64,000 nt of DNA from NCBI RefSeq assembly GCF_035582795.1, contig NC_134370.1, forward strand, positions 38,179,501-38,243,500, given 5' to 3'. The translations under genes were made by a program, and so were the position numbers. Shown in pieces: positions 1 to 64,000 of the stretch; the stretch's first letter is position 1, and each line of letters starts with the position of its first letter. The notes under the pieces are model-generated. The model did no database searches. It saw only the letters and a program-made list of their open reading frames with translations, and was not told the DNA's origin. The DNA comes from Mycteria americana (lineage: Eukaryota; Chordata; Aves; Ciconiiformes; Ciconiidae).

Positions 1-434
1 TTTCCCTCAAATCCCTCAATTTCTAGGTTTCTTTTGCAGACAGGAGGGTGCTCTCAATTCTAGTAAATTTCATCCTCAATGAATGTATTTTAAAAAGCAC
101 TTTGTATTTCCCTTGACTCCAGTCACTGTGGGGCTGTTTATTTCTCTCTTGTCTACTAAATTCAACTCCCCTCCTTATACAGCCTGGGGATTGTAGTCTT
201 AATTAGTCATACAAAATGACTGTTCATTCAGAAAGGCTTTTTACTGAAACCTTTGAGGTTGGTTTTGGGTTCTGTGTGACCTTTTGAATTCAGCTCAAAC
301 TGGCCAGCTAGGTAAATGAATTAGTGTGCTGCACCTGAGTGTGAATGCTGTTAGACTGATCTTTTACCAATTGTCCCTGTCAAATGTGGTCAAGTGCTGA
401 TTTATTGTTTTGTATGTTTCTTCTGTGTATTCAG

Positions 435-530
435 AAAGCATCAGTTCAAGAGAAAACTTTTTCCTTGTGTGAAATATGTGAAACCATGGTGAAAGAAGTG
501 ACTGGCCTCTTGGAGAGCAACAAGACAGAG
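435..530 (+). CDS. PSAP: PSAP exon: first half of saposin C
   Basis: The acceptor is ttcag at 430-434. The exon encodes [20 protein letters not shown] and onward to SNKTE. The donor GAG|gtgtgt at 531 is inferred because the next exon starts phase 0 and the paralogue splits at the same residue (NVTE|E). The better-looking gtaagt at 535 would create an immediate stop. Confidence 0.9.
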
Positions 531-3500
531 GTGTGTAAGTGGTGAAAATGGTACCTCTTCCTAGGCTTTGGCTAAAATGAGGCTGTAGTGGAGGGGGAAG
601 GAAAGTTAATTTTATTGCCTGTTTCTATGAGAGCAAGATTTCCATCCTGGGTGGGATGGAGTAAGAAAATGTGTACTTATGAATTGAGTCAGATTTCTGT
701 TCCTCATTTGCCACGCATCCTTCACTGTGCTTCAGGAGGAGATTGTACATGAAATGGAGGTCATCTGCTACCTGTTCCCAGCAAGTGTCAAAGACCAGTG
801 TAAGGACTTCATAGGTGTCTATGGCCAGGCTTTGATTGACATGCTCTTGGAGGCAACGAATCCTGAAGCTGTGTGTGTTATGCTGAAATGCTGTGCAGCC
901 AACAAGCCTCCACCGCAGCCAGGTTGGTAATGAGGAGTTGGTGGTGTTGCAAAATGAGTTAGTTCACCTATGATTATATCTCTCTTTTGAGGACACATGC
1001 TTTAGTACTTTGCTGATGCTGCCTCCTTTCTTCTATTTGGGGGAACTACCTAAGTGCACTGATGTTTGTGGGTTTGATGGTGTGTTTTGTTTTTTTTTTT
1101 TTTTTTTCCTTCCCAGTTTTGGTGAAACCTGCAGGTGGCTTCTGCGATATCTGCAAGATGGTGGTAGCTTATGCAGACAAAGAACTAGAGAAGAATGCCA
1201 CGACAGCTGAAATCGAAGCTTTACTGGAAAAAGTCTGTCACTTCCTGCCAGAGTCTGTCAGTGATCAGGTAAAGCACAGGCTAAAAAGCAATGGTTGTCT
1301 TGATGGTTGGGAACTGTCCTTGTTGATCTGTTTGGTTTACATAGGTCCTACAGTGACAATTGTGCTTACCTCATTTTCTGAGTGTTTCACCTGATATTCT
1401 GTCTACATGCTAATCTTAGGTCTGTCTCTCAAGTGTCTCTTCTGCTATAAATGTCCAGGTACTCATAATAGATGTGTCTGTGTTTGGCCTACTGCCTTAG
1501 TCTCTGACTGGAGACAAACTGTCCACAGGTGCAGCTGGGACTGACTTGTGTTCAGCAACCTGATCCTTCCTGGGTTTTTCCTGTTACTAGTTAGCACCAA
1601 AGCATAGCAGCTTCCCATGTGCAGTAGAGCAAAAAAGAAGGAGGTAGCAGCCTTGATCTGAGGCGGTCAAATGACCACACAGGCCTTGCTGTGTGGCATC
1701 CTGCCTTCCAGTCAGAACAAGGCAGAGATGAACAGAAGGATGAAACATCTTGCAGAGTATTTGGAAAAACTAGAGAGCAGCATCTCATGGCGTTTTTTAT
1801 AAGAGTAGTCAATGTAATGCAGTTGAAGGAATCTCTCCTTCTGCTAGAGGCTGGAAGGAGTTTGGGGTGCAGGGGGATTAGGTTGTTGCACTCCCCATCC
1901 TTGGGGGTTGGCAGTCCTTTGAATAGCTGGAGACTTATAAGGACCTGAATTGACTGTCTGGATTGCTGTACTAATTTGCAGTCAGTAAAGGTTTGCCTGG
2001 AAATCCTCTGAGAACAGTGGGTGGGAACAGCTGAGGGTGTTTTTCCTCAACACTGGTCCTGTTCAGGGGGATTAACAAAGTAATTGGAAGCAGGCTGGCA
2101 TAAATCCAGTGAGACAGCAAAAAGCAACACCTGTTAGGCCACTGCTATCAAGATGTACCTGGAAATCTTATTAGGTGGCTGCTGAGTGGCAACTGCTTAT
2201 AAGTTTACTAGGTGTACAATATACAGGCTTAAAGCAGCTATGAAACAGCTATTCCTGCTAACTGCTCTGAGGCTGTTTAATAGCTGTGGTTTGCTTATTA
2301 ATCGGTGCTGTTGGTCTCTGCTGAGAATGCCAACATCTTTTTGTGCTCTGGAGATGGCCTCCCCACTAGAGGGCTGACTGTTATCGATGGGAAGCATTCG
2401 TGCTGCTGCCTGGTCTGAAGTGAATAGTAACTGCTTGGGCTAGAAGTACTTAAGAGTCATTACCGCATTGCTGCCATCCTGTTCAGGATGTTTGTCTCCA
2501 GCTTGTTGTTCAGTGTGTTTTCCTCTTGAGACAGCAGTGATCTCCACGATTAGAGACTAAGCTTTGCAAATCAAAGCCAGTCCTACTTGGTTCTTTTCCC
2601 AAAGCCTGTCCTGCTTGGTTCTTTTGCTTTTGACCCCTTTCTCATCATAACCTGTCTGCAGACAGCTGCAGGCAGGTATGAGCTAACAAAACATGGTAAG
2701 TGGTGTGTGATTAGTGCGATGCTGAGTCCCTTTCGATCTGCAGAGCTCAAGCCTCTGGTTTATCGGTTTGGAGTCTATTATTGGGGTGTTTGGAGTAGTG
2801 TACAGGCCTGCTTGCTGAAGACCATATCTTCCTCTTCTTTCTAAGGCTTTAACAGGAGAATCTCTCAACCTGTGTTTTGTTATAGTGTGTTCAGTTTGTG
2901 GAACAGTATGAACCTGTGGTTGTGCAACTCCTGGCAGAGATGATGGATCCCACTTTTGTTTGCACTGTGAGTATTGCGTTTAGTTCTATTGAGTATGGGC
3001 TCTGATACAGTCCTGCCTACTCTTCTGTACGCCTTTCAGTGCCTGGCATGCAGAAACTCTGCTGGAATAAAAATCAGCACACTGAATGCCTGGAGCAAAT
3101 GCGGTTGTGCAAGGCCTCAGGCTTACTGAATGGACAGCTGTCTGACTGCCAGCCCTGTGCAAGGAAGGATAGAAGAAAAGAGCTGCCAGTGGTTATCCAC
3201 TGTTGAGGTTCAGTAACAAGGTGTAGTGTGCCCTGAATGTGATGAGAGGAAGTTGAATGACCTTTCTTGAGAAAGGTCCCTTTCTAGAAGCTCCATTTCT
3301 CGAAACTTAATATGAAGAAGCAGTTGTGGTAACTTAATTCTTCCTCATGTCAGATTACTGCTTCATGTCTACTTGTTCAGCTGTAAGTGTGACTGCAGTT
3401 GTCATTTGAGCATGGTATTGTGGGAGGGCCTAAAGCTGCCTCAGTGTTGCTTCCACACTCGGTCAGGTGGAAGCTCAGACATGAGGCTGGAGTTGAGATC

Positions 3501-4290
3501 TCTTGGTGCAAATAGAAAGCTGCTGACTCTGCTGCTGTTCTTTTCATAGAAACTTGGAGTCTGTGGATTAGCTAAACAGCCTCTCCTGGGGGATGATGCT
3601 TGTGTCTGGGGTCCGGGTTACTGGTGTAAGAACATGGAGACTGCTGCTCAGTGCAACGTACGTAAAGCAGGATTCTGCCTCAAGTTTCCTATTGGTCTTT
3701 GATAGCTCCTTATAAACTACTTTTCTGGCTTCTATACCACACTTTCAAGTGGATGAATTCCAGTTTCAGGAAGCAAAAGGGTACTAGCTAGATGTGGTTG
3801 AGTTTGATTAGAGGGTCTTCTGTAGCCCTTAGCTTTCTTAAAGCAGGCTGTTTCCTCTCCCCTTTGTTCTTGTCCCCCACCCCTCTGCTAGCATTTCAGA
3901 ATCTACAGCAAGGTACAATGTGAGCTTTATATTTAGTCTGTGTTCCCACAGCCAACAGACCATGTCATGACCTCTCATCAGGCTCTAAAAATTGGCTTCC
4001 AGTATTGCTGTGGGCTGATGCTTTCTTTGCCAGGCTTTAATGGCTAAGGGTCATCAGCATTCTTTCCTAAAGCTTCTGGGTGGGGATGAGGCTATTATTT
4101 ATTCTAGTCCTCTCTGGAATAATTTTTTTTTTTAAGAAAAACAGATTTGCTTCCAAGATCTTGGCTCAGAATAAGGCTTTGAATTGTATGTGTAGATGCA
4201 CACTTGTTTGCAAATGCTTTCTTCCACTAACATACACTATTTCTTTCCCTTTAGGCTGTTGATCACTGCAAACGTCATGTGTGGAACTAG
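435..4290 (+). CDS. PSAP: Prosaposin, 3' part of gene (saposin C to C-terminus), six exons
   Basis: Prosaposin is the secreted/lysosomal precursor of saposins A-D, small proteins that present sphingolipids to lysosomal hydrolases; saposin C activates glucocerebrosidase and saposin D acid ceramidase. Coding segments 435-530, 736-922, 1117-1268, 2886-2966, 3550-3657 and 4255-4290 join in one frame. They encode saposin C (Cys pairs CEIC, VIC, DQC, AVC, KCC, with an N-K-T sequon), saposin D (CDIC, KVC, then Cys from the next exon, FVC, VC; N-A-T sequon) and the C-terminal SapA-type domain, ending HCKRHVWN, the usual prosaposin terminus. The exons for saposins A and B and the signal peptide lie upstream of the window. 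A second prosaposin gene follows head-to-tail 3.2 kb downstream. Family identity is certain; this copy has the AT-rich codon use of its surroundings. Confidence 0.97.
736..922 (+). CDS. PSAP: PSAP exon: second half of saposin C and C-D linker
   Basis: The acceptor is gcttcag at 729-735. The exon reads [20 protein letters not shown] and onward through AVCVMLKCC to the proline-rich linker KPPPQP. The donor is CCAG|gttggt, phase 1, as in the paralogue. The ATG at 751 is internal, not a start. Confidence 0.92.
1117..1268 (+). CDS. PSAP: PSAP exon: first part of saposin D
   Basis: A 20-odd-base poly-T tract precedes the acceptor cccag at 1112-1116. The exon encodes [17 protein letters not shown], a KNATT glycosylation sequon and ends ESVSDQ at donor CAG|gtaaag in phase 0. 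Confidence 0.95.
2886..2966 (+). CDS. PSAP: PSAP exon: C-terminal half of saposin D
   Basis: The 81-bp exon lies between ttatag and ACT|gtgagt. It encodes [14 protein letters not shown] through MMDPTFVCT, supplying two saposin cysteines. Its size equals the matching exon of the second prosaposin gene. Confidence 0.95.
3550..3657 (+). CDS. PSAP: PSAP exon: end of saposin D and start of SapA-type domain
   Basis: The 108-bp exon lies between ttcatag and AAC|gtacgt. It encodes [20 protein letters not shown] and continues to [12 protein letters not shown], the conserved SapA-type motif with W and paired cysteines. Confidence 0.95.
4255..4290 (+). CDS. PSAP: PSAP terminal coding exon
   Basis: The acceptor is tttag at 4250-4254. 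Eleven codons [11 protein letters not shown] are followed by TAG at 4288-4290. This matches the invariant prosaposin C-terminus and the last exon of the paralogue (AVEHCRRHLWN). Confidence 0.95.
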   Translation, partial: AVDHCKRHVWN

Positions 4291-4880
4291 AAGAAGAATT
4301 TCCAGTTCTAAAAGTTTGCCATGGCTCTTAAAAATGTGGGCCGAGGTTGGTGGAGAGCTATATCTCAAATGTCCTTCCTCTCTGCCTCATTAACAATTTG
4401 ACCTTCAGGTTCCTTTATTGTAACTCTTCTGTAGCAGTGCTGCTGTTGAAGGATCAGATCTTCATTGTTGACTTAACAGAGATATTTCTGATTGTACAGT
4501 TTAACTCATTATGCTCCTAAAAATAGTCAGTGTGTTGTAGATTTTTAATTGGTAGGCTGAAGTGTTTTTTAGGTGCTGGGAAGAATTGCAGAGAAGGTGA
4601 AATGAGACAAGACTATTATCTTTTAATTTAAAAAAGAACAAGATAGTGAATAAACTTTCAAATGTCTTTCTGTAGTCAGCATTGGGAAGATTACATGCTT
4701 TGCATTTTTAACATCTGGCTGGAATATTAATTTTCTGTGTAACCGTAGGAAAACTCTAAGGCATACTGTTGAACCTGGGAATCCCTTCGGCTGGAATTTT
4801 CAAAGCTCTACAGATGCAGAGGAGGGGACTTTTGTGTGCCCAGCTAACTTTTGAAGTGACTCGTACCTAAAAAGATGCAT

Positions 4881-4924
4881 TTGCATTTGAGTGACCACGC
4901 TTTTGCATTTGAGTGACCACGCTT
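4881..4924 (+). repeat. Perfect 22-bp tandem duplication in PSAP 3' UTR
   Basis: The unit beginning ttgcatttgagtgaccacg (22 bp) occurs at 4881-4902 and again, unchanged, at 4903-4924. It looks like a recent replication slip. Confidence 0.95.
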
Positions 4925-6584
4925 ATGGCTCGTGGTGTTATCGTAGCTAAGGAAACCCTCCCTCAACCTTTGATCATGTCCTTTTTACTTCCTTGGACTA
5001 CTTGGTCTAAGCATGGGTGTTCTACTGTCAGGCCCTGTACAATGGGATTTCAGTCTTTTGAAGCATGCTGACGTACTTAAGGAATGGCTCCCTTTTTTCT
5101 TATCCTAGTTGCTCAATTCTGCTTAGTCTTGCAGCTTCCTACGTGCAGCTGGCTGGGTGCCAAGGAGGTGGAGCGAGCTGGGTCGGTAGAAGATGGAGGG
5201 GAAAAAGTCAGCAGAGGCTGTGCATATGTCAAAGTGAGTTCAGCACAGAGGGCAGAATGCATGGAAAGATGGCTTTTATTGTAAAATGCTGGTTTGTTCC
5301 TTGATCTGTTTTTCTCTCATAGCATATTTCAGTCATCTAAAACTTCAGAGAGGCTATGAGGCTTGTGGGCAGTTTCCATTGCTGCCACCCGTTCTCACTG
5401 ACACTCTCCCTTCTGAGTAGTTTGAAGTACAAATTTTTTTCCAGAGTTCCCATTTCTGTTGGGAAATGCATCTGAGTAGCAAGCAGAGATGGCAGATGGT
5501 CAGAGCACTGTAGCAGGTATCAGGCAGCTCTGTTGGCATACCTGACAACCTGCCTTTCACACCTCTGCAGTGTCCCACTGAAATGTCCTGAACTTCTGAA
5601 TGAAAGCCTTTCAAGGCAGGCTGCTACCCTGGAAACAAGTCAGGCCCTTGAGGTGTAGGGCCCTTGAGAATGAGAATCATGCTTGCTTGAGATGCACCTT
5701 GCATCCCTTACCAGCATTTAGTGCATAGTTCTGATCAAGTTAACCTGCAAAATAGAGGCACCAAAGTAGCTCTGAGGAGACCTTTGGGAAGGAAGAGCTG
5801 GGCAGAGGTGGAGCTTTGAAAATTCCAGTCCTGTTCAGAAAGGTGCCGGCAACTGCTACTGTTCCTGTGGTGTCTTGGGTGAGGTGGGAGCTCCAGTAAC
5901 AACGCTTTAGCAGCAAGCAGAGTAATTTTCATGCAGTTCAATGGAAAACCACTCAACTGCAGCTTTTTTGTTATTATGTGTACATACTAAATGTCTGGGC
6001 AGTGTTGACAGACAGCAATACCGGTTTGTCTTTCCTGTTTGCATTTGTACAGAACACTGAAGCACTCATGGCTTTAAAAAAAAAGAAAAATAATTTTCCC
6101 TAAAGATGTAAAATACCTGCAGCTTTTTGTCTTGGCAGGCTTGTGCTGTGGTTCCAGCAGCGTATCACAGTTGGGGTAGATATGCCAGATAGGAAATGGG
6201 CTCTCTTCAGTGTCGCTGCCCTGGAGGTACGGGTTGTGTTACACCACAGCATGTAGTATGGTATTTGATCTTTTAAACTGGATGGCGTTCTCTTAACATG
6301 AATTTTTCTGGGGGGAGGTGGGGATGGATTGACACTTGCTCTTACAGGTTGGCAAGGTTTTAATTTTCTTGGGTTTTTAGTAGTGAAGGATTCATGCTAG
6401 CGACCTGTGGGGCGAGGTGAACCGGGGAAAGTCCTGTGCTAGCGCTGGGAGTCTCTTTAGTTTTTGCCCTTCCTGTGGACCGTGGCACCTGACCTGCTTG
6501 AGTTATGCTGGGGGGACATGACATGTGCAGTTGCTTTCTAAAGAACATTGTCTTGATTTTTGCACAAAAGCTTCCTTACTGAAC

Positions 6585-6590
6585 AATAAA
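6585..6590 (+). promoter_or_regulatory. PSAP: Candidate PSAP poly(A) signal AATAAA
   Basis: AATAAA lies in the inferred 3' UTR and is followed within 30 nt by a TG-rich stretch (ggtaagtttgtg), a plausible downstream element. Confidence 0.5.
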
Positions 6591-7020
6591 AACTTCTACA
6601 AACTGGTAAGTTTGTGTTTCATTTCCTTGGTGTGTGCTAGTTGCCAAAGGATCTTGTTAGCTTCCTCTTTGCTGCGGAGCCAGGAGAAGGCATGTCCCAA
6701 AATGTCACTGGGAACCTGGGGCTGAATGGCAGGATTCAGATTCCCATTGAGTTGCCGTTGCCTTGCAACATGCATGTCCCATCAAGCCTTTGCTATATTG
6801 AGCGCAGTTGCAGGTTAAAGAGGCTTGCCAGGGATCGCCACCACCGCTCTCTTCCCTGGATGAACGCAATGCCTGATGTGAGGCAACAGCCCCGTGTTGC
6901 AATTTCTTTGCCTTGCGCAGGCGGGAGGAAGTTCTCACTGAAGCTGCTTGATATCAGGCTTCAGTGCTGACTTACATTTAATGTAGCTTTCCTTTTGTCT
7001 TCATTCCTTTCTTTATTTTG

Positions 7021-7031
7021 AATAAAATAAA
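7021..7031 (+). promoter_or_regulatory. PSAP: Overlapping distal poly(A) signals AATAAAATAAA
   Basis: Two overlapping AATAAA hexamers are followed by tgtctttt. They sit at the edge where base composition changes, about 450 bp before the next gene's start codon. Confidence 0.5.
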
Positions 7032-7045
7032 TGTCTTTTAAATGC

Positions 7046-7486
7046 TTTACGTGAACTACTTGGCTGCCTCTAAATACGCCATTGATTCACTTGTCCTAAA
7101 TTTACTGGTCTTTAATATCTGTGCTGCTGACCTTTTTCGTAAGGGATGATGCTCTGTTCAGTGAAGAGCACAGAAAACTGCTGTATCACGTGGCAGTAGG
7201 AGAGTTTTCCGCCGCTGTGCCCACCCTTTGCAGCCAGGAGTGGTGAGGTTAGCGTTGAGCAGCAGGTTCTGGGCTGGTTTTGACTTCCCAGGAATACCTG
7301 CCTGGCTCTGGTCCCTCCCTCCACTTGCAGGCTGGTGATGATTTTATAATCAAGGCATAAGGAGAGGGGTGTGGTAATTGCCCTGCGTAGGTGTGGGTTC
7401 TCACTACTCCCAACCCATCCAAGATTCCTCAGTCTGGGAGCAGCACAGGAGAGGAACCAGCCACTGAGGACTATCTTAGGAACAGC
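7046..7486 (+). promoter_or_regulatory. Intergenic segment with probable promoter/5' UTR of the second prosaposin gene
   Basis: Only about 440 bp separate the distal PSAP poly(A) signals from the start codon of the second gene. A TATA-like tttataat stands at 7343-7350, 137 nt before the ATG. No 5' noncoding exon can be proved. The short gap also allows read-through transcription from PSAP. Confidence 0.3.
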
Positions 7487-7547
7487 ATGGAGAGCAGATG
7501 GAGGGGCTGGGTGCTGATCCTTTCTGTGTGCCTGGGCTCCTACCAAG
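7487..7547 (+). CDS. Second prosaposin, exon 1: start and signal peptide
   Basis: I chose the ATG at 7487 because the 20 codons that follow form a clean signal peptide with core WVLILSVCLG and end in donor CAAG|gtaagg, phase 1. The in-frame ATG at 7391 would add a polar stretch in front of the signal. Confidence 0.85.
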
Positions 7548-10500
7548 GTAAGGGCAGGCCTGGGTGTGGGGTTCGAGGAGAGCCCAGAAGACCCCTCTGA
7601 ACCCCAAAACTATTCCCAGGTGTAGTGTTTAAGCTCCATAGTGTGCTTCCTTGTCCCTCCATGGTTTTGGAGTTATGCCAGAGGAGAGCTGGGGCAGGTG
7701 CCACCACCGGCTGCTTTACCTCTTGCCCACCTGCATGTGAGTGTTGCAACTTCTGCCCTAGAAGATGATCTTAGGGCAAAAAGTGGTTTGCTCTCTCCCT
7801 TCTCCGGAGGGAGCTGGTGTTTTGCTTGGGTATAGAAGGAGGGAGGCCGGTTGATGGGGTGTCTCAGCAGCGATGGGGTGAGAGGGCTGCTTTGTCTGCT
7901 GCCCTTGGCATTGGGACTTGGCTGCGTATGTGCCATGTGGGGGAAACGGCTTTGTCCTTGCACAGCGTAGTGACCGTGGTGCTACCTGATGCTGCCCCTT
8001 TCCTTGGGGGCCTTATAAGAGGTGCAGGAGGCAGGAAACCTCTTCCCCCGTGGCTTGCCAAGCTCTGGGTAGGGTGATGGGGTGCGGTGCTGCAGCCCTG
8101 AGCACCTTTGGAGACCTCTCATCATCAGGGCTTTGGGTATCTGTGAGCAAATCCTACCTGTGGACAAGCTTATGCTGCTGCCCCCCAGGTATCCCCCCAA
8201 TAAGAGTGAGAAAGTGATAGCTGGCTCATCCCCCGCCCATCCCCAGCATGTGTCTGACCTGTTTCTGACCCCTGGTCCTTGCTTGAGGGGAAATCGCTTA
8301 TTCCAGGGGAAACTTCCCTGGGGAAGCCATGGATCCCTGCTTTTGCAGGCAAACACCACCCCCCCCACCCCCACCCCCCTTTTAGAGGGAAGGACCCCTT
8401 TTGCACCGTAATTACCCCAGGCTCGGACCATGGGGCTCCTCTGACATGACCTGCCCAGGCACCGGCTTTGTGGTGGAAGAGTCGTGCCTGCGCACGCGTG
8501 GCCTGACGGTGGGGGGGGACATGCCAAGGTGCTCCAGCCAGCAACAGGCAGAGCAGGAAAGTTCACCTGCGCTCGGCACGTCCGTCCTGTGGGCAGTGCC
8601 TGCCCTGGAAGCCAACGGCGGCTCTTGCAGCAGCAGCTTGGCTGCACAGCACAGCGTGGCTGTGGGGGCTGCAGGACCGTGGGCCACTGCACACCTTTAG
8701 GAAGGATTTTGATACTGGGAAGAGTGTATTTATGGTTTTTGCCATAACAGGGGTGTGCACCCAGCTGGTAACTGGGGCACCGGGGCCCACGCCACCACCC
8801 CCAGGGTTTACGTCACAACTTGCTCATCAGGCTCTGCTGGCTTGGCCGGCAGGCTCCGGGGCTCCCTGTAATGCTAGCACAGCCCTGCTACAGCTGGAGC
8901 TAGGTGCTGGATCCCCCCTGAGCAAAGCCCACTCCCCCCTGGGGGCCTGGCAGCTGGGGATGGGGCAGCACCAGCTGGCTCAGGGCCACTGCGGAAATGC
9001 GGGAGCATCCCTGCCTCGCCCCCCCGCTCCGTGCCGGGGCTTTGCCAAAAACGGCATGGTCCGATGTCCTACTGCCTGGGTGCCTGTCAGCACAAGGCAG
9101 CTCCAGCGTGGCTTTGAAATGTGGAGGAGAGCTCATGGGGCCCTGGTTGCTCTGGTTGCTTGCCCTGTGGCGATGCTTTCCACCTGGGGAAGCTCTCTCT
9201 GCTCTCAGCAGATGGGCGTTATTATTGTTATTAATTATTTTTCCGGCCCAGCACTTGTTGCCCAAGTTTCAGCTTGAGCAGAGCGAGGAGTAAGCGCTGA
9301 GCTGAGAGCCACTGTGAGCCAGAAAGGTGCAGGTCCAAACCACTGGTGTCCTTTAGACCAGTGAAATCCCCCCATGCCATTGCCAGCAGTATCCTTATAC
9401 CACTGGTCCAGTCTCCAGTGTGGGGCTGTGGGAGATGTCCGTGGGTCAGGCAGGACCAGCTCAGAAACAAGCTGTGGGTTATTGCCTCCCCTCTCCTCTG
9501 TTTTCTTTGGTGCTGCCCCTTAACTCTTCCGCTGACTTGCCATTCCTGTTCTCCCTGATGCTAGTGCTAGAGTTAAAAAAATAAATATATATCTCTCAGC
9601 TGATGCAGCGACCGTGGCATCGCACTGCTGGAGACGTGTGTGGGAAGTCATGTATGGGAAACCGGGGGACTCGCCCTGCCCTGGGGCTCGCTCCTGCCCT
9701 GGTGCTGCTGTCAGCCCGATGGGGTAATTGGGGCTGAAACGCCACCCGGCACCTGCCAAGCTGCGCCAGCAATTTTGGGAGCAGGCGGGGCTGGTGGGGG
9801 GCTCGGGAGCCCTCTCCCCGCGGTCCCCACCCCCCGTGGACTTGCCGGGGTGGCCCCAGGCATCTCGAGCCGCTGCCCCAACACGTCCCGTGGATGAGCC
9901 GAAGGTGTTGCCAGAATCCGGCATGCAGGAAAAGCAGCTTTTGGGGAGAAACCTGATAAGGGCCGGGTGGGTGGAAGGAGCAGTTTTTGCCTTTGGCTTT
10001 ATTCCTGCTGTGCTAAATCATATGGCCAGGGCTGGGTGTAAAAGCTGACTGCAAATGCTCGGCGGGGTGGGGGGTTGTGCTTTGCTTAGAAACGCCAGCT
10101 GCAAGAGGGTAGGCAGCAGGGTCTGTCCATCCATCTGTCCACGTGCTGCTCCCTATGAGCCCCCCAACTTCCCGGAGCAGCTCCTGGCTGAAGCAGGGCA
10201 GTGAAGGGCTTGGGTTGTGCTGGCTCCTCGCCTCCCCAGCCACATCCTGGGTGGGCACAGCCCCCAGTGGGAATAAACACTTGACCCATCGTGAATTAAT
10301 CCTGACACCCCAAGGTGGCAATTAAACCGCCGGTGTTGCGCCACGCCACCACGCTGCCTGGGCGGCCGGGGTGGCCGATGCCGCTGCTGCTGTGCCAGGG
10401 ATTTTCAGCCAGGAGAAAATGCTGTTGTTGGGAGGAAATAAAAGAAAAAACACCCAGCACTGGGGTTGCTCAATCGTTGCTGGGAGCTGTGGCGTGGCTA

Positions 10501-13500
10501 ACCGTCTGCTGCGTGGAGCTGAGCGCTGGCACCCCTGGTTTGCTCGTTTTGCAAGATTTATTACTGTTTTTATAAGCAGCCACCTCCCCAGTGTGTTGAA
10601 GAGTGCCACGAGGCTAAGGATGATCCCCCAAATTTACTTTGCATTTGACGCTGGCCCAAAGCTGCTGTGACATCCTGATGGAAAAGCTGGCAGCACATGG
10701 TGGCCCGCCAAAGCCAGCCTTTGCTGGGCCTAAAAAAATTATTGCGAAAGCTGAGGGTGAATCACAGCAGGAGGGTGAGGAGCATTGCCCGTCACTTGCA
10801 GGGCAGGGCTGGGGTCAGGGTGCTGGTGGGGAGGTTGGTGCCGTGCAGAAGGTGGTCTTGGGGTGCCCTGGGGGTTGACGGTCTCTTCTCCCCCCCCCGC
10901 AGCTGCGGCCAGCCCCGTCCACGAATGCGGCGAGCGGCCAGAGGACTGGTGCCGCGATGTGGCAACGGCAGCCAAGTGTGGGGCACTGGAGCTCTGCCGG
11001 ATCACCGTCTGGGACCAGACCCTGGGGGTAACCGCACTGGGACGGGGGAATGCAGGGTGATGGAGGGATGTGCCCATCCTGCCCCAAAATGTGGGGCTGG
11101 GGGGAGAATCCCAGCCTGGCCACCCCAATGCTGGGCAGCCAGAGGAGCATCTGCTGATACTCTCAGGCAGCGATACGTCTGCAGAGTGAGCGACAAAAAT
11201 GAATGGGTACCCTGGGATATTCCCAAGTGCCCCTTGGTGGGGCGCTTTTGGGGTGGAGTGGTGGGATTTGGGGGAGCAAGCAGAGGGTCTGGGTGCCATG
11301 GCAGCATCCCAATGTGTCCCTTCTCTCAGCAGAAGGGGATCCCGTGTCACCTGTGCCAGATGGCGGTCTCCATGATGGGCAAGATCCTGCAGGACAACTG
11401 CACCGAGGTGGGTCATGGCTGGGGGATGTGGAGCTGGCATGTCCCCCCTCCCATGGGGCCAGCTCGGCCCTGAGCTCTCCCCTTCTCGCCTAGGAAAAGC
11501 TGCGGCTCTTCTTGGATAAGAAATGCCAGTACCTGCCCTTCCAGGACTGGTCCGTCAAGTGCAAAAGGATGGTGGACACTGGCATCCTCATCCTCGTCCA
11601 GCTGGGCAAGCAAGTGCTGGTAACTGGTGGGGGGACCCACCTGGGTTTGTGTTTCTCCATGGTTTGGGATGTCTTGGGGGCTCGCAGGGCAAGGGAGCCT
11701 GGGACAAAACCTTTGCGAGCTGGAGATGGGGATGGAAATGACCCAGGGATGGGGGGGGAGTGGGGCGATGGGGCAGATGCAGCCCCAAGCCCCCACCCCT
11801 CTCCTCCCCCAGTCAGACCCAAAGGTGGTGTGTGGGACCATCAAGCTGTGCCAGCCCCGGGAGAGCCCCACGGGGGCCCTGAAGTTCCAGGAGCCACCAC
11901 CGTCCCGCGCGGGCCCAGCTCAGGACTTCGCCGACCTGGTCGCCCCCTTTATCTCCAACGTGCCCCTCCTGCTCCATCCTCAGGACCTGCCTCGCGGCGA
12001 GGCCCAGGTACCTCAGCACAGGCATGAATGCCATTGATGCTGCTCAAGGGTGAGAATCACCTAAGCATCACCTATTTAACAATAATTAAAAAAAAAATAT
12101 TAAAAAATACTGCACAGATGAAATTAGGGGTGTCACCAATTTGGGGCCGGGATATTGCAGGATCCAGGGGGGACTAGAGAGACGCTGGCCAAAAAGCTGC
12201 CCCAGATTACGACCAGCATTTAAATCCCAGCCCTGCAAATCCAGGCATGGGGTCTCAGTTTTATTTGGGGGCGTACCAATGTGTCCCTGCCCATGTTGTC
12301 CCGCAGGAGATGGAAGAGGTGTGCGGGGACTGCCTGCAGCTGGTGGCAGCCATGCAGCTGGAGCTGGGGACTGACGCCTCCTTCACCCAGGTGCTGGTGG
12401 CCCGCACCGAGCGGGCATGCGAGGTCCTGGCACCCGACCTGGCACAGCAGGTAGGGGTGCTGGCATCCTGCTGGGCTCCCCCCCCCTCCTCCCCAGCGTC
12501 ACCGCTGCATGGGAGCATCTTTTGTGGCCGCCTGCTTTTGAGCAGTGCCCGGGGGGCTGGGTGGTGGGGTGTCCCCCCTCGGGTGCTGACACGGTGTCTC
12601 CCTGCACAGTGCAAGCGGTACCTGGCCGAGCACATGGACACGGCTGCCTGGCTGCTCCAGCACTTGGTAAGGGGTGAGCAGCTCCCTGGGGCTGCTGGGG
12701 GCAGGTGGGGTGGCCACCAGCAGCCGGGGTGGCCAAGCAGCACAGACAAGGGGACCTGGTCAGCAGAAGTGGGGCCCTGCTCTCGTTTTTTTTAATTAAT
12801 CCTGCTGCTTTATATTGCTATAAACTTTTAAATATTTTTCCCCTCTCTCTGGCTTGCAACTGCTGTAATTCTTTTTTATTTATATTTTTTTTCTTTGCCG
12901 TTTTCCGGCCCCGCTACTGGCAGCAGGCTGAGGTAAGCGAGACCCACGCCTGGACGGGCTGAAATCGCCCTCCACGGGGAAGTGGGGGCACAGGCTCACC
13001 CTCCCGGGGGGTGATGCCTGCCTGATCCAGGACGTCTCTCTCCCCAGGACCCGATGGAGCTGTGTGGCCAGCTGGGACTCTGCTCCTCTGCCTCGGCGCT
13101 GCCCTTCCACACGCTGCTCACGGAGAAGGTGACACAGGTCCTAAGCACGTTGAGGGTAAGCCCACTCCACCGTGCTCCTTAAAATCCAAACGCCGGGAAG
13201 GGAGGAGCTGTATTTTGCTTTTTTTTTTTCCCTCAAGCATCTCCATTTTTCCAAGGTGGGGAGTGTCTTTCACGAGGTTGACAGCTGGGTGGGATGGGGG
13301 TGGCTCTGGGGGGGGCTCGGCACGCATCCCACTGCCTTGTCCCGGCAGGACGGGGAGGGGACCACGCCGCTGTGCGAAATGTGCCAGTTCGCAGTGAAGG
13401 CAGCCGAGAGCCTCCTGGAGAACAACGTGACGGAGGTGAGCCCCGCTGCTGTGGTCTGGGGTTGGGGGGCCGGGAGAGGGGGCAAGGTGGGGTGCAGCAA

Positions 13501-14558
13501 GGAGCCAGGCTCTCCCCATCCCTCTGCCTGCCTTCTCCTGGCAGGAGCAACTGGTGAATGACATCGAGAAGGTGTGCTACATGCTGCCCCACGGCATCAT
13601 CGGGCAGTGCAAGGACTTCGTTGACTCCTACGGCAAAGCCGTGGTCATCATGCTGCTGGAGGCCACAGACCCAGCGGCTGTCTGCACCATGCTGCGCTGC
13701 TGCCCCCGGCGCGGGGACACCCACCAAGGTGAGCCGGGGTACCCGGGTGGCACCTAGACACTGGGTCTCCAGGGAACGGGGTGATGCCGGGGTGCTAACG
13801 GCCCCCACGCCGTGTCCCGCAGGGGCTGCCACGCTGGAGCAGCCGGTGGTGGGCGCGGGCGCCTTCTGCAACGTCTGCCAGATCGTCATCACCTACTTTG
13901 ATAACGAGCTGCTGAAGAACGAGACGCTGGTGGAGCTGGGCGATGTGCTGGAGAAGGGCTGCGAGCTGCTGCCCACACCGCTCACTGGCAAGGTGAGCCG
14001 GGGGAGCGCCCAGACTGGCGGGGACCCCCCGGCCCCCTGCACTGGGCTCACCCCCTCCCTCCTTCCCAGTGCGAGGCTCTCGTGGTGCAGTACGAGCCGG
14101 CGGTCATGCGGCTGCTCGTGCAGATGATGGACCCCACCTTCGTCTGCACCGTAAGTGTCCCCGTGCCACGGGGTCTGCACCCACTCCCTGTGGCAGCCTG
14201 GACTGAGATGGGCATCTTTCGGCCAAGCTCGGGGGGCTGGTAGAGGGGCAGGGGGGTCAAAGGGTGCTTTGACCCCACATGGGTTTTTTTTCTCCCCTTT
14301 CCCACCTTTTTCCTTCGCGATGCAGAAAATAAGAGCCTGCGATTCAGCCGAGGAGGATCTCCTGGGCTCGGACCCCTGTGCCTGGGGCCCACACTACTGG
14401 TGCAAGAACATGGCCACGGCTGTCGAGTGCCACGTAAGTGTCAGCCACATCCCCTTCCCTGGGTCATCAGAGTGCTGGGGGTCCCTGCCTCCCCCTGCCA
14501 TCCCTCCCCATCTCTCCCACAGGCCGTTGAGCATTGCCGGCGTCACCTATGGAACTAG
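7487..14558 (+). CDS. Second complete prosaposin gene (tandem paralogue of PSAP), 15 coding exons
   Basis: The gene encodes a full prosaposin of 521 codons, close to the roughly 524 of human PSAP. Joined exons give a signal peptide (MESRWRGWVLILSVCLGSYQ), an N-terminal SapA-type domain (ECGERPEDWC...LC), saposin A (CHLC...KLC), the A-B linker with VAPFISNVPLLLHPQD, saposin B (VCGDC...LGLC), saposin C (CEMC...RCC), saposin D (CNVC...RAC) and a C-terminal SapA-type domain ending HCRRHLWN. Every saposin keeps its six cysteines. Sequons remain in saposins A (NCT), C (NVT) and D (NET), but the saposin B site reads TDAS. Introns fall at the same positions and phases as in PSAP, so this is a genomic tandem duplicate, not a retrocopy. 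It converges on CDH23, the place PSAP occupies in mammals. I give no symbol because naming is unsettled to me. No stop or frame break is seen. Confidence 0.93.
7548..10902 (+). other. Intron 1 of the second prosaposin gene
   Basis: This 3.36-kb GC-rich intron has no exon I can support. Long ORFs on both strands (for example near 7.98-8.69 kb) are explained by high GC. It contains a C-rich tract at about 8354-8379 and a short AT patch at about 9218-9241 (tta repeats). Confidence 0.7.
10903..11027 (+). CDS. Second prosaposin, exon 2: N-terminal SapA-type domain
   Basis: A C-run polypyrimidine tract leads to gcag at 10899-10902. The exon encodes AAASPVHECGERPEDWC then CGALELCRITVWDQTLG, with four SapA-domain cysteines. 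The donor is GGG|gtaacc. Confidence 0.92.
11333..11407 (+). CDS. Second prosaposin, exon 3: first half of saposin A
   Basis: The exon encodes KGIPCHLCQMAVSMMGKILQ then DNCTE at donor GAG|gtgggt. The tandem cagcag acceptor could add one Gln (start at 11330). The sequon N-C-T carries an extra, seventh cysteine relative to the saposin pattern. Confidence 0.9.
11494..11619 (+). CDS. Second prosaposin, exon 4: second half of saposin A
   Basis: The exon runs from acceptor cctag to donor CTG|gtaact. It encodes EKLRLFLDKKCQYLP, then SVKC and the helix ending LGKQVL, 42 codons in phase 0. Confidence 0.93.
11813..12007 (+). CDS. Second prosaposin, exon 5: end of saposin A and A-B linker
   Basis: The acceptor is cccag. 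The exon encodes SDPKVVCGTIKLCQPRES, closing saposin A, then a linker with DLVAPFISNVPLLLHPQD, which is strongly conserved in prosaposins. The donor is CAG|gtacct. Confidence 0.93.
12307..12450 (+). CDS. Second prosaposin, exon 6: first half of saposin B
   Basis: The exon encodes EMEEVCGDCLQLVAAMQLEL then GTDASFTQVL and ERACEVLAPDLAQQ. The place of the usual saposin B glycosylation sequon (human N-S-T) reads D-A-S, so the site is lost. Confidence 0.93.
12610..12666 (+). CDS. Second prosaposin, exon 7: saposin B
   Basis: The 57-bp exon lies between tgcacag and TTG|gtaagg and encodes CKRYLAEHMDTAAWLLQHL in phase 0. Confidence 0.92.
12924..12932 (+). CDS. Second prosaposin, exon 8: 9-nt microexon (CAGGCTGAG, QAE)
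   Basis: Nine bases CAGGCTGAG are flanked by ctggcag and a strong donor gtaagc and preceded by a long T-rich tract. Human PSAP has a known, alternatively spliced 9-bp exon (QDQ) at this exact place in saposin B. Flanking exons are both phase 0, so inclusion or skipping keeps the frame. Because cagcag is duplicated, a 6-nt form is also possible. Confidence 0.8.
13048..13155 (+). CDS. Second prosaposin, exon 9: end of saposin B and B-C linker
   Basis: The exon lies between ccccag and AGG|gtaagc. It encodes DPMELCGQLGLCSSASALPF then HTLLTEKVTQVLSTLR, 36 codons. Confidence 0.92.
13349..13435 (+). CDS. Second prosaposin, exon 10: first half of saposin C
   Basis: The exon encodes DGEGTTPLCEMCQFAVKAAE then SLLENNVTE, with the saposin C sequon N-V-T, ending at GAG|gtgagc. 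It is the counterpart of the PSAP exon at 435-530. Confidence 0.93.
13545..13728 (+). CDS. Second prosaposin, exon 11: second half of saposin C
   Basis: The exon encodes EQLVNDIEKVCYMLPHGIIG through AVCTMLRCC and the linker RRGDTHQ. The donor AAG|gtgagc leaves phase 1, as in PSAP. Confidence 0.94.
13823..13992 (+). CDS. Second prosaposin, exon 12: first part of saposin D
   Basis: The exon encodes GAATLEQPVVGAGAFCNVCQ through a KNET sequon to LLPTPLTGK at AAG|gtgagc. Confidence 0.94.
14070..14150 (+). CDS. Second prosaposin, exon 13: second part of saposin D
   Basis: The 81-bp exon encodes CEALVVQYEPAVMRLLVQMM then DPTFVCT. It has the same length and phase as the PSAP exon at 2886-2966. Confidence 0.95.
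14326..14433 (+). CDS. Second prosaposin, exon 14: end of saposin D and SapA-type domain
   Basis: The 108-bp exon encodes KIRACDSAEEDLLGSDPCAW then GPHYWCKNMATAVECH, ending at CAC|gtaagt. Confidence 0.95.
14523..14558 (+). CDS. Second prosaposin, exon 15: terminal codons
   Basis: After cccacag, AVEHCRRHLWN is followed by TAG at 14556-14558. The size and sequence are nearly those of the PSAP last exon. Confidence 0.95.
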   Translation, partial: AVEHCRRHLWN

Positions 14559-14828
14559 GAGTCACCTCCCCGGCTGGCCAGACTTGTCCCGCCGTTTTGG
14601 TTCGGGATCCCGGACCCCCTCCCTTGGGACGCGTCTGCACCCACGGACAGCGATGGCAGGAGCCCACTGGCCTTACCACCCCGGAGGGGGCTGTGGGACA
14701 CCCCAGCCACCTCTGCTGCTTCCTTTTCCACCCCTGGGGCTTGGATTTCCAAATCAGGTTAAGGGACTCATTAGTATTTTCAGAACTGGGGATTCAGCCT
14801 TGACGTCTCTCAGGGCAACTGCAAAATC

Positions 14829-14886
14829 CCCATCCATATCCCCATCCCCATCCTCACCCCATCCCCCTCCCCATCCCCATCCCACC
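14829..14886 (+). repeat. CCCATC-type simple repeat
   Basis: Imperfect iterations of ccccat/ccatcc run through this stretch, a simple-sequence array in the 3' UTR. Confidence 0.85.
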
Positions 14887-15403
14887 CTGAACCGCTTGTA
14901 AAGCCCAGATCCTGCAACGAGGGTCCATCCCCGTAGGCTGGGATGGATTCCGCTGCCCAAATGCCGGTCCCCAGCTTCTGGCCGCTGGCAGCCTCGCACT
15001 GCAGGTCTCGTTGGCTTTTGGTAAGCCCAGTGCTTTGCTGGTCCCTCTTCAAACTGGGGTGGCTTTTTATTTTTTTTTTCCCCTGGTCGTCAGTTAAAGG
15101 AACAAAGTGGGTTAAATTTACCTGCAATGCCCGGCTTTGCATGACATTTGCAGTACACTAATTTTGTGTCCAGCCGATTGCTGGAGATAGCTATATATAT
15201 TTTAAGTATCCCCTGAACAAAAAATGAGTGAGTTTGGGGGCAAAGACTTCCTTTCACACATACATCCCCACCGTGGGGGGGTCCCGTGCCGACCCAGCCG
15301 CAGTGGCGAGGGGCAGCAGGGCGCTGGCTCGTCCCTCCCCGCCGCGGGATGGGGGATGCCCACGGCACCCGATCCTGAGCGTGCACGGGAGCATCTCACC
15401 ACA

Positions 15404-15409
15404 AATAAA
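15404..15409 (+). promoter_or_regulatory. Poly(A) signal of the second prosaposin gene
   Basis: AATAAA in acaaataaatt is followed within 30 nt by ggttgtct, a GT-rich downstream element. Confidence 0.55.
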
Positions 15410-15429
15410 TTCTTCCCGTGAGCCCGGCT

Positions 15430-16422
15430 GGTTGTCTCCCTCCTCCTCGTCCTGGGGTGCCGGGGGGCTGGTGGCGTGGCAAGGGGAGGGAAAACCTAGG
15501 GGAGGTTTAATGCTTCCCCCAAAACCTGGGGTGCAGCAACACCCAGGGTGGCATCTCGTGAACGTGATGGATGGAGGGGTGAATTAAGGGAAAAAGGGGG
15601 TTTTCTCTTCAAAAGGCAGTTCGGGTATGATGAATCTGCATGGCTGGGGAGGAAGGACGACAGACAGGTTACCCAAAGCCATAGACAGTGTATTTCTGAG
15701 TCCCGTAACAGACCGTGCCCGAAACTCTCCACAAGGTTACGACTGGAAACAAACCCCCAACGAACAAACCTGAAAGCAAGAGAGAGGGGGAAAGAAAAGG
15801 GCATAAAAGACACGCACGAGCACTCCACATCCAGAAGCCCCGGTTATTGTCAGTCTCTCTCTTTTTCGACGTTGCAACATGTTTTGGTAAAGCCAGCAAA
15901 ATGGAGAAATGTCTTCGGTTTTTGTTTTTTGGTCTTTCCTTGCTGGAAAGGTGATGTTAATGCCAAATGGACTTGGCGTCTCCCCACGCTGCCCTGGCCC
16001 TCCCCGTGCCTGTGGTCAAAGTATGATGGCTACTTGTCCCTAGCCTGTGCCTGGGGATGCTGCAGCGGCACATCATCTGCACCTTTGCTGCACCTTCACC
16101 CCTATCCAGCCTGGACTCATTTAGCTTTTCTTTAAAAAAAAAAAAAAAAAAATTTAATAAGAAAAATTAAAAAAATTTAATGCTTTCATGGTTAAATGAC
16201 AGGCGAGTAAAAGCAAACCGGTCCTGAGAGCCCTTTCCCGGGGCCAAGCTCTCCAAGGCTGCCGGAGTGAACTGCACCGGTTGGCCTGGACTCCTTCTGC
16301 AGGGGAAGAGGGGGCCAAGAGCCGGTCTCAGGGTGCTCCTGGCCCCTGCCACGGCCCCCCTGGTCCATGCTTCGTCCCTGCTGGCCCCGGCTTGCCTAGA
16401 GGAGCACCACCACCACCGCTCG
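15430..16422. other. Convergent intergenic region and CDH23 3' UTR
   Basis: No gene is seen between the second prosaposin poly(A) signal and the CDH23 stop. On the - strand ATTAAA (forward tttaat) occurs at about 16153-16158 and 16177-16182, the best candidate CDH23 poly(A) signals, next to a poly(A) run at about 16133-16151 on the + strand. The two transcripts would end within roughly 700 bp of each other. I see nothing else here. Confidence 0.4.
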
Positions 16423-16749
16423 TCATAACTCAGTGATCTCCAGCGGGCTCTCCATGATCACCTCACGCATCTTGTGCAGGGGGGTGGACTTGGCCGACTC
16501 GGTGCGGGCATTGTGGTCGCTGTAGCTCCCACAGTCGGCGGTCAGAGTCTCCAGCGAGCGACCCAGCACCTTCTGGTCATCCTCCGGCAGGCTGTTGAGG
16601 TCGGAGGCAAGCAGAGTGCCTGTGCTGCCATGTACCACGTGGATGCCGTCGGGACCTTTCAGCTCCACCGGCTGCTTGTGTCGGAAGCGGAGGCTGCCCT
16701 GGCTGGGGCTGCGCTCCTCCTCCTCCTCCTCCAGCTCCTTCTGGATCAG
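16423..16749 (-). CDS. CDH23: CDH23 terminal exon: tail with C-terminal PDZ ligand
   Basis: The acceptor cttttgcag precedes [17 protein letters not shown], then [37 protein letters not shown] and [15 protein letters not shown], followed by TGA at 16423-16425. ITEL is the class I PDZ ligand bound by harmonin. Reading frame upstream of 16749 is intron. Confidence 0.96.
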   Translation of the reverse strand: MIQKELEEEEEERSPSQGSLRFRHKQPVELKGPDGIHVVHGSTGTLLASDLNSLPEDDQKVLGRSLETLTADCGSYSDHNARTESAKSTPLHKMREVIMESPLEITEL

Positions 16750-19700
16750 CTGCAAAAGGTCCACGGAGGGGGGGATCACCACCGCGGTCAGAGCAGATCC
16801 TGGCTTCCCCGCCTCAGAACGTCCTGCAATGCCGGAGCCCAGCGGGAGGGATGGGACCCTCCTTTTCTGAAGCAACCTCAGACCGTGGTGATGAGGATCA
16901 CCAGCACGATGATGATCTCCAGCCAGATTGCTCACTTGTCGGGTGGGTGCCCTGGCTCAGGCACCAGCTGCCAGCCGGGTGGTGTGTCCCACAGCAGCCC
17001 CCGCAGCAGCCAAGGTGGGGTTTTGGACCCAGGTTGGGATTTGGGGTTGTATGAGGGTGGTGGGGCAGGAGGCAGAAAAGGAAAGGAGTTGAGGGAAGGC
17101 TGGATAGGCTGGAGGGGGATAGAGCAAGGAGGGATGGGGGACAGAAGGCCTGAAAAGTTTCTCCTGTCCCACTGCTCTCCTCCACTCTGTTTGCCCCATG
17201 TTTTGCCCCACATGAAGAGGGGGAATGCTGTGGGAGGAGCTGCTTCTCCCCACACCAGCCCTCCTGCACCACAACCCTCTGTCCCGGCCTTCTTGCCTCA
17301 AACACCTGCTGGGTTGATAAGCTCAGATGAGCAGAGGGGAGGGAAGATGTCCCTGCGTGTGTGTAGGGACCTGCAGCTTCTTGGCCAGCCTCGGCAGAGA
17401 GATGGGGAGGTGATGGACAGAACCCACCCTGCAAAGAGGGGGGTCCTCCCCCAGGGTGGGAGAGACCGAGGGAGGGGGTGCTGCTGATGCTCAGAGGAAA
17501 CATGGGGGGTCACGAGAGCTGGGGCACCGTGGGGAACCAGCAGCCTCAGTGGAAAACCAACATCCGGCTGATTTTGGCCAAGCAGAGAATGGGGGGGACC
17601 ACTGGGTGACAGGGACTGTGGCTGTGGGGAGGGACCGCAGCCTGCGGGGCCAGGAAGACACACTGCATCCCAGAGGGCACGGCAAGCATCTCCCCATGCC
17701 CATGCACACCCCGTCTACCTCTGAGACCGAGGAGCGGTCCCCCTGACTGGCGGTGGCCTTATGCACCATCCGCTGGGCAAAGAGTTTTTTCAAGCGCATG
17801 TAATCATCCAGGACCACCTTCAAGAGAGAGCCCTGGGTGGAGGGGGAGAGACGACGGGTTACCCAAGGGAGATGGTTTGGTCGGAGGGAGGCTGGCCTCA
17901 TCCCAGCATTTTTTGGAGCAACGTCACCCTCCGGCGCCGCAGCCGTGAACCTGGAAGCCGTAGTGGTAGGAGAAGACCCCTCGGTGGATGATGCCCGCAC
18001 TAATCACTCACCTTGATGGGTCCCTCCCGCATGATCTGCCCCAGCTTGGCAATGTTGTCATACTCCTGGATGGCTGCCCGCAGGTAGCGGTCATCCTCGG
18101 GCTTGGCCACGGAGGGCTCTCTCCCGAAGGTCCCCTGCAAGAGGAGAGAGCGGCTGAGGAGGTGGCACAGGTGTTGGGCACGGGAAGGAGGTGTCCTGGC
18201 AGGGGCCGTGTCTCACATGGGTGCGGGCAGGGCTGTTCCAGAGGTCGGTGATCTCGCTCAGGTTCTCCGGCAGGTCGTCCTCGTGCTCTGCCTGTGCTGC
18301 CAGCTCCATGTTCCTGCAGAAGGGGTCCAGCCACACCGGGTTGGCCCTGCCCAGGGGGAGAGAAGCAGGTCTCAGCACAGGCAAAGAGTGGCAGCAACCC
18401 TAACCCCATCCAGAGCCCAGATGCTGAGGTTGCGCTGCCTCCTTCTGCCCTGTGCAGGCATGAATTGGGCTGCTCTGGATCCAGATGTGTGTCGACACCG
18501 CCCGACACCCCAAGCCTGGCCAGTATTGGCAGAGACGGAGTCACAGGAGAAGGCACAAGGTCTTTTGGCTTTGAAAGCTCTCAAGGCAAGCATGTGTCCC
18601 AGGGTCAGAGTCATGCCTGGCCACATCCCTCCGCAGAGCATAGAGGCATTGCATCTCCACCTCCCGCGCATCCCTGGCTGCAAAACGCAGGCGTCCCTCT
18701 CGGGAGCAGCCTGCACTCGCGTGAGGTGGCAAACTGGGGAAGGGGAGGAAGGGGAGGAAGAACTCACCCGTCAAAAGAGTACTTGTTGGTGTTTGGCATG
18801 TCCATGATGTCCATGAAGCCTCTGTTCCCTGCAAAAGGCAGGGGTGGGGGTTACAGGGCAGCACGTCAGTGGGCTGAGCAGCAAACCACGGGGTGGCACT
18901 TCTTTATTGAGGAGGGAAACTCGGTGACTAAAAAGGCACCGGTGGCATGAGAAACATGCTGAGATGTGGCTGATAATGCAGAGCCTGGATGCTGAGAAAA
19001 GCCTCCCACCATCGTGCCTTGCTGGGCAAGATCGCTTCTGATTTACACCCCGTTGACATCCCCTGTGTCTCCCCGTGTACCCCCTCCGTGCTCTTCATGC
19101 ACCCTGCTGTCTCATGCAGCTGGAAAACCCCAAACACTGCTCACCAGTGGAGCCAGCCACTATGGCTTTCAATTTCCTTTTGTGCCTGTGAAAGAAATAC
19201 AGCGAATCAGGGAAGAAAATAAAGAAGATGCTTGAAAGGAGAGGGGGACACAGATTTGCAACAACCCTGCAAACAGCCTCTGTATCTATAAGGATGGCGA
19301 GCTTGGCGGGGAGAGGCTATATCAGTATTAAAGTCATTATATTTTGGGGGAAGAGGGGCAATTTCTGAGCCCAGGCTGAGCCCTGACGCAGAAGGTGTTG
19401 GGAAGTTGGTGCCCTCCTTTGCTTGCTGGCAGCAGCCATGTGGGTCCCCCTGGCCCGTGGGGAGATTGCGGCTGGTGGGGCAGAGCCTGAGCGTTACTCA
19501 CACTGTCCGGTAGTACCAGTTCATGAGGATGAAGAGCATGGCAGCCAGGAAGAGCAGGACGGCCAGCACAATGATCGCCATCTAGGAGAGACAGAGGGGT
19601 AGTGGCAACCTCTGGCACGGAACCAGCACCCGGCGGTGGGCACCCGCCCGAAATAATTCAGGTGAAACATCTCTCCAGGCCATGGAGGGCCATGGAGGAT

Positions 19701-22700
19701 GGGAAAGGACATCGCCCCACCTATGAGCAGCAGCCGTGTCCAGCTGCAGCTGGGCTGTTACCTGCAGAGCTGAGAGGTCGTCCGGGGCCCGGGCCGTGAT
19801 GGCGGGCTGCACATCCAGCACATTGTAGTTCCTGAAGAGGTTCCTCAGCTGCTCCTTGTTCTCGTCTATCATCTGAATCACCCTGGGAAGAGAAGGGTTG
19901 CTTGGGTATCTTGATGCTAATGAGGATCCCAGAGGACTCAGTGGGCCAGGCTGGGTGATGGGCCAGGTGACGTACCGCTCCACGTCCAGGATGCGGTTGG
20001 TCTCCCTGTTCACCACGTGGATCAGCAGCTCTGTCTGCGCGAAGTTCACCCTACCTTTCTTGTCAACATGGAACTGGAGAGAGACAGCAAGGTCTGCAGT
20101 GCGGGAGAGGTGTCTCCTCCCGGGGCACCTCCTGAGCATGCCCCGAGGTGTGCTTGTGTGGCAAGAGACCCTCAAGCCTGGCATAGGGTTGGTCTGGACC
20201 CCTTTGATACACCCCAGCCTGGGGTATATCTGTCACCTTCAGAGCTCAGGGGTGTCCATGGTTTATACAGACAGGGCACCCTCAAAGGAGACCTCCCAAG
20301 CAGCATGTGGAAGGTTACCTACCCCTCGAAGCAACCTCAAAGGTGGATGGTTACCTGCACATCATCTGTGTTGACGATGGCGCCCGTGATGTTGGAGAGC
20401 AGGCTGATGAACTCCTCCTCGAACTGCCTGACTTTGTCGGGGATCTCGTTGATGATGATTTTGACCCGCTGGTCATCCCGCAGGATGTAAATCCCCACAA
20501 TGGCCGTGTCGTTGTGGCCCACCAGGTCAGAGGCCATGATGTCCACCACGAAGTAGCCGGGGTTGTAGGCCGTGAAGAGGTCGAAGGTTCGCAGGATCCC
20601 ATCAAGGGTTCCTGGGGGAAGGATGGTCACAAGCCCAGGATTTGTGACCCTAGCCATGGGGACATCTTTGGCCACAGGGATGTCTCTGGCCATGGTCCTG
20701 TGCTCCCACGGCATGCAGGGTACGCACCGATGCTGAAGATGTTGGCCACCTCCTCAGAGTCGTTGGAGTGCTGCTTGATGTAGCGGATGCCCAAGATGTT
20801 GTACAGGACCAGGCTGTTATTGCCCACATCGGCATCCACTGCGACCACTCTGATCAGCTCCGACCCCACCTTGGCGTCGGTGGCAACCCCTTTGAGAGAG
20901 AGATGGGACAAGGACCTGGGGCCGGGCTAGCTCTCCCTGCCCCTTCATCCGGTTAGATTTTCCCCGGAGCATCTCTGGCTCCTGGTGCCTCCCCAGCCCC
21001 CATCACCCCTTACCTGCCGTGTACTCTGACTTAGTGAACTGGGGGGACTGGTCATTGATGTCGTCCAGGAAGATCCGCACCTCCTGAAGGGTCAGGTCCT
21101 TGCTGAGGTCCCAGGGCTGAGCTCTGCCTGTCTGCTGGCCCCGAGGAGGGGACCAGTTCCTCTGGCTGGACGCTTTGACGATGATGGAGTAGTATGGATC
21201 CTTCTCCCGGTCCAGGTCTCGCAAGACCTGCAGCTTCCCCTCTCGGCTCAGCTGGAAGTTGCTCTCCTGGTTCCCAGCTGGATGCAGAAAGGGGGCCCCA
21301 GTTAGTCCTCTTCAGACTCGGCATTTCTGAAACACCACCTCGCCCATTGACCAGGGCAGAAAGGCAGCGAGGAGATGATGGGAATGATGGAAACCTTTGG
21401 CGAGGGGTGTGCAGGGGGCTGCAGAGCTGCCCATCCTCTCCCTGCTCCACACCCACCTGCTATGAAGTAGTAGACGATGGCGTTGGAGCCCTCATCCGCG
21501 TCCACTGCCCCGGTGACATTCCCCACCACGGTGCCCGGCCGCGAGTGCTCGGGGACGGACAGCGCCTGGTACTGGGGACTATCCCTCTGCCAGAGATCCC
21601 AGGAGAAGGGAGGGTCATGAGCATTGGGGTGGCTTTAAATAAAAGTGGACAAATCCCATCGTGCTCCCCACCATGGTGATGCCCAGCAGTGCATGTTCCA
21701 TCAGACGTGCTCGCCGGCATCCCCACCCCTGCATCCCCTGTGACCCATCCCCTCCATCCCGGTGCCTTACGGGTGGCCTGAGGAAGACGGGCTCATTGTC
21801 ATCGATGTCATCGAGTGCAACCTGGAGGGGCTGCATGGTCTCATAGGCTGGCTGGCCCTGGTCACAGGCCACGATGATCAGCTGGGGAGAGAGGCAAAAG
21901 GGCCATCCTGGGCAAAGCCACGCGGGCCAGGAGACACCACTGAGGCAGGGACAGACAGGACAGCTGGGTGGTGGAGGATTTTTGGGGCATTTAACAGGGA
22001 ATTGGGAGTTGGCCCACAAGGATGCAACTCCCCGATGGCACTTGATAACCACCCAGTTCCTGCTAAGGTGTGACATCTTCACGACTGTGGCAGCTGACCC
22101 CATCCCCACCACATCGCTTGCATCCCACCAGCCCCACAACAGACCCGCAGCCTCGAGGACTGTCCCGGCCACCCTGCGGGTGTGCTGCTGCCTGGCTCAC
22201 GTTGTACACCGCCTGCTTCTCCCGGTCCAGCCGCTTGGCCGTCTGGATCAGCCCGCTGACCGAGTCGATGCTGAAATACTCCCAGTCTTTGTTCCCTGCC
22301 CCGGTTTTCAGCAGGTTGTAGAGCACCGCTCCGTTGAGGCCCTCATCTTTGTCCGTGGCGTAGACCTCGTAGACGTTGGACCGCAAGGGGATCTCCTGCT
22401 TGCACATGCGTAGCCCCTCAGCCCCAGCATTGCATGTGAGTCCCCTGCTGCCCCTGCCCCTCCAAACCCCCTTGTATTGGGGTCAGCAGGCTCCTGCTGC
22501 CCAAAACCCAACTGGGGGCTGGCAATGTGGAGCCATGATTCCCTTCAGCAGGGTGGCTGCTCCATGCTCACGCCAGGGACTGGCTGAGACAAGCCTGGCT
22601 TCCCAGAAAGGAGAAACATCTTAAATGTCAGCATTTTGGCCCTTGTTTATAAACAGGCTCAGCACGCAGCGCCCGTCTGTTTCCCTATTTTACATGCTGC

Positions 22701-25700
22701 CAGGGTTTCTGTTCCCCAAAGTTGCCCCAGCATCCCCTCTCGCACGTACGGAGAGGGGCTGTTGTTGATTGTCCAGCCCCAGGTCACAAACCTTCTTGCC
22801 ATGTGTTAAATCAAGGTCTTGTTCCATCCCCGGTGGAGATGGAGATTGGATTTTGCCACCGGTAGGCAGGAGTGCTCCTGGGCATGGTCTTGGCATGCCA
22901 TGACCCCCTCTCCCTGTCAGGGGATTTACCTCCTTGATGTGCAGGATGGTGCCATTGGGTGGGCGGACGAAGACGGGGCGGTTGTCATTGATGTCGATGA
23001 CCTCGATGTGGAGCATGGTGGTCCCCCAGAGAGGGGGACGCCCCTTGTCCGTGGCCACCACAGTCAGGTTGAACCTCTCGTAGGACTGCAAGCGCCACCG
23101 GGACATGACAAGCCCGGAGTCTTTATTGATCTTGAAAGCCTCTGGGGGAAGAAAAAACACATCTCTGGCTCAGGACACTTTGCACCAGACAAATTATGAT
23201 TAGAAACCAGTATACCAGATGAAGCGCACTCCTCACTGGTGGGAAATCCCTGCCAAGGGGTGATGGAGCAGAGCTGGCTGCCTGAGGCGAGGGGTGTGGA
23301 CAGTCTCAGGGTTTTTAGAGCATCCCTGACCACTGCTGCATCCCTGCCACTGGGCAGTGCCAAGGGCCCTGCTCCCAGGCCACCCCTGGCTGCGTTTCAC
23401 TCCCTCCCAGTCTGGGTCAGAGGAGCCCATGGATCTCAGGAAAAGGACTGTTCTGCCATTCCCCTCTACATTTATGCTGGCTTTTGCCTGGTTCCTATCA
23501 CTCCTCTGTGCAGAGATATACTGGATTTCAGGCACTATCACTGTCCATCCACAACTTCCCAGCCCTTCTTAGCTTTCCTCTAAAGTGCGCAGTGAGTTTG
23601 CTCCAAGACACACTTGTGTACATAGAAAGCCCTGCTGGGGTGGAGGAGACAAGAAGATAAGCCAAGGCTGGGCTGCAGGATGGAGGCAGGCAAAGCCATA
23701 ACATGCCACGCCATGAGGAACTGGGAACTGTGGAGCAATACCAAAAGCTCCATGCTTTCACTATTACTCCCAGTGAGTGCACAACCTTGCTCCAAACCAG
23801 CCACAGGATATGGGATGTAGGCTTGGCCCCTACGTCTCCTCCAATTGCTCCTCATCATAACCATCCTCCCCGGGGTGGAGCCCCCCACCTCCAGCACCTA
23901 CCCGCTCCGGGGCCCTCGATGCTGTAGGTCACCACACCATTATCCCCTTCGTCCAGGTCGGTGGCGGTCATGGTGATCACTGATGTCCCCGCTGGCTCGT
24001 TCTCATAGACGCTGGTGCTGAACTGGCTCTTGCTGAACTGGGGCCTGAAGTCATTGATGTCCAGGACTGTGATCAGCACCTTCACAGAATCACAGAATCG
24101 TATAGGTTGGAAAAGACCTTTAAGATCATCGAGTCCAACTGTAAACCTAACACTACCAAGACCACCACTACACCATGTCCCTAAGCACCTCATCCAAACG
24201 TCTTTTAAATACCTCCAGGGATGGTGACTCAACCACCTCCCTGGGCAGCCTGTTCCAATGCTTGATAACCCTTTCAGTGAAGTAAAATTTCCTAATATCC
24301 AGTCTAAACCTCCCCTGGCGCAACTTGAGGCCATTTCCTCTCGTCCTATCACTTGTTACCTGGGAGAAGAGACCGACCCCCACCTCGCTACAACCTCCTT
24401 TCAGGTAGCTGTAGAGAGCAATAAGGTCTCCCCTCAGCCTCCTTTTCTCCAGGCTAAACAATCCCAGTTCCCTCAGCCACTCCTCATAAGACTTCTGCTC
24501 CAGACCCTTCACCAGCTTCATTGCCCTTCTCTGCACACGCTCCAGTACCTCCATGTCCCTCTTGTAGTGGGGGGCCCAAAACTGAACACAGGATTCGAGG
24601 TGCGGCCTCGCCAGTGCCCAGTACAGGGGCACAATCACTTCCCTAGTCCTGCTGGCCACGCTATTTTTGATACAAGCCAGGGTGCCATTGGCCTTCTTGG
24701 CCGCCTGGGCACACTGCTGGCTCATAGTCAGGCGGCTGTCAACAAACACCCCCAGGTCCTTCTCTGCCAGGCAGCTTTCCAGCCACTCTTCCCCAAGCCT
24801 GTAGCGTTGCATGGGGTTGCTGTGACCCAAATGCAGGACCTTGCACTTGGCCTTGTTAAACCCCATACAATTGACAAAGCACAGCCAGCTGGGTGACGTG
24901 AGGCTGGAAACGGCCGGGCAGCCCCTGGGGGCTGTATCCCTGCTGTGACCTGTGGCTCTGCTACAGGAGCACGGTGCCCTTCCTGCTATTCGTTTAGCTC
25001 CGCTAGCTGAATTCCTGCCCCCGACAATGGGGGCCACCGCAGCCAGGGCACCCATTCATGCCAGAGCACTTGCAGACAATAACACCGTCCTCGCCTGCCC
25101 CTCCTGCTCTGTCTCCTCCTGCTGACGTGCCGTCCCCATGGCACAAAGCCCCTGCACTGTCCATCCCACGGCCTCTGGGGTCATCTGCTCTTCCTTCTGC
25201 CTAATTCCTCCCCAGAGCCACCAGCAAGCCTGCTGGGGGGGAAAGCCTGAGGTTTAACACCTTCTTGCCAGGGACCACCACACAAGGGGTGGTGGTAGGA
25301 GGAGAGCCCTACCTGCACAGAGTTCTCCCGACGGTTACTGGAGATGTCCCCAGGGTTATCCCTGGCCACGGCTGTCAGTGTGTAGTGATCCTTCTTCTCC
25401 CGGTCCAGGGCTGACAGGATGTAGATGTCACCCTGCAGCACACAGAGACCTTCAGGTGGATCTCGTCTGGCAGAGCTGGTACTCGAGAAGGGGTAGAAGG
25501 TGAGGTGCGGGAGCAAGGCACAAGGTGGGACCATCTCAGCCTCCCCTCCTTTTTCCCCTCTGTTCCGGCCTTGGTTGGCTCCTTACCGTGTTGGGATTTA
25601 TCCCAAACTTGCCCTCTCCATCCCCCAGGCTGTACTGGATGAGAGCAAAACGCCCAGAATCTGCATCCGTGGCCTTGACCCTCAGGATGACCGTACCCAA

Positions 25701-28700
25701 TGGCACGTCCTCAAAGACAGCTTTCTGCAAGCAAAGGGAGCAGGCACGACCGGTTGCTGCATCACTTGCTGTTTTAGCGGGCAGTAACCAAGGGTGCAGG
25801 GTGGCACCTAGGGGTGGGCACAGCTGGACCCAGAACAAGATGTTCACACAGAGTACATTGGTGGGTTGACCATCTTCTTCAGATGGTTCAAGCACAGAGG
25901 GAGGGAAGAGAAGGTGTCCCTGGAGAACTCCTAGCTCTGTGCCCATCCTTTCTGCCCAGCCCCACACAGACTTGGATGGGGGAGCCCAGCTCACCTGGTA
26001 GGATGGTTGACTGAAAACAGGATTGTTGTCGTTGATGTCCACTATCTGGAGGTACACAGGGATCTCAGCGGATCTGCGGGGAGAGCCGTTGTCAGAAGCT
26101 CGGACGGTGAAGTTCAGCCACTGCACCTCCTCGTAGTCCACCGTCCTGTTGGCCACGACCTTCCCTAGAGGATGGCAGACCCTGAAATGAGAAACCTGCC
26201 CCAGGCCACTGACCTGCCCCAGACTCCCACCTCCCCAGACCACCAACCTGCTGACTGGTCTTCGAGGCAGGCGTAGCCTTCCGGGGAGAGGTTCAGCATC
26301 TCATAGGTGATCTGCCCATTGGCACCTTTGTCCGGGTCCACCGCTGAGATAGAGATGAGTGTGGTACCCTGCGTGGCTCCCTCCAGGATCCTTTCGGTGA
26401 AATAGGTGACCCCGAAGGGGCGGAAGCGGGGCGTGTTGTCATTGACGTCCAAGACGTTGACTGTCAGCTTGGCTGTGGCCATGGTGGAGACCACAGGGGA
26501 AGAGGAACAAGTGAGAAAGAGAAGGGAAGGAAGGATGGGAGAAAGGAGGGTTGTAAAGATACAAGCATGAAACTCCAGGAAAGCCAAATAAATTGAGCTG
26601 ATTCATCAATAAAAATGGCAATATTCAGCAAAACCACTATGCCCTGAGCTGGCTGTGGAACAGTCTCACCTACTTCAGACCTACTCCTGATCTGTGTGTG
26701 CCTTCTCACACACGGGCCTGGATTTACCAGGAGCAGGGTGGCAAGACATCATGGGGATGGTAATGATGAAACAGGTGTCTCCCATGGTACGGTTATGGGC
26801 ACACGGTCCTCTCCATCCCCAGTGCAGCCCTGGGATGTCCGGGCTGTTCGCTAAAGGAGGGCTCAGAGGAGAACCCGAACCTGCTGGGAGCTCGTCCAGG
26901 ACTGCTCCCGCTGGAAATGTCACTGGTCAGGGTGGAGAGGGAGCTGGGAGAGCTGCTGGCTACACAGAAGCTGTGCTGGTGCCTGGGAAAGGCCGTGCCA
27001 GGCCCCGGCAGCCGCCAGCCCCGGCCCCGCGTTGCCTGGCAGGAGCCCACACTTACCATTGGGCACACTGACCGAGTGGTCGATGACTTCACTGGCATTG
27101 TCGTGGACGGAGACGGTGACCTCGTAGGTGGCCACCAGTTCCCTGTTGAGGGGGGTTTTGATCTTCACAGCTCCTGGGAACCCCAAAAAGATGGGGGTCA
27201 CAGGCTGTGCCTGTGGCCCCCACCGAGGACCCTCGGCAGACTGGTCTGCACCCTCCGCTGTGCTTGCTCTCCTGCCTCTCCCCAAAGGCTAAATGGGGAA
27301 AACACTCGATAGCTACGGGAGGAGATGACTTCTCTCCCCCTGCTCTCCTTCTCTTGCCTTCCTGCCTGCTCTGCTCTGCCCAGCTAACTGGGTCTCACAC
27401 TGCCTCAGCTGGGGTAAGGATTTGGGTTGTGTGGCCGAGAGGAGTTTAGGAGCAGCTGCTGCTGCTCCCCTGCACGACCCCATCCACCTTAGCTCAGCAT
27501 CCGGGCATCTTTAAGAGTCTTGTCCCATATCCCTTCCAACAAGGATGCTTTCTTTCCCGCATCAGCTCTGCGCTTCCAAAACAGGCGGGGGGAGCTCCTG
27601 GCCCTCCTTCCCCGAGGGCTGAGCCTGCCGTCCACCACTTACCCCAGCGTTGCCCCCCCCCCCGTTCCCCTCAGCGAGGGTGCCCGTGTCCGGTCTGCCA
27701 AGGCTGAGCAGCCCCCAGCCCGCAGCGGGGCCGCCTGTGATGGTGATGGGTGAGATGGAGGGAGGCGACTGATGGCGCAGAGAGAGACATGAGAACAGAC
27801 ACAGAGACAAACCTGGCGGGCTGAGAGCCGGAAAGGAAAGAAAAGGGTTAATTAAGTCAGTTCGATGGGGAAGAGAGGACAGGGCAGGGTAAGACTTGGC
27901 AGCTGGAGGAGGAGAGCAGGGAGGCAGGAGGGAAGTATCATCTCCCTGTGCCTCAGACACCTACCTCCAGGCAGAGAAGAAGAAGAAGCAGAAGCGAGGA
28001 GAGGGGTCCACGCCGCCCGCGCAGCCCTTCCTGCTCTCCTACCTGTCCTAAAATCCACCGCAAACGCTCCTTGCTGGTTGGGCACCAGCGCGTCCGTGTC
28101 GTCACGGGCCACGATCTCCAGCAGGTAGTACTCCAGGCGGGGGTGGAGGTCCCGGTCGATGGCGGTCACCTCAGCCACCACGGTGCCAGGGGCGGCCGAC
28201 TCGGGGATGCTGACCGTCTGGATGGGGTTGATGAACTCAGGCCGGCAGTCGTTTACGTCATCGATGAAGAGGCTGATGGTGGCAGTGCCGGAGAGTGCCG
28301 GCGTGCCCTGGTCCACGGCCACCACCGTCAGCCAGTAGGTATCCCGCTCCTCCCGGTCGATGCTGATGTTGGCCACGCGGATCACCCCCGTGGCGGGGTC
28401 GATCAGGAACCTGTCCTGGCCACCGCCCTCGATCCGGTAATCCAGCTGCTGGTTGAGGCCACTGTCGGCGTCTGTGGCCGTCACCTGCAGGACGGAGAAG
28501 CCTGGAAAGGGGGGACACAGCCCTCTCAAGTGAGGGTTGGAGGGCAGCAGTAACAAGCCCCCGGTCCCAAGGCAAATACCGTCAAGCAACGTGGGAAGCC
28601 CCAGTTCCCACATTTTCTCTACAACCCCATCCTGGCCAGCCCTGACACTGGGACCTGGATCTTCACAGTCCCAGGGGGACACCCAGGTCTCCCCATTGCC

Positions 28701-31700
28701 CACCCTCACATCCAGTCCTGGCCCTCTCCTGACCTGGGGGGCTGTTTTCCCGCAGCCGTGCCGTCCCAGACGCTGGCTGGAAGACGGGGCAGTTGTCATT
28801 GTCATCGAGGACAGTCACTGCCAGGCTGGCGGTGCTGTTCAGCCCCCCCACATCACGAGCCACCAGTGTGAACTCCAGGCAAGGGTCTGGCAAAGCTTCT
28901 CGGTCTATCACGCCACCAGGCTTCACTGAAATGACACCTGGAGAAGGGGAAAATCCTGGTGACAGGCCCCGTGGCTGCCTGGTGGCCCTGGGTCGGGGAT
29001 GGGGACCTGCTGAGCCACCCCACCTGTCCTGTTGTCGATAACAAAGAGGTCCAGGGATGCCTCCATGAGCTGGTAGGTCACCATGGCGTTGCTGCCCTGG
29101 TCACCGTCCAGAGCTAGGATGGGTCCATTGAGCATGGTGACCGGAGTCCCTGGATGGGATGACAAGGGTTAGGGAGAGTTGCGGCCCCCTGCGGAGCCCC
29201 CCCCCCATCCCCCTCCCACCCTGGTGACGCATGAGGGACGGCAATGAATGGATGGAGGAGGTGACAGAGCGGGGCCTCGCAGGGCACGAGGCAGCGGGGG
29301 GTGGCTGCTGCAGCCTTGCAGACCGACTCGCGAGTCCCAGGAGGCAGCGGGACGTCCGGCTAAAAACAAACAGACAGACACATCCGTCAGATGATGGCAC
29401 CAGCACCCTGCCGCTGAGGGCATCACCTGAAGGCACCTAAACCCTTCACCTGGGATGCCCCTCGATGGCGGGACAGGGAGGTACTCGAGGTCTTGGAGCA
29501 GGGAGCGATTTAAATGGCAAGAAGGCAAAAAAAAGAGGAATATTTCTAGCTCTTTGGCTGGGAAATGTCTACCTGGACAGGCTGGACTGTGTTATCTCTA
29601 ACCCCCGGAGCAAGGTGGCTCCAGGTGCTGGTGTTGGAGAGATGGCACCCCATCCCCTGCAGGGATGTTGGGCAGGTTGGTGCCCTCAAGGCTGCCCCCA
29701 GGGCTCGGCTCAGACCATGGGCACGTCTTGCTATCTGCAGCTGAGCTGTTCCCAAATGGGGCTGATTTCTCACAGGATTGTGCCTTATCTGTGCCAGGAA
29801 GGGTTTCCGCCAGCAGCATGGACTAAAGCCACGTTCTCCACGAGGCTGACCTCCTCGGGCAGTCGGCAGGAGCCCCTCATACTCAGCATCCCCATCCTAA
29901 TGACTTGCAGCCTTTTCCTGCTCAGCGTCGTGTCTCCTCCATGACGGCCAGGAGACACCTCCCCTTGCCCAGCCCCAAAGGGATTCTCCAGGAGCCACCT
30001 AAGGGAGCGAAGAGAGACCTACCTGGGGGTGAGTTCTCCATCACCTCGGCCTGGTAGGAGCTCTGGGTGAAGAGGGGGCGGTTGTCGTTCTCATCTGCTA
30101 TGGAAATGACCAGTAGGTCAAAATCCTAAAAGAAAACAGGGACAAGAGGGCGATGACCACAACGTCCTTTCCTTGAGCTCACCTCCTGCCTCTCCCACCT
30201 CCAGCTTAGTGCTGGCCAAAGCTGGAGTCCTGTGCAACCATGATGCTGTTCTCCCTGGACCACCCTGGAGGGTCTGCAGGGACCCTCACCCCACGGCTGG
30301 GCATCCCTTCCCAGCCTGCACCCCGAAGGGTGATGCATGGGACATCTTGGCAGGGCCAAAGGATGCTCTGGTGTCGTTGTCCAGCTCTCCAGCCCAACTT
30401 TGTCCCACCTTCCATGACATCTACTGCTGTTGCATGGAGTGAACATGAGATGTTGAACTTGCCCTAAATCCTACTGGTCCTGTTGTCTGATGGGGAGGGT
30501 GTTGCAGCACCCTCCTTGTGACCCTCAGTTGCTTTTGGGGGATGGGGCTGCTATTGGAAATGCTATGGGTAGATGCACCACCTCTTTGTGGACATGGCAG
30601 GAGCCCTCCTCCCACCCACCCTGCCGCCTGCGCCACTGGAGACCCTGGCAGTGTCCGTAATTACCCGCCTGGCATTGCGTATGTTCTCGGGGTTGTCCTT
30701 CACTGTGACGGTCAGCCTGTACTCCGCCACCCGCTCCCTGTCTAGCGGGCGGTTTACATAGACGATGCCACTCTACCAAGAAAAAAGGGAGAAAATAGGT
30801 ACAAGGGATGTGAAACACGCTTCCCCCGGGGCATCTCCTGCCAGGGCAGGATGAGGGAAGGCATCACGCCAGATGGCACCCATGAGTGCCCAGGGAAGGC
30901 AGGGCTCCAGGGCCAGGGGTGCCCACCCTCCGCATCCCGGCATCCCACCCCCTGGCGCGGGGTGGCCGCGATCCCCGGGGCCGTACGGTGCTGTTGATGT
31001 AGAAGGCATTCTCTGTGTTGCCTGATGTTATGTCGAAGGTCAGTAGGGCGTTCGGCCCCTTGTCTGCGTCCCGGGCAAGGACACGGGTGACGAAGCTGGA
31101 GACGGGGGCATTTTCACTGAGGGTGAGGTTCATTGGGAGGTTGAGGAGCACGGGGTCGTTGTCGTTGATGTCCAGCACACGGATGCCCACGAGCATCTGC
31201 CAGGGAGAGAAGCAGCGCGGGCATGTGGCACCTATTTCCATCCCTCCCATCCTTTTTTTGCAAGAGGTGGGCTTCCCCACTCAGCCCACTACACTCTGGG
31301 GGAGGAAAGCCCCAGGGACAAGGGGAAGGAAGAAGAGGGGAGGAGAGCAAAGGCAGAGGAGACTCCAAGGAAGGAGCTAGGGATGGAGGACAGCACCCCA
31401 CAGCCCCCCACACTGCCCGGGGGGGACTCACCGTGGAGCTGAGGGGGGGCACCCCCCAGTCCTGGGCAGCGATGGTGAGGTTGTAGAAAGGGATGTTCTC
31501 ACGGTCCAGCTCAGCATCCTTCCGCACCCGCAGCTCCCCTTCCACCGGGGAGATGACAAACTCCCCTGCCGGAGACAGCGGGGCCCTGGCTTGTGCCATC
31601 CTGCTGTGAATGGCCTGGCTCCCCAGGGGGACGGCTTGTTTCGGAGCCGGGGGACAGGCACCATGGCGGGCTTGGGAACAACAGCCCCAGTGCCGCATTA

Positions 31701-34700
31701 CTGCAGATATGGGAGGACTATGGCCATCTGGGCTCTATCCCGGGGACCGATGCAACCCGAGTTACCAGCAGGAGCAGGGAATGTGGGTTGAATGGCCCAG
31801 TAAGAGGTGCTCACACTCCTTGGTTGGGCCTTTCTGAAGGTGCCAACAGCCCTCCAAGCACCTGCCTGTGCCCCATGATGGCCAGAGCGGGGTGGGCTAT
31901 GCAGCATGGACCCCCCCAAGCCAAGGGGCTGCATCCCAGTTGTTCTGGAAAAGCTTTGCAGCGGGGTGAGCTTGGAGATGGGCTCTGCCTTCCAGATACC
32001 CTGGGCTAAAGTCACCACCCGTTCACAGAGGGACAGCCGTACGTCCCCATGGCTGGGGATGCCTGCAGCTCCTCTGCCACCTACTCTGGGGTGCTGGTGG
32101 GGCTACAGCTGCAGCTCTGCCACGGCGTGCAGAGCAACTCGGTCCCCAAACGCCCTGCAAACCCTGTGGGGGGTTTGTGCACTTGCAGCTCTCAGTTTCT
32201 CTTTCTGTGGTCTGTTTTTTTGCCTTTTTTATTTTTTTGCCTTTATTGTTTAGCAGATTTCCCCCTCCCTTGCACAAGCCCCTGCCACACCCTTGGCCGG
32301 CCACGAATAGGTTAAGTTTTCTGTTGCTCAAAACAGGATTTCCTGGTGTCGAAAGGCTGAATTTGCAGAAGCGCCCGGCTGGGAGGATGGCTTTTCTGAA
32401 ACACTTCCGCCTGCGCTCCTGCGCTGGCTCCTGCAAGCCGTGTTCCTCCATGGGGCAGCCAGAAGGAGAGGTGATGCTCCCGTGTCCCCACTCACCGAGG
32501 GGGTCCCCAGCGACGATGCTGTACTCCACTTGCCCGCTGGGTCCTGAGTCGCCGTCATGGGCCAGGAAGGTCCAGACACGCGGGCCAGGCTGCCCTTCCG
32601 TGACATCGAAGGGACCCTCATATGGCCGAGGGAAGGTGGGACAGTTGTCATTGATATCATTGAGGTTCACCAGCACCTGTGGTCAGGGTGAGAGGGTGCA
32701 GGGCAGTGAGAGGAGAGGGATGGAAGGGAAGACCAGCCTGCTGGCCATGAGTGTGAAAAGCCATGGATGGGCGACATTGCAAAATACCTCCTATATTTCT
32801 GGCTTTGCTGGGTTCCCCAAACATCCAGGTCACAGTTCAGAGACTCAAACTCAGTCATTCCTGATCATGCTCATCCTACAGCGACACTATGAAACTCCAG
32901 CCACACACAGGTGGGGCCCTTTTCAACCTCTGGGCCATGCACCATGATGGAGAAGTCAATGGAAAAGCCAAATGTTCTCCACATTCACATCCTGAAACCC
33001 AAGCTGGATAGGCAAAAGCCACAGACATGGATTTGACCATCAAAGCTATGAGTTCGGAGAGACCCAGTCTCCGCAGCCAGCTGCATGCTTGCTCATCAAG
33101 GGCTTAATTTCTGATGCTGAGCAAACTTTAAAGAATTTGCAGCTTGTGTCCTTATTCCAACACAAAACACCACCAATGCCACTGGCATGTTTCCCCTCTT
33201 AGCATCCCTTCCTGTGACACACTTAGCTGGCTAGAAATCAATCCTACAGATCTCAAAAGGGGAAAGCATCAACAATTTTAGGACAGAGTAGACCACGGGG
33301 CTATTGGCGAAGCCGGGGATCCAACGAACTCGAGTCTTGCTTTTTAACTGAGTCACACTACATAGAAGACATTTAAATAGCTCTATACTAGACTATATTG
33401 AAAAGAGGGTTATGCCCTTGCTAGGCTTCGGGGAACTTGCACAGAGGAGAAGCCCTGCTGGAGGAGGAGAGTCTCCGGTGGCTAATAAGGGATTAAGCTT
33501 TGATGTTACAGGTTATGAGAAAGACACTGAAAATGAGGAGCTTTCCGCCCTCCTGGGTTAAAGGATAGTAAAATCCATCACATGGGCATTTGTTACTGGC
33601 TAAATCTAATCTTTACAGAAGAGTATATCCGAGGCTCTGCTCCGTTTCCTAGCAGTGGAGAAAACAAACACTGGCATGCCTTATCAGGGTGATGGATTTC
33701 CCATCACTTGGGATCTTAAACAATCACTAAACCTCCTCCTAAAAGCTATGTTTTCATACGGTGCTGGCACAAACTCCCTGGGCCGTGTAGGGAGGGTGTT
33801 TCCTACCCGTTCTAGCTTCGATACTTGTTGCTGAAGGGGTTTCAAAGTTCATGTCTCTGCTTGGGCCAAGAGACGGGAAAGCTCTGCCTTTGCCTGCAGC
33901 ACGCCAGCAGCTGCCACCTTCCCTGCTGGCAGTTAAACCCAAGGTCTAGACGTTTCCGCTGCAGTTTTCCTGAGCCAGGGAGGCATCTCCAGCAGTATCA
34001 GATGCACACATCTGAAGACTTCCCATCTGCCCCAGCATGGAGAGCACAGTGCTGCCAGGCTCGCAGGGACAGATTTTATCCATGGAAGTCTCCCACACTA
34101 GTGTCTCCCCTTCAGTTTCTCTTTTTTCTTCACACATAAAAACCTATCTCCTTTTGGGGGACTAGAAAATGCTGGGCTTGATATCTGGGTGAGGCACAAC
34201 GGTCCATGATAGGGAGCCAAGGCAGAAGATCTAACTGACCCCTTCTACTTGCAGCCCCTAAAATCATTCTGGGCATGGACAACATCTGCCATACAACCCG
34301 TCAAATTTTGGTTTCGGTCACAAAAATAATCAGTGTATTCAATTCCTGCAAAACATTTGCTTTGGAGCTGCTAGTCTGCTCTCCCCACACTTTGAGCAGT
34401 GCACTAAGTTCGGGTCACTGCGGTCCAGGAGAAATGGAAGAGCTATAGAGAGAAGCAACAAAAATGACTAGAGGCTTTAAATAACCTCCATACAAGGAAT
34501 TAAAAAGGAATTTAAAAAGCAGATAAATGATCTGAGAAGATAAAGATGAAGCAGAAATTAATGCTCTAGCAATGCTTTACTACCTACTGTCCCTTCAGGC
34601 AAGAAGAACCAAGGGGACCTCTAAAGACAATATAATACAACTTAAAAGCAATTCAGGGAATTTCTTCTGTTTGTGTCTTTGCAGGACCAAATAATTGGGC

Positions 34701-37700
34701 TAATTAACCCATGAGTGTCCCTTGTCCACCTCCCTGTTTTGCAGCCCCCATGAGGGAGTGGGGTGACAGCAACTGGGCAAACTGGCCGCAGCTGGGAAAA
34801 GCGACTGGTGACCCGTGGGAAGGAGATGTGAAACTGCTTGCATGAGGGGGAACTCCTCGACCCCAAAGAGGCCATGGTGTCGCAACCCTGCTGGCAGCTC
34901 CCTACCGTGGCGGTTGATGTCAGCCGGCGTGAGATGATGGGGCACTGGTCGGTGGCAGTGACAATCAAGGTGTAGCGCCCGTGGCTGATCTCATAGTCCA
35001 GCTCCTTCACCGTGCGGATCTGCCCCTGCAAGGCGAGGGGAGAGCAGCCAGGAGTGAGGGGAGCAGGATGGGGGCATGGCTGGGATGGAGCCGGCATCCT
35101 TACTGACCGTGGTGCTGTCGATGTGGAAGGTACCCAAGATGTTGCCTTCTGTGATGGCGTACGCAACTGTGCCATTGGGCCCCTCATCCTGGTCGAGGGC
35201 CTGCATGGTGACGAGGGTGGCATTGAGCGTGGTGGGACCTTCATCGAGGGTCACCTCATACAGCTGCTGTCGGAAAGTGGGAGCGTTGTCGTTCTCATCC
35301 AGGATGGTGACATACACCGTGGTGGTGGCCTGTGGGACATGGGAACATCACGTTAAGCACCGTGGAGGGACTGGCTCTGCAACCCCTGGAGCTGGCTGGG
35401 GAAGGCTGGACCTGTCAAGTTCAATGACCAACGTGGGCTCAACCCTGCCAAGAGACACAAACGGGATGCAGGGCTCAAAATGAAATGAGCCGTGGCTGCA
35501 GACGCATCTCCAGGTAACGATTGGGTACAGAGATAAATGTACAGAGATTAAATCACACTCTTGTTCCCAAGCAAAGCATGTCTCTGTGGGATCCCTCTCC
35601 TTTTCACCTGGTTTTTACCACTGCTGGTAACACCGGGGAGCAGCCCATGGCAGAGGGAAAGCCAGAGGCTGAACCCCATCATGCCTCACTACCTTTGGAG
35701 GAGGTCTGTGTGAGTCCTCACCTTGACATTGAGGCCACCTTGGTTGTTATTACTGAGGGTGGCAACATGGTAGGATGGAAAGTACCTGGAGATGATGCTG
35801 CCATGGCTCAGGAGAAGAACAAAAATGAGCGTCTCAAGACGCTTGGCCTCTCCTCCCTCAGGTCCCATCATCTACCTGCTAACCCCAATTTCACTGCCGG
35901 TCAGGCTCAGCCTGTCCAGCCTCTTCCAGCTGTATCTGACCCTGCACAGGCACTTGGATGTCCTTACTGAAGGGTGTCTCCTGGTTGTGTCACCACGGCG
36001 GCACACCTGGGAACAGGGAGGTGACAAGAGTGTGCCACCCTGCCTAAGGGCTCAGAGATGGGGTCTCAGGACAGATAAGCCATTTTCTTGGAGTCTCTGG
36101 ACTTTGTGCCTACACCTTCCCCCAGCAACAAATTTCTTCCTGCCACACAAGGGTTACATTTTTGATGAGAGCATCACAGACGTGTTTGCTGTAAAAACCA
36201 CAAAGCTGCACAATAGTTAGCTGCTTTTCTATTTCAGTGCATGCTGCAAATTCAGAGCAGGTTAGCAGCGAAGTCTCCTGCAGTTTGCAAACCTCCACGT
36301 GTCTCTGGGCTCCACTTTCCAGGGAATAGGCGCCTGCCTGCACTGTTTGAAACAAGGCGGCTGGAGATTTCGTCAGTGCCTTTTGAATTCAAAGTGAAGC
36401 TCCAGGAGGAGTTAACGTGAGTTGGCCTGTGGTGTTGCTTTACTATTTGAGGGCAAAGTAAGGCCCCCCCATGCAAACAGGCTGTGGGAGGGGGACGCTT
36501 TGCTCCCCTTTTTTTGGGGAAAGCTCCATTCCCTTCCCTGAGCTGGCACCGCTTTGAGTTACCCTTCCCTGTACCTGCCTCCTGTTCATCCCAGGAAGGT
36601 TTCTGTCCGCTTAATCCTCACAAACACGGGAAAAATAATAATTACAAGCAAAGTCCACTTTAATCAAGCAAGTTGGAGTTTGGCCCCAGGGGAGCAGCTC
36701 CCACCGGGGAAAGGATGGGGACCAGCACCTAGCCCCTTGTGGCTGAGCACCCACAGCTCCCCCGGCACATCGAGCACCTTCCTCGGCTACCTCCTGTGCA
36801 CCCCGAAAACGCACGCGGGGGACCAGCTTGCTCGGAGCTACCCCCTGCGATGCTGTAAGGGAAAAAAACCCGCAGAGGCACCCGCCACTGCCCGAACGGG
36901 TGGGGACCGAAGTGTCACCCTTCCGTGGGGTGCCCCGTGGGCGTGCTGCCGCTCGCCCCGGCCGCCCGCAGCTCCCTGCCGCCTCTCACCTCCTGGGGGT
37001 GCTCGCAGCTCTCTCCGTCGCTGCGTGCAATAATACCTCAATGAAATTTCCTGTGTGTGCAAGTCCGGTTGCGGCTGCGGGGCTGCTCAGAGCGTGCGGG
37101 CGGCTCCGGAGAGGCGAGCTCCCCCCGGCCGCCCCAGCCGCGATGGAGGCGACGTCCCCCCGGGCTGGGCTGCTGCTGGCTGCGCTCTGCCTGCTGGCTT
37201 CCCACGGTAAGCTCCAGCTTGCTTTCCTCTCCTCCCCGCGCAGAGAAACTCTCCTCGCTGGGGCACCGCGTTTGCCCAGCCGGGGCTGTGCCTCGGCATG
37301 AGGAATTTGGGGCGTTATGTACTTTCTCACCCTGTGATTTCGGAAGGGGGGGGGGCGATCAAGCCAGCGTTTCACGCGATGCTGGTTGCGTTGGGGGCAA
37401 GGGGCCACAGGGGAGTTGCTGTTTTAAACCTCTGGGACTGGGTTTTCCTCCTTCCTCCTTCGCTTTGATCTAATGTGCGTGGAAGGAAAGCGGCACCCCC
37501 TGGCCCTGCCAGCCCCCCGCCGGGGATCCCGAGCGGGAAAAGCTGCCCCGTTCCTGCACGGCACGTTGTCCTGGCACTATGGAGGTCCCTGGCCACGCAG
37601 CGGTGAAAGCAGCCTTTCTTTCACCAGCCCCGGGGGAGCGGAGAGAGGCAGTTTGTGCGAGCGGGGCCGGGATGCCCTCTCTGAGGATGCTCCGCTCCGC

Positions 37701-40700
37701 CGTAATTGCCGGGACGTGCCGGGCAGCTTCTCCGGGGGGGAGCCGGCCGGGCCAGGACCGCTGGGTGCAGCCGCCGAGTTTCCCTTCCCCTAGGCGAGCG
37801 CTTCCCAGCGCTGGAAGCTCGCCAGCAGCTCGCCAGCACGGCGGAGGGATGCTCGGGGCGGGGGGGCTGCTTCACGCCTGACTCCGCACCAGCTCTGGCA
37901 GGCAGCGTTTCCGTGCTGGGGCTCTGGGGCCAGGCGGTGAAACGGGGGCGGTGGCAATTAAAACCGCAGTTCATCTGTGGACGAAGGGTCAGAGAACAAA
38001 GCTGGGAAGGACCGTGGTCCCTCCCTGCCCTGCGCAGGCGGAGGACGAGCATCCTATCGGGCTTGGCTTCTCCCTCCATCCTGGGATGGCAAAGTGACCC
38101 CCTCCAGGATTTCTGCCGGCGCATCCTCAGGAAGAAATGATGCCCCCCTGCAACGGGGCAGGGGGTCCCTTCTCCTCTCTCCTCCGGGACAGCAAGGCTG
38201 GTGCGGATTGAAGTGTGCTTTGCTTCTCATCTGAGCTTCTTGACATCAGAGCGCGATTCCCAGCATCTCCATGGGGCTTTAGATTATTTCATTACGCGTC
38301 TGGGGTGCTGGGACTGAACATCAGGCCTTCTGCAATGCAACAAGCTTGGACACCGATGTTCAACATCAGCCTGGTGCCAGAGGAACTGAGCTTCGGGCAA
38401 CCGCGTGCCTGCCAAAACTTTCTGAACCCCCGGCTAATTTTAGCAGGGGTTGATGGAGAAGTAGAGCCCTTGGAGACATCCAGCTCCTACATGGTTTGGG
38501 GACACTGGCAGGTAGGTGGATGGGGAAGCGGCTCCTCTCCACCCAAGGGATGGCAGCTGAGCTGGGCTTTCCAAAATCGCATCCCAAGTGCAAACCTGGC
38601 ATTGTGACCCTGTCCCTGAGCCAGGGCCGTGCTGGAAGAGGAGCAAGGCAGGACCCTCCAGCGGGTGCAGCAGCTCCAGGCTGCTCTCCCCATGGCCTGG
38701 ATGATGGGTACCAAGGGAGCGGCCCCACCGCTGAAAAGCCATTTGGCTCCTCAGGGTGCGGGAGATGAGGGCTGTTAACACATGTGTCTCTGGCATTTCA
38801 GTAAGTTTTTTTTCTCTCCTTTTTCTTTCCTGCTGTAAGTACTTGTGCCGAGGTATGGATGCCCCTGCACATCTCACCCAGCTGATAACTCTGAAGCATA
38901 ATGACAGCACAGTGACGATGAGGCTTGCAGCACTTTTATGTGAGGCTGTTAAAAAATCTCCCAGAAGAGGAATTAAAGCCGGGTTCCTCACTCCGGCACT
39001 GAACAGCCACTCTCTCTCCAGCAGCCCCTCCTCTACGGCGGGTGAGCCCCTCCAAAGGCTGCAGCCCTCCCACCCAGATTTCACTGGAGTGGAAAGAGGT
39101 GGCATGATGTGGAAATCACTTCTGTAAGTCACAGGAGTGTAAATCAAACACCTGCTTGCCAGAGCAGGGGACCAAAGTTAGGAGAAGCAGCCAGGAGAGG
39201 CTTTTGGTCACCGATCCAGAATTTGGCATGAAATCCTGTTTTATTTAAGCTGTTGGTCGGCAAAGCAACACAGGCTCCTTGGCATTAGCACTTTTTTGCA
39301 TTTCGTTTTCTCTGAAAGGAGAGCTCCCAGGTTTCAAGCTAGGCAGTGGTGCTGGCACCGGGGACGTACCAGCGCTGCACTGGGCTCTGTGCCGCACCGA
39401 TGCAACGCTGCGGGTTGGAGCCGAAGATACCAAGGGGCCAAAGAGGAAGAGGGGCACTTTTGGCACCCACTTGAGACCTCCTCTGTCTTTACCAGATGGT
39501 GACAAGACGGTGACAAGCCTGGACCTCGACGGGTCCAGGCTCTCTCAGCCGGAGATGCATGGAGACTGGCATCTGGCTTTCTTTTGGTGTTTGCCAGTAG
39601 CGCTGACATCAAAAGGAACGGTCCGACCAGGATGGGATGGAGCCAAACCTGGGGTCTGGGCATGGAAGAAGCCCACAGCACCCGGGGGAGATTAAAATCC
39701 ATGAGCTTTAGTGTAAGGACACTGACAGAAGACATTTCCTCCGGGCACCATCTGGCATCTAGCATAGCTTTAAAGCCTTGCTACGTCTTGGGGAGGGAAC
39801 ACCACCCTCCCTGGCACTGCCGCAGGGCACGCCCTGCCTCACCAGCTCTTCTCCCCAGTTGTTTTCTCCTCCGCTCTCTGGCTTTTGGAAGCCTGCTCAG
39901 GAGAAAGAAGGGAAGTTGGTAATGCCGAAGGCTTTGCACACGTGGTAACCTCTGCCCCTCCCCACAGCTGGGCGCCGCTGCCGAAAGCGTGGGCCGTGTT
40001 GACTTTCCATCCAGACGGTTCCCATCAAGCCCCGGGGGTGGAGGCTGGATGGTTTAGTAAGGCACAGCTTTGCAGACTGTGTGGGGATGAACGGGACAGC
40101 CCTGTTTTATTTGAGGGGCGGTGTGGAAAACAAAGACTCCCGCAGATACTTTTGCAAGGTGTTAGAAGTGCGGCTTCCTCCAATAGAGCCCTGGCTTCCC
40201 TTCCCCTGGCTCCCGGGAGACCCCTGATGTGAATGGGGCACTTCCCGTTGCAGCAGGTATCGAGAAACACATCTGAGGTCCCTTTTGTGCTCAGAGCGCT
40301 GGCAAGGAGGTGGGGGACCCGCTCCGCTGCGTGCCAAAAGCCGTCCAGCCCAGCCAAGCATCCCAGCCCCAGCAGCATCCAGGGATGGGGAGCAGCTGGG
40401 GCTTGAAAATAAGCAGAAACGGGCAGCGTTGAGCTCAGGCCACACAAACCTCCGCCCCAGAGCAGCCCCGGGGATGTGCTGCTGCACGTGCCGTGGGGAG
40501 CAGGCTGAGGTGCCCGCAGGAAGCCAGAGCAATTAGCCAGAGCGGTTTGGCAAAGGTCACGCCATCCCCGGCTCTCTGGGACTCCTCGGCACTGCATGCT
40601 GCAGACTGGGAGGGTCCGATGGGGGAGATCCCCCCTCCAAACCCCCCTCTCCCTGCAAAGCACCCTCAGCAGGCTGCTGGGACTCAGGGGCTTCACAGCT

Positions 40701-43700
40701 GTTCTTATGGGGCTTAGAGATCACCATCGTCCTAAAAGGCATAAATAACCATGAGGGGTGGAAGGCATGGGGGACATTTTCACTTTCACTCTCTCAAGCG
40801 GAGCCCCATGTCGGGATGGTGACGGCAGTGATTCTGCACGGAGGAGGATGCTCTCCGGGCAGCCCGGCGATGGGGAGCCTCTCGCCCAGCTGGATGGTTT
40901 GTGGGCAGGCACAGCACTCCCTGCCTGTGACTGATGCCCGCTCGATATAGCAAGTGAAAAACCTCAAGGTGAAACGGTGGCAGAGTTAATGGCACAACAG
41001 GATGTTACCAAAATAAAAGAATGTCTTGTCCTCATGCCATCTTCTCTGTTGCAAACCAGCCCCAGGAACCTCCTTTTCTCAACAATTTAAAGAAAATGAA
41101 CCCAGAATCTGCTTTTTCTTCAGCTTTCGAAGGTGACGTTTGCACTTCTGCAAACACAAAGTGGTGGTGGGGCCAGAGCACCAAAGACTCGCCCATATTT
41201 GCTCTGTTCTCTCCCCTCACGCACAGCTCCCCTTACCCACCAGTACCCTCCACTGGCGTGCTGGGACAGGACCAGTAACACCATGGTGTGCTCCTCTCCT
41301 TCCCTCTGTCCCCCCCCCGACATGCTCCTGCGCCTCTGCCAGGCCTCCCACTATGCGTTTTGCAGCCGGCAGCAATCAAGGATTTCTTTCTGAAAATTGT
41401 TTTCATTTTCAAGCAGCTCCTCACAGTCGGCGTCAGCCAGTTCTCCCTTCTCCTCCCCAGGGGCTGAAAAACAAGCAGGGTGGGACCCGCTCCCCGCATG
41501 ATCTCGGGGGGCACAGGCTCCTCCTAGTTGTTTTATTTTTTTCTCCTTTTTATTTGCAGCCGGCTCAGCAGCACTTGTATTTCCTCATTTGCAAGCCATA
41601 CCCCACTGCCCTGCTTTGCAGAGGTCTGGTGTCCCGTAAGAAGGCGCCTGGGGCAGACCCCACCTCGCTGCCCCACACCGCCCTGCTCTGCCAGCCCTGG
41701 GCAAACTTCTGCCTCCCTGCTACTATTAAAAGCTGATGCTCAGCTATATTTAAAGCATGCCTGCCCTCCAGGGATTATTTCTAGGGTGAAGTTGTGCTCC
41801 CAGCCCTGCTGGGATGTTGTTACAGAGCAAGTGAAGGGCTCATGCCGTGCTTCCCATCTCCCTTCTCTTATGCTATAGAGAGCTCGTGAGTTTTTCTTGC
41901 CCCAAGGGCATGGGTTAAGGCTTTTTTCCCCATGCCTGCAGGCTGGCGTTCACACTTTCTGATTGCTCTCTGCAACCTCTAGCCACACCTCTGCCAACAT
42001 CAGTGGTGTGGTTTGCAGTGCTTGTTTGGGCAGGGATCCCCATTTTGCTATGAACTCAGGGTAAACCCAGGGCTGTAGGGTCTGACTCAGCCACTGTGCC
42101 TTCTCCCTGGCAGGAGGGCCAGCAGCTTTCCTAATCACCACCCCGTACTCGCTCTGCATCTGCCCCGAGGGCCAGAACGTCACCCTGACCTGCCGGATCA
42201 GCGGTCCCCTCACCGACCGCCACAACCTCCTCTACAAAACCTGGTACTTCAGCAGCAACGGTGACCAGAGCTGTTCCGGGAAGAAGCACATCCGCAATGT
42301 CACCGAGAAGGAGCTGCATCACGACCTGGGCAGGCACCATGAGCCGCCGGGCAATGGCACCCAAAAGTCCCCCCTTGGGGCGCAAGCCAGCCATCATGGG
42401 GTGGAGTTTGTCCCCGACCACCACGGTGCCTTTCACATCGTGGTGATGAACCTCACGCTGCAGGACAGCGGGAATTACTGCTGCTACGCCGCGGAGGCCA
42501 GGTGGGAGCAAGGCAAGCCCCACACCCTGCAGGTTGCTCACAGCTTCGTGGAGCTGCAGATCCAGCAAGGTGAGGGGGGCCAGGGGAGCCCCTGCCAGTC
42601 CTGCATCCATGCCGGGGTGCGTCGGGGCAAGGCGGCAGATAAGGGCTGGTGGGGGATGCCAGGGTGCAGGATCAGGGCTGGGGAGGCAGGGTGTGCTGAT
42701 GCTGAAAGCCCAAGCCAAGCTGCAAGAGTCAAAGAGCAGCAGATGTTGAAGGTTTGACTTAGGGCCAGAGAGCACTGGAACATTAAAAAAAAAAAAGAAA
42801 AAAATAAATCAAGAGGCTGGAACGCAATAAAATCCATGCTACATAGTTTCACTGATCTTCCTCAACCTCTTTCTGGAAGAGAGGAAAACAAACCTCAACA
42901 TCAAAGGAGCTGGCTGGTGGGCGAGTGCAGTGTAAGGGCTGCAGACATTGCTCGGGATGGAGGGCTTGTAGACAACCTCGGGGCAGCAGCCCAGCAGGGA
43001 GAGCTGCCCAGGGAGGCATGAACTGGAGGGGGCAGCATCCCCTGCCCTTGATTTGCAGCGTTAGGATAGATACTTTTTTTTTTAGACCAAAAAAAAAAAA
43101 AAAGAGCCTGCATGGCCAGGGATGGGCCCTGCCGCTGCGAGGGAAAAGGGGTCTTGCAGCAGGAATCTCAGTGTAAGCTTCCCAGGATTAAACTCTTGCT
43201 TTTGGGATGCTCTGGTCTGATTTTCTCAATGCCAGTGAGCAAAGGCAAGCACAGCTAGCAGGTGTGGGAGCTCTGTGGTACCTGAGCGAATCCTCTGAGA
43301 TCCAACACTCTTTTCTCTTCTCCACCACAGGCAGAGGAGGGCTTCAAAACTGCACGTTTCATACCGCCACCAGCAAAGGTAAAAGGAAAACACCAAAAAC
43401 CTTCTCTCCAATGCACTGCTCACCATCCTGGCCCGTGTATTTCACTAGGGATGGCTGCTTGCTATAAACGCACTGGTGTCCAGATGCAACCTCACGGTCG
43501 GGTGTTGGGAGGGTCATTTCCGAGGCTGTCCCCACGGGGTGCATCTGACAGGCATGTCCTCAGGCTGAGGAGAACCTCCTTTGGCCCATGTTTCCACGTC
43601 ACCTGGACTGTCCTGAAGCCTACGGAGATCATTCACCCCATGGTTATAAAGCAACTGAGCTCCCCCCCCAACATGATTGGGGATTTAGCAGCTGCTGCCA

Positions 43701-46700
43701 CGAGCAGATGGGAAGGGACAGAAAACTAGAGTTGCAGGAACCTCTTGCAACACCCCACCGCTGTCCCGAGCCCATGCCACCTCGCCCCAAGCAGAGATAC
43801 TCTAGCAGGGAAACCCCAAATCTTGCTTGAGTGCTCAGACAACACGAGGCTCCCCCGGCGCTGTGTCTAGACGCTGGAGGTGCCCACTTTGCTATGCAGG
43901 TGGTTTCTCCGTGGGTCGCTCTGTCTACCCCTGTTTGCTGGCTGCCAAACAGGCAGATTTTGCTAAAATTGGTTTGCAGCATGGTTGCGGCCAGCCCAGC
44001 CACAGGAAACTGCACCATCCTCCCCAGGACTGGCGCTTTCTGTCTCAAACCCTCAGTCCCAAATGCTGGGACAGCCTGTCCTGCCAGGCAAAAAAGAAAA
44101 GGGGAGAACCCACCCCCCCAAACACACCCAGAGCAAGAAGCTGCTTCCTCAGACAGATGTGCAGGAGAGCAGGGCTTGAGCTGAATCTGCCCTTGATTTA
44201 GGTAGCCCTTGACGCTGCCGCAAGCCATCCCACATGGACCTTGATGGCCACAGACATGCCTGTAGACTGCCAGCCTTTCTGGGGAGCCTTTCTCCTGACT
44301 TCACAGGGCTTTATCAGGGCCCCTGCCTCTCTCCCCATATCTAGAAGACCAAAGAAAGACCTTGGGGTGTCCTCCAGCAATGAAGGACTTTGGTCAAGGT
44401 CCTAAACAGATGCCTCAGAACTTATCTCCTCAACCGGCAATGCATTCCAGCGTGAATCCCGCTAGGAGCAGACCACCCGGGCGTGCAGCAGCCACGTTGC
44501 ATCAGGCGTGGGGCAACGCCGGTGTTGCCCCATGCTTCTGCTACGGCTTGAGGAAACCAAGGAAATGCAAGGCGAACCCTCCCCGCCGCCCACTCCAGCT
44601 CTGCCCTCTTCTGTTGCAGATATCACGGCTGCCGCGCTGGCAACGGGTGCCTGCATCGTGGGCATCCTCTGCCTGCCCCTCATCTTGCTCCTGATTTACA
44701 AGCAGAGACAAGCGGTCAGCAGCAGACGTACGTACCCTCCCTTCGCTAGCCGCCGGCGGGGACACCCACCCGGGGACTCATCTCCTGGGCTGCAGGGATG
44801 GGATGTGTCCTGCTGGGGTCAGTGGGTTCGGCTGCCCCGAATCCCGCAGGCACAGTGTAAGGTGGCCCAAAGACAGCTCCCTGCCAGGTGCCTCCGGCAA
44901 AGCAGTCCTAGGAAGGGCTGGGCATGCCTGCAGGCTGCGGCAAGGAGTGTGGGGTAGGAGAGGGACCTGTGATGCCTACAGGCACCCCGGGAGCGTGCTG
45001 GGGGCACTGAGACTGCACAGATGCTGCTAGGCCCCCTCCCTGCTGAGCTCTTTCCTCCGCATCTCGTGCGAGAGCGGGCTCATTTACTCATCCCTCCCTC
45101 CACCGCACAGCCAAAACAGCACCTTTGCCTCCTGAGTGACTGAAAAAGCATTATGTGTGCTTTTGCTCCCCCTGTCTTTAAAAAGACCCCTTACATTTCT
45201 ATGGCAATAGGACTGTAGCAAGCCCCCTCTCTCCCCACTGCTCCAGCAACAAAATCAGGCAGCACCGAGGTGCAGCTGGCTGCCAGCTCCTGCCTGTACT
45301 CGGCTCCCAGTGATTTCAGTAATTAAGCAGAAAGGGGCACCATCTTAACCGGCAGAACCATTTCATCAGGCCTTGGGCAAGCTGGGGGCCCTGCAGTTTC
45401 TCTCACCGAGCTCGGTGGGTGGCTGTGTGGCTCTGAGCAAACCCTTTGGAGAAGTGGTTTTTGCAGCAGCGGTGGGCACGATGCCAGCCACAAGAACGGG
45501 AACTGCGCTTTCGACATCCATCCCCAGCTGAAAAGACTGGCTGCGTGTCTTCATGCATCCATTTTGCCATGGCCGGGGTGCTGCTCCCCCGCTGTGCTGC
45601 AAAGAGTCACCTGGATGCTATTTAACCCAAGAGAGAAGGCAAAACCCAGGGGGATTTGCTTATGGGGTGTCTCAGGCCAGGTTAGCCACAGGTTATTTCC
45701 ACCGGGCGCTTTCCACTGGCCTGGTCTGGGCCAAAACTTGTGCATCTCAGCTCGGGATGCTCGCTGTGCAGCCATCCAGCACACCCAAGTAACACGGGCT
45801 GTCCGATCTGCTGCGGCAAAGAGGATGAGGAAATAAATAACAAATGCAGGGGCAGCCAAATGACGGGGTGGTGTTTCGCAGAGCCCTGGGAGGGTGTCCC
45901 GGGCGGGTGGTGGGTGCATCTGGGCACAAGCAGGGCCGGGCTGCAGCCCAGGTGCCGCAGCTGCATCTTGCCTTGCCCCGCGCTGCTGGAAGCACCTCCT
46001 TCCCCCTTCTTTGGACCCTGCAGTTTCAATCTGGGAGGAGGCCGGGCTGGGGAGTAAATGAGGTGGGAGACTGCAGGCAGCGGGGATGCGGAGAGGGAGG
46101 TTTGGGAGCAAAGAAGAGGCTGATGCTGAAGAAGGGAGAAAGGGAGGGAGGAATGCAGAGGAAGAGGAGGAATTGGGTGTGGATGAGACACCAGAAACCA
46201 GCGCTGGCAGCGGGTCTGGATTTGGTGCTGGGCATCACGCTGCCAGCGCACATGCCAACCGTTTTGTCTTTGGCAGGTGCCCATGAGCTCGTCAGGATGG
46301 AGAGGTGAGGAAACCCATGTGCTTCCAGCTCGCCCGACCTCCTCACACCCCTTCTGCCCGCATCCCAGACCCCGCAAGGTCTTGTCCTCTTCTCCCCTCC
46401 CCTTGAAGCTGGAGTGTATCCTCGCCGGGCAAAGCGAGGGGGATGCTGGCAGCACCCACACCCGGGGTCCTGTCCCTTTCCGGGCAGCCGCTGTTTCTCT
46501 TCCCTCCCTCCGAGTGGGAAGTGCCTCCTTTCTTTTTGCCTGTGTCAAGGGCACGCGTCTCCCCACGCCCCAGGAGAGCTTGAAACCATGGTGCCTTTTG
46601 GCTAAGCTTTCCCCCCTGCGCCAGGCTTCCTGCTTGCTCTCGGCTGAGGTGCCGCCGCCTGAACTTGCTCCCTGCCCTGCTTGGTTGTTCCCGGCACTCA

Positions 46701-49700
46701 GCCAAAACCCCGGGGATAGAAAAGGCTTCTGAAATAAAAACGAAAATCCACACCCCTCACACCCTCTCCTCTCCTGCAGCAGCGCCCAGGGCATTGAAAA
46801 CCCTGTCTTCGAGGCAGTCCCCTCGGTGAGTGCAGAGCCACGGCCCCGACCCCAGCTCTCCTACATGGCCAGCCGGCAGCCCTCCGAGTCCGGCCGGCAC
46901 CTGCTCTCCGAGCCTGGCACCCCCCTGTCCCCCCTTGGCCCTGGGGACTGCTTCTTCCCAACACTGGGTGAGTGACCGGTGATGCTGAGCCCCCGTGGGC
47001 ACCCCTGTGGGAGGGACAGGAAGGAAAGAGGCAGTCAGGGGGGTGAGTGGGAAAGCGGGGGTTAAATATCGGCTGCAAACTTTGCATTATGTGGGACATC
47101 AAGTCCCAGGGCTTTGCAGATGGGAAGGACCCAAGGCTTCCCCTTCCAATGCAGTCAATGAAAGCAGAGTTTGGCTGCTTCCCGAAGCACGTCCCCGCAG
47201 CTGCAAGCCAGACTAATACCCCTCGTCTGCCCTTTTCCAGATCCTGTTCCTGACTCACCAAATTCCTTGAAAGCCTAAAGACCCCAGAGGAAACCACATC
47301 CCCCAGCCGCAGCCAGGAGAGGCCAGGCAGCCACCGCACTGTGCTCGCCCAGCCGAGCCCCCCTGGGAGGACAGCATGGCCACGGACAGCAAAGCCTTAA
47401 AAAATGAAGCTGAGTGCAGGAGCCCTGCCCTTGTCTCCTGTCCTGGCTCTGCCCTGGGGCTGGAAGTGAACCTCGCTTGCCCGGATTTCGGTTTTTAACT
47501 ACCTATTTCTATGGAGAAGAGCAAAACTGTGTACTGCTCACATTTTACGGACTAGCTGAAAACTGGGGGTGCGGGGAAGGAAGCACAACCCGCACCTGCA
47601 AACCTCCCCAAGGATTTAACTTATTGCCAGGGGTTTAAGCTCTGCAACATCAACCTGTTTCTGCATCTTTGACTGAACATCCTCTCTGGGAGCGGATGGT
47701 AAAGTACTTTATCCACCGCAAGACAAAACAGGGTCACCGGCCAACCTTGTACTACCTTTTTCTTTGCAAAACAGGAAGGGGAGAGGCTCCCTGCTGCTGA
47801 TGGAGCCCTCCTTCCCCACCAGCCTTTTGAGACGGCCACAGACTTGCGAGGCTGCTGTGTTTTCAGCTGGACACACGCTGGGAGGAGCCTTACTTCTGCT
47901 GCAATTTTATCCTCGGCTTGGGATCAGGGGAATTTATCTTTCTGTTTGTTTCATTATCAGTGCTGATTAAAAGAAAAAAAGGATGTTTACGGTTTTTGCC
48001 TTTTTTTCTTTTTTTTAAATGCCCATAAATTAGACAGTTCATCTGGAGGGTGTTGGAGGATGTTCCCGTGACGTGGCCGAGAGCCCCTGCAGAGAGGCGG
48101 AGGCACGGGAGCATGCCGCGGGCGGTGGGAAACACTCCGGCTGGCTTCCCCGCCATCCTCCTGGGGCCAGCCGTCCCTGGGGCCACTGCCTTCAGCCATG
48201 CTGGAGGACCCTGCGATGCCCCGGGGGGATGTGGGTGCCCTCACAGCATCCTCCGTTCGAACCACAGCACCCTGGCATCGCTTATCCAAAAGAAGCTGTG
48301 GGTCAGGCTCCAGCGTGACTCAGCCCCTGATGAGGAGATAAAACCTTGCGGTAGACACTGTTACTCAAAGGGTGTGTTTGGTTTTTTTCTCTTGCTTTTG
48401 TTTTTGTTGTAAAGTGGGGAAAAAATTGCCACTAGACAAACATAAACACTAGTCATACCAAAACAGTGTCAGACCTGAGCAATATCCATTACATCAGGCA
48501 GAGCATCCCCAGCAGCATGCTGAATTTTCACACTACATGACTGGAGGAAACTGCGTTTGCCTCTGCAATGGGCTGGGGACGCCCTGGCCTGCTGTAGGAT
48601 TTGATTAATCTGGTGTTGGCTTCAGCAAAAGCAACTTCAAGATGGTCCGGCCGCAGGCAGAGGGATAAAGGAGAAGCCAGCACCAACGCCCCCACCGCGG
48701 ACGTAACTTCCTGAGCATGGGACTTGTTGCCACCCACGGCTCAGCCCCTTTCCCCGCTTTGCTGGGGAAGCTCACCCAGTGCCTCCGGCGCTTCCCTCTC
48801 CCCGTCCCCGTGGCTGCAGCTGGAAAGGCATGCGGGGGATTTGCCTGCCCACAGGTCCCAACTGCTTTGAAACCCTCTCCGAGTCTCTCCCTTTGCTAAC
48901 GAATGCACTGTTTGACAACAGAATAAAGCCTTGCTGGAAACAGGTTTCTCTCTGTGCTGCAGGAATCCCATTTTTCGGGATGCCCCGTGCTGCAGGCATG
49001 TGCGGTGGGCAGGCAGAGGTGAGCTGAGCAGCCACGCTCTCTGCCAGAGGCACTGGTGTGGCACGTTGGGGCACTGCGGGGCATCAGGGACCGTTTCCCA
49101 CCCGGAAAGCTCACCAGAAGGAAAACTAAAGACTTTTAGGGGAAAGAGGCGATGGCTACCCAGCCTTCCACACATGCTGGAGCAGGAGCCCTGGCACACT
49201 GGGTGCTGGCACACGCCACCTTGGCCCCCACCACTGGTGGAGAAGATGGCACGGCGCTGCGCCTTCGGGCAGGATGCTTATGCTGAAGGTGACCCAGCAA
49301 GACGCTCATGCCCTCAAGGACCTTGCCAGGTCTCACCAGCTCTTGCAAGCGCCTGACTTGGGAACGCACGTCGGGCTGGTGCCCCGCTGCTGGCTGTTTT
49401 CCGCTGCATCAGCACTTGGGGCTTTGCTGACGGGAGAGTGAGGAGCCACGGAGCTTCACCTGAACGCTTGCTTCAGAGCGGGTGGACGGGAACAGAAACT
49501 GCAGAGGCTGAAGCAGCCCTGGCTGGGGGTGGCTGTGAGATAGGCATCTGGGCGGTAAGGAGTGGCTTTGCCGATCCACTCTGCCTCGCTGCAGCTGCTG
49601 GTGCCCGGGTCTGCGGGTGCCAGCAGGAGCCCTGCTCTGGCTCATGTGGGTGCTGCAGCTCCCTTGGGCAGACATCCTTCCTTCTGCTGCAGGAAGCGTC

Positions 49701-52700
49701 CCAAAGTCTCCGGAGCAGGGCAAGCCCTTGGGAAGGTGCAGCTGCAGGCTTGCACCAGGGTCAGACAGAGCCCGAGTGACTCCTGCGATTCCCACGCAAG
49801 GACAGCAAGACTTTCCAGTTGCAGCTCACCAGCTTGTGAAGGTTTTCTTTCCTGCAAAGCTTTTTTTGGGTAAATGCTTTTCTTTTATCATCAGCATTTT
49901 ACCCTTTTGCCCCTGCATTTCCAGCTCCCAAGAGGATGGCCAGTCTTCCACGTGCCCTTGCTGTCCTGGGTATCACAGATCACCACGGGACTTCCAAGTC
50001 CTCTCCCATCTCTGTCTCCTCTGCCTCTCCCATACTCAGAGGGCCAAATCTTGAAGCACATGGAGGAATGTGTGAATTACAAACAATAGTTCCTTTTTGT
50101 GCATCATTGCATCAGCCTGGACTTACTTGTGAAACCAAAGTTTCTAGTAGGTGACAAACTCCTGACAGGCATCATTTCATCACCCAGGCACGAGGCCAGC
50201 AGCCACCAAGCCACATGCAGGACAGCCTTTCACAAGACCTAAGCGTCCTCAAGCTCTGAAAAGGGCTGAAACTCCTCTCTCTGCTGAGGAATCAGGTCAC
50301 TGGATGCTTTGTTTCGCTTCAGCGTGGCGGGATTTTGATCGTCGCTGCTGGCATAACTGGTGCCGGTGACGTGGTGGTCACACAGCAGAAACCCTGAGGA
50401 CGAGCGGGGCTGCTGGGACACCGCTTTGGCAGCGTGAAGCGATAAGCTGTGTCACTTGTCCTCCCCGGGAAGCGGGCATTGCCATGGCAATGGGATTTGC
50501 CGGCTGGGTGCATAGCATTCCTCACCACGGCAGCATCAGCGATGCTCCCAGGGTGCCTGGGTGATGGGGACCCGTCTGGGAGGAGCGGGCAGCACCAGGT
50601 GCTGCAGTTATATGAAGCAGCTTTCTCTCATTTTGGAGAAAGAAACTTGCCTAGATTTAAGCTGCAGTGGCAGCGTGGCTTAAGAAAAAGATGGTGATGA
50701 ACAAGCAGGCGTGTGAACTACCTGGGAGGGAGGAGTTGAGAGTGCAAAGCCTGAAGCGAGAGTTGCAAGCCACAGTTTGCACTGCTAGTTGCAACCTGTT
50801 TCCTCAAAATGTAGAGCAGGGCTTTGCAGCGAGAGCTGTGCCGGGAGATCAGAGAGATAGCGAGAGATAGCAGGTGGAGGTGGGGGAGAGGAAGGATGGC
50901 AGAGTGTCGCGCAGGGGGTCATGCCTCCCTGTCTCACAATTTGCGCTTGCTTTGTGCACGCAGGCACTTGCACACCTCCCCACAGAGCCGTGGGGTTAGG
51001 AGGGAATCGGGGCTGGAAAATGCCCCAAATGTTATTTGCTCATTTGCCTCTCCCACACCAGAGTCCTCCTTAAAGGCACAAATAACGAGACTTGCTATTC
51101 GTGGAGCGGGGAAGGTGCGAGGGAGAGTCAGGCTGCAGCAAATGCAGTTACCTCGCCGGGCAGTCCTGCACTCTGGTAGCTAAAACGCAAGGTGGCCACC
51201 TCCTCAGACCGAAGGATGATGGACGGGGTCTCGTATCAGCCCCCAGATGCATGCCCAGACCCTGCTCCCTGGGGGCAGAGCACTCCGGACGGCAGCAACG
51301 TGACTAATGAGCTGCCCAAATCTCACACGGTGGGGACTGCCACAGCTGTAGTGCTGATTACCAGAGCTCTTCTCATTTGCAAGCACCAGAGCAGACACAC
51401 ATTGGTCCGTGGTCAGCTGCTGCTCCAGCCACCTCCTGCCCTGAGATGACTGAGAGCAACATCCTGAGACCTTTCACACTCAGAGCATGAGGAGCCAGCG
51501 GGCAGGACGACTCCTGCAGCCAGCAGCACGCTTGCCCATTGGGATGGTCTTGATATTTTTGGCATTTACAGATGGGAGATGGCAGCTCCCCGAACGACTG
51601 CAAGAAAGGGCCCCGCAGGACCAAGTGCCGAAGGAGGCTCTGAATCAAACCCGTACTTGGCAGATTTGGACCCCGAGTCATAACCCAAATGGCTGGGTCA
51701 CTGAAACATCATGCCCTGTGCCTGCTCGCCCCTTCCATGCTCAACGTCTCAATGCTAAGCTTGCTCCCGCAGTGCCGCCCAGCTCCATCCTCCCCCTGAA
51801 AAGCACATTTTGGTGGCTCACCGACAAGGAGGGGTTGCCCTCGTCCTCAACGGTGACCACCAGGCTATAGAAGCTCTGCCGCTCGCGGTCCGGCGGGGAT
51901 GGCCGGGTGGCGATCTCACCGGTGACGCGGTCCATGCGGAAGGTCAGGTCCTCGTTCCCGCGGGTGATGTAGTAGGAGAGGACGCTGTTGAGGCCAACAT
52001 CCCGGTCGGTGGCGCGTACCTGGGCCACTGCCGTGCCACCGCCAACGTTCTGCAGGGCAAGACGGTGGGGTGAGCGGCAGAGATACACCTCATAACATAT
52101 AAAATACATAATTCATAACATTAATAATATAATTCTAATATAGAACGGGTTTTTTCCAGGCATTGCGGTGCTTGAGGCTCCAAACTTGTGGCCCCAACAC
52201 CCAGCAGCCAAGCAGGAGGCTGCTCTCCTTCACTAGCTCCTGGATGCTGTTTTTGCAGTGCTTATTGCAAATGATGTTTTATTAATTGATGCATCTTCGT
52301 GCAAAAAATTAAACAAGGCTACTCGCCCTGCCACTGATAGCTCAGCTGAGAATCAGGCACAGGCTTAGCAATGGAAGGTTCTGCCCTTTGCTTGAGCGCT
52401 CCAATCTTTTTTGGTTTGAAACTCTGAAATTAAATGTGTTTTCTACGTTACGTTTTAAAAAGAAATGGAATAAAACTAACAGGTGACATTTGCTGTTAAG
52501 TTGCCAAAGCCAGCTGCGGCTGCATGCCGAAATTGCGCCTTTTTTTCCTTATGTTACAGCATCTCCCATTTGTTGCAACAAGCCAGTTTGATTCCCTGCT
52601 GCAGAAAGCTGCGCATTCGGTCCTTTCTAGGCTGGCACAGCCTGAAAGAGTGTAAAAACCAGTGTGTGTGCAAATGTGAAGGCTGTGTAATGGACTCAGA

Positions 52701-55700
52701 GCTCGGCTAATTATTTTTGGATAGTCCCATTACAGGGGAAATCAAAACAGAAATTCTGTTCTCCAACCAGCTCTGAACACGTATTAAATAGATAAGAAAA
52801 TCCTAACAGGGCAATAACTTTAATGCAAAGCTATTAATCATGAGCGACACTTCCTCACAGCTAAGTGTCACTGGCTATCACTCGTATTTCATTTTTCCTC
52901 ATCAAATTGAGAACCCCCTGGTCCAGGAATTAAACTGTCAGGAAATAAGTTGTCTTTTCTCACGCCTGATTGTGTTTTATTGCTTAATTATCCAGCTCTT
53001 GCCAAGCTGCTTCCTGAAAGCAATTCCTATTCTGCACCGCGACGCCTCTTGTGTCACTTCGGTGGCATTTCCATGGGTGTGTAGCCACTTCTCCTTCCTG
53101 CCGATCTCTGCATCCTCGTGGGCTTAAGTTGCCTGCAGAGCTCTCTCCTAGCCCAAAACTAGGAGGCCATCATAGGTGAGGGCTTGCAAGGGGCCAGCAA
53201 CCCTTGAATCACCCAAGGTGAGGTCTGACCACAAGGCAGGTGGGGACAACTCTGCTGTCCCCACCTGCCTTGTGGTCAGACCTCACCTGGAGAGGGTGGA
53301 AGGAGAGGAGCAGGGCTGGGTGCTCACCTCGCTCACGCTCACGTTGTAGCCAAAGGGGCTGTCGATGATGGGGGGGTTGTCGTTGACGTCGAGGATGTTC
53401 ACGCGCAGAGTGTGCTCCTTCCTCCGGGGGGGCACACCGCCGTCCGAGGCTTGGATCTGTGGTTGGGGGGTGGATTTTTCTAAAAATGCTATTTTCAGGC
53501 TCACAGCCCCATGAAAACAGCCTCGATGCTCAAACCAGAAGAAGGCCAAGGAGGTAAGCAGGGTGGTTCGGTGCTTACCCGTAAGGTGTAGTGATCCAGC
53601 AGCTCCCGGTCCAGCGGCCATGCCACAAACACCTCGCCGTAGGTGTTGTTGGTGGTATGGATCTCGAAAGCCTGGCCAATGTTTCCTGACGTCAGCGAGA
53701 AAGTTACCTGGAAACATCATGGGGAAAGCAAAACAGGGCAGGCAATGTGATGCTGTGAGGAGGAAGGAGAGAAAGGAGACCCTACAATAATAAACCCAGC
53801 ATCGCCTCGGGAAGTCTCTGAGCATTTTAAAAGGTCCAATGTGCTGGGGTCCACGGGTGTGCTGGCTTATCGCAGCCACCCCAAAGCAAACACCCATGGC
53901 CCAACCCCTCTCTCATCCACAGCCCTCCTACGACGCTAGCAATTTTTGGTGTGCAATTAAGGGTGACGAGACCTCATTAACGCCTGTCTGTGTGGTAAAG
54001 AAAATAACAAATATCGGAGAGCTTCCTGCTCAGCCTGCCAAGGGCTTCGCTGCCGTTCCCTGTGGGCGGAGAGGCCACAGCTGGTTTTCAGATTGCCAGG
54101 CTCCTTTTGACATGTGTCCCACAGAGCTCTCTGCCCTGGACAGCCCAAGGATGATGCTTTTCCTCTCCTGCAGGCACACCTCAGCCCGGAAGCGCCAGTA
54201 CCCACTGCACAAACACCCCCAAAACTGCTGGCATCAACGACCAGAGTTTGCTCTTGCAGGGATGCAGATGAGGGGAAGGGGCTGGGAAGACACCGATGGA
54301 GGCATTTCTGCCTCAGCGAACCACTACCACAGCCTTACGGGCAGCCCCAAACCTGCTGTGCCAGCCTCCCTACCTGCCCGTTGCTGCCTGCATCCGGGTC
54401 GCGGGCCAGGACCACGGCCACCCGCTTGCCGACCGCGCTGTCCTCCGCCACGCTCACGGAGGAGTCGGAGGTGATGTCAAACTGGGGGCTGTTGTCGTTC
54501 TCGTCCAGGACCGTGATGGTGACCTGCGGACACGGCACAGGGCTCAGGCAGGGTGCAGGCAGGAGCCCACCTGGCATCAACACCCATGCTGACACTCCTG
54601 GCAAACTCTCGACCTGCTGCACCCCGCCAAGGTGCCAACAGCGTGAGTGTTGTCTGTCCGACGTGGGAACGGGCATGGGTATTTGAGCCCAGGAATTGAA
54701 GCTACATCCCTGTCTGCGGAGGAGGAGGAGGAGGAAGAGGGATGCTTAGAGGCTGGAGGAAGAGTGCAAGGGTGCTACAGCTCTCAAGTGGTGGATTTTT
54801 CTATGGAGCATCCTCTGTTTTTTATCCTGCAAACAGCTGGGCACAGAGCAACTCACGCTGCTGCAGGGTGACCCTTTCCTGCTAAGCTTTTCACAAGCAG
54901 AGATTTCATCCGTGCTCACAGCGCCAGAGGTTGGGCAGGGTTTGCTTTAAAGTTAAATGGACACAAAGAAGTCGGAGCTGCCTGTATTTAACTAAACCAG
55001 GAAAAACTGGGCACATAGAAGACCTGAGCTCCCTCCTGGGAAAAGGCACATGGGCAAGTGGGAGACCAGGCAGGAGATGCTTGGAGCGGCACCCTGCCGC
55101 AGTGTGGAGGCGACTGGGGACCGGGCTACCTTGGCCACAATTAGCCAGAGGAAATGCTCTCATCGCGTTTGTAATCAAAGAGCTGCAATGCTACACAAAA
55201 ATGAGAGAGGAAGAGCCTTTCTGTTCCCGGGGCTCTATTTATGGGTGCCCCGAGCCCCCAGGTGCGGCCGGGCTGAATATGACAACATCCCGGAGGAAGA
55301 CGGGCAGTGCGTTGTGAGCCTTGGGGCGATTCGGGTATTGTTGCCGCTGAATTAAAAACAGAGAGCCAGGAGCGGGGAGAGCCCATTTAGCTGCTGCGAT
55401 GGATCCGGCAGCTGCTGTCCCAAGTGCCAGATCAGGGCGCTGGGATTTCTGCTGGCCGGCACTATGTTCTGAGGGGTGTCACAGAGGCTGGTGCTGGTGG
55501 GGCAGGGCTGGAGACCTCCACCCCGGTCCCTCCCTGCAGCTTGATGCGGAGTTCGGGATGGATCCTGGTTCCCAAGGTGATGCCAGCATGACGGACGCAC
55601 TTACCTTCTGTTGGAGGAGAGCAGAGCGGGAAACAGAGAAAACAAAAAACCAAGAGTTAGTGGGGGATGAGGAGGTGCACAGGCGAGGGGCAGTGAGCTG

Positions 55701-58700
55701 GCCCCGCATCCCACCGTGGCAGTGCTGGGGGCCGCGGGTACTCCGCTGCAGTGATTCGGAGGCTCCCCTGTTGGAGCATCCTCTGTTTTTTTTTCTAGAT
55801 AAGCTTGGTGGATTCGCCCCTAGCCCTGGGAGAGGCTCAGACAAGAGCATGGCAGTGAGTGGAGACCACAGCCGCCGGTCCCCATGGGTGGGGACAGGCA
55901 GTGCTTGCAGCATCACTGCCTTTGTCATCCAGTATCCTTTTTAGAGGCAACAGATGCCCCAAGGCACGAGAGCGCTCGAAACGCAGAGCGCTGCCCATCG
56001 CTGCGGGCCAGCCTCCAGTTTCAAACCCCCCCAGGGTCCCGCTCCTCCGGCTGGCCCAAACCATCACAGTTTGAGTAGCGCCAGCCAAGCCGCCCCTGCC
56101 CGCGGCACGGGGACCAGGCTCGCCCTGCACCCAGCGTGCCTCCTGCCCCGGCAGAGAAATGCAAATCACCCCCCTGCTCGGCTGCCTTTGAAACTGCCAA
56201 ATATAACTGCCCTCTTAAACATAAACCACTGTGAAGTGTTTCAAGGGCCCCAAATTTACCTCCCTCAAAACTGCTTTAGCTTAATAAGTGACCTGCAAAC
56301 TCTACAGTTTGGGGTGGGGTTTTCTTTTGTTCTGAAAAATCCCACCCTATGACATGCAGAAGGTCTGTGCTTATGCAAATGTAGGGTTTCCCCCAAATCG
56401 GGGTTTCCAGACCCCGGTGGCCAGAGCAGAGGAGAACTAGGACATGCTGTCCCTTGCCAGAGGAAGAGGGAGGTGACCTGAGGTCAGCTCTGCCCATGCA
56501 AAAGATGGTGGGGAAGTGGGTAGAAGCTGCTCACCACTGTAGAGTCAATCTTTGGTCCTCCATCATCGGCCACCACTGTCAAGGTGTAGAAATCCCCCTT
56601 CTCTCGATCCACCTGGCCTTTGACCGTGATCACACCCTGCCAAGGATGAACAACAGCTATGTCAGCCGCCAACACCAAAGTCCACAGTGGACAACCAAGC
56701 CAGGAGGGACCATGCTGTGGCTACTTACAGTGATCCCGTTGATTTTGAAGAGCGAGAGCGCCTGGGCGTTGGTGTTGGGGTCGAACTTGTAGGTGATCTG
56801 ATTGAGGTTGTCGATGGAGCGGGCCTGGACCCGGAGCACCTCGGAGCCCAGGGGGATGTTCTCCATGATCATGGCCTTGTAGCTGCTGTTAGAGAACTGC
56901 ACGGCCTCATCCAGCTCGTTCAGCAGGCTGACGTACACGCTGCAGAAGCCCTGGTTGTTGGGGGGTGCTTGGTCCGTGGCAGAGACGTTCATCAGGTAGC
57001 TGGTTTTGGTCTCGTAGTCCAGGTACTCGATGGTCGTGATGAGGCCCGTGCTCTCATCGATCTCAAACTTCCCTTCGGCACCCGACAGGATTTTGTAGTT
57101 CACCAGACCACCGTTCCCTGGGGCAGGAGCAGGAACCACGGTGCTGGTTGGACCAAGCATCCCGAAGAAGCAGGCACCACCGATGCTGACTCTGACCATG
57201 GAGCAGAGCCTATCCCATGTGGGGATTTCAGGCCAGCAAGCCAGGATCCGTGCAATGGCTCTTTTCACCGCTTTCCCTCTAAACTGGGTGTTTCTGTAAG
57301 CTCACCCCCAGCTTCCTACCTGTGTCTCGGTCAGTGGCCCGGACCACCGCCACCGAAGTCCCTATCCCCGCCGTCTCCCGCAGCCCCAGGCGGTTGTACT
57401 GCCGCTGGGTGAACACCGGCACCTCATCGTTGACGTCTTCCACGTAGATGATCACCTGCGGAAGCCCCCAGAGAAAGCACGGGTGAGCTGGGCAGGCTCG
57501 TGAAGCCTCGCCAGCTGCTTACACTTGTGAGGGGAAATATATCCTTCATGGCACTCATCTGCTGCACAGGAGAAACGTTATTTCTGCTACAATACCACTT
57601 GATGGAGAGTGAGCACACACAGTTGAACATCATAGATTTAAAAAAGCCCCGTGGTCGGAGTGACTCAGTCCTTCCCTGGCCAGAGGGAGGTACAGTGTGT
57701 ATATTAATTCCTCTGTGCTTTGGGATCCCCTGCTGGAAACCTTGCAGTTAGAGACCTTGCAATGTAGAAATGCTGGCGACTTGGTGGGAAATTTTGCTCA
57801 AAGTTCAGTGGGTCAAGCTGCATTTTCTCCCCTTTCCCCAGAGAACATCCTTTCTCCTCCTGGTTTTCCGCTTACTGCTGGTGCTGTGGGCACATCATGC
57901 TTGGCCAGAGCCCACCATGAACTCAGCGGGTCTAAAAACATATGGAACCAGAGGGCTGGGTTTGTGGGAACCATGGGAAGCTGGTGTATCACTGCTAAAG
58001 ATTATTGCCACTAGGTCCTGGCTTATTTAAATAGATGTCTGGCCAGGAGACACAGTTTCCGACAGGCTGAGGCTCAGCTCTTCCTCCTGCCAGCAGAGTT
58101 GCATCTCACCGGGCAAGTGGGACTCCCTCCGACAGCGACTGCCGCACCACTTAGCAGCCTCATCGCACTGAAATGTCACAGGAAAAAAGAAAAAAACAAC
58201 AAAAAACCCCCACAAGCTCTTCTCCACCCACGGGCAGCCCCCGGAGACTTTCCATCAGCGTTTCCATGCCAGATATCTCAAACTTCCTGCACGCCCGCAA
58301 GGGCTGGAAATGGCTGACCTCTGATGAAGCATCCCAGATATTTTCCATGAACTCTGCCGCCACCCAGCCCTGTTGCCCACCCCTTGGTGGCTGCGAGGTC
58401 CTTACCCGAACGGAGCTCCTCATGGGTCCCTGCTCCGTGTTGTAGGCCTCCACCTCCAGGACGTGAGAGGAGTTTTGCTCCCTGTCCAGGTGCCGCACAC
58501 CTCGCATCACCAGCCCGGTGCTGGGATTGATGCGGAAGTTGTTGTGCTCATTTCCTGGCAGGGGGGAAAAGTGAGACGGATGCTGCCCGCTGCAGCTGCA
58601 TCAATCTTGGCGACACACCGAGCCCTCCCCGGGGGGCTGCCTCGGAGCAAAACCCAAGCCCCCATCACCCTCAGCTACACCAGGATCAGCTCAGCAGGGT

Positions 58701-58981
58701 TTGGCCCTGGTCAAGCCGGGAGCTACAGTATCTAGGTGTCCATCAATAACAAACCATCCCCTGGCAATTAACCCTGACGCTGACGTTTTGCTCAGGGGTG
58801 GGGGAAATATTTCTGTGGGCTGCAAAGTGTAAAAGGATGGAGAGCGCAACAAGGCTGTGCATGTGGCTGGCCAGAGCCTGGTGCAAATACACTGATGCAT
58901 GAAGGGGCACCTGGACTTACCCTTGACAATCCTGTACCACACTCTCCCATTAATGCCTTCATCCGCGTCTGTGGCTTTCAC
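16423..58981 (-). CDS. CDH23: Cadherin-23, 3' two thirds of gene (EC11 to C-terminus), 42 coding segments
   Basis: CDH23 forms the upper part of the hair-cell tip link, bound to protocadherin-15 at its N-terminus and to harmonin through its tail. The segments in this window join to 6717 coding bases (2238 codons plus stop) with all phases matching. They encode cadherin repeats from within EC11 to EC27 with repeated LDRE, DADxGxN and DxNDN calcium motifs, a membrane-proximal domain, a TM helix ([19 protein letters not shown]), the tail with [15 protein letters not shown] (region reported to bind the harmonin N-domain) and the C-terminal PDZ ligand ITEL. Non-canonical linkers [14 protein letters not shown] and VNDC resemble the mammalian protein as I recall it. 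Exons 5' of EC11 lie beyond the window. VSIR is nested in the intron 35330-51821, and a CR1 LINE abuts the exon at 23902-24079. Confidence 0.97.
17719..17832 (-). CDS. CDH23: CDH23 window exon 41: harmonin-binding segment
   Basis: The exon encodes [20 protein letters not shown] then [18 protein letters not shown]. Mammalian work places the harmonin N-domain ligand in this helix. The donor is GAG|gtagac. Confidence 0.95.
18012..18134 (-). CDS. CDH23: CDH23 window exon 40: cytoplasmic tail
   Basis: The exon encodes [20 protein letters not shown] then [20 protein letters not shown]. The donor is AAG|gtgagt. Confidence 0.96.
18217..18346 (-). CDS. CDH23: CDH23 window exon 39: cytoplasmic tail
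   Basis: The exon encodes [40 protein letters not shown] and RTH. The donor is CAT|gtgaga. Confidence 0.95.
18768..18828 (-). CDS. CDH23: CDH23 window exon 38: cytoplasmic tail
   Basis: The exon encodes [19 protein letters not shown] at ACGG|gtgagt, 61 nt, almost unchanged from mammals as I recall. Confidence 0.95.
19145..19185 (-). CDS. CDH23: CDH23 window exon 37: juxtamembrane HKRK (41 nt)
   Basis: The exon encodes [13 protein letters not shown] between tttcacag and ACTG|gtgagc. Phases 2 and 1 fit its neighbours. Confidence 0.93.
19502..19581 (-). CDS. CDH23: CDH23 window exon 36: transmembrane helix
   Basis: The exon encodes [20 protein letters not shown] then NWYYRT, ending in GT|gtgagt. 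The membrane segment is followed by the positive HKRK of the next exon, so the tail is cytosolic. Confidence 0.96.
19762..19882 (-). CDS. CDH23: CDH23 window exon 35: membrane-proximal domain
   Basis: The exon encodes [20 protein letters not shown] then [20 protein letters not shown]. The donor is CAG|gtaaca. Confidence 0.95.
19976..20073 (-). CDS. CDH23: CDH23 window exon 34: membrane-proximal domain
   Basis: The exon encodes [20 protein letters not shown] then [12 protein letters not shown]. The donor is GCG|gtacgt, phase 2. Confidence 0.95.
20355..20611 (-). CDS. CDH23: CDH23 window exon 33: EC27 to membrane-proximal domain
   Basis: The exon encodes [40 protein letters not shown] and [20 protein letters not shown]. 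The donor is CAG|gtaacc. Confidence 0.95.
20728..20889 (-). CDS. CDH23: CDH23 window exon 32: EC27
   Basis: The exon encodes [20 protein letters not shown], then [20 protein letters not shown] and ANIFSI. The donor is ATCG|gtgcgt. Confidence 0.94.
21014..21277 (-). CDS. CDH23: CDH23 window exon 31: EC26-EC27
   Basis: The exon encodes [39 protein letters not shown] and [20 protein letters not shown], ending SEYTA. The donor is GCAG|gtaagg. Confidence 0.95.
21457..21586 (-). CDS. CDH23: CDH23 window exon 30: EC26
   Basis: The exon encodes [20 protein letters not shown] then [20 protein letters not shown]. The donor is GCAG|gtgggt, phase 1. Confidence 0.94.
21771..21881 (-). CDS. CDH23: CDH23 window exon 29: EC25-EC26
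   Basis: The exon encodes [20 protein letters not shown] then [17 protein letters not shown], 37 codons. The donor is CCC|gtaagg. Confidence 0.95.
22201..22395 (-). CDS. CDH23: CDH23 window exon 28: EC25
   Basis: The exon encodes [20 protein letters not shown], then [20 protein letters not shown] and [11 protein letters not shown]. The acceptor gtgcaagcag has almost no pyrimidine tract. The donor is AAC|gtgagc. Confidence 0.93.
22930..23141 (-). CDS. CDH23: CDH23 window exon 27: EC24-EC25
   Basis: The exon encodes [20 protein letters not shown], then [20 protein letters not shown] and [20 protein letters not shown]. The donor is GAG|gtaaat. Confidence 0.95.
23902..24079 (-). CDS. CDH23: CDH23 window exon 26: EC23-EC24 (acceptor at CR1 edge)
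   Basis: The exon encodes [20 protein letters not shown], then [20 protein letters not shown] and [11 protein letters not shown]. The linker is INDF. The acceptor gtgattctgtgaag lies at the very end of the CR1 tail, so the pyrimidine tract and branch region now come from the LINE. The donor is AGCGG|gtaggt. Confidence 0.93.
24080..24875 (-). mobile_element. CR1 LINE, 5'-truncated, 3' tail abutting a CDH23 exon
   Basis: The - strand encodes the reverse-transcriptase C-terminal part typical of CR1: [60 protein letters not shown] and [17 protein letters not shown], ending [11 protein letters not shown] short 3' region ends in two ATTCTGTG octamers, the CR1 hallmark. The 5' break is near 24875, where CR1-like sequence (catacaattg) stops. 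The ORF reaches this end without a stop, which suggests a fairly young copy. It has the same orientation as CDH23. Its last bases are one or two nt from the AG acceptor of the exon at 23902-24079. Confidence 0.93.
25313..25432 (-). CDS. CDH23: CDH23 window exon 25: EC23
   Basis: The exon encodes [20 protein letters not shown] then [20 protein letters not shown], 40 codons. The donor is CAG|gtaggg, phase 0. The next intron contains the CR1 element. Confidence 0.95.
25587..25724 (-). CDS. CDH23: CDH23 window exon 24: EC23
   Basis: The exon encodes [20 protein letters not shown], then [20 protein letters not shown] and NPNT. The donor is ACG|gtaagg. Confidence 0.95.
25995..26164 (-). CDS. CDH23: CDH23 window exon 23: EC22-EC23
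   Basis: The exon encodes [20 protein letters not shown], then [20 protein letters not shown] and [12 protein letters not shown]. The donor is CAG|gtgagc. Confidence 0.95.
26248..26472 (-). CDS. CDH23: CDH23 window exon 22: EC21-EC22
   Basis: The acceptor is gccacag. The exon encodes [20 protein letters not shown], then [20 protein letters not shown] and [14 protein letters not shown]. The donor is GCAG|gttggt, an unusual +3 T, but the phase demands it. Confidence 0.92.
27057..27173 (-). CDS. CDH23: CDH23 window exon 21: EC21
   Basis: The exon encodes [20 protein letters not shown] then [18 protein letters not shown]. The donor is AATG|gtaagt. Confidence 0.94.
28043..28501 (-). CDS. CDH23: CDH23 window exon 20: EC20 and EC21 (459 bp)
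   Basis: This is the largest internal exon. It encodes [60 protein letters not shown] and [17 protein letters not shown]. The EC20-21 linker is VNDC. The donor is ACAG|gtagga. Confidence 0.95.
28734..28937 (-). CDS. CDH23: CDH23 window exon 19: EC19-EC20
   Basis: The exon encodes [20 protein letters not shown], then [16 protein letters not shown] and ENSPP. The donor is CCAG|gtcagg. Confidence 0.93.
29024..29149 (-). CDS. CDH23: CDH23 window exon 18: EC19
   Basis: The exon encodes [20 protein letters not shown], then AMVTYQLM and LFVIDNRT. The donor is ACAG|gtgggg. Confidence 0.94.
30023..30125 (-). CDS. CDH23: CDH23 window exon 17: EC18-EC19
   Basis: The exon encodes [20 protein letters not shown] then [13 protein letters not shown]. 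The donor is CCAG|gtaggt, phase 1. Confidence 0.94.
30665..30772 (-). CDS. CDH23: CDH23 window exon 16: EC18
   Basis: The exon encodes [20 protein letters not shown] then [16 protein letters not shown], 36 codons. The donor is CGG|gtaatt. Confidence 0.94.
30987..31196 (-). CDS. CDH23: CDH23 window exon 15: EC17-EC18
   Basis: The exon encodes [20 protein letters not shown], then [20 protein letters not shown] and ENAFYINST. The ATG at its start is internal. The donor is ACC|gtacgg. Confidence 0.95.
31432..31565 (-). CDS. CDH23: CDH23 window exon 14: EC17
   Basis: The exon encodes [20 protein letters not shown] and then [13 protein letters not shown], ending PPLSST at ACG|gtgagt. Confidence 0.95.
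32496..32676 (-). CDS. CDH23: CDH23 window exon 13: EC16-EC17
   Basis: The exon encodes [20 protein letters not shown], then [18 protein letters not shown] and [14 protein letters not shown]. The donor is CTCG|gtgagt, phase 1. Confidence 0.95.
32677..34905. other. CDH23 intron, 2.2 kb
   Basis: The intron is AT-richer than its neighbours from about 33.0 to 34.6 kb. The flanking exons join directly (TSTAT | VLVNLND) as I recall for mammals, so no exon is missing. I see no repeat family. Confidence 0.6.
34906..35025 (-). CDS. CDH23: CDH23 window exon 12: EC16
   Basis: The exon encodes [20 protein letters not shown] then [11 protein letters not shown], 40 codons. The donor is ACG|gtaggg. Confidence 0.95.
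35108..35329 (-). CDS. CDH23: CDH23 window exon 11: EC15-EC16
   Basis: The exon encodes [32 protein letters not shown] and [15 protein letters not shown], ending FHIDSTT at ACG|gtcagt. Confidence 0.95.
35330..37020. other. CDH23 intron upstream of VSIR
   Basis: I see no exon of either gene here. CpG content rises from about 36.7 kb towards the VSIR start. Confidence 0.6.
36780..37260 (+). promoter_or_regulatory. VSIR: CpG-rich VSIR promoter and 5' UTR region
   Basis: Dense CpG sites occur from about 36.78 kb (acgcacgcggggg, gccgctcgccccgg) to the first exon. The start context gccgcgATGg is strong. An in-frame ATG at about 37041 lies upstream, but the downstream ATG begins the signal peptide directly. 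Confidence 0.55.
37143..37206 (+). CDS. VSIR: VSIR exon 1: signal peptide
   Basis: The exon encodes [20 protein letters not shown] then H + G at donor CACG|gtaagc, phase 1. The start is chosen by strong context and the immediate hydrophobic core. Confidence 0.9.
37143..47278 (+). CDS. VSIR: V-type immunoglobulin suppressor of T-cell activation (VISTA), complete, 7 coding exons
   Basis: VISTA is a B7-family inhibitory receptor of myeloid and T cells. Exons 37143-37206, 42114-42569, 43331-43378, 44620-44727, 46277-46304, 46780-46967 and 47241-47278 join in frame to 309 codons (human about 311). They give signal peptide [20 protein letters not shown], one IgV domain ([27 protein letters not shown]), a short stalk with one Cys (LQNC), a TM helix ([20 protein letters not shown], nearly the mammalian one) and a tail with [23 protein letters not shown] and DPVPDSPN. 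The VISTA-specific extra cysteines (ICPEG, QSC, YCC, stalk C) are kept, and an added Cys appears in SLCICP. The human RHHHS cluster is absent (RWEQG). It lies inside a CDH23 intron on the opposite strand, as in mammals. Confidence 0.96.
37207..42113 (+). other. VSIR: VSIR intron 1
   Basis: The intron is 4.9 kb. CpG-rich DNA extends to about 37.95 kb. I find no exon of VSIR or CDH23 within it. Confidence 0.7.
42114..42569 (+). CDS. VSIR: VSIR exon 2: IgV domain
   Basis: The 456-bp exon encodes the whole Ig[39 protein letters not shown], three N-x-T sites (NVTE, NGT, NLT) besides [17 protein letters not shown] and FVELQIQQ. It is histidine-rich ([21 protein letters not shown]). The donor is AAG|gtgagg. 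Confidence 0.96.
42784..42810. repeat. Poly(A)-rich tract in VSIR intron
   Basis: Runs of A interrupted by single G and T (ttaaaaaaaaaaaagaaaaaaata). No retroposed gene is attached. Confidence 0.8.
43073..43103. repeat. T-run facing A-run (foldback) in VSIR intron
   Basis: A run of about 10 T is followed after gacc by about 15 A, which can pair into a short hairpin. Confidence 0.8.
43331..43378 (+). CDS. VSIR: VSIR exon 3: stalk
   Basis: The 48-bp exon between caccacag and AAAG|gtaaaa encodes [16 protein letters not shown]. It keeps the single stalk cysteine and an N-C-T sequon. Phases fit exons 2 and 4. Confidence 0.85.
44620..44727 (+). CDS. VSIR: VSIR exon 4: transmembrane segment
   Basis: The exon encodes [20 protein letters not shown] then [16 protein letters not shown], nearly identical to the mammalian TM. 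The donor is AGAC|gtacgt. Confidence 0.95.
46277..46304 (+). CDS. VSIR: VSIR exon 5: juxtamembrane tail (28 nt)
   Basis: The short exon between tggcag and AGAG|gtgagg encodes [10 protein letters not shown] across its junctions (human RAQELVRMDS). Confidence 0.88.
46780..46967 (+). CDS. VSIR: VSIR exon 6: cytoplasmic tail
   Basis: The exon encodes [15 protein letters not shown], then [20 protein letters not shown] and [16 protein letters not shown]. The donor CTGG|gtgagt leaves phase 1. An internal TCG|gtgagt at 46826 could act as an alternative donor. Confidence 0.92.
47241..47278 (+). CDS. VSIR: VSIR exon 7: C-terminus
   Basis: The exon encodes [12 protein letters not shown] and ends TAA at 47276-47278. 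The last residues differ from mammalian NFEVI. Confidence 0.92.
47279..48945 (+). other. VSIR: VSIR 3' UTR (inferred)
   Basis: The region is noncoding. ATTAAA near 47965 and AATAAA at 48922-48927 are candidate poly(A) signals, so the true end is uncertain. Confidence 0.5.
48946..51821. other. CDH23 intron between VSIR 3' end and exon 51822-52049
   Basis: No exon, RNA gene or recognisable transposon is seen. ORFs here are short and unsupported. Confidence 0.6.
51822..52049 (-). CDS. CDH23: CDH23 window exon 10: EC15
   Basis: The exon encodes [20 protein letters not shown], then [20 protein letters not shown] and DEGNPSLS, 76 codons. The donor is TCG|gtgagc. The next 16.5-kb intron holds VSIR. 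Confidence 0.95.
52083..53150. other. AT-rich CDH23 intronic block
   Basis: This stretch is clearly AT-richer than its surroundings, not simple repeat, with several TAAT cores (taattc, attaat, ctaatta, attaatc) between about 52115 and 52840. It contains no supportable exon. It could be a conserved regulatory element, which alignment would show. Confidence 0.3.
53216..53288. repeat. Perfect 33-bp inverted repeat with 7-nt spacer
   Basis: Arm 53216-53248 (aggtgaggtctgaccacaag...) is the exact reverse complement of arm 53256-53288, with spacer actctgc. It lies in a CDH23 intron beside an exon and would fold into a strong hairpin in RNA or DNA. Confidence 0.95.
53328..53456 (-). CDS. CDH23: CDH23 window exon 9: EC14-EC15 linker
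   Basis: The exon encodes [29 protein letters not shown] and [11 protein letters not shown]. The donor is GAG|gtgagc. A perfect 33-bp inverted repeat lies 40 nt further into the downstream intron. Confidence 0.94.
53579..53707 (-). CDS. CDH23: CDH23 window exon 8: EC14
   Basis: The exon encodes [20 protein letters not shown], then [20 protein letters not shown], 43 codons. The acceptor is tttccag and the donor CGG|gtaagc. Confidence 0.93.
54374..54523 (-). CDS. CDH23: CDH23 window exon 7: EC13-EC14 linker
   Basis: The exon encodes [20 protein letters not shown], then [13 protein letters not shown] and DPDAGSNGQ, 50 codons. The acceptor is ccgcag and the donor CAG|gtaggg. Confidence 0.94.
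55605..55607 (-). CDS. CDH23: Candidate CDH23 3-nt microexon (AAG, Lys)
   Basis: On the - strand a strong pyrimidine tract (ctgctctcctccaacag) is followed by AAG and then by the strong donor gtaagtgcg. Flanking exons end and begin in phase 0 (DSTV | [11 protein letters not shown]). My recollection of the mammalian protein has STVKVYITVL here, one residue longer with Lys at this place. Inclusion restores that length. It is short enough to arise by chance, so RNA evidence is needed. Confidence 0.6.
56535..56636 (-). CDS. CDH23: CDH23 window exon 5: EC13
   Basis: The exon encodes [20 protein letters not shown] then [14 protein letters not shown], 34 codons. The donor is GTG|gtgagc, phase 0. Confidence 0.95.
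56729..57117 (-). CDS. CDH23: CDH23 window exon 4: EC12 and EC13
   Basis: The long 389-bp exon begins [20 protein letters not shown]. Its EC12-EC13 linker [16 protein letters not shown] lacks the DxNDN calcium motif, as I recall for the mammalian protein. It ends LFKINGIT at ACT|gtaagt. Confidence 0.95.
57320..57455 (-). CDS. CDH23: CDH23 window exon 3: EC11-EC12 linker
   Basis: The exon encodes [20 protein letters not shown] and [17 protein letters not shown], ending RDTG. The linker reads DVNDE instead of DxNDN. The donor is CAG|gtagga, phase 1. Confidence 0.94.
58406..58554 (-). CDS. CDH23: CDH23 window exon 2: EC11
   Basis: The exon encodes [20 protein letters not shown] then HLDREQ and [15 protein letters not shown], with an LDRE motif. 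The donor is CGG|gtaagg. Confidence 0.93.
58921..58981 (-). CDS. CDH23: CDH23 exon (window exon 1): EC11
   Basis: The acceptor is cgcgaag. The exon encodes [20 protein letters not shown] + G and its donor is AAGG|gtaagt, phase 1. The DADEGxNG calcium motif is intact. It is the 5'-most CDH23 exon in the window. Confidence 0.93.
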
Positions 58982-61350
58982 CTTCGCGAGAAAAGAAGAG
59001 CAGTGAAAATGAAGAGCAGAGCTTTCCTGACCATTACAAGTCCTCCCACCCTGCCCGAGCCTGGACATCCTGCCCCTCCACCTGAGCCAGGGGGCTTACC
59101 AACTGCAAAGAAAATATGTTACCCTCCTCTTGTCACTGGACAGCAGGGAGAGTGGGCTTGGGAGCCCTCGGCTGCCAGGTTAGCTGTTGGATGGGCTCGG
59201 GGTGGGAGCTGAGCCTGAGGACTATGTCATGAAATCTGCGGGCCAGTGCGCTGGTGGAGGTGCCTCCATCAGTCCTGCCCTGCACCCCAATGCTTGCCCC
59301 GCTGGAGACGCTGCCGGGGACGGAGGCTCCCTGCCTGCAGAGCTGGCTTGAGCCGGGCAGGGAGAGCTGCTCCTATGCCTGGTGGGCACACAGCCCATGG
59401 CATCAGGGTGTACCACACGCCTTGTTAAAGGAATGACCCACCTCTCGTCCAGCACACAAGCACCCTCCGGGGTCTAGTGGCTCCGAGCTGTTTGCATTTA
59501 CCCTCTCACTGCAAGCTCTTGCCAAGTCACCCAAGCAGCAGCATATGCAAAAAATACTGAAGGAAACATGAATGCAACAGCCTAGTGCATGCTGGTGGTC
59601 TGCACACTGGCCTGAGTCCTCACAAGACCCCGAGCAGTAGGTGGGAGCATCCCTCAGCTGTGGTGTGCTGTACGGTCCATGCACATACTGAATGAGCCAT
59701 CCACCCCGGGAAACCCAAGACACGTGTCCCCTCTGGTGTCGCCAAACAACACTGCAGTGCTTTCCCTGCAAACCCCAGCCAGCAGCCTGCCAGCCCTAGC
59801 AGCTGGGAAGCGGGACCCAGCGAGGGACAGCGGGCCCTGGGCTTCCTCCCCAGGCTGGCATCGAGCCGCTGCGTCTCCCCTCCGCAGAAACCACTTCCCA
59901 CAAAGCATCCAAACCATGACCGCAGCGGTGGCCACTTGCGAATCACTGGGGCGGGGACGTGGGGAATGCCTTAGCCTTTATTCTCCAGCTGCTCCCCTGG
60001 CTGCCCCCCCCCCATGGCATCTTCTGCCACATCTTCTGCCTACAAATATTACCCAGGGGTTTCCTTTCCCAGGCAGGTGGGGATTTGTACCTAGATTTGC
60101 ACTGAAAAGAGGAGGGGTTGCTGCAAAGGACGCACGTGCAGCAGGAACAGCAAGGCCATTTACAAGAGCTCAGCTTTAAAGCCCTAGGCTGGCTTTCACC
60201 CACAGCCCCACACAACAATTGCAGGAGTCAGAGATGCTCTTCCAAAATGCAGTTTTGAGATGCCTTGAACTGCTCTTGCTCCCTTCCGTGAAATAAGCCC
60301 ACGTCAGCAGAAATCTTAGAAAATGCTGACCCTGCCCTTGCAAACTATCTGGATTTCCCACCTGTGTGCCACACGCTGTTTTTCTCTATCCCAGACCAGC
60401 TCACGTCTTGCTTATGGCTGGACACAACCCTGTGCCTTGCTCTGTGTTTCACCGTGGACCCCGCACCTTCCTTTCACAGCAGAGAGCTCTCCCTCTGAAC
60501 GCCGCCATTGCATCCACACCAGCTCTTCCACACCCGGGGCTCCCCAGGGCCGTTTCTGGGCAGGAGCTGGGCTGTCTCCTCTCCCGGGTGATGGATGGGC
60601 CCTGCACCAGCAGGTGAGCGATGCCCAGGCAGACCAGCTGCCTTGGCACGGCGAGACCAGCCTGCCGCACACACTGACTCCCTCCTGGGAAAAGCTATCC
60701 CCATCCCGTCAGCCAATACGCCATGCCAGGGCGGCAGTGGTGGGAGGGAAGCCTGAGAGACAGGAGACAAATCTTTTTGTACCATTCCCTGCCCTGCTGT
60801 GCCCGGAAAACTGCATTTTAAGGCGAGCAAATGGAAGGTTTTCAACATGATGAGCACTGCATGGGAGCAGCAAACTGCACCCTGCAAACACCCCCTTAGC
60901 TGCCCTTTTCCCAGCTCACCCCAGCATTTGCTGCAGGCAGCTCTGGCACATAAACCAAGTGAAATGGGTCAGCCCAGGTATTTGGTTTTTATTAAAAAAA
61001 AAAAAAGTAGTTTGCATTAAAGCAACACATGCTCCTGCCGCTGCCGTGGCACAGCGTGCTGCTGGGAAAAAGCTCGGCTGCTGCTGGTTTGACGCCCTGA
61101 GGTCCCAGAGGAGATGCGGTACTTTGACAGACTGCCCCAAACTCGGGAAAACAATTTAACTGGAGTGCAACTGGTGGGAGAAAAGCTCTTTCTGCTGCAG
61201 GTGCAAAGCACCCTGTGCAGCCGAGCGCCGGTGCCTCCAGCCTGCTTTATCCCTCTGCTACAGAGAGAGGGCTGCAGGCAGAGCCAGCCTTTTGCAGGCC
61301 GCCTTGCAAACACCCCCGGCTCCTGGAAAGGGGTCAGAAGAGGAGGAGGA
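58982..61350. other. CDH23 intron at the 5' side of the window's last CDH23 exon
   Basis: No exon with cadherin motifs and flanking splice sites was found. The previous CDH23 exon must lie beyond 64 kb or was not recognised. Confidence 0.6.
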
Positions 61351-61379
61351 AGGAGGGGGAATAGAGGGATGGAAGAAAG

Positions 61380-61870
61380 CAGGCGGCTTTCCGCCGTTGC
61401 TGGGAAAGGGGCAGCAGGCGTGCGGAGGGCAGCCCGCCGCCCCCTCCCCGGCGCGGGGGGCTCAGCCCACGGCCGTACCATTCAGCCTTCCCGCAGGGGC
61501 AGAGCCCGGGGAAACGCGTCCCGGAGGGCTCGACCCCTCGCCCCAGCGGGGCACAGCCCCGGGGCACCTCCCTGCCGGCAAAGCTCGGCAGGGGGGCCGC
61601 GGCCCCCTCGGCTTTGCACGCCCGGGCTGTCCCCAGCCCGGCTGCCGCCTCTCTCCCACCCTCCCTTGCCCTCCGGGAGGGAGGAGGGGGCTGGCAGCCG
61701 GCAGAGCACGGTGGGAGAGGCAGCAAGGCAGGCGTGCGGGAGGCAAACCCCGGGCTCGGCCGGCCGGTGAGAGGTAGGGACCCCAAACCCCTGCGGCAAC
61801 CCCACCGCCGGCCGCCCAGGCTGACCCCGAGGGGCGAGCGAGACAGGCCGGGGACATGCCGCCGTCCCCG
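61380..61870. promoter_or_regulatory. CpG-island-like block in CDH23 intron
   Basis: About 500 bp is very GC- and CpG-rich (tttccgccg, ggcgcgggggg, aaacgcgtcccgg, ggggccgcggcc, ctcggccggccgg), unlike the rest of the intron. Long ORFs on both strands are a by-product. It may be an internal promoter of CDH23 or of an unseen noncoding RNA. No TSS can be shown. Confidence 0.45.
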
Positions 61871-62556
61871 GCTGGAGAGCTGCTGCCCCCAGCCCTGCAG
61901 CCGCCTGGGGAGAGGGCTGCAAACAGGCGGGGAGGGGACGTGCCAAGTTGGGGTGGGTCTGAAGTCAGGCACCCCTCCTCCCTTCCCCGTCTCGTTGCTT
62001 TGTCTGTCCCGCTGATGGGAGAGGGGGAAAGTCCTGCGGATGCAGCGCTGCTGCTCAACAGCAAGGGTGATGGGGTACAGCGTGCCGTCGCTTTCCGTGC
62101 CCGACTATTTAGGTTTGCTAAGCTGGGGGTTTGGTACCCTCCAGCATTACCTCCTCCTGCAAGCGAGCGGAAAGACTTAGTGCGTTGGGAAAAGCTGGGG
62201 AGCTCCAGGAAAGCGTCGCTAAGCAAGAGAGAGAGGGGAAAGAGAGCTGCTTTTCATCTGAGCCGTAGTACAGGCACAGAAGTGCCTGAAAACAGCCTTT
62301 TCTTTGCAGGAGTCTGACAAAAGGGAGGGAGAGCATATGGAAAAACTCCTGCCAAACTAACCAGCTGCGGCAGGCCAGGCAGGCAGTGCCCGGTGCTGGG
62401 CAGAATAATGCTCTCTTCTGCTTATGCTCAAGAATAATTTCTTCTTCCTTTCCACCTTCCTCAGGAGCATTTTGCTTTTTGCAGTTTCTCTTCTTTCCCT
62501 CTGATCCTCAGCTGCCTTGTGCCCAGTGCTGGGTCGCGAGCACTCGGGGGATGTCT

Positions 62557-62646
62557 CATCCCTGGCTGATCAGCCAGGGATGACCCTTCTGGGGGGGATG
62601 ATCAGGGATGATCCCTGATCAGCCAGGGATGACCCTTCTGGGGGGG
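62557..62646. repeat. 26-bp perfect palindrome with 32-bp direct repeat
   Basis: The sequence at 62557-62582, centred on tgatca, equals its own reverse complement. The 32-bp stretch 62566-62597 (ctgatcagccagggatgacc...) recurs at 62615-62646, and the spacer holds a near-palindrome gatcagggatgatccctgat. Confidence 0.93.
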
Positions 62647-62649
62647 TTT

Positions 62650-64000
62650 GCCAGGCTGGGCAAGCCTGTTATTAACCCAGCTCAACTGCACAACGTGTGG
62701 TGTGGTGGGACAGCGATGCTGGGGCAGCAATGCTACTAACAGGGATGCAGGCAGCAGCTTGGCTGGTGGGTACAAACTTGTCCATTGCCATGCTTCAGGA
62801 AAGGCACCGAGCTCCAACCCCGTGGAAGAGAAGCCCTTGTCCCCGTGCGTGCTGTGGCCAGGGCACAGGGAGTGCTGATTTTACCACACCCTGACCTTTC
62901 TGCTGATAAGACCCCAATTTTGGTTGCTTTTTGCTGAAATTCTGCTGAAACGGCTGTAGCTCTGTCTCAGGCAGGAGGTGAGGGGCAATCCCCTTTGTCC
63001 ACGTTAATACATTGAAAACTTATTGGCCCTAAAAAAAAGTCACCGCTCATGTGTGCTCTGCAAAGATTTCCCAGATTTTTAGTGGCTCCATTTCTGGAAG
63101 GACTTAGAGATCAGGTCTGGGGCAGCCCAGATCTTCCCTGAATCCACAGCTCTGCCAGCCAAGCTGTGCCTGAGGAGAGGACAGATCGAAGCGAGAAGAG
63201 AAGAGAGCATGGCTGGGAAAGCCTGGGAAAACATCAGTGTGATCCCTCCTGTCGGGTTTCTAGGGGACACAGTCAGCTGGCTCTAAAAGAAAAACCCCAC
63301 AGCCACCACCAACAGAGCAAAAAACAACCTGAAGGCATTGGCCACACCTCCCGGCTCGCTCTTAATGAACAAGATGAAGTCACTAAGCCAAACCACACGC
63401 GCTTAGTAAATGCCAGAATTAAGGTAGCCGAGGTAACCTCGATTCAGGCTGCCTTTGGTGTGCACGGTAAGCAGCAGCCCTGCCTGCTGGTTTTCATGCC
63501 CCGGCCCTGGGGGGCCTGCTTACGGAGCGGGGTGGGTCCTTGGGATGGCCGTGGCTGCCAGGGGCTGCTCTGCTCTGCTCCCAGAGCTGGAGGGGAAGGG
63601 GCTGAGCCAGGCAAGAAGAGGCTGCACGATAAAGAAACGCTTTTGGGGTGAAGTGGAAACATCACTCTGGAGGAGGGGATGACAGCCCCAGCCCCTGAGC
63701 CTGCTTGCAATATGCACGGGGCTTCACCCAAGCTAAGGAGTTCTCAGATGTCGATCCATTTATTTTTGCATTACCCGTTTTCTGAGTGCAGACCTGGCTC
63801 TGACCCGTGGAAGCAGCCACATCTCCCCAGAGCCTCTGAGCTCTGACCAGGCCAATACAGTCCTTGCCCTGAGACTGCCAGCATCATAGCTTTGAATGCT
63901 CGAGCCCAGGCAATGCTAAGTATTCCAGAAATAAATCGCATCTGCCAAGTGCCTCAAACCCAGCACCCAACTCTAGTGGAAACCTGTGACCTTATTCCCT
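62650..64000. other. CDH23 intron, right edge of window
   Basis: No gene, repeat family or RNA could be supported here. Confidence 0.5.

Follow-up and report, generated by a model that had tools for sequence, protein, structure and literature searches.

A CR1 element adjoining the acceptor of a CDH23 intron in Mycteria americana

A splice acceptor usually has a branch site and a pyrimidine tract before its AG. What happens when a retroelement is found in their place? This question is raised by the CDH23 gene of Mycteria americana, in which a CR1 LINE occupies the end of an intron, practically up to the exon. The locus lies in a stretch of 64,000 nt (the window: contig NC_134370.1, positions 38,179,501 to 38,243,500), and coordinates below are positions in this window. 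All features described are on the minus strand. Short of an assembly error, the position and the kind of the element are secure. The question is whether its tail works as an acceptor, or whether the exon is lost from the messenger.

The CR1 element and the exons around it

The intron holding the element (24080..25312) lies between two CDH23 exons. The upstream exon (25313..25432) has 120 nt, its last residues are NSVQ and its donor is CAG|gtaggg. The exon after CR1 (23902..24079) has 178 nt, it is entered in phase 0 and left in phase 1. Read directly on the minus strand, the AG is at 24081-24080 and the exon begins with GTGCTGATC at 24079. When both exons are joined at the junction Q|V, the resulting 99-residue peptide aligns without gaps to mouse Cdh23 (chain 5uz8_A, residues 169-266). 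Because of this gap-free collinearity, only the AG at 24081-24080 leaves the CDH23 protein unchanged. The initial annotation took the exon to be the one coding for the EC23-EC24 linker. The linker motif (24038-24055) is indeed present, but it lies a few codons in, not at the start of the exon. This motif is DINDF here and DVNDC in mouse Cdh23. The usual linker form is DxNDN, both variants are without the final N.

The element is a 5'-truncated CR1 LINE in sense orientation, with a length of 792–794 nt (24082..24875). Toward the exon, the order is cttttccaacctatacg, ATTCTGTG, ATTCTGTG, A, AG. Two CR1 3' octamers (24098-24083), recognized both by direct reading and by comparison of copies, are thus followed by an A at 24082, the AG and the exon, just as had been noted when the sequence was first read. 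A search of the genome with the last 339 nt (24062-24400) gave 40 scored matches from 2865 first-look candidates. One of them is the locus itself, the 39 others are 97–99% identical, and all of these start at query positions 18-29, which correspond to 24079-24090 in the window. Searching with the upstream part gave 8065 candidates, and the 39 copies scored besides the locus itself stop at query positions 474-476, which places the 5' end of the element at 24873-24875. Among the 39 sibling copies, the 3' flanks are dissimilar and the 5' ends fall at several points. Many of them run beyond 24873-24875, so the CDH23 copy is truncated. Within the 64-kb window, no second match of the CR1 sequence was found.

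The last 44 nt are the commonest form of the CR1 tail, found in 25 of 67 aligned sequences, including the CDH23 copy. The next commonest form, with one base different, appears in 22, and another 11 have forms beyond those listed. Since the tail is identical to the commonest form, it gives no sign of adaptation to splicing. No target site duplication adjoining both junctions was seen by eye, and a short one would escape the repeat search, which had a minimum length of 12; GTGCT occurs near both junctions, but not at them. In CR1 LINEs such duplications are usually absent or imprecise. A Pfam scan with 115 residues of the CR1 open frame, a piece which presumably resembles the end of CR1 ORF2, gave no families at E up to 10.

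The insertion point can be placed by comparing tails. In 41 of the 42 distinct tails from loci picked by their 5' part, the base after the last octamer is A. The A at 24082 therefore belongs to CR1, and the insertion lies just before the AG. This bears out the first estimate, within one or two nt of the acceptor: CR1 ends 2 nt from the exon, and acceptor positions -3 to about -796 are CR1 sequence. AAG follows the octamers in 3 of the same 42 tails, a proportion close to chance for flanks after the A, so that the acceptor AG (24080..24081) would most simply be host sequence rather than made by CR1, although this is not certain. Among loci picked by tail similarity, AAG is found in 8 of 36 distinct tails.

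Strength of the present acceptor and a putative displaced site

Acceptors were scored with two matrices: one consists of general, approximate splice weights, the other is a small matrix built from exons in the window, with leave-one-out scoring. There are 28 modelled acceptors, or 25 after dropping the unreliable models 21266, 26597 and 21083. With the general matrix the present acceptor scores -2.69, the fourth lowest of 28 and the second lowest of 25; with the in-window matrix it is the seventh lowest of 28. Out of 2573 intronic decoy AGs, 724 score as high or higher with the general matrix, and 12% score as high with the in-window matrix. The site has an A at -3 and interrupted pyrimidines. 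It stands alone in this among the 28 modelled acceptors, as all the others have C or T at -3, a comparison biased by the penalty on A at this position used in choosing the models.

Among the 25 acceptors, the native acceptor 22395 scores just below the present one with the general matrix. A pyrimidine tract is all but absent from its sequence, acgcatgtgcaagcag|GAG, and the protein junction matches mouse Cdh23. As this native site is similarly weak yet supported by homology, weak acceptors do occur in CDH23.

Branch site candidates in the tail, scored with general weights, are GTGAT at -11, CCAAC at -28, TTAAA at -41, CTTAA at -42 and ATGAT at -47. All of them are mediocre, and GTGAT is probably too near the acceptor. 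The initial annotation had proposed that the LINE supplies both the tract and the probable branch site. CR1 does fill both positions, but the acceptor is weak, its tract is broken, and CCAAC is just one candidate among those listed.

A possible original site is found on the other side of the element. The sequence directly 5' of CR1 is CTCACgtcacccagctggctgtgctttgt(c), which gives a fair tract when joined to AG|GTG. The candidate tract gctggctgtgcttt(gtc) is at 24873..24889, and the candidate branch site CTCAC at 24898..24902, with its A at 24899. Joining the flanks through 24873 plus AG would put CTCAC at -29, where it is the best branch motif among the positions scanned. Support from the matrices is mixed. 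Five cut points for the joined flanks score 2.55, 3.06, 0.06, -2.19 and -0.61 with the general matrix, against -2.69 for the present site. The in-window matrix, too small for this purpose, gives 0.27 against 0.92 for the present site, which goes against displacement. It is possible that CTCAC and this tract are the old splice site, pushed away by CR1; in that case the old branch A would now be 820 nt from the exon.

Other splice routes, state of the gene and age of the insertion

With both matrices, the best-scoring AG of the intron is inside CR1. This site, ctcttctcccag|GTAACA (24354..24379), would have its first exon base at 24359. It scores 7.9 with the general matrix and 8.54 with the in-window matrix, against -2.69 and -0.15 for the present acceptor. 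Among the 67 aligned sequences, 58 retain its AG|GT. The site is also donor-like: with general weights GTAACA scores 3.6, second in the intron after the real donor (4.7). Use of 24359 is predicted to add 280 nt and to reach a stop after 63 CR1 codons. Skipping of exon 24079-23902, with the next exon (22930..23141) as partner, is predicted to shift the frame and also leads to a stop. We have considered seven alternative acceptors (24359, 24408, 24314, 24851, 24819, 25229 and 25232) as sites which could keep the protein unchanged, and all seven were rejected, as they give stops. The AG at 24337 is in frame with an open stretch. It would insert 86 CR1 residues, and its score is -13.3 with the in-window matrix.

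The rest of the gene appears to be open where it has been read. Exons 23141-21672 match mouse Cdh23, and two pieces near 20.9–20.3 kb, joined by hand, align without gaps to mouse chain 8tri_A over 139 residues. Further open CDH23-like pieces are seen by eye downstream, including at least two exons absent from the first gene model, which has a phase mismatch at 21083. One open piece ends near 16426, which we take to be the C-terminus of CDH23. These downstream pieces are mild evidence that the gene may be alive: they were read separately and not as one full frame, and the exon search favoured open frames and could hardly detect breaks. A second, uninterrupted copy of CDH23 was also considered and rejected. 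In the 1.35 Gb assembly, exon 24079-23902 has one match, and the only match of the non-CR1 part of the intron (24880-25312) is itself.

The age of the insertion was estimated by comparing the CR1 copy with 95 other loci, 11 long ones being flagged as repeats of sequence already included. These loci are the nearest ones retrieved and represent a minor fraction of the CR1 family. There are no wholly private bases in the CDH23 copy; six of its 794 bases (0.76%) are near-private, common to just one other copy, which is different each time. The closest copy over more than 700 nt has 30 differences in 792 positions, and every copy compared over this length differs by at least 3.8%. In a FastTree phylogeny the CDH23 tip is 2.6% long (rank 48 of 60), a value usable only as an upper bound, since differences are shared among copies in conflicting patterns. 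At a neutral rate close to 2 per billion sites and year, 0.76% to 2.6% would give an age of roughly 4 to 13 million years, a weak dating; mutations made at insertion would lower it. The six near-private bases point to an insertion that is not entirely new and may be some million years old, with a wide error.

Known insertions and competing readings

The CDH23 insertion is a further case of a kind already described in dogs and humans, as the following comparisons show for the portions of the papers used here. In canine merle a SINE lies at the boundary between intron 10 and exon 11 of PMEL17, and with shorter tails the original acceptor is still spliced normally (PMC7349775). As in CDH23, a retroelement is found at an intron-exon boundary and the original acceptor is kept; the branch site is moved and an internal cryptic acceptor competes, as may also be the case in CDH23. 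On the other hand, merle has a reverse SINE with poly(T), a 15 bp target duplication and a known phenotype, while CDH23 has a sense CR1 with an octamer tail and no duplication seen (PMC7349775). In Tibetan Spaniels and Terriers, a SINE is found 15–16 nt before an acceptor of FAM161A and separates it from the putative branch site by more than 300 bp (PMC3976383). This is also a sensory gene with a putatively displaced branch site, in which skipping shifts the frame, but FAM161A is a disease allele with RNA proof (PMC3976383), whereas the CDH23 element is a LINE, 2 nt from the exon. In NF1, four Alu insertions in three 3' splice sites cause exon skipping (PMC3219598). The element lies within the AG or the pyrimidine tract of the splice site, as in CDH23, but these insertions were found in patients, and the CDH23 allele in an assembled genome (PMC3219598).

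A recent expansion of CR1 has been described in several bird orders (PMC8665684). The CDH23 copy resembles the recently active avian families in its 5' truncation, its octamer 3' end and its many similar copies (PMC8665684, PMC4316615). In the portions used here, these studies deal with copy number, families and phylogeny, unlike the splice-site case presented here; the word "exon" is absent from the main text of PMC8665684 in the portion used. In titles and beginnings of abstracts of the open-licence papers found, the CDH23 CR1 insertion is named nowhere.

Our preferred reading, with a probability of about 0.58, is that a fairly young sense CR1 landed before the AG and displaced the old branch site and tract, and that the exon is still spliced by means of the CR1 tail and the host AG, perhaps with some leakiness. 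The sense CR1 would have come in directly before the AG and shifted the former branch site and tract upstream by about 790 nt. U2 and U2AF would then use an ordinary CR1 tail, with the branch at CCAAC (-28) or at TTAAA/CTTAA near -41. The tract gtcttttcc and the T/C runs of the octamers would act together with the host AG, and some transcripts might leak to the CR1-internal acceptor or skip the exon. As judged from sequence, it is likely that the CR1 tail took over the acceptor function. The balance leans to continued use of the acceptor because CDH23 appears to be open and its allele with CR1 belongs to an assembled genome, and the normal splicing of merle insertions with short tails supports it. 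The skipping or cryptic splicing found with longer merle tails, in FAM161A and in NF1 makes a damaging or segregating CDH23 allele a real possibility.

In the case of such a damaging allele, which we find less probable but by no means negligible, splicing would go mainly to 24359 or skip the exon, CDH23 would be reduced or lost, and the allele might be segregating or have risen recently in this population. The CR1-internal site outscores every AG of the intron with both matrices, skipping shifts the frame, the element has few private bases, and the three known systems, in the portions used, present skipping or element-internal acceptors. Nevertheless, the CDH23 pieces examined are open, even if the search favoured open frames, and the near-private 0.76% suggests an age beyond usual polymorphism, with a wide error. 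Loss of CDH23 should also deafen the bird. A two-step removal of the intron, in which the upstream exon joins AG|GTAACA, regenerates a donor and then joins the true exon, would fit the strong acceptor-like and the donor-like scores of this site (3.6 against 4.7 for the real donor) and its conservation. We consider it very improbable: the weak tail acceptor would still be needed for the last step, GTAACA is imperfect as a donor, and the site is inside the CR1 open frame, which may account for its conservation. Equally slight is the chance that sense CR1s carry AG|GTAACA as a portable, ratchet-like site, whose two-step use softens the damage done by a CR1 landing on a 3' splice site. Assemblies can misplace high-copy repeats, and the real CDH23 could lack CR1 if there is an assembly artefact or a wrongly joined haplotype. 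We give this little credit, as the intron flank and the exon have a single match each and lie in order in one gene, and the CR1 copy, at least 3.8% different from all copies compared over more than 700 nt, is no misplaced duplicate of those.

In the portions of the literature used here, insertions a few bases from an acceptor are for the most part alleles behind a disease or a trait. Sense CR1s, with the conserved acceptor that they contain, are a possible source of exonisation in birds and may cause mis-splicing where CR1 is active. An insertion of this kind in a hearing gene of an assembled genome is either a natural test of the minimal sequence of an acceptor, or a hearing-loss allele carried by this bird.
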